Assembly (NCBI GenBank): GCA_002794785.1
Contig: NBBA01000012.1
Span: 620,001 to 684,000 of the forward strand
Direction: 5' to 3'
DNA length: 64,000 bases
Origin: Coniferiporia sulphurascens
Taxonomy: Eukaryota; Basidiomycota; Agaricomycetes; Hymenochaetales; Hymenochaetaceae
Within the stretch, counting starts at the first letter, position 1; each line of letters starts with the position of its first letter. The notes under the pieces are model-generated. The model made no database searches. It had not been told where the DNA came from and worked only from the letters and a program-made list of their open reading frames with translations. Positions 1 to 64,000 of this stretch are shown piece by piece. A program made the position numbers and the translations under genes.

Positions 1-1059
1 CTTCTGTGCCGGGTTGATGACCGCTCCTGCAGCTGGGGCCACTGGAGATGGGTTAGCGGTTGTTGGGGGGGCCGCTGCTGCGGCCACTTGTGCATAGGAG
101 GTGGGGGCAGCCTGGGTGGCGGCCTGGGGGGCGGGTTGTTGTTGGCGCTGGACAGGCCTAGAGCTGATGGAAGCCATCTGATGTGAAATAGAAGCTACGT
201 CAGTGGTCAGGCGCTTGACTGCTTTAGTCAGCACCCTCATTTCTGGGGTCATGGGGGTGGTGCTGGGGGTCCCGGTGGTGGTCGGGGTCCTTTGGGGGGG
301 GCGAGCTGGGGCAAAGGGTTCCGGGAGGACGATTTCCGTCCCCTCCCTTGCGAAGTTGTAGGACATGACCACGTTGCGGTAAATGATGTGTTGGGGGTCT
401 TTCCTTTCTTATGCGATGTTGGACAGCGTTGTCTGGATGTTCCAAAGGAGGTCACCTACGAACTGTGCCACCTTTATGTCGATTTTGGTGACAGTGGCAT
501 CCCTGGTTTCCTTGTTGAAGTCATCCAGGGCACGGGAGAGGGCGTGCATGAATCCAGCGGTATGGGGTTCATGCTGTTGTTGGGCAGGGGGTCCTCTCAG
601 GGTGAGAGGCGACATGGCAGCCAAGGAGCGCTTCCGCCAGAGGCTTGCGCCTCCTACCTGTTGTGGGGGGGTATGGGGGTCGACCGCCATTTCTGGGGCT
701 GTTTCGCCGAACTCATTGGATCCATGGGTCGACCCTACCAAGGCAGCTGGGGAGCCCACTTGGGATGCATGCCTCGATTTGTTGCATGCTTGGGTGGTGA
801 AATTGTAGGCCGATATCAGCTGGGAGTCGCTGATGGCTGGGGAGGGTGCTAGGACGTCCGGGGAGGAGGTCGGGGCCAAGAGGGGGTTCTGAGAGTAGGG
901 GTTGGGGGTCGTCTCGCATTGAGTGGAGGCGGCGGCTTCAGCGGCCACGTTGGCAGCCGTTTCAGCGGCTCTGGTGGCGGCTAAACTAGCCGATGATGAG
1001 GAGGAGACGGTGGGTCGAGTGCAACGAAGTGCATTCTGGTAATCACTTGGGTTTGACAT
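1..1059 (-). pseudogene. LINE ORF1 (gag-like, N-terminal half) with one nonsense codon, partial
   Basis: ORF1 of this family is an RNA-binding gag-like protein expected in the retrotransposon RNP. Translation starts at ATG 1059-1057 (protein begins MSNPSDYQNAL), the same start as in L8. It runs open for 216 codons (Ser/Ala-rich N terminus, then a block with GFMHALSRALDDF and QFVGDLLWN that is conserved in all copies). A TAA at 411-409 falls where sister copies have CAA (context NIAQERKDPQ). The same frame then continues through the Q/P-rich linker to the window edge, before the zinc knuckles. One nonsense mutation is the only lesion seen. The family assignment rests on comparison with the other copies here. 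Confidence 0.85.
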
Positions 1060-1117
1060 GGGGGAGTTTTAGCTGCCTGCACTAGTCGATGGTGGTGGTT
1101 ACTGGTCAAGAAGGATG
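1..1117 (-). mobile_element. L1: 5' part of a LINE (head, leader, ORF1), continues off the left edge
   Basis: The conserved LINE head, read on the minus strand as CATCCTTCTTGACC, starts at 1117 and abuts reverse-transcriptase sequence of another copy (L2) at 1118, so L1 inserted into the RT region of L2. The leader is only 58 nt to the ORF1 start codon. The 3' part of the element lies outside the window, so its tail and TSD cannot be checked. Confidence 0.88.
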
Positions 1118-2380
1118 TTCGATGTTGAGACTGATGATGCTGAAATGAGCATTGAGTTGGTGGTAGGCATTGGGCAAATGCTGGCAGTTGGATGCCATGC
1201 TGGGTCCGACGCACACAAGGAGGTGGTCGTCGACATATGCGAGGGTGGTGGTACCGGTTTGGTGGAATTTCTGGAGGACCACACCTGCGAATATGGTTGA
1301 GAGGATCGGGGAAACTGGCGACCCTTGGAGGGTGCCAAGGTCAGGTTTCTGGGCTGTTGGGAGGGTGGTACCATCAAAGGCAATGGCGACCTGCCAGTCC
1401 ATCATGAAGGACAAACACCAGTCTGCCATGTTGGGTGGGCACTGGAGGTCCAACAGTTGCCAGTGGAGGAGTTGCAGGTGTACCGAGTCAAAGAAACCCT
1501 GTATGTTGACTGCTAGGACTGAGCATACACAGCCCTCGGCATGGGCGCGCTCCACAATCTGTAAGAGGTGCTGGGCGGCATCGTAGACAGAATGTCCTTG
1601 ACACCCCCTGTATTGGTTAGGTGGCAGCCAGTCCCTCGTATTAGCGAGGAACTGGAGCCAGTTAGCGATGATCTTTTCAAGGAGTTTCCCTAAGGTCTCC
1701 TCAAGGGTAATGGGCTGGTAGGATCGCAGCAAGAAGGGGTCCTTCTTGTTTGGCTTCCAGAGCATCACCACTTTTGCCGCCTGCCAGCACTTGGGGTGGT
1801 GCCCCATGCATAGACAGTCATTGAAGAGGGTGAGGATCTCATTGGGGTAGGCATCTACCACCCATTTAAGAGGGCAGTAGCCGATCCCCAAGAGGCCCGG
1901 AGCTGACAAGTTGGAAGTGTCGGACAGTGCCCCCATAAGCTCTGAGAGGAGTATGGGCAGGGCAGAAGGTTGGGGGGGAGGCAGCAGAGTGTCGGCCACT
2001 TGTTGGGGTGGAGGGGGCATAAAGAAAGTAGTGCAGAAGAGCTCACCTTTCTTGTCATCCGATTGGGTGAAGGTGCCATCATGCTTCTTGAGTGAGGGGA
2101 ATGGGGTTGGTTGGTTGCTGAGGCCATGCTTGGCCCAGCTCCAGATATTGGAGGCATCGGCTTGGTCGGCTTGGTCGGCATAAAACTGTCACTTGGCCAC
2201 CTGAACACTGCGTTTGAATGTGTGGTGGGCTGCTGAACGCTGAAGGGGGGTGGTGGCCATCAAGATCACCTGGAGGAGCGCCTTACATGTCAGAGTCCAC
2301 CAGGGGACCTCGGATTTTGATGGCTTGGCGAGTCAGGTGAAGGGTGCAAGGGTGGCGATCATAGAGTCGACCGAGATGGT
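1118..2380 (-). pseudogene. L2: LINE ORF2 fragment, EN-RT linker and reverse transcriptase
   Basis: A minus-strand ORF2 piece, 5' truncated at about 2380 where it joins RNase H sequence of L0, and cut at 1118 by L1. The linker to about 2030 carries two in-frame TGA codons. The RT then reads open from about 2020 to 1118 with KPNKKDPF, NQYRGCQGHSVYDAAQH, GTLQGSPVSPIL and AYVDDHLL. The palm motif that reads LAVDIQGFFDSVH in other copies is LAVNIQG here, so a catalytic aspartate is lost. The fingers and palm of the RT are present, while RNase H and the 3' end would lie beyond L1. It is a dead fragment. Confidence 0.87.
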
Positions 2381-2590
2381 GAGGATTTTCTGTGGTCATC
2401 AGGTTGGGGGGCCTGTGATTGCCAAGTATTTGTCAGCAGTAGAGGCTAGGGGGCGGGCCAGGTGAAGGGACCAGCGCTCAGAGAGGGTGTGAGTCGCCAC
2501 TTCCTTCAGTGCGGAGATAGAGGGGGCTAGAGTGGATGGAGGAAGCTCTGTTGCAAGCTTCGCCTTGGAGTCTGCCCATTCATTCCCAGG
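2381..2590 (-). pseudogene. L0 ORF2 fragment: end of RNase H and start of the C-terminal domain
   Basis: The minus strand reads PGNEWADSKAKLATELPPS and then the conserved PLASTADKYLA block downstream of RNase H. The GNEWAD aspartate belongs to the RNase H active site. The preceding residues (HFQWCLGHEAI) lie 12.9 kb away at about 15.48 kb, separated by LTR-1A and the XY2/XY1/L4 nest. The piece ends where L2 begins, at about 2380. Confidence 0.85.
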
Positions 2591-3150
2591 TGTTAAGCTC
2601 AACGGTTACGCGGTGATCGATGTTGGGGCTTCCTGATCGTCGGGACTGATGGTACGGCAACAGGGTTTCCTAGATGTCGTAAGTCGAGGGATGATCGTCG
2701 ATGGGGCTTCCTGATCGGCGATGTGGACGCGGTAGGCTTCTTATAGCAAGTCGGGTTATGACGAAGCGACTATTGGTTAATAGACACACAGTAGACTGGT
2801 GGTAGCAGATAATGGGCTTGTATGAACAAAGAGCACAAGCTTAGGGCTTGTGCTACTGAAGTTACATGCTTATATGCTATCCTATGTGTTTGCTACTGTA
2901 GCGACTTGGTTAGGTGTGTTTACCAGACTATGGAAGGTCATGGAACTCAAGGGAGTGCCTTGGTAATACGAGTATGGTGATCAGTAAGCAAAGCACATCA
3001 TGATGGTGCAAGAAGGCGTCATCATGGCGTCTTATGGCACAAGGCGAATAAGGATGAGTAAGGTAGAGAAATGGGGGAGTTGCGCTGACAGATGGTGACG
3101 AAAGAGAAGTGAGTCAGCGCAATAAGGGGAAGTAAAGGAAAATTGTAACA
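2591..3150 (-). mobile_element. LTR-1A: solo LTR, 560 bp, TSD CCAGG
   Basis: The unit begins TGTTAAGC and ends TTGTAACA, giving inverted TGTTA/TAACA termini. It is flanked by perfect 5-bp duplications CCAGG at 2586-2590 and 3151-3155. Three other copies (12898, 29382, 58468) share this sequence, each with its own 5-bp TSD. No gag-pol interior is attached, so it is a solo LTR left by LTR-LTR recombination. A TATA-like ATATAAGC reading on the minus strand near 2870 suggests minus-strand sense, with moderate confidence. It splits the RNase H codons of L0. Confidence 0.93.
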
Positions 3151-3164
3151 CCAGGTATTGTCTC

Positions 3165-3344
3165 TTTTTTTTTTTTTTTAATTTTAAATTTATTATTCCT
3201 ACTGAGTTACATAATACACCTGAAGCCCTGAAGGGGCCGCCTGTAAACTACTTAACTACTGAGGCACCTGTCATTGCTCATCGAGTGAAACTGGGTGGGG
3301 TGTGTGCCTCCCAAAGGAGGCCTAGTGTGCTTATGCACCCTATT
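3165..3344 (-). repeat. Subfamily-B LINE 3' UTR and poly(A) tail of XY2, distal part
   Basis: On the plus strand a T-run (from 3165) is followed by TTTATTATTCCTACTGAG and a region matching 40133-40310 of L13. It stops at the 17-bp TSD (3328-3344) where XY1 inserted, and resumes at 14041. There is no coding content. Confidence 0.85.
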
Positions 3345-3657
3345 TGTTTTTTTTAAAATTATTCCTGCAGTATTACATAATTACAAGCTGCCCCCCCAAA
3401 GGGGGGGCCCTAACTACATAACAACAGAGGCACCTGTCATTGTGCATTGCACAAAACTGGGTGGGGGCTCTGCTCCCCAAAGGGTGCCGGAGTGTGAAGA
3501 ACCCCTATTTAGTACAAGAGACTGGCAAGAGAGGAATACATATCGCTATGAACAAACCGAGCGGGTGAGGGCAGGTTAAAGTAGGAAGCTTAGAATTGAG
3601 AAAGAGGAGGTGAGAGCGCTGGCCGAGACATATCCGTAGGAATTTGAAAGACGGGCG
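3345..3657 (-). repeat. Subfamily-A LINE 3' UTR and tail of XY1
   Basis: After the ORF2 stop the minus strand carries the family 3' UTR: an AATACATATCG-type block, a GGGGGGCC/GGCCCCCC inverted repeat, GTAATTATGTAATACTGCAGGAATAA, then an A-rich tail ending at the 17-bp TSD. The same block closes every subfamily-A copy in the window. Confidence 0.88.
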
Positions 3658-5740
3658 CTAATCAGAAGGAAAGGGAGGGAGCATGCCTGATAGCTCCAAA
3701 AGGGCTGGGTCTGAGTCCTGGGTTTGTGGTCCGAGCATATGACGCATGTAGTCCCATAGGAGGTCCAAATCCATATCTTCATCAGTTGGGTGGCCATCTA
3801 GGTCCATTGTGGCAAATGCCAGTCGAATGGCGCCTGAGGTCCAGTCTGAGAGGCGGTTTAGGTGCCCTGTCAGCTTAAGCCAATGGTGCAAAACTGGGGG
3901 CGGTGTTCATCAGCCCACTCTGAATGGTGGACTGGGAGAGGGTCCTGAGGTGGCCATATACATTGTATCCATGGGTGGAATGTGCTGCAGCTGCCTAAGA
4001 TGTGGGTGGTCGACTGTGCGGGCCAGGGGGGGTGGTTGTGCCACCTGCAGTGTGAGATCAGGCCATGCCTGTGCCGGTAGGCTGAGTCAAAACTCAGCCA
4101 GTAGCCCCTGTATGGACCGGCATGGCAGAGGACCTGCGCAACTGTGGAGAGCTTGTGGTGTGGGTGGTCAACTGAATGCATGAGGAGCTTTCGAGGTCAG
4201 CGAGATGGGATGCCATGTACTGCCAGATATTTATCGGCAGTGGAGGCGAGGGGGTGGGTGAGTGAGAGGGTCCACCAGTCCATGAGGGTGTGGATGGTGA
4301 CTTCTTTTAGTGTGGAGGTGGATGGCTTTAGGTCAGATGGAGGGAGCTCTGTTGCCAGTTTCACTTCCGTGTCAGCCCATTCATTGCTGGGGATGTCCGA
4401 GTGGCTGGGACACCATACGAAATTAACGGTGAGCTGGGGGTATGAGTCCAGCAGAGTCTCCACACCCGCCTTCCAGATGTGGAGGAGGTGGGCTCTGGGG
4501 GTGGTGGCCCAGGTGCGGAAGAGGTGGAGGGCGGTCAGCAAATTGGATAGAAAGAAGATGTCCGATGCGACATGCAGTTGAGCCAGGAGGTGGCACACTA
4601 CCCAGCCGGGAGCCGTGGTGAGAGAGAACTCTTCGGCATCTGTGGCTGTTGTGCAGGTGGGGGACTCCAGTCAGCATGACCAGAGTCGAGTATGGCCGAG
4701 CATTGCGCAGATGGCCGAGCCCAACTTATTGTCAATGTGGGAGCCATCAGTGAATACTTGGATGTGGGGAGTGGAGCTGAGTTCACATGCCGCTGACACA
4801 AATGACTTGCGGGTGTCAGCGCTGACTGGGGTGGCAGGGGTGGTAAATCAGACACGGCCCTGCATGAATGCCAGAGGGTCCATCCAGGGGGGATGTGTGT
4901 ATGCAGGAACTTGTTGAACCCGAGGGGCTCGGACCTGCAAAGAAAGTGAAAAAGGTCTATTAGCTACGTTTTTAAATAATTTGCAGCCAATAGAGTGAGG
5001 GGTACACCATAGGTGCAGGGAGTGGGTCATCTTTATATACTTGAAATAGAAAGAGAGAGGGGGAACAGAGCAAAGAAAATTAGTAGAATGGGGGGAGGCA
5101 CCTTTGAAGATGCCTAGGATCCAGCAGCACACTGTATTCTGTACAGCTTGCAGTCGGTTTACCAGTGTTTTTTGGCGGTGGCCATGGAACCAAACTGGCG
5201 CTCCCCAGGCGAGGACAGAGCAGACACAGGAGGTATAGAGGCGGCGGAGGAGGAGGGCCGAGATGCCATGCTGAGTATTGCCCAGGATGCGGAGGGTGGC
5301 AAGTGTTGATAGCCCCTTGGAGCGCATGCACTCCACATGGGACTTGAAGGATAGGCCTGGGTCCCACCATATCCCCAACCACTGAAGTGGGATTGAGGGG
5401 CGGATCAGGGTGTTGGGGTTGACCTGTACCCTGGTGGTGTCCCAGCCATCATAGCTGGTGCGTCACCGAGGGGGGTGAAAGTGGAGACACTCTGTCTTGG
5501 CAGCTTCGATGTTGAGACCGATAGTGCCAAAGAGGGTGTCAAGTTGGTGGTAGGCATTGGCGAGTGCGCAGCAGTTGGATGCCACTGAAGGGCCTACACA
5601 AATTAGTAGATGGTCGTCAACATATGCCAGGGCAGTGGTGCCGGCTTGGTGAAAGCGCTGGAGGACCACACCTGTGAATATAGTTGACAGGATGGGGGAG
5701 ACTGGCGATCCCTGGGGGGTGCCAAGATCGGGTTTGGGGG
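3658..5740 (-). pseudogene. XY1 LINE part: ORF2 from mid-RT through RNase H to C terminus, broken
   Basis: The piece starts at the RT motif KPDLGTPQGSPVSPIL directly after the XY body. AYVDDHLL follows, then the thumb, RNase H (VFTDGS, SNEWAD) and the C-terminal block (HCRWHNHPPW, DMDLDLLWDYM, ALLELSG). Most of it is in one frame interrupted by stops, including TGA at 5465-5463 after HFHPPR, a site also hit in L7, L8 and L14. A 1-nt deletion near 3890 shifts the C terminus, which ends at 3658. It cannot encode a working enzyme. The 3' UTR runs on to 3345. Confidence 0.88.
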
Positions 5741-6594
5741 CCAGAATTAAGAGCGCCCTTGCAGGACTCAAGCAACACGTGTACCTTCCTCGGGATATGC
5801 AGCCAACCGAAACTGCTCCCGCTGTCCTCTATGACATATGGGCGCTATATTGGAGCACTAGGGTAAGGCGTGCCGTGCCAGGAGGCCACCCCGGGTGTAG
5901 GTTGCAGCGCCATAGGCACTACTACCCCCATATGGAATGACCCCCCTACCCTACACATTCCCTCCCCAACCATAGAGGTCCTGTAGAGTACTGCTGCACT
6001 TCTGGGAATCAACTTAAGCCCATAGTGGGAATTACCCCCACACAAACCAATGGAGGATTTAGTCCTCTGGAGCCACTGGGAGGGACTCTCCCACAGCGCT
6101 ACAGCCTGAGACACTACACTTCAGTGCGCCGGAATGCCAATGCACACTCCATGCAGGCCCTTTCCCATGCCCTGGCACATGCTTCAGAAACAGCCATTAC
6201 AGCCGGAATACTCAGGCACTGAGGTCATGGGACAAGTGCCCAGTCAACCCCCAGCCCCACTTCTGGATCCGCGATCATACCAGGATCTCCATCTCGCATA
6301 CCCGACCCTGGTGGCAAAGCTGTCCCAGGGAGTAGGGGATACTAACCACCTCAAGGGGGTCCAACCCACCCAAGAGGCCCATGGTGCCCTGTCGCCTTTC
6401 AGCGTCGGGTGGTTCTTACCGCCACACCATGTGTTATGAGCCCCCTATCTCCTTTTAGCACGAGGTGCCATCATCAGAGACCCTTTTGGGAATTTGGGGG
6501 GACAGTTTTTGATTTGTCATGCCAGGGACAACATGGGCCCCAAGGTACCCAGGAGGGCAGTGCTCAGCACCCAAAGGTGCGATCCGAGTTGCCC
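5741..6594 (-). repeat. X part of the XY body in XY1 (3' portion)
   Basis: These 854 bp match 14202-15055 over their full length with scattered substitutions. No long ORF is shared between the two copies in either strand, so I see no coding evidence. On the minus strand it runs straight into LINE RT at 5740. At 6594 it is interrupted by the poly(A) end of L4; the degenerate TSD TCCGAGTTGCCC (6583-6594) recurs as TCCAAGTTTCCC (13620-13631). I do not recognise its origin. Confidence 0.82.
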
Positions 6595-6802
6595 TTTTTT
6601 TTTTTTTTTTTCCTTTATTATTCCTGCAGTATTACCTAATTACAAGCTGCCCTAACTACGTAACAACAGAGGCGCCCGTCATCGCACAATGCACAAAACT
6701 GGGCGGGGGCCCTGCTCCCTGAAGGGTGCCAAGGTGTGAAGGGCCCCTATTAGCAAAAGAGTGGAATGAGGGAGGAATACATATCACTATGGCATAGCCA
6801 AA

Positions 6803-6836
6803 TATATAACGAACAACATAAAATAGTAGTTCAATG

Positions 6837-6909
<73 letters not shown>
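6803..6909 (+). mobile_element. Small insertion with a 73-nt pure poly(A) tail in the L4 3' UTR
   Basis: Other copies read GCCAAACAGAC at this point (complement of GTCTGTTTGGC, for example 44325-44335). Here about 34 bp (TATATAACGAACAACATAAA...TTCAATG) and then 73 uninterrupted A (6837-6909) are inserted. The short body resembles the start of the 257-bp element at 62112 (AATATAACGAACG...). It looks like a severely 5'-truncated retroposed RNA. A TSD cannot be told from the A-run. Confidence 0.65.
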
Positions 6910-6910
<1 letters not shown>

Positions 6911-7000
6911 AGACGACATCAGGTGCAAAGGAGTAGTTTAGAATGGAAAGGGGGGCGAGAGGCCAGCGGGACGTATGAGGGGGAGTCCGAAAGGTGGGCA

Positions 7001-10000
7001 CTAGTCAGAGGAAAAGGGGGGAAGCGCACCTGAAAGCTCCAAGAGAGCCGGGTCCGGATCCTGGGAACGGGTTCCAAGCATATGACTCATGTAATCCCGG
7101 AGGAGGTCCAGGTCCATATCTTCGTTGGTCGGGTGTCCCTCCAGTGCCATCGTGGCAAACGCCAGGTGGATAGTGCCAGAGGTGCGGTCGGAGAGGCGAT
7201 TAAGGTGCCCCATCAGCTTCAGCCAGCAGTGCAGAACCTGGAGATGGTTTTTGTTGGCCCACTTGGTGTGGTGGGTCGGAAGTGGGTCATGGGGGGGCCA
7301 GACCTTGCGGATCCAGGGTCGGAATGTACGACATCCACCCAGTATGTGGGCGGTCGACTGGGCCGGCCAGGGGGGGTGGTTGTGCCATCTGCAGTGCGAG
7401 ATCAGGCCATGCCTGCACCAGTAGGCTGAGTCAAAGCTCAGCCAGTAGCCCCCATAGGGACCAGCATGGCAGAGAACCTGGGCGACTGCAGAGAGCTCCT
7501 GGTGGGGTGGTCAACCGACTGCGTGATGAGCTTCCGGGGACGATGGGAAGGGACCCCATTTACAGCCAAGTATTTGTCGGCTGTCGAGGCAAGTGGGCGG
7601 GCGAGTGAGAGGGACCATCGCTCCATGAGTGTGTTAACAGCGGCCTCTTTCAGTGCAGAGGTGGAGGGTGCGAGGGATGACAGGGGTAGGTTTGTCGTGA
7701 ACTTCACCTTGTGGTTGGCCCATTCATTCCCAGGGATGTTGGAGTGACCCAGGCACCACACAAAATGAACGGAAAGATCTGGGTGTGAGTCCAGTAGAGT
7801 CTGGTCCCCTGCCTTCCATTGGTGGAGGAGGTGTGTGCCGGGACAGGCGCCCATGTTCGGATCAAGTGGAGTGCGTCAGTGAGTCCAACAGAAAAAAGAT
7901 GTTGGATGCGACAGGCAGGAGCTCCCGTAAATGGTGTGTGGCCCAGCTCGGTGCAGAGGTGAGGGAGAAAATCTCCGCGTCCGTAGCTGTTGTGCAGGTG
8001 GGGGAGGCCAGCCGGTGAGACTTGAGGCGGGTAAGACCCCTCATGGCACAAACAGCTGATCCGGACTTCAAACCCATGCGCGAGCCATCGGTGAAGACCT
8101 GGAGGTGGGGGAGGGTGCTCAGGGAGTGTGCGGCTGCCACAAATTCGTCGTGGGTGTCCTTGCTGACTGGAGTGATAGGAGTGGCAAACAAGACTCTTCC
8201 ATTCGTAAATGCCAAGGGATCTGTCCACAGGGGATGAGTGTATGCTGGGACTGCAGAGAAGTGGAAAAGGGGCAGTTAGTTACATTTTTATAATATCGTT
8301 TTCTACCAACAGAGTGTGGGGTGCGCCAGAGGCGCAGAGAATGGAGGGTCTTAGCATATTCGAAATAGTAAGAGAGAGGGGGAAGGGAACAAAGAAAATT
8401 CGTTGAAAAGGGAGAGGCGCCTTTGTAGACACTGAGAATCCATCTGCATGCCGTGTTTTGCACAGCCTGCAGGCAGCTTACTAGTGTTTTTTTGGAATCA
8501 GCCATGGTACCATACTGGCATGCCCCACATGAGGACGGAGCGGACGCAGGTGGTGTACAGTCGATGGAGGAGAAGGGCTGAGATACCACATTCGGTGTTG
8601 CCGAGAATGCGGAGGGCGGTGAGGGTGGAGAGGCCTTTGTAGTGCATACGTTCCACGTGGGCCTTGAAAGTGAGGGCAGGGTCCCACCATATTCCCAGCC
8701 AGCGCAGCAGGATAGAGGGTCGGATAAGCATGGTGGGGGCGACCCAAACCCGGCAGTATCCCAGTCGGTGTAAGCAGCTGACCATCGTCAGGGTGGGTGG
8801 AAGTGTAGGCACTCCATTTTGGCAGCTTTGATGTTGAGACCGATGGTGCTGAAGTGGGCATTGAGTTGATGGTAGGCATTGGACAATTGCTGGCAGTTGG
8901 ATGCCATGCTGGGTCCGATGCACACCAGGAGATGGTCGTCGATGTATGCTAGGGCAGTGGTGCCGGTCTGGTGAAATTTCCGGAGGACCACGCCTGCGAA
9001 TATAGTCGAGAGGATTGGGGACACAGGTGATCCCTGAGGAGTGCCAAGGTCAGGTTTCTGGGCTGTTGGGAGGATGGTGCTGTCAAAAGCGATGGCGACC
9101 TGCCAGTCTGTCATGAAGGACAAGCACCAGTCTGCCATGTCAGGCGGGCACTGGAGGTCCAACAGTTGCCTGTGGAGGAGTTGCAGGTGTACCGAGTCGA
9201 AGAAACCCTGTATGTCGACTGCTAGGACCGAGCATACATGGCCCTTGGCATGGGCACACTCTGCAATCTGTAGGAGGTGCTGGGCGGTGTTGTAGACAGA
9301 ATGTCCTTGACACCCCCCATATTGATTAGGTGGCAGCCAGTCTCTTGTGTTAGCAAGGAACTGGAGCCGGTTAGCAATAATTTTTTCCAGGAGTTTCCCT
9401 AAGGTCTCCTTGAGGGTGATAGGCCGGTATGACTGCGGTGAGAATGGATCCTTCTTGTTGGGCTTCCTGAGCATCACCACTTTTGCTGCCCACCAGCACT
9501 TGGGGTGGTGCCCCATGCACAAGCAGTCGTTGAAAAGGGTGAGGATCTCGTCAGGGTAGGCATCTACCACCCATTTGAGCAGGCAATAGCTGATCCCTGA
9601 GAGGCCCAGGGCTGACAAGTTGGAGGTATCGGACAGTGCCCCTGTAAGCTCCGAGAGGAGTATGGGCAGGGCAGCAGGTTGGGGGGAGGCAGTGGTGTGT
9701 TGGCTGCTGGTTGGGGTGGTGGAGGCATGAAGAACGTAGAGCAGAAAAGCTCACCTTTCTCATTGTCTGATTGGGTGAAGGTGCCATCGCTCTTCTTGAG
9801 GGATGGGATTGGGGTGGGGTGGTTGCCGAGCCACGCTTGGCCCAGCTCTAGATATTGGAGGCGTCCGCTTGGTCAGCCTGTTCAGCATAAAAGTGCCTTT
9901 TGGCCACTCGAATGCCGCATTTGAAGGTGTGGCAGGCTGCTGATTGCTGAAGGGGGGTGGTGGCTGTCGAGATCGCCTGGAGGAGCGACTTACATGCTGG

Positions 10001-10961
10001 GGTCCACCAGGGGACTTCGGACTTGGACAGCTTTGCGAGCCTGGTGAAGGGAGTGAGTGTGGCGATCATAGAGTCGACCACTGCCTGCGCTTTCTTATCA
10101 AGGGCAAGGGTGTTGTCCGCTGGATGTGAGGGGGTGGATTCGAGTAGGGGAGAGGCGATTTCGGACCATTCCTCCCTGTCTGCCGGGAGTAACTGGCATG
10201 TTTTGATGATGGGGGTGGAGGCCGAGATGGCAGGGACCAGCACAACATGGCATGGTTGGACAGTGGTGAGATGGATGAGGAGCCTGAATCTATTATTGTG
10301 TCAGGGTTAATCATGGGGGGGGACCAGATCATGTCAATTGGGCACTGCCGACAATTGTCAATGGGCCATGAGTCAGAGTCTGGGAGGTGGGCTGGTGCAA
10401 GGCCATGCTCCTGGAAGAAGTCATTGAGGGGTTGTGCCCTCAAGTCCTCCTGCTGCGAGGCGAGGAGTTCAGACCACGAATGGTGGCGACAGTTGAAGTC
10501 GCTGGCCACAAGTAGTATGGAGGCCAGTGCCAGTGGGATTGTGAAGAGGAACGTCTCACCTGGGTAGAGGGGGGTGGCGGTGGTGCGGTCCGGTGCATGC
10601 ATGCCGTAATAATTGCACAGGCAGATCGTCAGGTGTGAGCAGATTTCGATGGTACTGGAGGAAGCGGCTCCTAGGACGGACCATTGAGTGGAGGGGATGG
10701 CACGGGATATGTAGGTGGCTACCCTTGGCTGGGTGGCCAGGGGGAGAACCGCCATGTATCCGGGAGGGATGGGACATTGGGTACCAGGGTGCCGGTGGGG
10801 TTGGTGAGTGAGGGCTGGAGACCGATTTGGTACCAGGGTGGTTCCTGGATTAAAATGACGGTGGGTGGGGATGGGTCAGTGGTAAGGATCGGAATAAGGG
10901 AATGGACCGCAGCTAGCGAGTAGGCAGCATTCCACTGAAGAATAGAGATGTCTCTATTCAT
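7001..10961 (-). pseudogene. L4 ORF2 (endonuclease-RT-RNase H), multiply frameshifted
   Basis: The start ATG (10961-10959) overlaps the ORF1 stop as ATGA. The protein begins MNRDISILQWNAA, followed by APE-endonuclease blocks LIQEPPWYQIGLQPS, GDFN-type (SDFNCRHHSW) and PIDMIWSPP. The RT has KPNKKDPF, NQYGGCQGHSVYN, LAVDIQGFFDSVH, GTPQGSPVSPIL and AYIDDHLL. RNase H has VFTDGSRMG and GNEWA; the C terminus ends ALPPFSSD at 7001. At least six frame changes are needed to read through, so it is dead, although the listed catalytic motifs are intact apart from SDFN for GDFN. It is about 1,320 codons long. Confidence 0.88.
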
Positions 10962-13561
10962 GAGTCCTCCATTGTTTCGTCTTCGGGTCCTTCAATGGCG
11001 GCCTCGATCTGGCGGTATCGCCGTTTCTTGGGGCACTGAGGGTAGGTGGCAGGGTGGTCACCCTTGCAGTTAGAGCAGTAGCGAGGGTGAGGGCAGTGGT
11101 TGCCCTCGAAGGCTTTGTTGGTGCAGTGTGCACACGACTTACAGTGGTTGTGGGAGAGGTGACCTCCTCCACATTCGGCGCAACAGGGCTGGGCTCGGCA
11201 TCCTTTCGTTCCATGTCCTAGGCCCTGGCAGCGCTCACATTGGGTGAGGCTGGGGCGGAAGGGGGGGACCGAGAGGGAGAGGGAGGCACTGAACATCCAT
11301 ACTTGCGGGCGCTTGAGGAGCTGCGCATGGATGGATCCATTGGGGTCAGCAAAGGAGAATGCCATGGGGCACCTATCGAGGGTCAGCAGGTGGTCGTCGG
11401 TGGCAGCGAAGTGTGGGTCAACGATGAAGTCGAGGTTGTGGAGAGCTGGATTGTGCCGGACTTCAGCCATGAGGGCCTTCGTGTTGATGGTGTGGCCGTT
11501 CTGGCTGAAGAGGTAGTCCTTGCACAGCACCATGGAGATGTGGAGTGCAGACCGGGGGTGGACACAGACAGGGTTGAAGGAGAATGTCTTGGGGATCTTG
11601 TTGACCTCCAGGGACAGGCTCCTTTCGCACATATGGGCTGCGAAGGCTGCAGAATGCCGATCGATGATTGTATCTGTGGCTGGGGTGGCGGAGGAGGGGT
11701 GCTTGGCGAAAGAGGTCATGAGGTTCCCCTTTACATTGAAAGAGGACACCAAAACTGTGACCTGGTCAGCAGTGGGAAGGGAGGAGAAGAACTCACGGGC
11801 TGTGGCGGTGAGGCGCATGGCTGGGAGCTGGACTTCGGACTTGATTGCAATGGTCGGCAGGAGGACCAGGGTTGGGTCCTTGGCGTACATTGGGGGTGGG
11901 GGTGGTACTTGGCACTGCTTCTTCTTTTTCTTGTGGGTCACTGTCATGAAGACTGCGCCCGGAGCTGGGGCCATTGGGTTGGGGTTGGAAGCATTGGGTG
12001 GGGCCGGGGCAGCTGCCACCTGGGCATAGGAGGTTGGTGCTGTGTTGATGGCAGCCTGGGCGGTGGTGGTCATGGGGGCCTGGGCCTTCTGGGCCTGTGG
12101 GGCACAGGGCACGGGCCGGTTGACGAGCATGGAGGCTTGCTGAGAGATGGTGGCAACTTCTGTGGATAGCTGTTTGACAATGTTAGTCAGTGCAGCCACA
12201 TCAGGTGACATATTGGCGGTTCTGGGGGTCCTTATCGGGGCAGAGGGTTGGGTGGTGGTGGTTGGGGTCCGTTGTTGGGGGCGAGCTGGGGCGAAGGGTG
12301 CTGGAAGGGAGGCTTCCACCCCCTCCCTTGCAAAGTTATAGGCCATCTCCAGATTGCGGGAGATGATGTGCTGGGGGTCCTTCTCGTCCCTAAAAACGCC
12401 GGCAATGGTCTGTTGGACGTTCCAAAGGAGGTTGCCAACAAACTGAGTGGCTGCTCGGTTGGTCTCTGTGGAGCTGGAGCAGTGGGTCTTCTGGTTGAAG
12501 TCCTCTAGCATTCGGGAGAGGGAGTACATGAATCCCAACGTGTGCGGCTTGAACTGGTCTCAAGGGCGGGGTCGGGGGGTGTGAGGGGATAGGTTCTCGG
12601 ACGACTGTTTATGGGTGAGCAGCGGGGAGGGGGTGTGCGGGTTCTCGAGGATGTCCCCCATTTTGCGACCTTGGACTTCTGCCGAGGTGTTGGAACCTAC
12701 CGAGGGGGGACGGCTGATGTGCTCGAATGCGCAAGTAAACTCAGTGTTCGAGACTCTGATGACGGGGGACAGGGCAAGGCGGAGAGCGTCTGGGGACGAT
12801 GCTGGAGGCCTGGGTCGATTTGGGTGGGGGTGGGGGTCATGCCATGTAGTGCGGCAGCGGTGTTGCCAGCGGCCACCCAATTGGCAGCGGCCCTGGCTGT
12901 TACAATTTTCCTCTAACTTCCCCCTTATTGCGCTGACTCACTTCCTCTTCATCATCATCAGTCAGCGCAACTCCCCCATTTCTCTACCTTACTCATCCTT
13001 AGTTAGCCTTGAGCCATAAGACACCACAATGATGCCTTATTGCATCACCATGACGTGCTTTGCTTACTGATAGCCCTACTTGTATTACCAAGGCTTTCCT
13101 TGGGTTTCCATTGACCTTCCATAGTCTGGTAAACTACCCTACACAGGCTGCTACAGTAGTAAACACATAGAGTAGCATATAAGCATGTAACTTCTGTAGC
13201 ACAAGCCTTAAGCTTGTGCTCTTTGTTCATACAAGCCCATTATCTGCTACCACCAAGTTCACTGTGTGCCGCTGAGCCACCAGTCGCTTCATCATAACCT
13301 GATACTGCTAAGGAGCCTACTGCAGTACACATCGTTGATCAGGAAGCCCCCTTGACGATCATATTCGACTTACAACATCTAGGAAGCCCTGTTGTCATCT
13401 CTACCAGTCCCAATGATCAGGAAGCCCTGACGTCAATCACCGTGTAAACCGTTGAGCTTAACACTGGCGGCCCTGTCGGCATCGGTGCTGGCCGATGAGG
13501 GGGGTGGGAGGGGTGGTCGAGTCGAACATAGAGCATTCCTGTATCCACTGGGGTTCGACAT
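10958..13561 (-). pseudogene. L4 ORF1 (gag-like with CCHC knuckles), split by LTR-1B
   Basis: The start ATG is at 13561-13559. Removing LTR-1B and one 5-bp TSD restores the reading frame. A TGA at 12562-12560 stands where L11 has CGA. Downstream, 526 codons are open: conserved helix block (GFMYSLSRMLEDF, QFVGNLLWNVQ, MAYNFAREG), a Pro/Ala-rich linker, a basic KKKKKQ patch, then CERCQGLGHGTKGC, CCAECGGGHLSHNH and CSNCKGDHPATYPQC knuckles near the C terminus. CCHC knuckles bind nucleic acid in gag-like proteins. This is the longest undisturbed ORF1 segment of its subtype here. Confidence 0.9.
12898..13463 (+). mobile_element. LTR-1B: solo LTR, 566 bp, TSD CTGGC
   Basis: The unit starts TGTTACAATTTTCC and ends GAGCTTAACA, the reverse complement of LTR-1A. 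Perfect 5-bp duplications CTGGC lie at 12893-12897 and 13464-13468. It interrupts the N-terminal alanine-rich part of L4 ORF1. There is no internal region. Confidence 0.93.
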
Positions 13562-13631
13562 GGGGGAGTTTTAGCTGCCCACACTAGTTGATGGTGGTGG
13601 TTACTGGTCAAGAAGGATGTCCAAGTTTCCC

Positions 13632-14040
13632 TGAACTGAGATCTCCCAACCGAAGTCGCCTGCTGCGAGGCAGGGGGTTTCCCCCCCCCCTGTGAGGACG
13701 TTAACGTTGTGTCCCCCCCACCGAGCCCACATACAATGCAAGCCCAACGAGCATGCCACCCCGAGAGGACAGCGCAGACGCCAGAAGGATGCAAGCTCAC
13801 CGAGAATCCAACCAGAAGCAACATTTTTGATGGGTTGCCAAGACTGCTGGTGAGCTCTGCGCCTGTTCCCTGCCATGTTATGGCAACTGATGACCAACCC
13901 TGGTGCACCAGGGTGAGTCAGAACCTTCTCTTGTATGATGCCCAGTCCCAGAGAGTCCAGACAAGGTCAGGTAGCTGCAACTTCCCCCAGCCAACCCCAG
14001 TCACAAAACTGAGATGGTGGTGGTAAGAGGACAAGAAGGA
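13632..14040 (-). repeat. Y part of the XY body in XY1 (5' portion with LINE-like head)
   Basis: It matches 15056-15469 of XY2. Its 5' end, read on the minus strand, is CTTCTTGTCCTCTTACC followed by ACCACCATCTCA, close to the LINE head and closer still to the variant head of L19 (52465). Beyond that block it is unrelated to the LINE leaders. It contains long G/C runs and a GACGTTAACGT palindrome. No convincing ORF is shared by both copies. Confidence 0.8.
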
Positions 14041-14201
14041 TGCTTATGCACCCTATTGAGGATAAATAGAGAGGGGAGGAAGAGGGAGGAGTACATATTG
14101 CGACTGAAGAGACCATAGCCAAGTAAAATGAGATCAGGAAAAGACAGTCCCTTAGAATAGGAAAGGAGCAGCTGCAAGTGCCATAGAAGAAACTGATCCA
14201 G
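14041..14201 (-). repeat. Proximal part of the XY2 LINE 3' UTR
   Basis: It matches 40296-40446 of L13 (subfamily-B 3' UTR), beginning with the 17-bp TSD of XY1 and ending where the X sequence starts. Together with 3165-3344 it forms the complete XY2 3' UTR. Confidence 0.83.
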
Positions 14202-15469
14202 AATTAAGAGTGCCCTTGCAGGACTCAAGCAATGCATGTACCTTCCTTGGGATATGCAGCAGGCAAAACTCCTCCCGCTGTCCTCTCCGACTTATGGGCG
14301 TGTGACGCACTAGGGTAAGGCGTGCCATGCCAGGAGGCCACCCCAGGTGCAGGTCACGGTGCCATAGGCACTACTACACCCATATGGAATGACCCCCCTA
14401 CCCTACACATTCCTTCCCCGACCATAGAGGTCCTGGAGAGCACCGCTGCACATCTGGGAATCAACTTAAGTGACACAGTTGGAATTACCCTGACACACAC
14501 CGACAGAGGATTTAGTCCTCTCAAGCCACAGTATGCAACTCTCACACAGTGCTATGGCCCACAACATACCACTTCAGCAAGCCGGGATGCCGACTCATGC
14601 TCCATGATAGCCGTTTCCCATTCCCTGGCATGCGCTTCAGAAACAGGCCATTACAGCCCAGAATACTCAGGGACACCAGTCATGAGTGACAAATGCCCAG
14701 TCAACCCGGCACCCCCGCTTCTGGATCCATGATCATACCAGGATCTCTGCCTCACATAGCTTGACCCTGGTTGCAGAGCCGGCCTGAGGACTCCACCATA
14801 CTAACCACCAGACTGGGAGATGGAACAACCCAGCCGGCCTGTGCTGCCCTGCGCCCTGCCGGGCTCGGGTGGTTATAACCCACAATAGACATGTGTTACA
14901 AGCCACCTATCTCCTTTTAGCATTAAATGCCATCATCAGAGACCCTGCTGGGACTTGGCAGAGCAGTTTTTAATTTGTCATGCTAGGGACAATGTGGGCT
15001 CTGAGGTGCCCAGGAGGACAGAGCTCAGCACCCGAAGGCGTGATCTGAGTTGCCCCAAATCGAGGTCTCCTGACCAAAATCGCCTGCTGCAAGGCAGGGG
15101 GTTTCCCCCCCCCTGTGAGGACGTTAACATTGTGTCCCCCCCCACCGAGCCCACATAAAATGCAGGCCCAACGAGCATGCCGCCCCAAGAGAACAGCGCA
15201 GACACCAGAAAGAATCATCCTCACCGAGTCATCAATCCAGAGGCAACATTTTTGACAGGTTGCTAAGCTAGCCAGTGAGCTCTGTGCCCATTTCCTGCTG
15301 CATTACAGCGACTGATGAACGACCCCGGTGCACCGAGGTAAGTCGGATCCCCTCTCTCGTACGATGGCCAAGGCAAGGCCCCAGTGCAAGGTCGGGTTGC
15401 TGTGACATACTGCCAAGAACACCCCAGAGCGAAAGTGAGATGGTGGTGGTAAGAGGACAAGAAGAGATG
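14202..15469 (-). repeat. XY body of XY2, uninterrupted copy (1.27 kb)
   Basis: This is the only unbroken XY body. On the minus strand it begins with a LINE-like head (CATCTCTTCTTGTCC) at 15469 and ends TTAATTCTGG at 14202, where the LINE 3' UTR begins. The ends agree with the XY1 copy. ORFs are short and not convincingly conserved. It may be a captured cellular transcript or a non-autonomous LINE derivative; I do not recognise it. Confidence 0.8.
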
Positions 15470-15481
15470 AGGTATTGCCTC

Positions 15482-16486
15482 ATGTCCCAGGCACCATTGG
15501 AAATGAACAGTTAGATTTGGGAAGGAGTTGAGAAGAGTCTCAACCCCCGCCTTCCAGAGAGGGAGGAGCTGGGCCCCCAATGCTGAGGGCCAAGTGCGAA
15601 AGAGGCTGAGTGCTGTCAGAGAGTCGGAGAGAAAGTAGATCTCCTGGACATCTGGCAGTAGGTGTTGGAGTCGGCATGCTGCCCAGCCAGGAGCAGTCGC
15701 CAGTGAGAAGATCTCGGTGTCTGTTGCTGTAGCGCATGTGAGGGAGGCGAGCCGAAGGGAGGTGATGTAAAGTTTGCCCTTCATACCACAGATGGCGGAG
15801 CCTGAGGCATTACTGATGTGAGATCCATCTGTAAACACCTGCAGGGAGGAGTCGGTGCAGAGAGCCTGGGCTTGGGCAACATAGTGGTCGTGCACTTCCG
15901 CAGAAACTGGCTGCCTAGGGGCTGAGAAGACGATTCAGCCTTGACCAAAGGCAAGGGGGTCCGTCCAGGGGGGGTGCGTGTACACTGGGATCCATTGGAC
16001 TCAAGGGATGTGGACCTGCAGAGAAAGGGAGAAAGGAGTGTTAGCATTAGGATTAAACTTTTTCTGACCAACATGGTGGGGAGTGCGCCATAGGCGTAGG
16101 GCATGGGTGATCTTTAAATACTCAAAGTAAGCAGAGAAAGGGGGAGTGGAACAAAGAAAATTTGTAGAGTGGGGTGATGCGCCCTTATAGACACCTAAAA
16201 TCCAACGGCAAGCAGTGTTCTGCACGGCCTGTAGTCGGTTGACTAAGGTTTTTTGTCGATGTCCATGGTACCAAACTGGTGCACCCCATGCTAAGATGGT
16301 GCACACACAGGCAGTATAGAGTCAGTGGAGGTGGATGGCAGAGAGGCCCCTTTTGGTGTTGCTAAGTATGTGTAGGGCTGCCAGTGTTGAGAGACCTTTG
16401 GAGTGCATGCACTCCATGTGAGGTTTGAAAGTGAGGCCCACATCCCACCAAATTCCCAGCCAGCCAGGGGGTTGGTGGGGCGGACC
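15482..16486 (-). pseudogene. L0 ORF2 fragment: RT thumb, linker and RNase H
   Basis: The minus strand reads WGAPVWYHGHRQKTLVNRLQAVQNTACRWIL (thumb and connection), then RNase H with VFTDGSHIS, EIFSLATAPGWAA, LSDSLTAL and HFQWCLGHEAI. The metal-binding D, E, D and D positions of RNase H are recognisable. Two TGA codons lie between the thumb and RNase H, after LQVHIP and GQG. The fragment stops at the XY2 insertion, and its continuation is 2381-2590. Confidence 0.86.
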
Positions 16487-16765
16487 GGCCGGGCGTGTCC
16501 GGGGGCGTCGGGGGGGCGGGGCCAGTGGTGTCGGTGATCGCGGGGGCTGCGACGATGGGGCGGTGCCAGCGGTGGGACGACAGAGCGACTAGTGGCCGAG
16601 GCACACAGTAGACTGGGTGCAGTATGGCTGTATGACAGACACAAGCTAGGCTGTGCTACTGAAGTACATCTATATGTATCTATGTGTGCACGTAGCGACT
16701 GGTTAGGTGGCCAGACTATGGAAGGTCATGAAACCAAAAAAAAAAAAAAAAAAAATAAAAAAAAA

Positions 16766-16797
<32 letters not shown>

Positions 16798-16810
16798 AAA
16801 AAAAAAAAAA
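16487..16810 (+). mobile_element. Poly(A)-tailed insertion made of degenerate LTR-1 sequence
   Basis: A 324-bp insertion in L0 is flanked by CGGACC (16481-16486) and CAGACC (16811-16816), a 6-bp TSD with one mismatch. From about 16580 to 16734 it follows LTR-1A (ACACAGTAGACTGG, TGTGCTACTGAAG, CCAGACTATGGAAGGTCATG) but with many single-base deletions, often in homopolymers. It ends in a 75-nt A-run (16736-16810) with one T and one G. It looks like a retroposed RNA containing LTR-1 sequence. Sequencing error around the A-run is an alternative for the deletions. Confidence 0.7.
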
Positions 16811-16844
16811 CAGACCAGGGTGTTGTCATCGATTTGTATCCCTG

Positions 16845-19206
16845 CTGGCTGCCACCTAACCAGTATGGGGGGCACCAAGGCCATTCGGTCTATGATGCCG
16901 CCCAACACCTCTTACAGATTGCGGAGCATGCCCACTCAGAGGGCCTCGTCTGTTCAGTCCTAGCGGTCGACATTCAGGGCTTCTTCAACTCAGTACACCC
17001 CCATCTCCTCCACTGACAATTGCTGGATCTCGGTTGCACCCCGGACATGGCCAACTGGTGTCTATCCTTCATGACAGACCAGCAGGTCACCGTCTCATTC
17101 GACGGCACCACCCTCCCCACCGCCCCCAAACCCGACTTCGGCACCCCACAGGGATTGCCAGTCTCCCCTATTTTGTCAACGATTTTCGCTGGGGTGGTCC
17201 TCTGGCGCTTTCACCAAGCCGGCACCACCACCCTGGCATACGTGGACAACCACTTACTTATATGCGTAGGTCCCTCAGTGGCATCCAACTGCCGCGCCCT
17301 AGCCCACACCTACCAACAACTCAACACCCTCTTTGGCACCATCAGTCTCAACATCGAAGCTGCCAAGACGGAGTGTCTCCACTTCCACCCCCCTCGGTGA
17401 CGCACCAGCTACGATGGCTGGGACACTGCCGGCATTCAGGTCGACCCCAACACCCTAATCCGCTCCTCAATCCCCCTCCGGTGGTTGGGGATATGGTGGG
17501 ACCCAGGCCTCTCCTTCAAGCCCCATGTTGAGCACGTGCGCTCCAAGGGACTCTCCACCCTCACCACACTCCACATCTTAGGCAACACACAACACAGTAT
17601 CTCAGCCCTCCTCCTCCTCTGCCTGTACACATCCTGCATCCGCTCCGTCCTGTCATGGGGGGCGCCAGTCCGGTACCATGGCTGCCACCAAAAAACCCTG
17701 GTAAACCACCTACAGGCTGTGCAAAACACGGCTTGCCACTGTATTTTGGGTGTCTTCAAAGGCGCCTCCCCCTATTCTACTAATTTCCTCTGCTCCATTC
17801 CCCCTCTCTCTTTCTATTTCAAATATATAAAGACTACCCATTCCCTGCGCCTATGGCGCACCCCCTGCTCTATTGGCCGAAAACTTTTTAAAAACATAGC
17901 TAATAGACCTTTTTCCCTTTTGTTGCAGGTCCGAGCCCCCCAGGTTCAACAGGTCCCACCATACATGCATCCCCCATGGACGGATCCTCTGGCCTTCACA
18001 CAGGGCTGGGTTCATTTCACCACCCCCATCACCCCGGTCAGCGCCGACACCCGGAAGTCATTTGTCACTGCCACGTGCCAACTAGGCCTCACCCCACATG
18101 TACAGGTATTCACCAATGGCTCCTGCATTGACAATAAGTTGGGCTCGGCCATCTGCGCCATGCTTGGCCACACCCGACTTCGGTCTCGCCGACTGGAGTC
18201 CCCCACCTGTGCCACAGCCATGAACACCAAGGAATTTTCCCTCGCCATGGCCCCAGGCTGGGTAGCATGCCACCTCCTGGCGCAACTGCGTGTCACATCA
18301 GACATTTTCTTTTTGTCCGATTTGCTGACCGCCCTGCACCTTTTCTGCACCTGGGCCACCGCCCCTGGCGCCCACCTCCTCCACATCTGGAAAGCGGGTG
18401 TGGAGACTCTGCAGGACTCATATCCCCAGCTCACTGTCCATTTTGTATGGTGCCCTGGACACTCGGACATCCCTGGAAATGAATGGGCTGACATGGAAGC
18501 AAAGCTGGTGACCGAGCTCCCCCCATCCGACCTCAAACCTTCCACCTCCGCACTAAAAGAAGTCGCTGTTCACACCCTCATGGAGCAATGGACGCTCTCA
18601 TTAGCCCACCCCCTCGCCTCGACTGCCAATAAGTACCTGGCAGTCCACGGCCTCCCATCATGCCGACCTCGAAAGCTTCTCATGCACTCGGTCGACCACC
18701 CACGCAACGAGCTATCTGCAGTTGCACAGGTTCTCTGCCATGCCGGTCCCTATGGGGGCTACTGGCTGAGCTTCGACTCAGCCTACCACCGCAGGCATGG
18801 CCTGATCTCGCATTGCAGATGGCACAACCACCCTCCCTGGCCCATGCAGTCGACTGCCCACATTCTGGGCAGCTGTAGTACTTTCCACCTGTGGATACGG
18901 CATGTGTGGCCACCCCGGGACCCTCTCCCAGTCCACCACTCAGAGTGGGCTGACAAAAACCGCCTCCCAGTTCTGTGCCACTGGCTAAGGCTGATGGGGC
19001 ATCTAAACCGCCTTTCTGACCACGCCGCAGGCGCCATCCGGCTTTCTTTTGCTGCGATGGACCTCGATGGACACCCAACCAACAAGGATATGGACCTGGA
19101 CCTCCTAAGGGATTACATGCATCGTATGCTCGGACCTAGAACACAGGACTCGGACCCAGCCCTTTTGGAGCTCTCAGGTACGCTCCCCCCCTTTCCGCTC
19201 GAGTAA
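16845..19206 (+). pseudogene. L7 ORF2 3' half: RT palm to C terminus in one frame with two TGA stops
   Basis: The whole 787-codon stretch is in one frame. It is interrupted only by TGA at 17017-17019 (after HPHLLH, shared with L20) and at 17398-17400 (after HFHPPR, shared with XY1, L8 and L14). The last part is open for 573 codons. RT motifs are LAVDIQGFFNSVH, GTPQGLPVSPIL and AYVDNHLL; the second catalytic aspartate of YVDD is Asn. RNase H has VFTNGS where functional enzymes have TDGS, then SDLLTAL and WCPGHSDIPGNEWAD. The C-terminal domain carries a His/Cys-rich stretch (HRRHGLISHCRWHNHPPW) and ends PPFPLE. The few lesions suggest a relatively young copy of an already inactive source. Confidence 0.9.
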
Positions 19207-19504
19207 AAGCCTGCCCTTCGGATTCCCACAAGATACGTCTTGGCCGGCGCTCTCACCCTCCCTTTCCACTTCTAAGCTTCTTACTTTAACCTGCCCTCAC
19301 CTGCATGGTTTGTTCATAGCGATATGTATTCCTCCCTCTTGCAGTTTTTTCTTACTAAATAGGGGCTCTCCACACTTCAGCACCCCTCGGGGAGCAGAGC
19401 CCCCACCCAGTTTTGTGTAATGTGCAATGACGGGCGCCTCTGTTGTTATGTAGTTAGGGCCCCCCCCTTTGGGGGGGGCAGCTTGTAATTATGTAATACT
19501 GCAG

Positions 19505-19542
<38 letters not shown>
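19207..19542 (+). repeat. L7 3' UTR with AAT-repeat tail
   Basis: Subfamily-A 3' UTR: GATATGTATTCCTCC, a CCCCCCC/GGGGGGG inverted repeat, GTAATTATGTAATACTGCAGG, then AATAATAAT units instead of poly(A). L14, L18 and L20 have the same type of tail. Confidence 0.9.
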
Positions 19543-19543
<1 letters not shown>

Positions 19544-19828
19544 TCGATTTGTATCCCTGTGGTGTCCCAGTGGTGGTAGCCGGTTCATCATCTGGGTGGG
19601 TGAAAGTGGAGGGCCTCTGTCTTTGCTGGTTTGATGTTGAGACTGATTTGGCAGAAGAGGAGGTCGAGTTGCCAGTATGCCTGTGCAAGGGATCTGCAGT
19701 TAGCTGTTACTGAGGTACCCATGCAGGCTATGAGGTGGTCATCGACATATGCCAGCAGTTGTGAGCCGCGCTGTTGAAAGTGCCACACTATGATGCTGGC
19801 GAAGATGGTTGATAGGATGGGTGACTCT
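19543..19828 (-). pseudogene. L0 ORF2 fragment: RT active-site region
   Basis: The minus strand reads AYVDDHLIACMG (YVDD box) and SLNIKPAKTEALHFHPPR, in frame with no stop over 66 codons. It is bounded by the TSDs of L7 (19543-19559) and L8 (19815-19828), and joins 26009 upstream and 16844 downstream. Confidence 0.86.
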
Positions 19829-20218
19829 TTTTTTTTTATTTTTTTAAAATTATTCCTGCAGTATTACGTAATTACAAGCTGCCCCCCCCAAAGGGGGGGG
19901 CCCTAACTACATAACAATGGAGGCGCCCGTCATTGCGCATTGCACAAAACTGGGTGGGGGCTCTGCTCCCCGAGGGGTGCTGAAGTGTGGAGAGCCCCTA
20001 TTTAGTAAGAAAAAACTGCAAGAGGGAGGAATACATATCGCTATGAACAAACCATGTGGGTGAGGGCAGGTTAAAGTGAGAAGCTTAGAAGTGGAGAGGG
20101 AGGGCGAGAGCGCTGGCCAAGACATATCTTGTGGGAATCCGAAGGGCAAACTTTACTCGAGCAGGAAAGGGGGGAGTGTACCTGATAGCTCCAAAAGGGC
20201 TGGGTCCGAGTCCCGAGT

Positions 20219-23200
20219 TCATGGTCCGAGCATACGTCGCATGTAGTCCCATAGGAGGTCCAGGTCCATATCCTCGTTGGTTGGGTGTCCATCAAGCTCC
20301 ATTGCAGCAAATGACAGCTGGATGGCGCCTGCGGCATGGTCAGAAAGGCGGTTTAGGTGCCCCGTTAGCTTAAGCCAGTGGCGCAGAACCGGGAGGCAGT
20401 TTTTGTCAGCCCACTCTGAGTGGTGGACTGGGAGAGGGTCCTGAGGTGGCCACACACGTCATATCCACAAATGGAAGGTACTGCAGCTACCGAGTATGTG
20501 GGCGGTCGACTGCATGGGCCAGAGGGGGTGGTTGTGCCACCTGCAATGCGAGATCAGGCCATGCCTGCACCGGTAGGATGAGTCAAAACTCAGCCAGTAG
20601 CCCCCATAGGGACCGGCGCAGCAGAGAACCTGTGCAACTGCAGATAGCTTGCTGCAAGGGTGGTCGACCGAATGCATGAGGAGCTTTTGAGGTCGTCATG
20701 AGGGTAGGCCGTGGACTGCCAGATACTTATCGGCAGTTGAGGCAAGGGGGCGGGCTAGTGAAAGCAACCATCGCTCCATGAGGGTGTGAATGGCGACTTC
20801 TTTTAGTGTGGAGGTGGAAGGTTTGAGGTCGGATGGGGGGAGCTCTGTTGCCAGCTTTGCTTCCATGTCAGCCCATTCATTACCGGGGATGTCCGAGTGG
20901 CCAGGGCACCATAAAAAATGAACAGTGAGCTGGGGGTATGAGTCCAGCAGAGTCTCCACACCTGCTTTCCAGATGTGGAGGAGGTGGGCGCCTGGCATGG
21001 CAGCCCAGGTGCAGAAAAGGTGCAGTGCAGTCAGCGAATCAGACAGAAAGAAGACATCTGATGCGACACGCAATTGAGCTGGGAGGCGGCATGCTACCCA
21101 GCCTGGAGCCATAGTGAGGGAGAATTCCTCGGTGTCTGTGGCTGTGGCACAGGTGGGGGACTCTAGTCGGTGTGACCAGAGTCTGGTGTGGCCCAGCATA
21201 GTGCAGATGGCTGAGCCCGACTTATTGTCAATGCGGGAGCCATTGGTGAATACCTGGATGTGAGGGGTGAGGCCTAGTTGGCACACAGCTTGTATGAATG
21301 ATTTTCAGGTGTCGGTGCCCACTGGGGTGGCGGGGGTGGTAAAGCGGACGCAGCCCTGTGTGAAGGCCAGAGGATCCGTCCATGGGGGATGTGTGTATGC
21401 AGGGACCTGTTGAACCTGGGGGGCTCGGACCTGCAGAGAAAGGGTGAAAGGTCTATTAGCTACGTTCTTAAAAAGTTTACGACCAATAGAGTGAGGGGTG
21501 CACCAAAGGCACAGAGAATGGGTTGTCTTTATATATTCAAAATAGAAAGAGAGAGGGGGAACAGAGCAAAGAAAATTTGTGGAATGGGGGGAGGCACCTT
21601 TGAAGATGCCCAGGATCCAGCGGCAGGCCGTGTTTTGCATGGCCTGGAGGCAGTTTACCAGAGTTTTTTGGCAGTGGCCATGGTACCATACTGGTGCTCC
21701 CCATGACAGGACGGAGCAGATGCAGGAGGTGTACAGGCAGCGGAGGAGGAGGGCCGAGATACCGTGTTGTGTGTTGCCTAAGATGCGGAGTGCAGCGAGG
21801 GTGGAGAGCCCCTTGGAGTGCATGCACTCGACATGGGGCTTGAAGGAGAGGCCTGGGTCCCACCATATTCCCAGCCACTGGAGCGGGATTGAGGGGCGGA
21901 TCAGGGTGTTGGGGTCAACCTGGATGCCGGCAGTGTCCCAGCCATTGTAGCCAGTATGTCACCGGGGAGGGTGGAAATGGAGACACTCTGTCTTGGCGGC
22001 TTTGATGTTGAGACTGATGGTGCCAAAGAGGGTGTCAAGTTGTTGGTAGGTGTGGGCAAGGGCATGGCAGTTGGATGCCACTGAGGGACCTATGCAAATA
22101 AGTAAATGGTCATCAACATATGCCAGGGCGGTGGTGCTGGCTTGGTGAAAGCACTGGAGGACCACCCCCACAAATATTGTTGATAAGATGGGGGAGACTG
22201 GCGATCCTTGGGGGGTGCCGAAGTCGGGTTTGGGGGTGGTAGGGAGGGTAGTGCCGTCGAAGGTGACAGCGACTTGCCTATCCGTCATGAAGGACAGACA
22301 CCAGTTGGCCATATCTGGCGCACAACCGAGGTCCAACAGCTGCCGGTGGAGGAGTTGGGGGTGCACTGAATCGAAGAAACCCTGAATGTCGACTGCAAGG
22401 ACTGAACAGACTAGGCCTTCCGAATGAGCACATTCCGCAATCTGTAAAAGGTGTTGGGCAGCATCGTAGACCAAATGGCCTTGGCGCCCCCTGTATTGGT
22501 TGGGTGGCAGCCAGCCCCTCGTGTTAGCGAGGAACTGGAGCCGGTTAGCTATTATCTTTTTGAGGAGTTTCCCTAGGGTCTCCTTGAGGGTGATGGGCCA
22601 GTATGACCACAGTGAGAATGGATCCTTCTTGTTAGGCTTCCTGAGCATCACAACTTTTGCTGCCTGCCAGCACTCGGGGTGATGCCCTAAGCGGAGGCAG
22701 TCATTGAAAAGTGTGAGTATCTCGTCAGGGTGGGCATCGACCACCCATTTCAGGGGGCGGTAGCCTATTCCCGAGAGGCCCAGAGCCAACAAGTTGGATG
22801 TGTCAGCCAGTGCCCCCATAAGCTCTGATAGGAGTATGGGCGGGGCAGCTGGTTGAGTTGGAGGTAGTGGGATGTCGGTTGCGGCCTGGGGTGTGGGGGG
22901 CGTGAAGAAGGTTTCACGAAAGAGCTCACCTTTCTCATCATCCGTCTGGGTGAAGGAGCCGTCTTGCCGCTTGAGCGAGGGGATGGGGGTCGGTCGGTTA
23001 CCGAGGCCGTGCTTGGCCCAGTTCCATATGTTGGTGGCATCCACTTCTGATGCCTGGTTGGCATAGAACTGCCGTTTGGCCATCCTGATGCCCCTTTTGA
23101 AGGCTCGTCTTGCTGATGCACACTGGAGGGGGGTGGTGGCTGTTGTAATAGCAGATAGTAGGGTCTTGCAGTGGGGTGACCACCATGGGACTTCCATTTT

Positions 23201-24150
23201 CGATGGCTTGGAGAGGCAGGTGAACGGCTGGAGGGTGGTGACCATGGAGTCAATAACTGCCTTAGCTTTGGTGTCCAGGGCTTGGGTGTCGAGTCCTGGG
23301 AGGTGGAAGGCTTCTTTGAGTAATGGGAAGGCGATGTCGGTCCATTCCTCCTTGTCAGCTGGGAGTAGCCAGCACATCTTTAGGACAGGAGGGGGGGCCG
23401 AAAAGGCAGTGACCATTGCAGGATTGTGTGGTTGGACAGTGGTGACGGGTCGGAGGTAGCCGAGTCTAAAATAGAATCAGGGTTGACCGCAGGTGGGGCC
23501 CAGATCATGTCAATGGGACGCTGATGACGATTGCCGTCAGGCTGTGAGTCAGAGTCAGGAAGGTGGGCAGGCGACAGGCCATGCCCATGGAAAAAGTTGT
23601 TGAGGGGTTGCGCCCCTAAGTCATCTCGCTGTGCGGCTGGGAGTTCGAACCACGTGTGGTGGCGACAGTTGAAGTCGCCCACCACAAGTAGAGTGGTGGC
23701 TAGCACCAAGGGGAGTGAGAAAAGAAATGACTCACCTGGGTACTGTGTAGAGGCATTTTCATGGTCTGGGGGGTGCATGCTGTAGAAATTGCATACCCGG
23801 AGGGTGAGTTGGGATTGTACCTCCACTGTCAATACATCGGTGCCGTGGGATGCGTCTCCGAGTATCGACCAGGAGGTAAGGGGAAGGGCCCTGGATATGT
23901 ACGTGACTACCTGAGGATGAACCTCTGGTGGTAGGACTGGCACATAGCCTGGGATGGTCAGGACGTTGAGGACCAGAGTGCCAGTCAGGTCGGTGAGTGA
24001 GGGTTGCAGACCTATTTGATACCAGGGAGGTTCCTGTATAAGAATTAGGTGTGGGGGGGAGGGGTCAGTTGTAAGGGCTGGGATTAGGGAATGTATCGCC
24101 GCTAATGAGTGGGCGGTGTTCCACTGTAGGATAGAGAGTGTCTCTATCAT
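20219..24150 (-). pseudogene. L8 ORF2 (APE endonuclease, RT, RNase H), near-intact
   Basis: About 1,310 codons. ATG 24150-24148 overlaps the ORF1 TGA. Endonuclease: MIETLSILQWN, LIQEPPWYQIGLQPS, GDFNCRHHTW, RPIDMIWAPP, LSNHTIL. One frameshift lies near 23400; from there to 20219 everything is in one frame. RT: KPNKKDPF, NQYRGRQGHLVYDAAQH, LAVDIQGFFDSVH, GTPQGSPVSPIL, AYVDDHLL. RNase H: VFTNGSRID (D to N at the first catalytic position), WCPGHSDIPGNEWAD. Four in-frame stops are seen (starting near 21961, 21307, 20698 and 20461), all TGA; at three of them sister copies keep an arginine codon. Lesions are few, but both the stops and the RNase H change make it inactive. Confidence 0.92.
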
Positions 24151-25939
24151 ATTTCCTCCATCTGTTCATCAGTGGGGTCGGCGGCTAGGGCCTCTTCGAT
24201 TTGACGGTAATGCCTCTTCTTAGGGCATGCCGGCAGGGTGGCAGGGTGGTCACCCTTGCAGTTGTTGCATAGGCGGGGTGGGGGCATGTGTCGCCTTCAG
24301 GCACCGCGTTGGTGGCGCAGTGGGCGCATGATTTGCGGTGATTGCGGGTCAGGTGGGCACCTGCGCAATTGGCGCAACATGGTTGGGCTCGGCAGCCCTT
24401 GGTTCCGTGGCCGAGGCCTTGATACTGCTCGCATTGAGTGAGGGTGGGGCGCATGGGGGGGACCGAGAGTCGGAGGGCGGATCCGAACATCCAGACGCGT
24501 GGTCTCTTGAGGAGGTGTTCACATATGGAGCCATCCAGGTTGACAAAGGAGAAGACCATGGGGCACCTGTCGAGTGTCGGCAGGTGGTCCTTGGTGGCGG
24601 TGAAGTGGGGGGTGACTACAAAGTCAAGGTTGCAGAGTGCCAGGTTGTGCCGGATTTCGGCCATTAGAGCCTTCTTGGTGATGGTATGTCCATTCTGGCT
24701 GAACAGGAAGTCCTTGCAGGGCACCATGGAGATGCAGAGGGCGGACTGGGGGCGGACTCTGGAGGGGGTGAGCGAGAAAGCAGCTGGGATGTTAATCCCC
24801 ACTGCTATGCACTCTGTGTGCATATGGGAGGCATATGCCATGGAGTGTCGATCAATGATCGTCTCCGTGGTCGGGTTAGCCGAGGACGGGTGCGCCGCAA
24901 ACGTGGTCACGATGTTCCCCTTTATGTTGTAGGAAGAGGACAGGACTGGTACTTGGTCTGCGGTGGGGAGGGAAGCGAAGAACTCATGGGACATTTTTGT
25001 GAGAGCCATTGCTGACTTCTGGTTTTCGGCCCATATGCTGACTGTGGGGGTGAGGACCAAGGTTGGGTCCTTGGCATACATTGTTGGTGGTGGGGGCACC
25101 TTCCGCTGGTGCTTCTTCTTCTTCTGTGCCGGGTTGATGACTGCTCTGGCAGCTGGGGCCACTGGAGATGGGTTGGTGGATGTGGGGGGGGCCACCGCTG
25201 CAGCGACCTGCGCATAGGAGGTGGGGGTGGCCTGGATGGTGGCCTGTGGGGTGGGTTGCTGTTGTTGTTGTTGCTGTGAGCACTGGGTGGGCCTAGAGCT
25301 GATAGAAGCCACATCAGTAGTCAGGGACTTGACTGTGTCAGTCTGTGCTGCCTTGATGTCGATGGTCTCAATGGTGGCGTCCCTGGTTTCCTTGTCAAAG
25401 TCGTCCAGGGCATGGGAGAGGGCATGCATGAAACCCGAGGTATGGGGTTCGTGCTGTAGTTGAGCAGGGGGTCCTCTCGGGGTGAGAGGCGACATGGCGG
25501 TGGAGGAGCGTTTCCACCCAAGGCTTGCACCTCCCACCTGTTGCAGGGGGGTATGGGGATCGACCGCCATTTCTGGGGCCATCTCGCTGAATTCGTTGGA
25601 GCCATGGTTCAACCCTACCAAGGCGGCTGGGGAGCCGGCTCGGGATGCTTGCCTTGATTCCATGCATGCCTGGGCAGTGAAATCGTAGGCCGACACCATT
25701 TGGGAGTCGCCTATGGCTGGGGAGGGTGCTAGGACGTCTGGGGAGGAGGTTGGGGCCAAGAGTGGGTTTTGAGAGTATGGGGTGGGGGTCGTCTCGCACA
25801 TGGTGGCTGTGACAGCTTCGGCTGACAGGTTGGAGGCGGCTTCGGTGGCTCTTGCGGCTGCTAAGCTGGCTGACGAGGATGAGGTGATGGCTGGTCGATT
25901 GTGATGGAGTGCATTCTGGTAATCACTGGGGTTCGACAT
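24147..25939 (-). pseudogene. L8 ORF1 (gag-like, CCHC knuckles) with a late frameshift
   Basis: ATG 25939 opens 584 codons (to 24185) beginning MSNPSDYQNALHH. A Ser/Ala-rich N terminus is followed by GFMHALSHALDDF, a glutamine run, the PTSYAQVAAA linker, a KKKKHQRK basic patch and a core domain (MVPCKDFLFSQNGHTI, PHFTATKDHLPTLDRCPMVFSF). The C-terminal knuckles follow. The first knuckle reads CEQYQGLGHGTKGC, with Tyr replacing the second zinc ligand (CERC elsewhere). A single-base change of frame inside the last knuckle (after CPHP) removes the normal C terminus, which otherwise ends at the TGA shared with the ORF2 start at 24147. Confidence 0.9.
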
Positions 25940-26008
25940 GGGGGAGTTTTAGCTGCCCACACTAGTTGATGGTGGTGGTTACTGGTCAAGAAGGGGATGG
26001 GTGACTCT

Positions 26009-26550
26009 GGTGACCCTTGAGGTGTGCCGAGGTTGGGTTTAGGTGCAGTTGGTAGGGTTGTGCCATCAAACACGATGGCCACTTCCCTGTTTGTCATGAA
26101 GGAGAGACACCATGCTGCCATGTCTGGTGGGCATCCCATCTCCAAAAGCTGGTGGTGGAGTTGCCGTGGGTGCACCGAGTCGAAAAAGCCTTGGATGACC
26201 ACTGCTAGAATGGAGCAAACTAGGCCCTTTGCATGGGTGCCTTCGACAATCTGTAATAGGTGCTGGGCAGCATCATAGACCAAGTGGCCCTGATGTCCCC
26301 CATACTGGTTTGGTGGCAGCCGGTCTCACTGGTTAGCAAGGTACTGGAGCCTGTTGGCGATCATCATTTCAAGTAACTTGCCCAAGGTTTCCTTGAGTGT
26401 GATGGGGCAGTAGGAGCAAGGGGAGAATGGATCCTTCTTGTTCGGCTTCCGAAGCATTATGACTTTTGCCATCCACCAGCAGGCTGGGTGGTGGCCCAGT
26501 TGCATGCAGTCATTGAAAAGCGCAAGCACCTCGTCAGGATAGGCATCAAC
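26009..26550 (-). pseudogene. L0 ORF2 fragment: N-terminal part of the RT
   Basis: The minus strand reads DAYPDEVLALFNDC, KPNKKDPFSPCSYCPITLKETLGKLLEMM, then after a TGA PPNQYGGHQGHLVYDAAQH and KPNLGTPQGSPESPI. The palm motif is LAVVIQGFFDSVH, so the catalytic aspartate is valine. L12 starts at 26551 and L8 inserted at 26008. Confidence 0.86.
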
Positions 26551-26849
26551 CATCCTTCTTAACCTTTTTTTTTTTTTTTTTTTAAATTATTCCTGCAGTA
26601 TTACATAATTACAAGCTGCCCCCCCAAAGGGGGGGCCCTAACTACATAACAACAGAGGTGCCTGTCATCACACCATGCATGAAACTGGGCAGGGGCCCTG
26701 CTCCCCAAAGGGTGCCAAGGTGGGAAGGGCCCCTATTAGTAAGAGAAAGGAAAGAGGGAGGAATACATATCACTATGGCAAAGCCAAACACATCCTTCTT
26801 GACCAGTAACCACCATCATCTCACTAGTGTGGGTAGCTAAAACTCCCCC

Positions 26850-28850
26850 ATGTCAGATTATTGTGGTGCCCTTCATCACACAAGACCTACTGTCCCCTCA
26901 TCCTCACCGGCTAGCCTAGCCGCTGCAAGGGCCACCGAAAGGGCTGCCAACCTGGCCACCAAAGCTCTCGTTGCCACTCAATGCGAAACGACCCCCATAC
27001 CCTATGCCCAACCTGCCACCCCTGCCCAGGAATCATTGCCAGACGCCCTTCGCCTTGCTCCCTCCCCCGCCATAGGCCTCTCAAATGCTGCCTTCACCAG
27101 CATGTTCGAGCAGTTCAGCAGCCGCCCCCCATCCACTGCCTCCAATGTCACCAAACCCCATGAGTACAATGAAGGAAACGAAGAGGACTACATCCCCAAC
27201 TCGGACCCCCCTTACCGGACACCCTCACCTGCCACCTCACAAAAGCGGGACGCAACGGCCCTGTCACCTCACACCCCCCGCCCCCGCCCAAGCATGGCCC
27301 ACAGCCCACTGGACGGTTTCCTGGATGCCATCACCGACCTGCGCTCCGGCTACTTCGAAGCCGTGGCCAACACTGCCCCTGGTGAAAGCCATGAACAAGT
27401 GGCGGTGCAACTTCTTGGGCAGACAGCCTATGTCATGCTCAAGACACTCGACGCCCTCCACAGGGCCAGGAAGGATGACCTCCACCCAACAAGGGCGATG
27501 TTCAATGTGATCGTCACCTACCAGCACATGGGGGAGGGAGGCTTCGACCTCCCATACCCCTTCCAGCCAGCTCGCCCCCAGCAGGGGCCCCGGGCACCAC
27601 CCCCATGACCCCAGAGATGAAGGCGCTGACCGATGCAGTCAAATGCCTGACTACTGATGTGGCTTCTATTTCCTGTCAGATGTCTTCTCTCAGCTCTAGG
27701 CCTGCCCCCTGTCAACAGCAACAGCAACAGCAACAGCCCACCCCCCAGGCGACAATTGCAATCGCCCCCACCTCCTATGCCCAGGTAGCGGCAGCAGCAG
27801 CCCCCCCAACATCCACCAATCCCACCCCAGTGGCACCTGCTGCTGGGGCGGTCATCAACCCGGTGCAAAAGAAAAAGAAGAAGCACATGCGGCAGGTGCC
27901 CCCCCTGCCTACTATGTATGCCAAGGACCCAACACTGGTCCTCTCACCGGTCACCGGCCTTTCGGCACACCTCCAGAAACCCGCCATGGTCCTCACAAAA
28001 ATAGCACATGATTTCTTTGCCTTCCTCCCTACTGCAGACCAAGTCACAGTCCTCTCCTCCTCATTTAATGTGAAGGGGAACCTCGTGACCATGTTTGTGC
28101 AGTGACCATACTCGGCTAACCCCTCCACAGCCACGATTATTGACCAGCATGTGGAGGCTTCCACACACCACATGTGCAACAGGTGCACTACCAAGGGGGC
28201 CGAGGCCCCCGAGGTATTCCAACTGACCCCCTCCCGCATTCAGCCTAGGTCCTCCCTGCAGATTTCTATGGTACCCTGCAAGGACTACCACTTTCGGCCA
28301 GAACGAGCACACCATCTCCAAGGCCGTCCTCCTGGCCGAAGTCACCAACAACCCGTCACTTCGCCTCCTGGACTTCGTAGTCGCCCCCCACTTTGCTGCA
28401 ACCCCCAAACACCTGCCCTCCCTGAGCAAGTGCCTGGTGGCCTTCTCCTTCGTTGACCCTGATGGGTCCATCCGAGAGCGCCTCCTTAAGCGCCTGTGGG
28501 TTTGGCTCTTTGGTTCCTCCCTCCACCTCTCCGTACCTCCCATACACCCCAGCCTCACCCAATGTGGGCGCTGCCAAGGCCTTGGACATGGAACTAAAGG
28601 GTGCCGTGCTCAAGCCTGCTGTGCGGACTGCAGGGGTAATCACCTTACCCACAACCACCACAAGAACTGCGCCCACTGCGCCACCGATGCCATGGCCGAA
28701 GCTGACCCATGCCCACACCCTTGCCACTGCACCAACTGCAAGGGCGACCACCCCACCACCCTCCCATCCTGCCCCAAGAAGAAGCGATACTGCCAAATCC
28801 TGGAGGCCATTGGGGATGAGCCCACCTTCGAACAGATGGAGGAGTCATGA
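26850..28850 (+). pseudogene. L10 ORF1, divergent N terminus, two frameshifts
   Basis: The first 252 codons (MSDYCGALHHTRP...) carry a different middle segment from L8: LRLAPSPAIGLSNAAFTSMFEQF, an acidic NEGNEEDY patch and GFLDAITDLRSGYFEAV in place of the usual helix block. A frameshift near 27600 leads to the MTPEMKALTDAVK and Q-run linker. A TGA lies at 28103-28105. A second frameshift near 28290 leads to the C-terminal knuckles (CGRCQGLGHGTKGC, CCADCRGNHLTHNH, CTNCKGDHPTTLPSC), ending at the ATGA overlap with ORF2. It is a distinct ORF1 lineage of the same family and is broken. Confidence 0.87.
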
Positions 28851-31800
28851 TTAGAGACATCTCTGTCATGCAGTGGAATGCCGCCCGCTCACTTGCAGCA
28901 ATAAATTCCCTGATTCCGCTCCTTACTGACTCCCCTTCACCACTGCACCTGATTCTTATACAGGAACCACCCTGGTACCAAATAGGCCTGCAACCATCCC
29001 TCACCAACCCCACTGGTATGCCAGTGTTTAATGTCCCCAACATCCTGGGCTACACACCAGTCCTACCCCCTGACTCACGCCCTCGGGTAGTCACCTACAT
29101 GGCACACTCCCTCCCCCCAACTTCATGGTCAGTGCTCGGAACTGCCTCACATGGCACCGACATCCTCACTGTGGAAATCCGATCCTCCCTCACGATCCAG
29201 GTGTGCAACTACTATGGCATGTCACCCCCGGACCAGGCCAGGGCCCCCCCACAGTACCCAGGTGAGCTTTTCCTTTTCTCACTCCCCTCAGCAATAGCCA
29301 CCACCCTCCTTGTGGCAGGTGACTTCAACTGTTGTCACCCCACATGGTCTGAACTCCCCACCTCACGGCCAGAGGAATTGATGTTAAGCTCAACGGTTAC
29401 ATGGTGATCGACATTGGGGCTTCCTGATCGTCGAGGCTGGTAGTACAGCAACGGGGCTTCCTAGATGTCGTAAGTCGAAGGTGATCATCGGCAGGGCTTC
29501 CTGATCGATGATGTGGATATGGTAGGCTTCTTTAGCGAGTCGGGTTATGACGAAGTGACTAGTGGCACTGAGGCACACAGTAGACTGGTGGTAGCAGATA
29601 ATGGGCTTGTATGAACAAAGAGCACAAGCTTAGGGCTTGTGCTACTGAAGTTACATGCTTATATGCTACTCAATGTGTTTACTACTGTAGCGGCCTGTGT
29701 AGGGTAGTTTACCAGACTATGGAAGGTCATGGAAACCCAAGGAATGCCTTGGTAATACAAGTAGGGCTATCAGTAAGCAAAGCACATCATGGTGATGCAA
29801 TATGGCATCATCATGGTGTCTTATGGTGTAAGGCGAATAAGGATGAGTAAGGAAGAGAAATGGGGGAGGTGCACTGACTGATGATGAGGAATAGGAAGTG
29901 AGTCAGCACGGTAAGGGAAGGTGAAGGAAAATTGTAACAATTGAGGGCACAACCCCTCGATGACTTTTTCCGTGGGCACGGCCTAGCGCCTGCCCATTTA
30001 CCTGACTCGGACTCAAGGCCTGACAGCAACCGCCTTAGGTGCCCCATAGACATGATCTGGGCCCCCCCTCGGTAAACCCTGACGCCATCCTGGACTCGGC
30101 AACCTCCGACCCTTCCCAATTGTCAGACCACGCAATCCTGCGATGGTTGATTCCCTTTCGGCCCCCACCTCCGGTCCTCAAGACCCACCGGCTCCTACCA
30201 GCTGACAAAGAGGAGTGGACCGACATCGCCTTCCCTCTACTGGACCTCACCTTCAACCTCCCAGTTGGCGATACCCTCACCCTGGACAACAAAGCCAAAG
30301 CCATGGTATCAGCCATGGTGACGGCCCTTGAGCCATTCACCCGCCTCTCGAAACTGTCGAAAACGGAGGTCCCATGGTGGACGCCAACATGCAAAACCCT
30401 GCTGACCAATATCTCGATGGCTACCACCCCCCTCCAATGAGCATCAGCACGACACACCTTCAAACGCAGAGTGTGCACGGCCAAGCGGCAGTTCTACACC
30501 GATCAGGCGGCCAAAGCGGACGCCTCCAACACCTGGACCTGGGCCAAACGGGGCCTCAGCACCCGCCCCACACCCATCCCGTCCCTCAGATGGCGGGATG
30601 GCACCTTCACCCAATCAGACAACGAGAAAGGTGAGTTATTTTGAGAAACTTTCTTCAGTCCCCCCCCCCCCACGCAAGCAGACCCAAATCCGCCACCACC
30701 ACCCCAACCAGCTGCCCCGCTGATACTCCTCAGTGAGCTTATGGGGGCACTGGCCGACACCTCCAACCTATTGGCTCCAGGCCTCTCAGGAATAGGCTAT
30801 CGCCCCCTGAAATGGGTGGTCGATGCATACCCCAACGAGATACTAATGCTTTTCAATGACTGCCTCTGCTTAGGGCACCACCCCAAGTGCTGGCGGGCGG
30901 CAAAAGTGGTTATGCTCCGGAAGCCAAATAAGAAGGACCCGTTCTTGCCACGTTCATACCGGCCCATCACCCTCGAGGAGACCCTAGGGAAGCTCCTCGA
31001 AAAGATAATAGCTAACCAGCTCCAGTTCCTCACTAACAAGCGGGACTGGCTGCCACCTAACCAATATGGGGGGCGTCAAGGACATTCAGTCCATGACACT
31101 GCCCAACACCTTCTACAGATAGTGGAGAATGCCCATGTGAAGGGCCTTGTGTGCTCAGTATTAGCAGTCGACATACAGGGCTTCTTCGACTCGGTCCACC
31201 CCCGCCTCCTCCACCGGCAACTGCTGGAGCTCCAGTGCCCGCCAGACATGGCGGACTGGTGCCTCTCCTTCATGATGGATCGGCAGGTCACAGTCACCTT
31301 CGACAGCACCACCCTCCCAACTGCCCCAAAACCCGACCTCAGCACCCCTCAAGGATTACCAGTCTCCCCCATCCTATCAACAATCTTTGCAGGTGTGGTC
31401 CTCCAGCGCTTTCAACAGGCCGGCACTACTGCGCTCGCATACATTGATGACCACTTACTAATATGCGTCGGCCCCTCAGTAGCATCCAACTGCCACCGAC
31501 TAGCTGACGCATATCACCAACTTGACGGCCTCTTCGGCAACATTGGCCTCAACATCGAAGCTGCCAAAACAGAGGCACTCCACTTTCACCCACCTCGGCA
31601 CCGAGTCGGCTATCATGGCTGGGACACCACCAGGATCCAAATCGACCCCAACACCCTTATCCGACCCTCCCACCCACTTAGGTGGCTCGGGATTTGGTGG
31701 GACCCAGGCCTGACCTTCAAGCCCCACATAGAGAGAATGCACTCTAAGGGGCTCTCCACTCTCGCCACCCTCCGCATCCTAGGTAACACTGAACACGGAG

Positions 31801-33410
31801 TATTGGCCCTCCTCCTCTGGTGACTATGCACCAGCTGTGTCTGCTCTGTCTTAGCATGGGGCGCCCCAGTCTGGTACCATGGCTGCCGCCAGAAAACACT
31901 AATAAACCACCTCCAGTCTGTGCAAAACACGGCCTGCCAGTGGATACTAGGTGTCTATAAGGGTGCCTCCCCTTTTTCTACAAACTTTTTATGCTCAGTC
32001 CCTCCCCTCTCTTTTTACTTCGAATATCTAAAAACGTCCCATTCCCTGCACCTATGGCACACCCCCCACTCTATTGGCCGCAAACGTTTCCATAATGTAA
32101 CTAATAGACCTTTCTCCCTTTCTCTGCAGGTCCGAGTCCCTCGGGTACAACTGGTCCCTGCATACATGCACCCCCCCTGGATGGATCCCCTGGCCTTTAC
32201 AGGTGGAAGGGTCACTTTCACCCTCCCCTCCCTCCCGGTCATAGGCGACATGCACAAAGAGTTTGTGCAGGCTGCCCTAGACCTCAGCACCATCCCCCAC
32301 CTCCAGGTCTTCACAGATGGCTCTCACATCGGAACAGCCTCAAGATCCACTATCTGCGCTATGCTCGGCCGAACCAAACTCTGGTCTTGCTGACTCGCCT
32401 CCCCCACCTATGCCACAGCCACAGATGCGGAAATTTTTTCTCTCGCCACCGCCCCTGGCTGGGCCACGCACCACCTTTGCACACACCTGCCTGTCGCATC
32501 AAACCTGTTCTTTCTGTCTGATTCGCTGATGGCACTCAACCTCTTCCGCAACTGGGCCGCCATTCTGGGTGCCCATCTCCTCCACCTTTGGAAGGCGGGG
32601 GTCGAGACGCTTCTGGACTTGCATCCAGATCTCACCATCCATTTTGTGTGGTGTCTGGGTCACTCGGATGTCCCTGGAAATGAATGGGCTGACAATGAGG
32701 CGAAACTCACCACGGAGCTCCCCCCCTTGCAACTTGCACCCTCCATATCTGCCCTAAAGGAAGTGGCCACCAAGACTCTGGTCGAATGGTGGACGCTATC
32801 CCTGGCCCGCCCCCTAGCCTCCACCGCCGATAAATATTTGGCCGTACACGGCATCCCCTCCCATCGCCCATGGAAGCTGCTCACCCACTCTGCGGACCAC
32901 CCCTGACACCACCTTTCTGCAGTAGTGCAAGTCCTCTGTCACACCGGTCCCTATGGGGGCTACTGGTTGAGCTTTGACTCAGCCTACCGACGCAGGCATG
33001 GCCTGATCTCCCACTGCAGGTGGCATAACCACCCACCATGGCCAGCGCAGATGACCGCCCACATTTTAGGCAGGTGTTCCACTTTCAAACCCTGGATTCA
33101 GTGCATCTGGCCAGCCAAAATCCCCCTCCCAGCCCACCACTCAGAATGGGCAGAGGAAAACCGTATACCGGTTCTGTGCCATTGGCTTAGGCTGATGGGG
33201 CACCTGAACCGCCTCTCAGACAGAACCACAGGCGCCATTCGCCTGGCTTTCGCCGCAATGGAACTAGATGGCTACCCCACCAATGAGGACATGGACCTGG
33301 ACCTCCTTAGGGACTACATGTGCTGTATGCTCGGACCCTGTACCCAGGACTCGGACCCGGCTCTCTTGGAGCTCTCAGGTATGCTCCCACCCTTTCTCTC
33401 TGACCTGTGA
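28847..33410 (+). pseudogene. L10 ORF2 (endonuclease, RT, RNase H), split by LTR-1C
   Basis: ATG 28847 overlaps the ORF1 stop as ATGA. Endonuclease blocks: MIRDISVMQWNAA, LIQEPPWYQIGLQPS, GDFNCCHPTW. LTR-1C (29382-29939) and its TSD cut the domain; removing them keeps the frame until a 1-nt loss near 30065 in the WAPP motif. From there to 33410 a single frame runs through RT (LAVDIQGFFDSVH, GTPQGLPVSPIL, AYIDDHLL), RNase H (VFTDGSHIG, WCLGHSDVPGNEWAD) and the C terminus (ALLELSGMLPPFLSDL). It has five in-frame stops, all TGA (30438, 30643, 31821, 32391, 32904). The RT and RNase H catalytic residues are otherwise retained. Confidence 0.9.
29382..29939 (-). mobile_element. LTR-1C: solo LTR, 558 bp, TSD ATTGA
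   Basis: TGTTAAGC...TTGTAACA termini; perfect 5-bp TSD ATTGA at 29377-29381 and 29940-29944. It interrupts the endonuclease domain of L10, just after the GDFN block. Confidence 0.93.
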
Positions 33411-33714
33411 CCGCCTTTCAGACTCCTGATCATATGTCCTGGCTGGTGCTCTCACCCTCCCATTCCCCATTCTAAGCTACCCCCTTTGCCTGCACTCGTC
33501 TGCTTGGTATCATTGTAGTGATATGTATTCCTCCCTCTTCTTCAGTTTTCTCTACTAATAGGGGCCCTTCACACCTTGGCACCCTTCGGGGAGCAGGGCC
33601 CCTGCCCAGTTTCGTGCATTGCGTGATGACAGGCGCCTCTGTTGTTATGTAGTTAGGGCAGCTTGTAATTAGGTAATACTGCAGGAATAATTTTTTTTAA
33701 AAAAAAAAAAAAAA
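33411..33714 (+). repeat. L10 3' UTR with poly(A) tail
   Basis: Subfamily-A type 3' UTR (GATATGTATTCCTCC, GTAATTAGGTAATACTGCAGGAATAA) without the long C/G inverted repeat. It ends in TTTTTTTT followed by an A-run rather than AAT repeats. Confidence 0.88.
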
Positions 33715-33818
33715 GGCAAAGCCAAATGGACAACATCAGGCAAAATGGGGTAGCTTAGAATAGGAAAGGGAGGGCGAGAGCACCGGCCGGGACATGTGCG
33801 GGGGAGTCTGAAAGGCAG

Positions 33819-36800
33819 TCATAGATCAGAGGAAAAGGGAGGAAGTGCACCTGAAAGCTCCAAGAGAGCCGGGTCCAGGTCCTGGGAACGGGTTCCAAGC
33901 ATACAACTCATGTATTCCCAAAGGAGGTCCAAGTCCATATCTTTGTTGGTCAGGTGTCCCTCCAGCTCCATCATGGCAAAAGCCAGGCAGATGGTGGCGG
34001 AGGTATGGTCAGAGAGGCGGTTAAGGTGCCCCATCAGCTTCAGCCAGTGGCACAGAACCTGGAGGCAGTTTTCATCAGCCCACTCGGTGTGGTGGGTCGG
34101 AAGTGGGTCATGGGGGGGCCAGACCTTGCGGATCCATGGTTGGAATGTTAGACATCTGCCCAGAACATGGGCGGTCAACTGGGCCAGCCAGGGGGGTGGT
34201 TGTGCCACCTGCAATGCGAGATCAGACCATGTCGGTGTCGGTAGGCCGAGTCAAAGCTCAGCCAGTAGCCCCCATAGGGACTGGCATGACAGAGGACCTG
34301 AGTGACTGCAGAGAGTTCCCAGCAGGGGTGGTCCACCAATTGTGTGAGGAGTTTTCGGGGACGTCGGGAGGGGACGCCATTGACAGCTAAGTATTTGTTG
34401 GCTGTCGAGGCAAGTGGGCGGGCAAGCGAGAGGGACCACTGTTCCATGAGAGTGTTGACAGCAGTCTCTTTCAGTGTGGAGGTGGAGGGTGCGAGGGGAG
34501 ATGGGGGTAGGTTCATTGCGAACTTCGCCTCGTGGTCCACCCATTCATTCCCGGGGATGTCAGAGTGACCCGGGCACCAAATGAAATGTATGGAAAGATC
34601 TGGGTATGAGTCCAATAGAGTCTGGACCCCTGCCTTCCATTGGTGGAGGAGGTGTGCGCCTGGGACTGGTGCCCATGTGCATATCAGGTGGAGTGCCGTC
34701 AGTGAATCTGACAGAAAGAAGATGTCGGATGTGACAGGCAAGTGCTCCCGTAGGTGGTGTGTGGCCCAGCTCGGTGCAGAGGTGAGGGAGAAGATCTCTG
34801 CGTCCATGGCTGTTGTGCAGGTGGGGGAGGCCAGTTGTTGGGACTTGAGTCAGGTGAGGCCTCTCATGGCACAGACAGCTGATCCAGACTTAGCGCCGAT
34901 GCGTGAGCCATCGGTGAAAACCTGGAGGTGGGGGAGGGTGCTCAGGGTGCATGCAGCCCCCACAAATTCCTTGCGGGTGTCTTCACCGACCAGAGTGATA
35001 GGAGTGGCAAATGAGACTCTGCCGTTCGTAAATGCAAGAGGATCCGTCCACAGGGGACGAGTGTATGCAGGGACTGGTTGAACCCAAGGTACCCGGACCT
35101 GCAGAGAAGTGGAGAAGGGGCGGTTAGTTACAGTTTTATAATAGCATTTTCTACCGACAGAGTGTGGGGTGCGCCAGAGGCGCAGAGAATGGAGGGTCTT
35201 AGCATATTCGAGATAATAAGAGAGAGGGGGAAGGGAACAAAGGAAATTAGTAGAGAAAGGAGAGGTACCCTTATAGACACCGAGAATCCATCTGCATGCC
35301 GTGTTTTGCACAGCCTGCAGGCGGCTTACTAAGGTTTTTTTGGTGTCAGCCATGATACCATACTGGCGCGCCCCATGTGAGGATGGAGCAGACACAGGCA
35401 GTGTACAGTCGGCGGAGGAGGAGGGCCAAGATTCCGCGTTCCGTGTTGCCCAGAATGTGGAGGGCAGCTAGGGTGGAGAGGCCCTTGGAGTGCATGCATT
35501 CCACATGGGCCTTAAAAGTGAGGGTGGGGTCCCACCATATTCCCAGCCAGTGAAGCGGGATAGAGGGTCAGATGAGAGTGGTGGGGGCGACCCAAACTCC
35601 AGCGGTGTCCCAGTCGGTGTACATGGCTGAACGTCATTGGGGTGGGTGGAAGTGTAGGCACTCTGTTTTGGCAGCTTCGATGTTGAGACCAATGGCGCTG
35701 AAGTGGGCATTGAGTTGATGGTAGGTGTTAGACAGTTGCTGGCAGTTGGATGCCACGCTGGGTCCGACACACACCAGGAGGTGGTCGTCAACGTAAGCAA
35801 GGGTGGTGGTGCTGGTTTGGTGAAATTTCCGGAGGACCACACCTGTGAATATAGTCGAGAGGATCGGGGACACAGGTGATCCCTGAGGAGTGCCAAGGTC
35901 AGGTTTCTGGGCTGTTGGGAGGATGGTGCTGTCAAAAGCGATGGCGACCTGCCGGTCCTGTCATGAAGGACAAGCACCAGTTCGCCATGTCAGGTGGGCA
36001 CCGGAGGTCCAGTAGTTGTTGGTGGAGGAGTTGCGGGTGAACTGAGTCGAAGAACCCCTGGATGTCAACTGCAAGGACCGAACATACGCAGCCTTCGGAG
36101 TGAGCTCATTCCGCAATCTGTAATAGGTGTTGGGCGGTGTCGTAGACAGAGTGTCCCTGACGTCCCCCATATTGGTTAGGTGGCAGCCAGTCCCTTGTGT
36201 TGGTGAGGAACTGGAGCCAGTTAGCGATAATTTTTTCGAGGAGCTTCCCAAGGGTTTCCTCGAGGGTGATGGGCCGATAGGATTGTGGCGAGAAGGGGTC
36301 CTTCTTGTTTGGCTTCCGGAGCATTACTACTTTTGCTGCCTGCCAGCACTTGGGGTGGTGCCCCATGCACAGACAGTCATTGAAAAGAGCAAGGATCTCC
36401 TCAGGATAGGCCTCCACCACCCATTTCAGGGGGCGGTAGCCTATGCCCGAGAGGCCCGGGGCCGACAAGTTGGAGGTGTCGGACAGTGCCCTCGTAAGCT
36501 CTGAGTGGAGTATTGGCGGGGCAGCTGGTTGGGGAGGAGGCAGCAGGCTGTCGGCCGCTTGTTGGGGTGGCAGGGGTGTGAAGAAAGTTGTGCAGAATAG
36601 CTCACCTTTCTCATTGTCCGATTGGGTGAAGGAGCCGTCACTCTTTTTGAGTGAGGGGATTGGTGTAGGGCGATTGCCGAGGCCTCGTTTGGCCCAGCCC
36701 CAGATGTTGGAGGCATCTGCTTGGTCTGCTTGCTCAGCATAGAAGTGCTGCTTTGCCGCCCGGATGCCCCGCTTAAATGCACGGTGGGCTGCTGACCGCT

Positions 36801-37829
36801 GAAGGGGGGTGGGGGCTGCTGAGATCGCCTGGAGGAGTGATTTGCAGGTCGGGGTCCACCATGGGACCTCGGTTTTGGACAGCTTGCTGATTCTGGTGAA
36901 GGGAGCGAGGGCGGCAATCATGGAGTCGACCACTGCCTGCACTTTGATGTCAAGGGTGAGGGTGTTGTCAACCTGTTGAAGAAAGGTGGCTTCAAGTAGT
37001 GGAAAGGTGATATCGGTCCACTCCTCCTTGTTGGCCAGTAGTAGCCGGCAGGTTTTGACAGTGGGAGGTGGGGACCAGGATGGCAAGGACCAGCGTAGCA
37101 TGGCGTGGTCGGACAGAGCAGAGGTGGATGAGGTGCCCGAGTCTAGGATGAAGTCGGGGTTGATTGTGGGGGGGGGACCAGATCATGTCAATTGGGCACC
37201 GCCGACGATTGTCGACAGGCCTTGAGTCAGAGTCCGGGAGGTGAGCTGGTGCAAAGGCCGTGCTCCTAGAAGAAGTCATTGAGAGGTTGCACTCTCAAGT
37301 CCTCCTGCCATGCAGCTAGGAGTTTGGACCATGAGTGGTGGCGACAGTTGAAGTCGCCTGCCACGAGTAGAGTAGAGGCCAGGGCTGGTGGGATTGTGAA
37401 GAGGAAAGACTCACCGGGGTAGAGTGGGGTGGCGGTGGTGCAGTCTGGCGTGTGCATACCATAGTAGTTGCAGAGGCGGACCGTTAGATGGGAGTGGAGT
37501 TCAATGGTGAGGACATCGGTGCCAGAGGATGCGGTGCCTAGGACTGACCATGCAGTTGATGGGATGGCCCGGGATATGTACGTAACGACCCTTGGCCGGG
37601 TGGCTGGGGGAAGCATGGCAGTGTATCCTGGGAGGGAGGGGACATTGAGGACCAGCATGCCGGTTGGGTCAGTGAGTGAGGGCTGGAGACCAATTTGATA
37701 CCAGGGTGGTTCCTGAATCAAAATGATGGTGGGTGGAGATGGGTCAGTGGTGAGGATTGGAATGAGGGAATGGACCGCGGCTAGAGAGTGGGCGGCAATC
37801 CACTGAAGAATAGAGATGTCTCTATTCAT
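33819..37829 (-). pseudogene. L11 ORF2 (endonuclease, RT, RNase H), frameshifted
   Basis: ATG 37829 (MNRDISILQWIAA) overlaps the ORF1 stop. Endonuclease: LIQEPPWYQIGLQPS, GDFNCRHHSW, CPIDMIWSPP. RT: KPNKKDPFSPQSYRPITLEETLGKLLEK, NQYGGRQGHSVYDTAQH, SPILSTIF, AYVDDHLL. RNase H: VFTDGSRIG, EIFSLTSAPSWA, LSDSLTAL, WCPGHSDIPGNEW. It ends ALPPFSSDL at 33819. At least five frame changes are needed, for example near 37270, 36000, 35630 and 34210. It is a sister of L4, sharing the MNRDIS start and tail type. Confidence 0.88.
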
Positions 37830-39843
37830 TGGTCCTCCATATGTTCGTCTTCAGGCCCCTCGATGGCCTCAAGAATTTGGCGATAGCGCTGTTTCTTGGG
37901 GCATTGAGGGAGGGTGGCGGGGTGGTCACCTTTGCAGTTAGTGCAGTAGCGAGGGTGAGGGCAGTGGTCGCCCTCAATGGCTTCGGTGGTGCAGGATGCA
38001 CACAACTTACGGTGATTGTGGGTTAGGTGACCCCTGCTGCAGTCGGCGCAGCATGGCTGGGCATGGCAGCCTTTCGTCCCGTGGCCTAGTCCCTGGCAGC
38101 GCTCACATTGGGTGAGGCTGGGGCGGTAGGGAGGGATGGAGAGGGAGAGGGCGGAGCCGAACAGCCAAACTCGCAGGCGCTTGAGCAGTTGCACGTGGAT
38201 TGATCCATCTGGGTCAGAGAAGGAGAATGCCACTGGGCACTTCTGAAGAGTCAGAAGATGGTCCTCAGTGGCAGTGAAGTGAGGGTTGACTACGAAGTTG
38301 AGGGGGCAGAGTGCCGGGTTGTTCCGGATTTCGGCCATCAGGGCCTTTGGGGAGATGGTGTGGCCATTCTGGCCGAAGAGATAGTCCATGCAGGGCACCA
38401 TGGAGATGCGGAGGGCGGACCGGAGGCGGACACAGATGGGGGTGAGGGTGAACCTGGCGGAGATTTGGTCAGCCAATGCAGATAAGCACCTGTTGCACAT
38501 ATGGGCCGCAAATGCCGCTGAGTGACAGTCTATGATTGTGTCAGTGGCAGGTGAGGCAGAGGAGGGTCTCTTGGCGAAAGAGGTCACAAGGTTTCCCTTC
38601 ACATTGAAGGAGGATGCGAGGACTGTGACCTGGTCAGCAGTTGGTAGAGAGGCAAAAAACTCACAGGCGGTGGCAGTAAGGCACATGGCCGGGAGCTGTA
38701 GCTCGGTTTTGGGGATGACAGCTGGGATGAGGACCAAGGTTGGGTCCTTGGCGTAGACCGGGGGTGGAGGCGGGACCTGGCATTGATTTTTCTTCTTCTT
38801 GTGGGTCACCATCATGAAGACAGTGCCCAGAGCTGGTGCAATGGGGTTGGGGTTAGAGGCTGTGGGTGGGGCTGGGGCAGCCGCCACCTGGGTGTAGGAA
38901 GTTGGCGCCACGGTGATGGCAGCCTGGGCGGTGATGGTGGTGGGGGCCTGGGCCTTCTGGGCCTGTGGGGCGCAGGGCGCAGGCCGGTTGACAAGCATGG
39001 AGACTTGCCAGGAGATGGAGGCCACTTCTGTGGAGAGCTGCTTGACAATGTTAGTCAGCGCAGCCACATCAGGTGATACATTAGTGGTTTGGGGGTTCTG
39101 GTCGGGGCAGAGGGTTGTGGGGCAGTGGTCGGGGTCCTTTGTTGGGGGCGAGCTGGGGCGAAGGGCGCTGGCAGGGAGGCTTCTGCCCCCTCCCTTGCAA
39201 AGTTGTAGGCCATCTCCAGATTGCGGGAGACGATGTGTTGGGGGTCCTTCTCATCCCTAAAAACGCCGGCGATTGTCTGTTGAACATTCCAAAAGAGGTT
39301 GCCAACAAACTAGGCAGCTGCCCAGTCGGTCTCAGCAGCGCTGGAGCGGTGGGTCTTCCGGTCGAAGTCTTCCAGTGCGCAGGAGATGGAGTACATGAAT
39401 CCCAACATGTGCGGCTCAAACTGGGCTCGAGGGCGGGGTCAGGGGGTGTGTGGGGACAGGTTTTCGGATGAACACTTATTGGTGAGTGGCAGCGAGGGTG
39501 TGTGCAGGTTCTCGAGGATGTCTTCCATCTCGCCCGGCTCGTTGGGGCCTACAGAGGGGGGGGCGGCTGATGTGCTCGAACATGCGGGTGAACTCCATGT
39601 TCGAGACTCCGATGGTGGGGGATGGGGCGAGACGGAGCACGTCTGGAGACGATGCCGGGAGGCTAGGTCGATTTGGGCAGGGGTGGGGGTCGTACTGTGC
39701 ATAGCGGTGGCAATGTTGCCAGTGGCCACCCAGTTGGCGGTGGCCCTGGTGGCCCTGTCGGCATCAGTGCTGGCTGATGAGGGAGGTGGGAGGGGTGGTC
39801 GAGTCGAACGTAGAGCATTCCTGTATCCACTGGGGTTCGACAT
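37826..39843 (-). pseudogene. L11 ORF1 (gag-like with CCHC knuckles), broken
   Basis: ATG 39843 (MSNPSGYRNALRSTRP) gives 134 open codons to a TGA at 39441-39439, where the protein would read PRPRA. A TAG follows within the GNLFWNVQQ block, and an indel occurs near 39100. From 39067 the ORF is open for 413 codons to 37826: NIVKQLSTEVASI, Pro/Ala linker, KKKKNQ, MVPCMDYLFGQNGHTI, then knuckles CERCQGLGHGTKGC, CCADCSRGHLTHNH and CTNCKGDHPATLPQC. The stop TGA overlaps the ORF2 ATG. Confidence 0.88.
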
Positions 39844-39968
39844 GGGGGAGTTTTAGCTGCTCGCACTAGTGAGATGGTGGTGGTTACTGGTCAAGAAGGA
39901 TGAACATCCTTCTTGACCAGTAACCACCACCATCTCACTAGTGCGAGCAGCTAAAACTCCCCCATGTC
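39839..39968. repeat. Perfect head-to-head palindrome of two LINE 5' ends (64-bp arms, 2-bp centre)
   Basis: 39839-39902 is the exact reverse complement of 39905-39968, with AA as centre. The left arm is the head, leader and start codon of L11 (minus); the right arm is those of L12 (plus). It arises because L11 inserted after base 14 of L12 and the TSD rebuilt the L12 head next to the L11 head. Confidence 0.93.
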
Positions 39969-40132
39969 TGATAACCATGGACCTCCTTGTCACACTTGAC
40001 CCCCAGCCCCTCAGTCCTCATCAGCTAGCCTAGCTGCTGCCAGGGCCTCCAAAGCTGTCCACAACTGGGCAGCCACTGGAGCCACCACCGCCCGTTATGG
40101 AACAGCAGCTCCCACCACCCCCACCACCAACC
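39964..40132 (+). pseudogene. L12 ORF1, N-terminal fragment
   Basis: ATG 39964 (MSDNHGPPCHT), then a TGA where sister copies read ACTCGACC, then SSSASLAAARASKAVHNWAATGA, which matches the alanine-rich ORF1 N terminus. It is truncated at 40132 by the poly(T) end of L13. Confidence 0.82.
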
Positions 40133-40465
40133 TTTTTTTTTTTTTTTTTAAATTTATTATTCCTACTGAGTTATGCAATACACCTGTAGCCCCGAAGGGG
40201 CTGCCTGTAAAACTACCTAATGACTGAGGCACCCGTCATTGCTCATTGAGTGAAACTGGGCAGGGCACATGCCTCCCATGGGGGCCTAGTGTACTTATGC
40301 ACCCTATTAGGGATAAATGGAGAAGGGGAGAGGGAGGCATACATATTGCGACTACAAAAAGCCAAACCAGGCTGAGAGTGAGATCAGGAAAGAGGAGTCC
40401 CTTAGAAGAGGAAAGGAGCAGCTGCAAGTGCCATAGAAGAAACCAATGTGGAGTCCGAAGGGCAG
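40133..40465 (-). repeat. Subfamily-B LINE 3' UTR and tail of L13
   Basis: After a T-run the plus strand reads TTTATTATTCCTACTGAGTTATG and a CCCCGAAGGGG inverted repeat. It differs from subfamily A over most of its length but shares the GAGGCACC(C)GTCATTG core and the GCAGG/CAGTAGGAATAATAA end. It is the reference for the XY2 tail. Confidence 0.87.
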
Positions 40466-42261
40466 TCAAGAGTCAGAGGGAAATGGTGGGAGCATACCTG
40501 AAAGCTCCAAAAGAGCTGGGTCCGTGTCCTGAGTCCTGGATCCGAGCAACCTGCGCATGTAGCCCCAGAGGGTGTCCAAGTCAAGGTCATTACTGGTCAG
40601 GAGTCTGTCCAGTTCCATGGCTGTGAAGGCAAGGCGAATAGCCCCTGTGGTGCGGTTGGACATCCAGTTGAGGTGGCCTGTCAGGCGAAAGCCATCACCT
40701 TAAGACTAGGAGGTGGTTTTTGTCTGCCCATTCAGAATGGTGGACATGGAGGGGGTCGCTCTTGGGCCAGACATGGTGCATCCAAGGCTGGAAGGTTTCA
40801 CAGCTGCCTAGGACATGGGAGGTTGACTGCGCTGGCCAGGGTGGGTGGTTGTGCCACCTGCAGTGTGAGATCAGGCCATGTCTGCATCAGTAGGCTGAGT
40901 CGAAGCTCAACCAGTAGCCCCCAAAGGGACTGGCACAACAGAGGACCTGTGCCACAGCAGTGAGCTCAGAGCGGGGGTGGTTGACCCAGACCATGATGAT
41001 TTTCCGTGGTCAGCGGGTTGGAGGGCCGGTGACTGCAAGGTACTTGTCCGCAGTTGAGGCAAGGGGGCAGGCCAGCTGTAGGGACCAGTGCTCATGTAGG
41101 GTGTGAGTCGCCACTTCCTTCAGAGTGGAGATAGAGGGAGCTAGGGGCAATGGGGAAGCTCGGTGGCAAGCTTCGCCTCGGAGTCTGCCCATTCGTTCCC
41201 AGGGATGGCCTCGTGACCCAGGCACCATTGGAAATGAATGGTCAGATTTGGAAAAGAGTCGAGAAGAGTCTCGACCCCCGCCTTCCAGAGAGGGAGGAGC
41301 TGGGCCCCCGATGCTGAGGGCCAAGTGTGAAAGAGGCCGAGGGCTGTCAGAGAGTCGGAGAGGAAGTAGATCTCCTGGATGTCCATCAGTATGTGTTGTA
41401 GTCGGCATGCAGCCCAGCCTGGGGCAGTTGCCAGAGAGAAGATCTCGGCGTCTGTTGCTGTGGCGCAGGTGGGGGAGGCGAGTCGAAGGGAGGTGATGTA
41501 AAGATCTCCCTTCATGCCACAGATGGCAGAGCCTGAGGCATTACCAATGTGAGATCCATCCGTAAACACCTGCAGGGAAGAGTTGGTGCAGAGAGCCTGA
41601 GCTTGGGAGACATAGTGGTTGCGTACTTCCTCTGAGACTGGCTGCCTGGGGGCTGAGAAGACGATTCAACCTTGACCGAATGCGAGGGGGTCCATCCAGG
41701 GGGGGTGCGTGTACACTGGGATCCTTTGGACTTGGGGGACACAGACCTGCAACAAAAGTGAAAAAGGAGTGTTAGCATTAGGATTGAACTTTTTCTGCCC
41801 TACTCGGTGGGGGGTGCACCAGAGGCGCAAGGCATGAGTGGTCTTTAAATACTCGAAATAAGTGAAGAAAGGGGGAGTGGAGCAAAGAAAATTTGTAGAA
41901 TAGGGAGACGCACCCTTATAGATGCCTAAAATCCAATGGCAGGCGGTGTTCTGTACTGCCTGCAGTCGGTTGACAAGGGTTTTTTGTCGATGTCCATGAT
42001 ACCACACTGGTGCGCCCCATGCTAGGACGGTGCACACACAGGCGGTATAGAGTTGTTGGAGGTGGATGGCAGACAAGCCCCTCTCGGTGTTCCCGAGAAT
42101 GCGGAGGGCTGCCAGTGTTGAGAGGCCCTTGGAGCACATTTGCTCCATGTGGGGTTTGAAGGTGAGGCCCACATCCCACCATATTCCCAGCCAGCGCAGG
42201 GGGTTGGTGGGGTGGACCAGGGTGTTGGCGTCGATTTGTATCCCAGCGGTGTCCCAGCGGT
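40466..42261 (-). pseudogene. L13 ORF2: RT thumb, RNase H, C-terminal domain, frameshifted
   Basis: The minus strand reads PLRWLGIWWDVGLTFKPH, WGAPVWYHGHRQKTLVNRLQ, then a TGA after GQG, RNase H (MFTDGSHIGNASGSA, EIFSLATAPGWAA, LSDSLTAL, HFQWCLGHEAIPGNEWADSEAKL), and the C terminus ending GMLPPFPSDS at 40466. Frame changes occur near 41660, 41160 and 40690. A further RT piece (AGRWKWRAS region, ending before FDVE) lies beyond LTR-G at 43739-43801. It is the best-preserved RNase H of subfamily B. Confidence 0.85.
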
Positions 42262-42608
42262 TGTTAGGACCAAGGGTAACTGTGGTTAGCCAATGGAACA
42301 AGTAGTCGAGATAGAGTTGAGGTGTGTGATTGAGTCAAGAATAAGTCAGTAGATGTTGGTACTTCGCTCAGGAGAAGTCTGAGAGAATTGAGAAGGTGAA
42401 TTAAACTGGGGGTCTAGGCTGGTCTATGCCCTCCTTATATACATGAAGAAGAAGCTCCGCTTGAAAGCGGACGCTCCACAAGGCTCTGCAGTTGGAGCTA
42501 TGACGTCTCACAGTATCGTCATAGGCCCCACTGACTTGGAGCTGCATACCAGTGCAAATGACACCATAAGGTGATCATATGAGAAATAACTATCTATGAT
42601 TGGCCATT

Positions 42609-42675
42609 GGTGCTCCACTGAGCTCCACTGCGCTCCATGCGCTCCGCTATGCTCCACTAGGCTCCACTGAGCTCA
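42609..42675. repeat. Degenerate tandem repeat of GCTCCACTG-like units in LTR-G
   Basis: About six imperfect copies of a 9-11 bp unit (GCTCCACTGA, GCTCCACTGC, GCTCCATGC, GCTCCGCTAT, GCTCCACTAG, GCTCCACTGA). They lie between the TATA box and the ORF in LTR-G, upstream of the promoter in the inferred sense, where they could act as a repeated enhancer element. Confidence 0.75.
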
Positions 42676-42967
42676 TAGTGAAGTCATATGCTGTCATAAT
42701 GACTCTACCATGACGCTTAGGCTGTGTGCGCCACCCCACCATTACAGCATGCTACCCTGTAGACTTATGTGCTGGTGGCTTGATGTTGAGATGCTGCCTA
42801 ACAGCTTGATGATTGGTAAGTCATTGACTTGTCTTGTTGGCCTCCTGTACTGGTTCCTCCATGTTATCCTGTCGACTTGGACAATTGTCTTTTTAGAGTT
42901 TGTGGCTGGCTTCGGTAAGCGCTTCAGTTCCTGCCGAGTGTGGCTTAATCGCGTAATGTGATATCGG

Positions 42968-43633
42968 CTAAAGGTCCATAGGCAGGTACCTTTCAGTTGG
43001 TGTCCTGTCATTGATCACATTATCCAGCAGTTCATTAATGTGGTTTATCCTAGCGATATGTTGTGTGTATCCTGGAGGTGGCGCCAGGGGTGATCCATTT
43101 GATAACCATAGTGTTATCACGTAAAGATTAACGTTGCCGATCTGTTGATCGGCAGTTGTCGATCCCTTTGCTGATAGGTTCTCGAAGAGGGTGATTACCT
43201 TTGCGTGTAATCGGTGAGCGTTAGCTAGGAATGTGTTATCCTGTAACGTCCTGTATGGGAAGGATCCTGAGACCACTCATAGGTCACATTCCTTGTCATG
43301 TATGTGCAGGTTCACTATCATCTGGACATGGATGTTGTGCAAAAACTCCTGTACATCAAAGATGTACATTTGTATTGTGTGCGTTACCCTGACCTCCGTG
43401 CCATCGCCTATAGGGTCTACAGTGTGATCTGTAGTTACCTGGCAGTTCGTGTACCCTGCCATGTATAAGCATTCAGTTATTACCGTGTTAAATGCTTCCC
43501 ATGATTGATTGTATGCGGTCCGGCATTGGTGGCAGAGTCTTGATGAGTCAAGAGTCTTTAGCAGTCGCTTGAGCATCGTGATTGGCCTGATGTTCCCAAG
43601 AAGTCCTGGTTTTCTAGTTAGTTCCATCCCCAT
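42968..43633 (-). pseudogene. ORF inside LTR-G, 222 codons with one TGA, unknown function
   Basis: ATG 43633 opens MGMELTRKPGLLGNIRPITM and runs 118 codons to TGA 43279-43277. The same frame then continues 103 codons (SGSFPYRTLQDNTFLANAHRL, LSAKGSTTADQQIGNVN) to a stop at 42968. It has no gag, protease, RT or integrase motif, signal peptide or membrane segment that I can see; one CHQC pair is present. The frame also extends upstream of the ATG by about 20 codons. It lies in the sense orientation of the LTR. It could be an LTR-encoded accessory protein, a captured fragment, or chance. Confidence 0.5.
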
Positions 43634-43801
43634 GTTGAATGATCGCTGGATGGTATCTGTGGGAGTCCCTTCCTGTATTGGTAGTTGCTGGTATCATTGC
43701 CTAAGCTTGTAAACAAGCTTATTCATTAATTCCTAACAGCGGTGGTAGCCGGTTCGTCACCTGGGCAGGTGGAAATGGAGGGCCTCCGTCTTTGCCGGTT
43801 C

Positions 43802-44966
43802 GACCCCAGTCTGCACTGTGCATCTCCATGGTGCCATGCAAGGACTTCCTGTTCAGCCAGAACGGACACACCATCACTGAGAAGGCCCTCATGGCCGAAA
43901 TCCAGCACAACCCGGCACTCTGCAACCTCGACTTCGTAGTCACCCCTCACTTCACCACCACCGATGACCACCTGCCGACTCTTGACAGGTCTCCAGGTTC
44001 TGTGCCACTGGCTGAAGCTGATGGGGCACCTTAATTGCCTCTCCAACCGCACCTCTGGCACTATCCACCTGGCATTTGCCATGATGGCACTGGAGGGACA
44101 CCCGACCAACGAAGATATGGACCTGGACCTCCTCAGGGATTACATGAGTCATATGCTTGGAACCCGCTCCCAGGATCTGGACCCAGCTCTCTTGGAGCTT
44201 TCAGGTGTGCTTCCCCCCTTTTCCTCTGACTAGTGCCCACCTTTCGGACTCCCCCTCATACGTCCTGGCCGGTGCCCTCGCCCCCCCTTTCCTATTCTAA
44301 ACTACTCCTCTGCACCTGATGTCGTCTGTTTGGCTATGCTGTAGTGATACATATTCCTCCCTCATTCCACTCTTTTGCTAATAGGGGCCCTTCACACCTT
44401 GGCACCCTTCGGGGAGCAGGGCCCCTGCCCAGTTTTGTGTGTTGTGCAATGACGGGCGCCTCTGTTGTTACGTAGTTAGGGCAGCTTGTAATTAGGTAAT
44501 ACTGCAGGAATAATAAAGGAAAAAAAAAAAAAAGACTCTTGACAGGTGCCCAGTGGTCTTCTCCTTCATCGACCCAGATGGCTCCATCCATGAGCGCCTC
44601 CTCAAGAGGCCACGCATATGGATGTTTGGGTCCACCCTCTGACTCTCAGTCCCACCTGTCCACCCCACCCTCACCCAATGCGAGAGGTGCCAGGGCCTCG
44701 GCCATGGAACCAAGGGCTGCCGAGCCCAACCATGCTGCGCTGACTGTGCAGGTGCTCATTTGACCTGCAATCACCGCAAATCATGCGCCCACTGCGCGAC
44801 AGATGCAGTGCCCGAAGGTGACACATGTCCCCACCCCCGCCTCTGCAACAACTGCAAAGGCGACCACCCTGCCACCCTGCCAACATGCCCTAAGAAGAGG
44901 CACTACCGCCAAATCGAAGAGGCCCTTGCCACCGACCCCACCAACAACCAGATGGAGGAACTATGA
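43802..44966 (+). pseudogene. L14 ORF1, C-terminal half, interrupted by L15
   Basis: It reads ALCISMVPCKDFLFSQNGHTI, ALCNLDFVVTPHF and LPTLDR to 43990. After L15 and its TSD are removed, the frame continues CPVVFSFIDPDGSIHERLLKRP. A TGA at 44639-44641 stands in place of the Arg of the RLSVPP motif. Knuckles CERCQGLGHGTKGC, CCADCAGAHLTCNH and CNNCKGDHPATLPTC follow, all zinc ligands present, then EEALATDPTNNQMEEL ending in the TGA that overlaps the ORF2 ATG at 44963. Confidence 0.88.
43991..44533 (+). mobile_element. L15: 543-bp 5'-truncated LINE 3' end, 14-bp TSD
   Basis: The perfect 14-bp TSD GACTCTTGACAGGT lies at 43977-43990 and 44534-44547. The insert carries the ORF2 C terminus (VLCHWLKLMGHLNCLSNRTSGTI, DMDLDLLRDYMSHMLG, ALLELSGVLPPFSSD) to about 44233, then a 3' UTR ending in poly(A). 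It is a typical truncated LINE insertion into L14 ORF1. Confidence 0.94.
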
Positions 44967-47900
44967 TAGAGAAGCTCTCTGTCTTACAGTGGAACGCCGC
45001 CCGCTCACTAGTGGCGATACATTCCCTAATTCCCGTCCTTACAACTGACCCCTCCCCCCCACACCTAATCCTTATCCAGGAACCACCCTGGTACCAAATA
45101 GGCTTGCAACCCTCACTCAATGACCTGACCAGCACCCCGGTCCTCAATGTCCCCACCATCCCAGGATACATACCTGTCCTACCACCAGAGGTCTGTCCTC
45201 AAGTAGTCACATATGTATCCAGGGCCCTCCCCCCCACCTCCTGGTCGATTCTTAGAGCCGCATCACATGGCACCAACATACTGATGGTGGAGGTACGATC
45301 CCAACTCACCCTTCGGGTGTGCAACTACTATGGCATGCATCCCCCAGAGCGAGAGAATGCCTCCCCCCAGTACCCAGGTGAGTCCTTTTTATTTTCACTC
45401 CCCTCAGTGCTAGCCACCACTCTACTCATGGTGGGCGACTTCAACTGTCATCACCACACGTGGTCTGATCTCTCCATCCCATGACAAGATGACTTGGGGG
45501 TGCAACCCCTTGATGACTTTTTCCGTGGGCATGGCCTGGCGCCTGCCCATCTCCCTGACTCTGACTCCCAGCCCAACGGCAATCGCCATAGGTGCCCCAT
45601 TGACATGATCTGGGCCCCACCCATGGTCAACCCTGACTCTATTTTAGATTCAGCTACCTCTGGCCCCTCACCACTGTCCAACCACACTATCCTGCGCTGG
45701 TCTTTGCCGTTTCGGCCCCCCCCTCCTGTCCTAAAGACATGCTGGCTCCTACCAGCTGACAAGGAGGAATGGACCGACATCACCTTCTCTCTCCTAGAAG
45801 CAGCTTTCCGCCTACCAGGGCTCGACACCCACGCCCTGGACATTAAAGCGAAGGCAGTCACTGACGCTATGGTAGCCACCCTCCAGCCGTTCACCTGCCT
45901 CTCTAAACCGTCGAAAATGGAAGTCCCATGGTGGTCACCCCACTGCAAGACTCTCTTATCCACCATCACAATGGCCACCACCCCCTCCAGTGATCAGCAG
46001 CATGTCGTGCCTTCAAAAGGGGCATCAGGATGGCGAAACGACAATTCTACGCTGACCAGGCAGCAGAAGCGGATGCCTCCAACATTTGGAACTGGGCCAA
46101 ACGCGGCCTCGGTAACCAACCTACCCCAATCCCCTCGCTCAAAAGGCAGGATGGCTCCTTCACCCAGATGGATGAAGAGAAAGGTGAGCTATTTCACGAG
46201 ACCTTCTTCATGCCCCCCCACCCCATGAAGCGAACAACATCCCGCTGCCACCAATCCAACCAGCTGCCCTGCCCATACTCTTAACAGAGCTCACGGGGGC
46301 ACTGTCCAACACTTCCAACTTGTCAGCCCCAGGCCTCTCAGGTATCGGCTATCACCCTCTGAAATGGGTGGTCGATGCCTACCCCGATGAGATACTCACA
46401 CTTTTCAACGACTGCCTACACTTGGGACACCACCCTGAGTGCTGGCAGGCGGCAAAAGTGGTGATGCTCAGGAAGCCTAACAAGAAGGATCCATTCTCGC
46501 CACACTCATACCGGCCCATCACCCTCGAGGAGACCCTAGGGAAACTCCTCAAAAAGATAATAGCTAACCAGCTCCAGTTCCTTGCCAATACAAGGGGCTG
46601 GCTGCCACCCAACCAATATGGGGGGCGCCAAGGCCATTCAGTCTATGACGCTGCCCAACACCTTTTACAGATTGTGGAATGTGCCCACTTGGAGGGCCAT
46701 GTCTGTTCAGTCCTAGCGGTCGACATTCAGGGCTTCTTCAACTCAGTACACCCCCAACTCCTCCACCACCAACTGTTGGACCTCGGTTGCGCGCCAGAAA
46801 TGGCCGACTGGTGCCAGTCCTTCATGACGGACCGGCAGGTCGCTATCACTTTCGATGGCACCACCCTCCCCACCGCCCCCAAACCCGACTTCGGCACCCC
46901 ACAGGGATCGCCAGTCTCACCCATCCTGTCAACAATATTCGCGGGGGTAGTCCTCCGGCACTTCCACCAAGCTGGCACTACCGCCCTGGCATATGTTGAT
47001 GACCATTTACTTATTTGTGTAGGTCCCTCAGTGGCATCCAACTGCCGCACCCTAGCCCATGCCTACCAACAACTTGACACCCTCTTCGGCACCATTGGTC
47101 TCAACATCGAAGCTGCCAAGACAGAGTGCCTCCACTTTCACCCCCCTCGGTGATGCACCGGCTATGATGGTTGGGACACTGCCAGAGTCCAGGTCGACAA
47201 CAACACCCTGATCTGCCCCTCAATCCCACTTTGGTGGTTGGGGATATGGTGGGACCTGGGCCTCTCCTTCAAGCCCCACATTGAGCGAATGCGCTCCAAG
47301 GGGCTCTCCACACTCGCTGCCCTCCGCATCCTGGGAAACACCCAACGCGGCATCTCGGCCCTCCTCCTCTGCCGCCTATATACCTCCTGTGTATGCTCCG
47401 TCCTGTCATGGGGGGTGCCAGTCTGGTACCATGGCCGCTGCCAAAAAACACTGGTAAACTGGTTACAGTCCGTGCAGAACATGGCTTGTCGCTGGATCCT
47501 GGGTGTCTTTAAAGGCACCTCCCCCCATTCAACCAATTTCCTTTGCTCTGTTCCCCCTCTCTCTTTCTATTTCGAGTATATAAAGACAACCCATTCCCTG
47601 TGCCTATGGCGTACCCCTCACTCTATTGGTCAGAAATTATTTAAAACCATAGCTAACAGACCGTTCTCCCTTTCGTTGCAGGTCCAAGCCCCCTGGGTTC
47701 AACAGGTCCCTGCATACACGCATCCCCCATGGATGGACCCCCTGGCCTTCACAAACAGCCGAGTCCACTTCACCACCCCTGTCACTCCGGTCAGTGTGGA
47801 CACGCGCAAGCAGTTCATGAGCGCTGCACAGGCCCTCGGCTCCACCACCCACATCCAAGTATTCACAGATGGCTCATGCATTGACAACAAGTCAGGCTCG

Positions 47901-48959
47901 GCTATATGCACAATGCTAGGCACCACCCACCTCCAGTCACAACAACTGGAATCCCCCACCTGTGCCACCGCCACGGATGCCAAGGAGTTCTCCCTCGCAA
48001 TGGCCCCTGGATGGGTAGCACGCCAACTCCCGGCTCAGCCGCATGTCGCATCAGACATATTCTTCATGTCTGATTTGCTGACTGCGCTGCACCTATTCCA
48101 CATGTGGGCCGCTGCCCCAGGCGCCCACCTCCTCCACATCTGGAAAGTGGGTGTGGAAACTCTGCTGGACTCGTACCCCTGGATCACTGTTCACTTTGTA
48201 TGGTGTCCTGGTCACTCAGACATCCCTGGAAATGAATGGGCTGACAGGGAAGCAAAAATGGCAACTGAGCTTCCCCCATCTGACTTAAAACCCTCCACCT
48301 CTGCTCTAAAAGAAGTCGCAGCATGTACACTTATGGACCGCTGGACCTTCTCGCTCGCCTGTCCCCTAGCCTCAACCGCAGACAAATACTTGGCGGTACA
48401 TGGCCTCCCCTCCAGACGACCTAGGAAGCTGCTCATGCACTCAGTCGACCACCCCTGGAGTGAACTATCCGCAGTTGCTCAGGTCCTCTGTTGTGCCGGT
48501 CCCTATGGGGGTTACTGGCTGAGCCTAGACTCAGCCTACCAGCGCTGACATGGCTTGATCTCGCATTGCAGGTGGCACAACCACCCCCCCTGGCCAGCCC
48601 AGTCGACTGCCCACATCCTCAGCGGCTGTAGCACCTTCCACTCGTGGATATGACGTGTCTGGCCACCTTGGGACCCTCTCCCAGTCCACCACTCAGAGTG
48701 GGCTGATGAAAACCGCCTCCTGGTTCTGTGCCGTTGGCTGAAGCTGATGGGGCATCTTAACTGCCTCTCCGACCATGCCACAGGCGCCATCCGGCTGTCA
48801 TTCGCCACGATGGACCTAGATGGCCTCCCCACCAACGAGGATATGGACTTGGACCTCCTAAGGGACTACATGCGTTGTATGCTTGGACCCCAAACCCAGG
48901 ACTCGGACCCCACCCTGTTGGAGCTCTCAGGTATGCTCCCCCCTTTCCCTCTCGAATAG
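44963..48959 (+). pseudogene. L14 ORF2 (endonuclease, RT, RNase H) with catalytic motifs intact but stops and frameshifts
   Basis: ATG 44963 (MIEKLSVLQWNAA). Endonuclease: LIQEPPWYQIGLQPS, VGDFNCHHHTW, CPIDMIWAPP, LSNHTIL, with a TGA at 45482. Two frameshifts lie near 45990 and 46220. From 46320 one frame runs to 48959. RT: KPNKKDPFSPHSYRPITLEETLGKLLKK, LAVDIQGFFNSVH, GTPQGSPVSPIL, AYVDDHLL. RNase H: VFTDGSCID, KEFSLAMAPGWVA, MSDLLTAL, WCPGHSDIPGNEWAD. TGA stops lie at 47151 (after HFHPPR), 48546 and 48651 (after TFHSWI). The RT and RNase H active sites look intact. Confidence 0.9.
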
Positions 48960-49256
48960 CGACTGCCTTTCGGATTCCTTTGAATACGTCTCGGCCAGCA
49001 CTCTCGCCCTCCCTTTCCTCTTCTAAGCTTCTTATTTTAACCTGCCCTCAACTGTGTGGTTTGTTCGAAGCGATATGTATCCCGCCCTCTCCTCTTCCTT
49101 TGTTACTTACCAAATAGGGGCTCTCCACACTTCAGCACCCTTAGGGGAGCAGAGCCCCTGCCCAGTTTTGTGTGATGTGCAATGACGGGCGCCTCCGTTG
49201 TTATGTAGTTAGGGCCCCCCTCCAGGGGGCAGCTTGTAATTATGTAATACTGCAGG

Positions 49257-49287
<31 letters not shown>
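48960..49287 (+). repeat. L14 3' UTR with AAT-repeat tail
   Basis: Same 3' UTR as L7 and L20: CCCCCCTCCAGGGGG inverted repeat, GTAATTATGTAATACTGCAGG and about ten AAT/ATA units, ending AAAA. Confidence 0.88.
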
Positions 49288-49299
49288 GGGGGTGCATGC

Positions 49300-49669
49300 C
49301 ATAGTAGTTGCACACCTGGAGGGTGAGTTGGGATCGGACCTCCACCATCAGTACATCAGTGCTGTGAGACGCGGCTCCAAGAATCGACCAGGAAGTTGGG
49401 GGGAGGGCCCTGGGTACATATGTGACTACCCAAGGATGGACCTCTGGTGGTAGGACAGGTACATAGCCTGGGATGGTGGGGACATTGAGGACCAGGGTAC
49501 CGGTCAGGTCGGTGAGCGAGGGTTGCAGCCCTATTTGGTACCAGGGCAGTTCCTGGATAAGAATTAGGTGCAGGGGAGAGGGGTCAGTAGTAAGGACAGG
49601 GATTAGGGAATTTATCACTGCAAGGGAGTGGGTGGTGTTCCACTGCAAGATAGAGAGTGTCTCTATCAT
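49300..49669 (-). pseudogene. L16 ORF2 start: N-terminal endonuclease fragment
   Basis: ATG 49669 (MIETLSILQWNTTHSLAVIN) overlaps the ORF1 stop as ATGA. LIQELPWYQIGLQPS follows (QEP reads QEL here), then VCNYYGMHP, after which the L14 tail cuts the domain before GDFN. Only the first third of the endonuclease is present. Confidence 0.85.
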
Positions 49670-50775
49670 AGTTCCTCCATCTGTTCATTGTTGGGGTCGG
49701 TGGCAAGGGCCTCTTCGATTTGGTGGTATCACCTCTTCTTAGGGAAAGCCAGTAGGGTGGTGGGGTGGTCGCCCTTGCAGTTGATGCAGAGGCGGGGGTG
49801 GGAGCACGTGTCGCCTTTGGGCACTGTGTCGGTTGCGCAGTGGGCACACAATTTGCGGTGATTGTGGGTTGAGTGGGTGCCTGCACAGTCAGCGCAACAA
49901 GCTTGGGCTTGGCAGCCTTTGGTCCCATGTCCGAGGCCCTGGCACTGCTCACACTGAGTGAGGGTGGGGCAAATGGGTGGGACAGAGAGCCGGAGGGCAG
50001 ATTCGAACATCTAGATGTGTGGCCTCTTGAGGAGGTGCTCATGGATGGAGCCATTGGAGTCGACGAAGGAGAAGACCACTGGGCACCTGTCGAGCATCAG
50101 CAGGTGATCCTCAGTGGCAGCGAAGTGGGGGGTGACTACGAAGTCGAGGTTGTGTAGTGCCGAATTGTGCCAGATTTCAGCCATGAGGGCCTTCTTGGTG
50201 ATGGTATGTCTGTTCTGGCCGAACAGGAAGTCCTTGCATGGCACCATGGAGATGTGGAGTGCGGACTGGGGGCAGACTCTGGAGGGGGTCAGCAAGAATG
50301 ACACCAGGATGGGTATTCCTGGGGTGATGCATTCTGTGTGCATATGGGAGGTGAACACTGCAGAGTGCCGGTCAATGATCGTCTCCATGGTCGGGTTAGC
50401 AGAGGAGGGGCGTGCCACAAATGTGGTCATGATGTTCCCCTTTACATTAAATGTGGAGGACAGGACCGGGACTTGGTCTGGGGCGGGGAGGGAGGCGAAG
50501 AACTCATGTGACATCTTTGTTAGGGCCATTGTGGACTTCTGGTTTTTGGCATGAATGCTGATGGTTGGGGTGAATACCAGGGTTGGGTCCTTAGCATACA
50601 TAGTGGGTGGGGGGGGGCACCTTACATGTGTGCTTCTTCTTCTTCTGCACCAGGTTGATGACTGTCCCAGTGGCTGGGGCTACTGGGGTGGGGTTGGCAG
50701 TTGTCGGAGGGGCTGCAGCCGCAGCTACTTGTGCATAGGAGGTGGGGGTGGCTGTGATGGCGGCCTGGGCGGTGG

Positions 50776-50780
50776 GTTGG

Positions 50781-50826
<46 letters not shown>

Positions 50827-50829
50827 GCT
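50776..50829 (-). repeat. GTT/CAA trinucleotide repeat encoding poly-Gln in L16 ORF1
   Basis: About 17 consecutive TTG/GTT triplets on the plus strand, giving a Gln run on the minus strand. Other copies have only 4-8 Gln codons at this place (L8, L10, L20), so the run has expanded in this copy. Confidence 0.9.
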
Positions 50830-51219
50830 GTTGGTGGGGGGTGGGCCTGGAGCTGAGGGAAGCCATCTGACGTGAAATGGAAGCAACATCAGTGGTCAGG
50901 CGCTTGACTGCGTCAGTCAGTGCCTTCATTTCTGGGGTCACAGGGGCGGTGGCAGGGGTCCTGGTGGTGGCCGGGGGTACTGCTGGGGGGTAGCTGGGGC
51001 AAAGGGTTTTGGGAGGGCAATTTCTTTCCCCCCCCTTTGCGAAGTTGTAGGCCATCTCTGCGTTGCGGAGACTGTGGAATTGGGGGTCCTTCTTGTCCTC
51101 CACTAAGTGGGCAAGGGTTTGCTGGACGTTCCAGAGGAGGTCACCAATGAACTGAGCCGCCTTAATGTTCAGTGATGGTGGTGGAGGCATCCTTGGTGTC
51201 ATGGTTGAAAGTCTTCCAG

Positions 51220-51770
51220 CCCCTCTCGACACCCTCGAAAGCTGCTCATGCATTCGGTCGACCACCCACACAAGGAGTTATCTGCCATCACACAGGTCCT
51301 CTGCCATGCCGGTCCCTATGGGGGATACTGGCTGAGTTTTGACTCAGCCTACTGGCACAGGCATGGCCTTATCTCACACTGCAGGTGGCACAACCACCCC
51401 CCATGGCCTACACAGTCGACTGCCCACATCCTAGGCGGCTGCAGTACGTTCCACCTGTGGATATGACATGTATGGCCACCACGAGACCCTCTCCCAGTCC
51501 ACCACTCAGAGTGGGCTGATGAACACTGGCTCCCAGTTTTGCACCGCTGGCTTAAGCTGACAGGGCACCTAAACCGCCTCTCTGACCATGCCACAGGCAC
51601 CATCTGGCTGTCTTTCACCGCAATGGACCTCGATGGCCACCCAACCAACGAACATATGGACCTGGACCTCCTATGGGAATACATGCATCGTATGCTAGGA
51701 CCCAAACCCAGGACTCGGACCCAGCCCTTTTGGAGCTTTCAGGTACACTCCCCCCATTTCCTCCTGATTA
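51220..51770 (+). pseudogene. L18 ORF2 C-terminal fragment
   Basis: It reads KLLMHSVDHPHKELSAITQVLCHAGPYGGYWLSFDSAYW, RHGLISHCRWHNHPPW, then TGA after TFHLWI (same site as L8 and L14), HRWLKLTGHLNRLSDHATG and DMDLDLL-type block. A frameshift near 51710 scrambles the last residues. Confidence 0.86.
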
Positions 51771-52083
51771 AATGCCCATCTTTTGGATTCCTATGGATAC
51801 GTCTCGGCCAGTGCTCTCACCTCCCCATTCTCCCTTCTAAGCTTCTTACTTTACCTGCCCTCACCCGCTTGGTATGTTCATAGCGATATGTAACCCGCTT
51901 TCTCTTGTTCTCCTTATGCAATAGGGGCTCTCCACACTTTGGCACCCTTTGGGGAGCAGAGCCCCCACCCAGTTTTGTGCGATGTGCAATGATGGGCACC
52001 TCCATTGTTATGTAGTTAGGGCCCCCCCTTCGGGGGGGCAGCTTGTAATTATGTAATACTGCAGGAATAATAATAATAAAAAG
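51220..52083 (+). mobile_element. L18: 864-bp 5'-truncated LINE, 11-bp TSD
   Basis: The TSD AAGTCTTCCAG is perfect at 51209-51219 and 52084-52094. The insert starts in the ORF2 C-terminal domain and ends with the subfamily-A 3' UTR and a short AAT tail with AAAAAG. It lies in L16 ORF1. Confidence 0.92.
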
Positions 52084-52524
52084 AAGTCTTCCAGGGCATG
52101 CAAGAGGGAGTACATGAACCCCGAGGTGTGGGGTTCATAGTTTGAGGTACCGGGGCTGCTCTTGGGGTGAGTGGCAACATGGCGGCAGAGGAACATTTCC
52201 ATCCGAGGCTTGCGCCTCCCACCTGTTGTGGAGGGGTATGGGGGTCGACCGCCATCTCTGGGGCTGTCTCACTGAATTCATTGGAGCCATGGATCGACCC
52301 TACTGAGGAGGCTGGGGAGCCCACTCGGGATGTGTGCCTCGACTCGTTGCATGCTTGGGTGGTGAAGTTGTAGACTGACACCATTTGGGAGTCATCCATG
52401 TTGGGGGAGGGGGCGAGAATGTCTGGGGAGGAGGTTGGGACCTGGGGGGGGTTGGTGGTGGGGGCATCCCTTCTTGACCTCTTACCACCACCATCTCCCT
52501 AGTGTGGGCAGCTCAAACTCCCCC

Positions 52525-53151
52525 ATGGCAGATCAGTTTGGTGGTCATCCTCTACGACCTACAGGCCTCTCTACAGCTAGTTCTACAGCGTCTGGAGCAG
52601 CCAACCCTGGCCACTGTCAGTTGCCAACCCCCCCCCGAAGCTGCTTGCTGTCCCCACTGGCACGACTCACCCCCCCCCAACTATGACACCCTCACAGGCG
52701 AAACCCCTCTAGGCGACCTCAACCAGTGGCCACAGTGGGGAATGCAGACTGCCCTCAACGTCACCCAAGCCCAGATAGTATCAGGGCCTGGAGAAGACGA
52801 CCAGATGCGGGACAACCTGCATACACCACCCCATCAACAGGCAAGCGCAATGCCGACGTCCTCTCCCCCGAGACCCCGCACAACCGGCCGGTCACCTCAG
52901 AGTTCATTCGAGCCCTGACTGACTTCGCACCGAACATCGAAAGGGCCCTAGCAACCCTCAAGGCCGAAATTGAAGTGGCCGCCAGCTCCACCTCAGTTGT
53001 ACAAGCGACAGCAGCATTCCTGGGAAAACTAACAGCCCTCAGTCATGATGCATTGTCGACAGCTTACCGGACTCAAGAACAGGATGACCCGGACCACATC
53101 GCCACCTACTCTGTGGAACAGGTGTATGCCACCAACATGATGGGAGCGTGA
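52525..53151 (+). pseudogene. L19 ORF1, divergent type C, N-terminal part, frameshifted
   Basis: ATG 52525 (MADQFGGHPLRPTGLST) follows the leader. After frame changes, FIRALTDFAPNIERALATLK, AAFLGKLTALSHDALSTAY and DDPDHIATYSVEQVYATNMMGA are positional counterparts of the GFMYSL/GDLLWNVQ/DPQHI/MAYNF block of other ORF1 proteins. The zinc-knuckle half is missing. Low identity to the other copies marks a separate ORF1 lineage. Confidence 0.72.
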
Positions 53152-53224
53152 ATCTCCCTTGGCGCACCATTCTCCAATGCCCTCAGAGCCCTGTTCACCT
53201 TCAACACCAGGTCAATACAGTGGG

Positions 53225-54603
53225 CTATGTCCCATTCCCTGCATCTATGGTGCACCCTGCATGCCATTGGCTGCAAATGTTTCTGTACTGTAACTAATAG
53301 ACCTTTTTCCCTTTCTCTGCAGGTCTGAGTCCCCCAGGTACAACCGTCCCTGCATACACACATCCCCCCTGGACGGACCCACTTACCTTCACAAGAGGAA
53401 GGGTCACCTTCACCCTCTCCTCCCTCCCAGTCACAGGTGACACATGCAAACAATTCGTGAAAGCCACTCTGGACCTAAGCACCACCCCCCACCTCCAGGT
53501 CTTCACAGATGGCTTGCGCATTGGAACAGCTTCGGGATCCACTATCTGCACGATGTGTGGCCTCATCAGACTACGGTCCCGCCGCCTCGCCTCCCCCACC
53601 TGTGCCACTGCAACGGATGCGGAAATATTTTCACTCGCCACCGCCCTGGGCTGGTCCGCACACCGCCTCCACACCCAACTGCCTGTCGCATCGGACCTGT
53701 ACTTCCTATCCGATTCACTGATGGCACTCAACCTCTTCCACAGCTGGGCCGCCATACCCAGCGCCCACCTCCTCCACCTCTGGAAGGCAGGGGTCAGGAC
53801 GCTTCTGGACTCGCATCCAGGGCTCACCATTCACTTCGTGTGGTGTCCGGGTCACTCAGACGTCCCTGGGAATGAATGGGCTGATGACGAAGTGAAACTC
53901 GCCACAGAGCTCCCCCCCCTCGCAACTTGCGCCCTCCATTTCCGCCCTAAAGGAAGTGGCCACCAAGACCTTGGTTGAATGGTGGACACTATCATTGGCC
54001 TGCCCTCTCGCTTCCACTGCCGACAAATACTTGGCAGTACACGGCATCCCCTCCCATTGCCCACAGAAACTCCTCACCCACTCCATGGACCACCCCTGCC
54101 ACCACCTATCCACAGTGGCACAAGTCCTCTGCCATGCCGGTCCCTATGGGGGCTACTGGTTGAGCTTCGACTCAGCCTACCAGCACAGGCATGGCTTTAT
54201 CTCCCACTGCAGGTGGCACAACCATCCACCATGGCCAGCTCAGACGACTGCCCACATTTTGGGCAGGTGCACTACCTTCCGACCTTGGATTCGGCATGTT
54301 TGGCCAGCCAAAATCCCCCTCCCAGCCCACCACTCAGAATGGGCTGCAGAAAACCTTATCCTGGTTCTGTGCTGCTGGCTTAGGCTAACAGGACACTTGA
54401 ACCACCTCTCCAACAGAACCACAAGTACCATCTGCCTGGCTTTTGCTGTGATGGAACTAGACGGCCACCCTACTGATGAGGACATGGACTTGGACCTCCT
54501 TCGGGACTACATGTGTCGTATGCTCGGACCCCATACCCAGGACTCGGACTCGGCTCTCTTGGAGCTTTCAGGTGCACTCCCACCCTTTTCCTCTGATCTG
54601 TGA
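53225..54603 (+). pseudogene. L19 ORF2 3' part: connection, RNase H and C-terminal domain
   Basis: It begins HSLHLWCTLHAIG, with a TGA after LSLQV. RNase H reads VFTDGLRIG (Ser of TDGS replaced by Leu), EIFSLATALGWSA, LSDSLMAL and WCPGHSDVPGNEWADDE. After a frameshift near 53940, PLASTADKYLAVHG, RHGFISHCRWHNHPPW, DMDLDLLRDYMCRMLG and ALLELSGALPPFSSDL follow, ending at 54603. It has no RT, so it cannot be autonomous. Confidence 0.87.
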
Positions 54604-54929
54604 CTGCCGTTTGGACTCCTATTTGTATGTCCTGGCCGGTGCTCTCACCCTCCCTTTCTCCATTCTACACTACCTCCTTTGCCTGCACTCACCTGCTTGG
54701 TATTGTCATAGTAACATGTATTCCTCCCTTTTCTTTTGTCTCATACTAATAGGGGCCCTTCACACTTCGGCACCCCTTGGGAGCAGGGCCCCTGCCCAGT
54801 TTTGTGTGTTGCGCAATGATGGGTGCCTCCATTGTTATGTAGTTAGGGCCCCCCCTTCGGGGGGGCAGCTTCATCCTTCTTGACCAGTAACCACCACCAT
54901 CGACTAGTGCAGGCAGCTAAAACTCCCCC

Positions 54930-57395
54930 ATGTCAAACCCCAGTGACTACTGGAATGCTCTATGTCATACTTGACAACCCCTCCCACCTCCCTCTTCGGC
55001 CAGCGACGCTGCCGATCGGGCTGCCAGAGCCGCCGCCAACTGGCCGCTGCTGGCGCCTCTGCTGCCGCCCGCTTCGGAACGGCCCCCACCACCCCCACCA
55101 CCAACCCTCCCCAGGCCCCATCGTCTTCACTGGATGTCCTCGCCCCCTCCCCTGCCATTGGCGACTCCCAACTGGTGTCAGCCTACGACTTCACCGCCCA
55201 AGTGCACACAGAATCAAGGCAGACATCCCGAGCCGGCTCCCCAGCAGCCTTGGTAGGGTCGATCCACAGCTCCAATGAACTCAGTGAGACAGCCCCAGAG
55301 ATGGCGGTTGACCCCCACACCCCCCGCAACAGGTGGGAGGCGCAAGCCTCGGGCGGAAACGCTCCTCAGCCGCCATGTTGCCTCTCACACTGAGAGGACC
55401 CCCCACCCAACAACATGAACAGCACACTGCAGGGTTCATGTACTCCCTCACCCACGCCCTGGACAACTTCGACCAGCAAACCAGGGACACCACCACCGAG
55501 GCGATCGACATCAAGGCTGTGCAGTTCATGGGCGACCTCCTCCGGAACGTCCAACAGATGCTGGCCAACATCGCTCAAGAAAGGAAAGACCCCCAAAACA
55601 TCATCTACTGCAATGCAGTGATGGCCTACAACTTCGCAAGGGAGGGGGCAGTAATCGCCCTCCCGGAACCCTTCGCCCCAGCTCACCCCCCACAAAGGGC
55701 CCCGGCCACCACCCGTTAAGCCTACTGTTTAGGTAAGGCTTAGTAAACGATCAACAAGGATCGACTGAGTGAAACGAGGTAGAGACGAGATGATAATTGA
55801 GCAAGGGTTTCCCCAAGGACTAGTAGACTGATGGATTGATGGCTGGTGACTTAATATCCCTTAGAGGAGATAGTGATCAAGTAGGCTCTATTGAATGAAG
55901 AGCACAAGCTTAAGGCTTGATGCTCTGAAAGCGAGTCCTTATATACATGCATAGAACACTATAGAACAATATGGAATGCTGACTGAGTGAACAGTAAGGA
56001 TCAGTCAGCATGGAAGGAGATGGAAACTGGTAGAAGAGTCTGACTGATCATGAGGCTAGGATCAGTCAGCATACAAGATAGTTTAGTCAATGGAGATGAC
56101 TAATGCTGATAAATGCGATGAGTAAAGGAAATTTGTAACACCACCGGGCCCCCTGGCACCACCCCTGTGACCCCAGAAATGTGGGTGCTGACAGATGCAG
56201 TCAAGTGCCTGACTACTGACATGGCTTCTATTTCTTATCAGATGGCTTCCATCAGCTCTAGGCCCGCCCCTCGCCAACAACAACAACAAACCGCCCCCCA
56301 AGCGCCCACCACAGCCACCCCCACCTCCTATGCCCAAGTGGCTGCAGCAGCAGCCCCTCTGACAACGCTAACCCATCCCCAGTGGCCCCGGCCACTGGAG
56401 TGGTCATCAACCCGACACAGAAGAAAAAGAAGTGCCAGAGGAAGGTGCCCCCACCCCCTACTATGTACACCAAGGACCCCACCTTGGTCCTCACCCCCAC
56501 AGTCGCATATGGGCCGAAAACCAGAAGTCAGCAATGGCCCTGACAAAAACATCCCGTGAGTTCTTCGCCTCCTTCCCCACTGCAGACCAAGTCCTGGTCT
56601 TGTCCTCTTCCTACAATGTAAAGGGGAACATCGTGACCATGTTTGCGGCACACCCATCCTCCGCTAACCCGACCACAGAGACAATCATTGATCACCACTC
56701 CACGGTGTATGCCTCCCACATGCGCACAGAGTGCATCGCAGTGGGGATTAACGTCCCAACTGCCTTCTCGCTCACCCCCTCCAGAGTCCACCCATGGTCC
56801 GCCCTCCACATCTCAATGGTGCCCTGCAAGGACTTCTTGTTCGGCCAAAACGGACACACCATCACTGAGAAGGCCCTACTGGCCGAAATCCGGCACAACC
56901 CGGCACTCCGCAACCTTGACTTCATAGTCACCCCCCACTTTGCTGCCACCGAGGACCACCTGCCGACACTCAACAGGTGCCCAGTGGTCTTCTCCTTCGT
57001 CGACCCGGACAGCTCCATCCACGAATGCCTCCTCAAGAGGCCCCGCATCTGGATGTTCAGATCTGCCCTCCGACTCTCAGTCCCACCAGTCCGCCCCACC
57101 CTCACCCAATGTGAGCGATGCCAGGGCCTTGGCCATGGAACCAAGGGCTGCCGAGCCCAACCCTGCTGTGCGGACTGCATGGGTGCCCACTTGACCCGCA
57201 ATCACTGCAAATTGTGCACCCACTGCGCTACTGACACAGTGCCAGAAGGCAACACATGTCCCCACCCCCGCCTATGCAACAACTGCAAGGGCGACCACCC
57301 GCCACTCTGCCGGCCTGCCCTAAGAAGAGGCGCTACCGCCAAATCGAAGAGGCCCTTGCCACCGACCCCTCCAATGATCAGATGGAGGAAATATG
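54930..57395 (+). pseudogene. L20 ORF1 (gag-like, CCHC knuckles), split by LTR-E, frameshifted
   Basis: ATG 54930. The N-terminal region needs frame changes; GFMYSLTHALDNFD, QFMGDLLRNVQQML and MAYNFAREG read open from 55333. LTR-E plus its TSD is 432 nt, so the frame is kept across it: MTPEMWVLTDAVKCLTTD. After a shift near 56380 the core domain (MVPCKDFLFGQNGHTI, PHFAATEDHLPTLNRCPVVFSF) and knuckles CERCQGLGHGTKGC and CCADCMGAHLTRNH follow. The last knuckle CNNCKGDHP loses frame. Two or more frameshifts make it inactive. Confidence 0.87.
55714..56140 (-). mobile_element. LTR-E: 427-bp solo LTR related to LTR-1, TSD CCACC
   Basis: It starts CGTTAAGC (first T of TGTTAAGC changed) and ends TTTGTAACA. 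Perfect TSD CCACC at 55709-55713 and 56141-56145. It shares with LTR-1 the ends and an AGAGCACAAGCTTAAGGCTTG-like core but is shorter and otherwise divergent. TATATAAG on the minus strand (55945-55938) suggests minus-strand sense. Confidence 0.88.
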
Positions 57396-58467
57396 ATAGA
57401 GACGATCTCTATCTTGCAGTGGAATGCCGCCCACTCACTAGCAGCGATACATTCCCTCATTCCTGTCCTTACAACTGACCCATCGCCCCCACACCTAATT
57501 CTTATACAGGAACCCCCTGGTACCAAATAGGACTGCAACCCTTGCTCACCGACCCAGCCGGCACCCCGGTACTCAACATCCCAACCATCCCAGGCTACAT
57601 ACCTGTTCTACCACCAGAGGTCTGCCCTCGAGTAGTCACATACGTATCCCAGGCCCTCCCCCTACCTCATGGTCGATCCTCGGCACCGCATCCCACGGCA
57701 CTGACGTGCTGACGGTGGAGGTATGATCCCAACTCACCCTCTGGGTGTGCAACTACTATAGCATGCACCCCCCAGACCATGAGCACGCCTCCCTCGGTAC
57801 CCAGGTGAGTCCTTCCTTTTCTCACTCCCCTCGGTGCTAGCCACCACTCTACTCGTGGCAGGCGACTTCAACCATTGCCACCACACATGGTCCGAACTCT
57901 CAGCCACATGGCGAGATGATTTGGGGGCGCAACCCCTCAACAACTTTTTCCGTGGGCATGGCCTGGCGCCTGCCCATCTCCCTGACTCTGACTCATGGCC
58001 TGACGGCAATCATCGTTGGTGCCCCATTGACATGATCTGGGCCCCACCTGCGGTCAATCCCGACTCTATTCTAGATTCGGCTACCTCCAACCCCTCACCA
58101 CTGTCCGACCACGCCATCCTGCGTTGGTCTCTGCCATCTCAGCCCCCCCCTCCTGTCCTAAAGATGTGCTGGCTACTCCCAGCCGACAAGGAGGAATGGA
58201 CCGATATCGCCTTCCCCCTACTCGAAGAAGCCTTCCGACTCTTGGGGCTCGACACCCATGCCTTGGACATCAAAGCAAAGGCGGTTATCGACTCTATGGT
58301 CGCCGCCCTCCAGCCGTTCACCCGCCTCTCGAAACCGTCCAAAACAGAAGTCCCATGGTGGTCCCCCCACTGCAAGACCCTCCTGTCCACCATTACGATG
58401 GCCACCACCCCCCTCCAGCATTCATCAGCCTGAAGTGCCTTCAAAAGGGGCGTTAGGACAGCCAAAC

Positions 58468-59024
58468 TGTTAAGCTCAACGGTTACGCGGTGATCGACGT
58501 CGGGGCTTCCTGATCGTCGGGACTGATGGTACGGCAACGGGGCTTCCTAGATGTCGTAAGTCGAGGGTGATCGTTGGTGGGGCTTCCTGATCAACGATGT
58601 GGACGCGGTAGGCTTCTGTAGCGAGTCGGGTTACGACGAAGCGACTAATGGCCAAAGGGCACACAGTAGATGGGCGGTAGCAGATAATAGGCTTGTATGA
58701 ACAAAGAGCACAAGCTTAGGGCTTGTGCTACTGACGTTACATGCTTATATGCTACTCTATGTGTTTGCTACTGTAGGGTCGTGTATTAGTATGTTTACAT
58801 GGCTATGGAAGGTCATGGAAACCCAAGGACTGTCTTGGTAATACAATTGAAGGTATCAGTAAGCAAAGCACGTCATGATGGTGCAAGAAGGTGTCATCAT
58901 GGCATCTTATGGCGCAAGGCGAATAAGGATGAGTAAGGCAGAGAAATGGGGGAGTTGCGCTGACTGATGATGATGAAGAGGAATTGAGTCAGCGCATAAG
59001 GGAAAGTAAAGGAAAATTGTAACA
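58468..59024 (-). mobile_element. LTR-1D: solo LTR, 557 bp, TSD CAAAC
   Basis: TGTTAAGC...TTGTAACA termini; perfect 5-bp TSD CAAAC at 58463-58467 and 59025-59029. It lies in the ORF2 linker of L20 before the RT. Confidence 0.93.
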
Positions 59025-61672
59025 CAAACAGCAGTTCTACGCTGACTAGGCAGCAGAAGCGGATGCCTCCAACATCTGGAGCTGAGCCAAGCGAGGCCTT
59101 GGCAACCAACCCACCCCTATCCCCTCACTCAAACAACGAGATGGATCCTTCACCCAGACGGACATTGAGAAAGGTGAGCTTTTCCGAGAAACTTTCTTTA
59201 TGCCCCCCCCACCCCAGGCAGTGACCAACATCCCGCTACCTCCAACTCAACCAGCTGCCCCACCCATACTCCTATCAGAGCTTATGGGGGCACTGGCTGA
59301 CACATCCAACTTGTTGGCTCCGGGCCTCTCGGGAATAGGTTACCACCCCCTGAAATGGGTGGTGGACGCCTACCCTGAAGAGATACTCACACTTTTCAAT
59401 GAATGTCTGCGCTTGGGGCACCACCCTAAGTGCTGGCGGGCAGCAAAAGTTGTAATGCTCAGGAAACCGAACAAGAAGGACCCCTTTTCGCCACATTCAT
59501 ACCGGCCCATTACCCTTGAGGAGACCCTAGGGAAACTCCTTGAAAAAGTAATAGCCAACTGGCTCCAGTTCCTCGCTAACACGTGGGGCTGGCTGCCACC
59601 TAACCAGTATGGGGGGCGCCAAGGCCATTCAGTCTATGACGCCGCCCAACACCTCTTACAGATTGCGGAGCATGCCCACTCAGAGGGCCTCGTCTGTTCA
59701 GTCCTAGCAGTCGACATCCAGGGCTTCTTCGACTCAGTACACCCCCATCTCCTCCACTGACAATTGCTGGATCTTGGTTGTGCCCCGGACATGGCCAACT
59801 GGTGTCTATCCTTCATGACGGACCGGCAGGTTGCTGTCTCATTCGATGGCACCACCCTCCCCACCGCCCCCAAACCTGACTTCGGCACCCCACAGGGATC
59901 GCCAGTCTCCCCTATCCTGTCAACGATTTTCGTGGGGGTGGTCCTCCGGCACTTTCACCAAGCTGGCACCACCACCCTGGCATACGTTGACGACCACTTA
60001 CTTATATGCATAGGTCCCTCTGTGGCATCCAACTGCCAAGCCCTCGCCCGCACCTACCATCAACTCGACACCCTCTTTGGCACCATCAGTCTCAACATTG
60101 AAGCTGCCAAGATGGAGTGTCTCCACTTCCACCCCCCTTGGCAACGCACCGGCTACAATGGCTGGGACACTGCCGGCATCCAGGTCGACCCCAACACCCT
60201 AATCCGCCCCTCAATCCCCCTCCAGTGGTTGGGGATATGGTGGGACCCAGGCCTCTCCTTCAAGCCCCACGTTGAGCGCATGCACTCCAAGGGACTCTCC
60301 ACCCTTGCTGCACTCCGCATCTTAGGCAACACACAACACAGTATCTCGGCCCTCCTCCTCTGCCGCCTGTACACCTCCTGCGTCTGCTCCATCCTGTCAT
60401 GGGGAGCGCCAGTATGGTACCATGGCTGCCACCAAAAAACCCTGGTAAACCACCTACAGGCTGTGCAAAACACGGCTTGCCACTGTATTTTGGGTGTCTT
60501 CAAAGGCGCCTCCCCCTATTCTACTAATTTTCTTTGCTCTGTACCCCCTCTCTCTTTCTATTTTGAATATATAAAGACTACCCATTCCCTGCGCCTATGG
60601 TGCACCCCCCACTCTATTGGCCGAAAACTTTTTAAAAAACGTAGCTAATAGACCTTTTTCCCTTTCGTTGCAGGTCTGAGCCCCTCAGGTTCAACAGGTC
60701 CCAGCATACATGCATCCCCCATGGACGGATCCTCTGGCCTTCATGCAGGGCCGTGTTCGTTTCACCACCCCCATCACCCCGGTTAGCGCCGACACCCGGA
60801 AGTCATTCGTCACCGCTGCACGCCAACTAGGCTTCACCCCACATGTACAGGTATTCACCAATGGCTCCCGCATTGACAATAAGTCGGCTCGGCCATCTGC
60901 ACCATGCTTGGCCACACCCGACTTCAGTCTCGCTGACCGGAGTCCCCCACCTGTGCCACAGCCACAGACGCCGAGGAATTTTCCCTCGCCACGGCCCTGG
61001 GCTGGGTAGCATGCCGCCTCCCGGCGCAACTGTGCATCGCATCGGACATCTTCTTCCTGTCCGATTTGCTGACCACCCTACACCTTTTCCACACCTGGGC
61101 CACCGCCCCTGGCGCCCACCTCCTCCACATTTGGAAAGCAGGTGTGGAGACTCTGCTGGACTTGTACCCCCAGCTCACCGTCCATTTCGTATAGTGCCCC
61201 GGACACTCGGACATCCCTGGAAATGAATGGGCTGACACAGAAGCAAAGCTGGCGACTGAGCTCCCCCCATCCGACCTCAAACCTTCCACCTCCGCACTAA
61301 AAGCAGTCGCTGTTCGCACCCTTATGGAGTGATGGATGCTCTCACTAGCCCGCCCCCTTGCCTCAACCGCCAACAAGTACCTGGCAATCCACGGCCTCCC
61401 TTCACGCCGACCTTGAAAGCTTCTCATGCACTCGGTTGACCACCCACGCAATGAGCTATCTGCAGTCGCTCAGGTCCTCTGCCATGCCGGTCCCTACAGG
61501 GGCTACTGGCTGAGCTTCGACTCAGCCTACCGCTGCAGGCATGGCCTGATCTCACACTGCAGATGGCACAACCACCCTCCCTGGCCTGCGCAGTCGACTG
61601 CCCACATTCTTGGCAGCTGTAGTACTTTCCACTCATGGATACAGCGATGTGTGGCCACCTCAGGACCCTCTC

Positions 61673-61929
61673 TCTTAAAATCTATGCACACTGTGGTAGA
61701 TGATGAGGTGCAGTGGTAAGACTGAGAGGGAACGGGGTTATCAGTGTAAACTGATGTATTTCATAGTAGAGACCAGCTCTCCTTATATACATCTACCGTG
61801 AGCTACATATACTATAACTATCATAGCTCCTATTTGTATGGCGTTATCATTGTGTTATCGTTTACTTAGTAAGATGGCTGTTCATATGACCATCTTTATA
61901 TTTAGTACGTTCGTTATATTTATTTAATA
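61673..61929 (-). mobile_element. F1: 257-bp LTR-like element, TSD CTCTC
   Basis: Termini TCTTAAAATC and TTTATTTAATA; TSD CTCTC at 61668-61672 and 61930-61934. It has the same length as F2 and is its near-identical reverse complement. TATATAAGG reads on the minus strand. The 5-bp TSD and TATA box suggest a solo LTR with unusual TA...GA ends; a short inverted-repeat DNA transposon derivative (MITE) is possible. Confidence 0.82.
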
Positions 61930-62111
61930 CTCTCCCAGTCCACCACTCAGAGTGGGCTGACGAAAACCACCTCCCGGTTTTGCACCACTGGTTAAAGCTG
62001 ACAGGGCATCTAAACCGCCTTTCTGACTGTGCCATGGGTGCCATCCAGCTGTCTTTTGCTGCGATGGACCTCGATGGACACCCAACCAACGAGGATATGG
62101 ACCTGGACCTC

Positions 62112-62368
62112 TATTAAATAAATATAACGAACGATATAAATATAGTACGTGGTCATATGAACAACCACCTTAGTAAGTGAATGATAACGCAATGATAACG
62201 CCATACGATATAGGAGCTAGTTAGTTATAGTAGTACTAGCCCACGGAACGTGTATATAAGGGGAGCTGGTCTCGCCCTAGAAATACATCGGTTTACGCTG
62301 ATAACCCACCTTGCCTGAACTTCACCACTGCACCTCACCGTCTACCACAACGTGCGTAGATTTTAAGA
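62112..62368 (+). mobile_element. F2: 257-bp LTR-like element, opposite orientation, TSD ACCTC
   Basis: Starts TATTAAATAAATATAACG, ends GTAGATTTTAAGA; TSD ACCTC at 62107-62111 and 62369-62373. A TATATAAGG box lies at 62253-62261 on the plus strand. It lies only 182 bp from F1 in inverted orientation, but the different TSDs show two separate insertions. Confidence 0.84.
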
Positions 62369-62470
62369 ACCTCCTAAGGGATTACATGCATCGTATGCTT
62401 GGACCTAGAATGCAGGACTCGGACCCAGCCCTTTTGGAGCTCTCAGGTACGCTCCCCCCCTTCCCACTCG

Positions 62471-62771
62471 AGTAAAAGCCTGCCTTTCGGATCCCCACAA
62501 GATACATCTTGGCCGGTGCTCTTGCCCTCCCTTTCCACTTCTAAGCTTCTTACTTTAACCTGCCCTCACCCATGTGGTTTGTTCGTAGCGATATGTATTC
62601 CTCCCTCTCACATTTTTCTTACTAAAATAGGGACTCTCCACACTTCAGCACCCCTCAGGGAGCAGAGCCCCTGCCCAGTTTTGTGCAATGCACAATGACA
62701 GGCGCCTCCATTGTTATGTAGTTAGGGCCCCCCCTGAAGGGGGGGCAGCTTGTAATTATGTAATACTGCAG

Positions 62772-62804
<33 letters not shown>
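62471..62804 (+). repeat. L20 3' UTR with AAT-repeat tail
   Basis: Subfamily-A 3' UTR with CCCCCCCTGAAGGGGGGG, GTAATTATGTAATACTGCAGG and about ten AAT units, ending next to L21 RT sequence. Confidence 0.88.
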
Positions 62805-62806
<2 letters not shown>

Positions 62807-64000
62807 GGTACCAGACTGGGGCACCCCATGCTAGGACAGAGCGGACACAGCTGATGTATAGTTGCTGTAGGAGGAGGGCCGACACTCCGTGTTTGGTGTT
62901 ACCTAGGATGCGGAGGGCAGTGAGGGTGGAGAGCCCCTTGGAACACATTCGTTCAACATGAGGCTTAAAGGTGAGGCCTGGGTCCCACCAGATCCCAAGC
63001 CACTGAAGTGGGCGGGGGGGGTCGGATGAGGGTATCTGGGTCGATTTGAATCCCGGCGGTGTCCCAGCCATGGTAGCCGATTCTGCATCAGGGTGGGTGG
63101 AAGTGGAGGGCCTCGTTTTTGGCTGCTTCGATGTTGAGACCGATGTCGCTGAAGAGGCCATCAAGTTGGTGATATGCATCAGCTAGGTGGCAGCAGTTGG
63201 ATGCAACTGAGGGGCCAACACATATTAGTAAGTGGTCATCAACGTATGCGAGCACTGTGGTGCCAGCTTGGTGAAAGCACCGGAGGACCACACCCGAAAA
63301 GATTGTTGATAGGATGGGGGAGACTGGCGATCCTTGAGGGGTGCCAAAGTCAGGTTTTGGGGTGGATGGAAGGGTGGTGCCATCGAAGGCAACTGCGACC
63401 TGCCTGTCCATCATGAAGGAGAGACACCAATCCGCCATGTCAGGCAGGCACTGGAGCTCCAGCAGTTGCCAGTGGAGGAGGCGGGGGTGTACCGAGTCAA
63501 AGAAGCCCTGAATGTCGACCACTAGGACCGAACATACCAGGCCCTTTGCATGGGCATTCTCTGCTATCTGTAGAAGGTGTTGGGCAGCGTCATAGACTGA
63601 GTGTCCTTGATGCCCCCCATACTGGTTAGGTGGCAGCCAGTCCCACTTGTTGGCAAGGAACTGGAGCCTGTTAGCTATGATCTTTTCGAGGAGTTTCCCC
63701 AGGGTCTCCTCAAGGGTGATGGGCCAGTATGAACACGGCGAAAAGGGGTCCTTTTTGTTAGGCTTCTGGAGCATAACCACTTTTGCCACCCGCCAACGCT
63801 TGGGATGGTGTCCCAAGCACAAGCAGTCGTTGAAGAGCGTTAGGATTTCATCGGTGTAAGCTTCCACCACCCATTTCAGGGGGTGGTAGCCTATTCCCGA
63901 GAGGCCCCAAGCCGACAAATTGGAGGTGTCGGACAGTGCCCCTGGGAGCTCGGCGAGGAGGATCAGCGGGGCAGCTGATTGGGGGGGTGGAGGCGGATTG
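62805..64000 (-). pseudogene. L21: LINE ORF2 fragment, RT, continues off the right edge
   Basis: The minus strand carries GYHPLKWVVEAYTDEIL, KPNKKDPFSPCSYWPITLEETLGKLLEK, NQYGGHQGHSVYDAAQH, LVVDIQGFFDSVH, GTPQGSPVSPIL and AYVDDHLL in 276 open codons (63918-63088). A TGA follows the HFHPP motif, the same site as in XY1, L7, L8 and L14. A frameshift precedes the thumb (LQWLGIWWDPGLTFKPH), which reads to 62805 (WGAPVWYH) and stops abruptly at the tail of L20. RT catalytic residues are intact. The upstream endonuclease lies beyond the window. Confidence 0.88.

Follow-up and report, generated by a model that had tools for sequence, protein, structure and literature searches.

A recurrent, probably non-coding partner sequence fused to 5'-truncated LINEs in the basidiomycete Coniferiporia sulphurascens

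Introduction

Chimeric LINE insertions are known, and template switching and RNA ligation are both possible routes to them. The closest known system to the one reported here is WEIRD-MGL (MINE) of Magnaporthe, in which, according to the available part of its description, a fixed ~1.1-kb non-coding 5' partner, WEIRD, stands before a 5'-truncated LINE, MGL (PMC2104539). In the same part, 31 MINEs are described with the join motif GCC|A/U, i.e. GYY upstream of the join, and WEIRD is proposed to be a processed copy of one host non-coding RNA gene (PMC2104539). For the U6/L1 chimeras, RNA ligation (RtcB) and template switching are named as the two routes in the available portion of the report (PMC13174262).

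Results

The window analysed in the present study is a stretch of 64,000 nucleotides (contig NBBA01000012.1, positions 620,001 to 684,000), for which a preliminary description had claimed two chimeric retroelements combining the same 1.27-kb body, XY, with different portions of a LINE. Both units, XY2 and XY1, are present in the window sequence on the minus strand (Table 1), and XY2 runs from CATCTCTTCTTGTCC.. at its 5' end to ..CTCTTAATTCTGG at its 3' end. The main points of that description were borne out. First, the two ~1.27-kb bodies share fixed ends. Second, the LINE portion starts in mid-RT in XY1 and in the 3' UTR in XY2, and the LINE parts of the two units, described earlier as belonging to different subfamilies, have different 3' ends. 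Third, each whole unit has one TSD, matching at 15/15 positions for XY1 and at 11/12 for XY2. The XY2 unit was inserted before the XY1 unit, because the latter sits in the 3' UTR of the former. The possibility that the nest is one tripartite LINE-XY-LINE chimera was rejected, since the LINE that interrupts XY1 came later and has an imperfect TSD of its own.

Table 1. Features of the XY2/XY1 nest and the reference LINE (positions in the window)
Feature	Positions	Strand	Remarks
XY2, full-length XY, 1272 nt, subfamily a1	14198..15469	-	5' end 15469, fixed 3' end 14198
XY2 3' terminal hairpin	14208..14226	-	followed by 10-nt tail UUAAUUCUGG at 14198-14207
LINE 3' UTR fused to XY2, first part, as far as XY1 insertion	14058..14197	-	
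Remaining LINE 3' UTR and A-tail of XY2 unit	3165..3329	-	
XY2 unit 5' TSD	15470..15481	.	AGGTATTGCCTC; partner copy AGGTATTGTCTC at 3153-3164, 11/12 identical
XY1 5' part, subfamily a3, as far as LINE inserted in XY1	13620..14042	-	
XY1 3' part	5741..6594	-	fixed 3' end at 5741
XY1 3' terminal hairpin	5751..5769	-	followed by tail 5741-5750; by analogy with XY2
XY1 unit LINE part, mid-RT (reference LINE nt 3762) to A-tail	3345..5740	-	
XY1 unit 5' TSD, 15 nt	14043..14057	.	CTTATGCACCCTATT; identical copy 3330-3344
Later full-length LINE interrupting XY1	6595..13619	-	imperfect TSD 6583-6594 / 13620-13631, 10/12
Solo-LTR-like element in LINE 6595-13619, 566 bp	12898..13463	.	5-bp repeats CTGGC
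Full-length LINE, coordinate reference, 6170 nt	19828..25997	-	

The XY 3' ends of the 39.3-Mb genome were located with two patterns, allowing up to two mismatches, and 141 places were obtained, far more than the two first described, against none with reversed-pattern controls. At 140 of the 141, XY ends, untailed, with UUAAUUCUGG or a closely similar sequence, and a sense LINE of the same orientation follows directly; in the exception, L014, 13 unassigned nucleotides are followed by an inverted LINE. The full-length XY copies that were fetched have constant 5' and 3' ends. Some XY copies are 5'-truncated or interrupted. On the reference LINE, 134 joins were mapped and occupy 87 distinct positions, so that the earlier expectation of many junctions with constant XY ends was upheld, and neither of the patterns named as contrary to it, XY as a normal part of full-length LINEs or varying XY 3' ends at a constant LINE join, was seen. 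The joins are biased towards the LINE 3' end (56 of 88 first-set joins at or beyond nt 5000 of 6170), as expected if synthesis begins there, and hot spots are common to different XY subfamilies, e.g. nt 5650, which was used six times.

A TSD surrounding the whole XY-LINE unit was resolved in 10 of 22 units, the other 12 lying in nested LINE sequence. For XY2 and L030, the match was no better than the best one obtained with shuffled sequence across the entire downstream stretch, and these TSDs were accepted because they lie directly behind the LINE tail. Re-mobilization of chimeras as units was considered for four of the same-join pairs. In three of them (L012/L013, L056/L068 and L049/L069) the flanking sequences point to duplication at the DNA level instead; the flanks fetched for the fourth, L054/L059, stop short of the XY 5' ends.

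XY is probably a non-coding sequence of ~1.27 kb with fixed ends, and a search of Rfam with window positions 3100-15600 gave no match up to E = 1. The hairpin at the XY 3' end is conserved, with 98.5% of cells paired in 39 chosen sequences and at most 67% in slid controls. The numbers of cells paired and of cells changed on both sides, as well as the score, exceed those of shuffles; the pairs changed on both sides (2; 269/500 shuffles as high) and the further pair types (6; 443/500 as high) do not, and single XY 3' ends fold no better than shuffles (5 folds, z -0.85 to 0.69). The class-e 3' ends had been predicted to carry GAG in the hairpin, and this was wrong; GGG is found there, with pairing kept through G-U.

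On the LINE side, the joins show a short motif, YYG|C, which is confined to -3..+2 and spans both sides of the join. The bases upstream are mostly YYG or YYA. YY at -3,-2 was found in 84 of 92 first-set joins, compared with a LINE background of 33%, and was replicated in 42 of 46 joins read later. Of these 46, 35 fall on LINE positions that a model built on the first set ranks in its top 10%. C at +2 was not replicated (60/92 in the first set vs 16/46 in the second, where A was found in 23/46). G at -3 is rare (1% of 92, and 3 of the later 46). No untemplated bases were seen at the join, the +1 base matching in 82/92, like later positions. No clear sign of pausing emerged from local LINE folding: the differences were weak, and the motif was slightly less open at sites in use. 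In nine ordinary 5'-truncated LINEs, whose boundaries are blurred, YY stands at the exact boundary in one, and a best-5% site lies within 2 nt in five (chance 21%, p = 0.02). The motif may therefore mark LINE truncation in general and not be special to XY.

Discussion

We propose, with modest confidence, that the joining of XY to LINEs is best explained by template switching in the course of LINE reverse transcription. XY would be an RNA of ~1.27 kb whose 5' end resembles that of the LINE and whose fixed 3' end, a hairpin followed by UUAAUUCUGG, has no tail. It would presumably be transcribed from a LINE-like start, and its source might be XY-LINE insertions already in the genome or a host gene that escaped notice. 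Target-primed reverse transcription would begin on LINE RNA; the LINE reverse transcriptase would quit this template, mostly at YYG|C, and resume on the 3' end of the XY RNA, usually reaching the XY 5' end, and the joint XY-LINE cDNA would enter the genome in a single insertion flanked by one TSD. Pairing might occur between the UGG that ends XY and a YYR in the LINE immediately upstream of the point of switching. The preference for G over A at -1 and for C at +1 is left unexplained by such pairing. Template switching had been the preliminary reading, and the constant XY ends, the many joins, the single TSD where it could be resolved, the same orientation and the recurrent partner all fit it. 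Its further point, that the join is formed in the cDNA and not in the RNA, appears no more than plausible, since RNA-level joining gives the same DNA.

The source of XY is a matter separate from the route of joining. XY copies could be processed from a single non-coding RNA gene of the host and have no life of their own. Such a source would be compatible with either joining mechanism, and we regard it as a possibility of some weight, short of probable. The copies inside one subfamily are 88-94% identical and roughly equidistant from each other, as from one source, and in the window an older a1 copy hosts an a3 insertion, as if one source had changed over time. Against this, at least four subfamilies coexist, 63-88% apart, and the main LINE partners of a1/a2 differ from those of a3. 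Moreover, the search for a parental gene or stand-alone XY copies, suggested at the outset, returned neither: there is no solo copy among the 141 located 3' ends, and no parental gene was found in the genome by a search that a diverged or unassembled gene would escape. XY might instead be an undescribed type of non-autonomous retroelement that sustains itself. Lacking a 3' end on which a LINE can start, it would replicate only via the joining of its fixed 3' end to LINE RNA or cDNA, perhaps guided by UGG-YYR pairing, and each new copy, with its LINE-like 5' end, would make new XY RNA and acquire a different length of LINE tail at every generation. We consider this unlikely.

RNA-level joining is a serious rival to template switching, to be entertained tentatively. 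LINE RNA would be cut at YYG|C by an endonuclease, the XY 3' end would be added by an RNA ligase, and the chimeric RNA would be retrotransposed as one template. Because untemplated bases are absent and the motif straddles the join, with nothing beyond it, RNA cutting and ligation fits equally well. However, Ire1-type sites have G|C in a loop and G at +3, and an Ire1-type cut is disfavoured by a +3 G in only 17% of joins and by used sites that are not more open. We know of no enzyme with a YYG|C preference. Reverse transcription that starts at the 3' end would account for the 3' bias of the joins, although ligated RNAs would pass the same filter. A joining of this type has been proposed for the mammalian U6/L1 chimeras, according to the available portion of that report (PMC13174262).

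It is very improbable that XY forms the regular 5' portion of some LINE family, or that it is an element in its own right that inserts into LINEs. The first ~30 nt of XY and the LINE 5' end are 26/30 identical, and in one copy (L039) XY is followed by a LINE starting at nt 7; the LINE-like head of the preliminary description is correct for these ~30 nt and does not extend beyond them. However, XY always ends at the same 3' point whereas the position of the join on the LINE shifts over 6 kb, the resolved TSDs lie outside XY plus LINE, and LINE 5' ends without XY are common (358 pattern places). Splicing of an XY leader exon onto LINE sequences, in trans or in cis, is the least credible reading, since despite a leader-like constant XY 3' end with variable downstream joins the LINE side has no AG acceptor (A at -2 in 3% of 92).

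With up to 138 joins to one constant partner and a replicated motif core, XY provides a rich natural data set. The predicted signals are directly searchable, namely an XY RNA ending in CUGG and LINE RNA ends that are present at YYG|C or absent. Should no host gene exist for XY, it would be an element living only by such joins.

Among known systems, SINEs are non-coding, non-autonomous and moved by LINE enzymes. XY resembles them in these respects and differs in that its own 3' end is neither LINE-like nor A-tailed and that, where seen, it rides ahead of LINE sequence. Like U6/L1 and other mammalian LINE-1 chimeras, as characterized in the available portion of the report, XY stands full-length before a 5'-truncated LINE in the same orientation with TSDs (PMC13174262). 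In contrast, the mammalian partners are host small RNAs with known genes, whereas XY has neither an Rfam match, a solo copy nor a parental gene among the searches above, and that portion of the U6/L1 description contains no YYG|C-like junction motif (PMC13174262). The likeness to MINE is closer: in both, as far as the available part of the MINE description extends, a full-length 5' partner is joined directly to a 5'-truncated sense LINE (140/141 for XY), the LINE join varies with hot spots and a short motif, a TSD flanks the whole unit (10/22) and solo copies were not found (PMC2104539). Compared with the same part, XY differs in its basidiomycete host, in having 141 located 3' ends rather than 31 described elements, in a join motif of YYG|C, with G rare at -3, instead of GCC|A/U, and in sharing its first ~30 nt with the LINE 5' end (PMC2104539). 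Several coexisting subfamilies and the conserved 3' hairpin further distinguish XY from MINE.

Results

The sequence was inspected at all 141 XY 3' ends located in the 39.3-Mb assembly (31 contigs), which includes the window. A search with XY2 as a DNA query gave at least 46 matches, and two XY 3'-end patterns with up to 2 mismatches, the second aimed at diverged classes, found 71 places (2 in the window, 19 in 10-kb loci and 50 in short loci) and 70 places (4 in 10-kb loci and 66 in short loci), respectively; the reversed patterns found none at the same threshold. No solo XY was seen among the 141 ends, and all but one continued clearly into sense LINE sequence. The exception was the locus L014, where the 13 nt after XY match the reference LINE (the 6170-nt copy at 19828-25997) weakly, with 11/13 at best, and are followed by an inverted LINE tail. 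Direct mapping onto the reference LINE succeeded for 91 of the 95 joins in the first set and for all 46 joins read later; at L042, L048 and L074, the LINE part matched other LINE copies instead. After removal of these four loci and three DNA duplicates, the 134 mapped joins occupied 87 distinct positions from nt 7 to nt 6015, with 56/88 of the first set at nt 5000 or beyond. The constant XY ends and varied LINE joins anticipated in the preliminary description were found. Rough counts from patterns with up to 3 mismatches, at places read in part, gave 353 XY 5' ends, 358 LINE 5' ends and 928 LINE 3' ends, so that the frequencies of XY 5' ends and of complete LINE 5' ends seem similar.

The nt 7 join was observed at L039 (C4:672561-672720, 160 nt read), which may be a nearly complete LINE with XY as a new 5' leader. 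Among the matches listed, which comprise all XY 3' ends and the first 100 each of the XY 5', LINE 5' and LINE 3' ends, XY and LINE were confined to one limited zone per contig, e.g. 1.31-1.58 Mb of 4.98 Mb in contig C1, 1.51-1.73 Mb of 3.02 Mb in C2 and 0.15-0.68 Mb of 1.53 Mb in C12, the last containing the window. These zones are candidate centromeres built of nested LINEs. Identical or near-identical flanks shared by two places in each case (end of C10 with start of C29; C16:46450 with C28:117953; L012 with L013) reflect assembly redundancy or duplication within the zones.

All nest elements in the window lie on the minus strand. The single TSD described around each whole chimera was confirmed for the XY1 and XY2 units, and TSDs immediately flanked XY plus LINE in 10 of the 22 units examined, with L012 and L013 counted as a single duplicated locus; the others were L011, L019, L020, L022, L023, L025, L030 and a diverged XY in L016. 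Window LINE frames matched RVT_1, endonuclease and RNase H models. For one RT frame, the 14 top-ranking relatives showed 55-75% identity, the named ones all from Coniferiporia weirii, with Sanghuangporus baumii next (56%); a hymenochaetoid host is therefore probable. The ends of the 560-566 bp solo-LTR-like element (TGTTAC...TTAACA) adjoin a number of LINE pieces across the fetched loci.

Insertions and associated features in the window
Feature	Position	Strand	Context	Flanking repeat
XY2 unit		-	outermost; XY2 + LINE 3' UTR	TSD 15470-15481 / 3153-3164, 11/12 identical
XY1 unit		-	inserted in LINE 3' UTR of XY2 unit	15-nt TSD, identical, 14043-14057 / 3330-3344
Full-length LINE	6595-13619	-	inserted in XY1	TSD 10/12
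Solo-LTR-like element	12898-13463 (566 bp)		within full-length LINE 6595-13619	5-bp repeat CTGGC
Solo-LTR-like element	2591-3150
73-A run	6837-6909	+	within 3' part of minus-strand LINE

The LINE side of 92 joins (95 less three DNA duplicates) was compared with other LINE copies spanning the same point, and information was restricted to positions -3 to +2. C or T accounted for 97% at -3 and 94% at -2, G and A for 60% and 18% at -1, and C for 76% at +1 and 65% at +2; a similar picture was obtained for the 72 distinct positions (G 51% at -1). YY at -3 and -2 was present in 84/92 joins compared with 33% of LINE positions (binomial 3e-31). When the 46 later joins, tallied without duplicate removal, were scored with the model built from the first set, 35 ranked within the best-scoring 10% of LINE positions (4.6 expected). 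Since YY (42/46), G at -1 (34/46) and C at +1 (36/46) were replicated while C at +2 failed (C 16/46, A 23/46), the core of the motif is YYG|C. The base directly after the join matched the LINE donor in 82/92, the same rate as later bases, and therefore untemplated bases were not seen. An AG acceptor upstream of the join was absent (A at -2 in 3% of 92), and used and unused YYRC sites differed little in predicted structure.

Nine ordinary 5'-truncated LINEs with TSDs in the same DNA served as a comparison. At the exact boundary, YY was present in 1/9 truncations, compared with 84/92 XY joins (Fisher 5e-7) or 42/46 later joins (3e-6). Within 2 nt of the boundary, however, a best-5% site was found in 5/9 (21% expected, binomial p = 0.02) and a best-10% site in 7/9 (37% expected). 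Bases common to the TSD and LINE can blur the exact point. This control is therefore ambiguous: the motif could be a property either of XY joining or of LINE truncation as a whole.

The 20 XY copies compared, drawn from the fetched loci, formed groups a1, a2, a3 and b, with identities of 88-94% within groups, 78-88% between a groups and 63-68% between a and b; further classes were visible among the 3' ends. A long reading frame conserved among these copies was not observed: the longest stop-free stretch in the sense direction ranged from 71 to 183 codons and lay in different frames from copy to copy. Differences summed over all pairs were mainly C-T and A-G (28,334/42,939), a bias that methylation- or RIP-like decay would be expected to produce. 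The LINE partners of XY come from two families that differ at their 3' ends: family II with a1 and a2 in 6/6 assignable cases (L011, L015, L016, L018, L019 and XY2), and family I with a3 in 9/10 (exception L027). Excluded from this tally were L012 (a1), where the first tail lies 4.2 kb on, is of family I and may be that of a nested LINE, and L014, L020 and L026, where the pattern found no tail. The last 29 nt of XY formed a hairpin with an unpaired tail in 4/5 folds, none better than shuffles. Over 39 class-chosen sequences of the 141, 98.5% of cells were paired, a share reached by 0/500 shuffles and compared with at most 67% in slid controls; two pairs had changes on both sides, a number not above shuffles.

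Discussion

Template switching, proposed in the preliminary description for XY1 and XY2, would yield the pattern observed here of fixed acceptor ends, moving donor points, a single TSD and sense orientation; it is also the reading of WEIRD-MGL (a fixed partner joined to truncated LINE in Magnaporthe) given in PMC2104539. For U6/L1, RNA ligation is given as an alternative route in PMC13174262. The XY data do not separate the two mechanisms. Were the motif a general feature of LINE truncation, it would point to stops of the LINE RT or breaks in LINE RNA, and XY would simply be the template favoured next. Were it instead specific to XY, the terminal UGG of XY might act as a guide by pairing with YYR at -3 to -1; such pairing accounts for Y, Y and R, but not for G over A or C at +1.

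The stand-alone XY sought as a parental copy did not appear among the 141 ends. With no solo copy seen there, earlier chimeras, which carry the LINE-like 5' end, would offer a simple origin for XY RNA; XY would then count as its own kind of element. A host gene, missing or diverged, is a possible source as well.

Among the matches listed in searches of open-licence PMC papers, judged by title and beginning of abstract, no such chimera was found reported for any basidiomycete. XY chimeras work like MINE, the Magnaporthe chimeras. The MINE join motif in its own register was not observed at XY joins.
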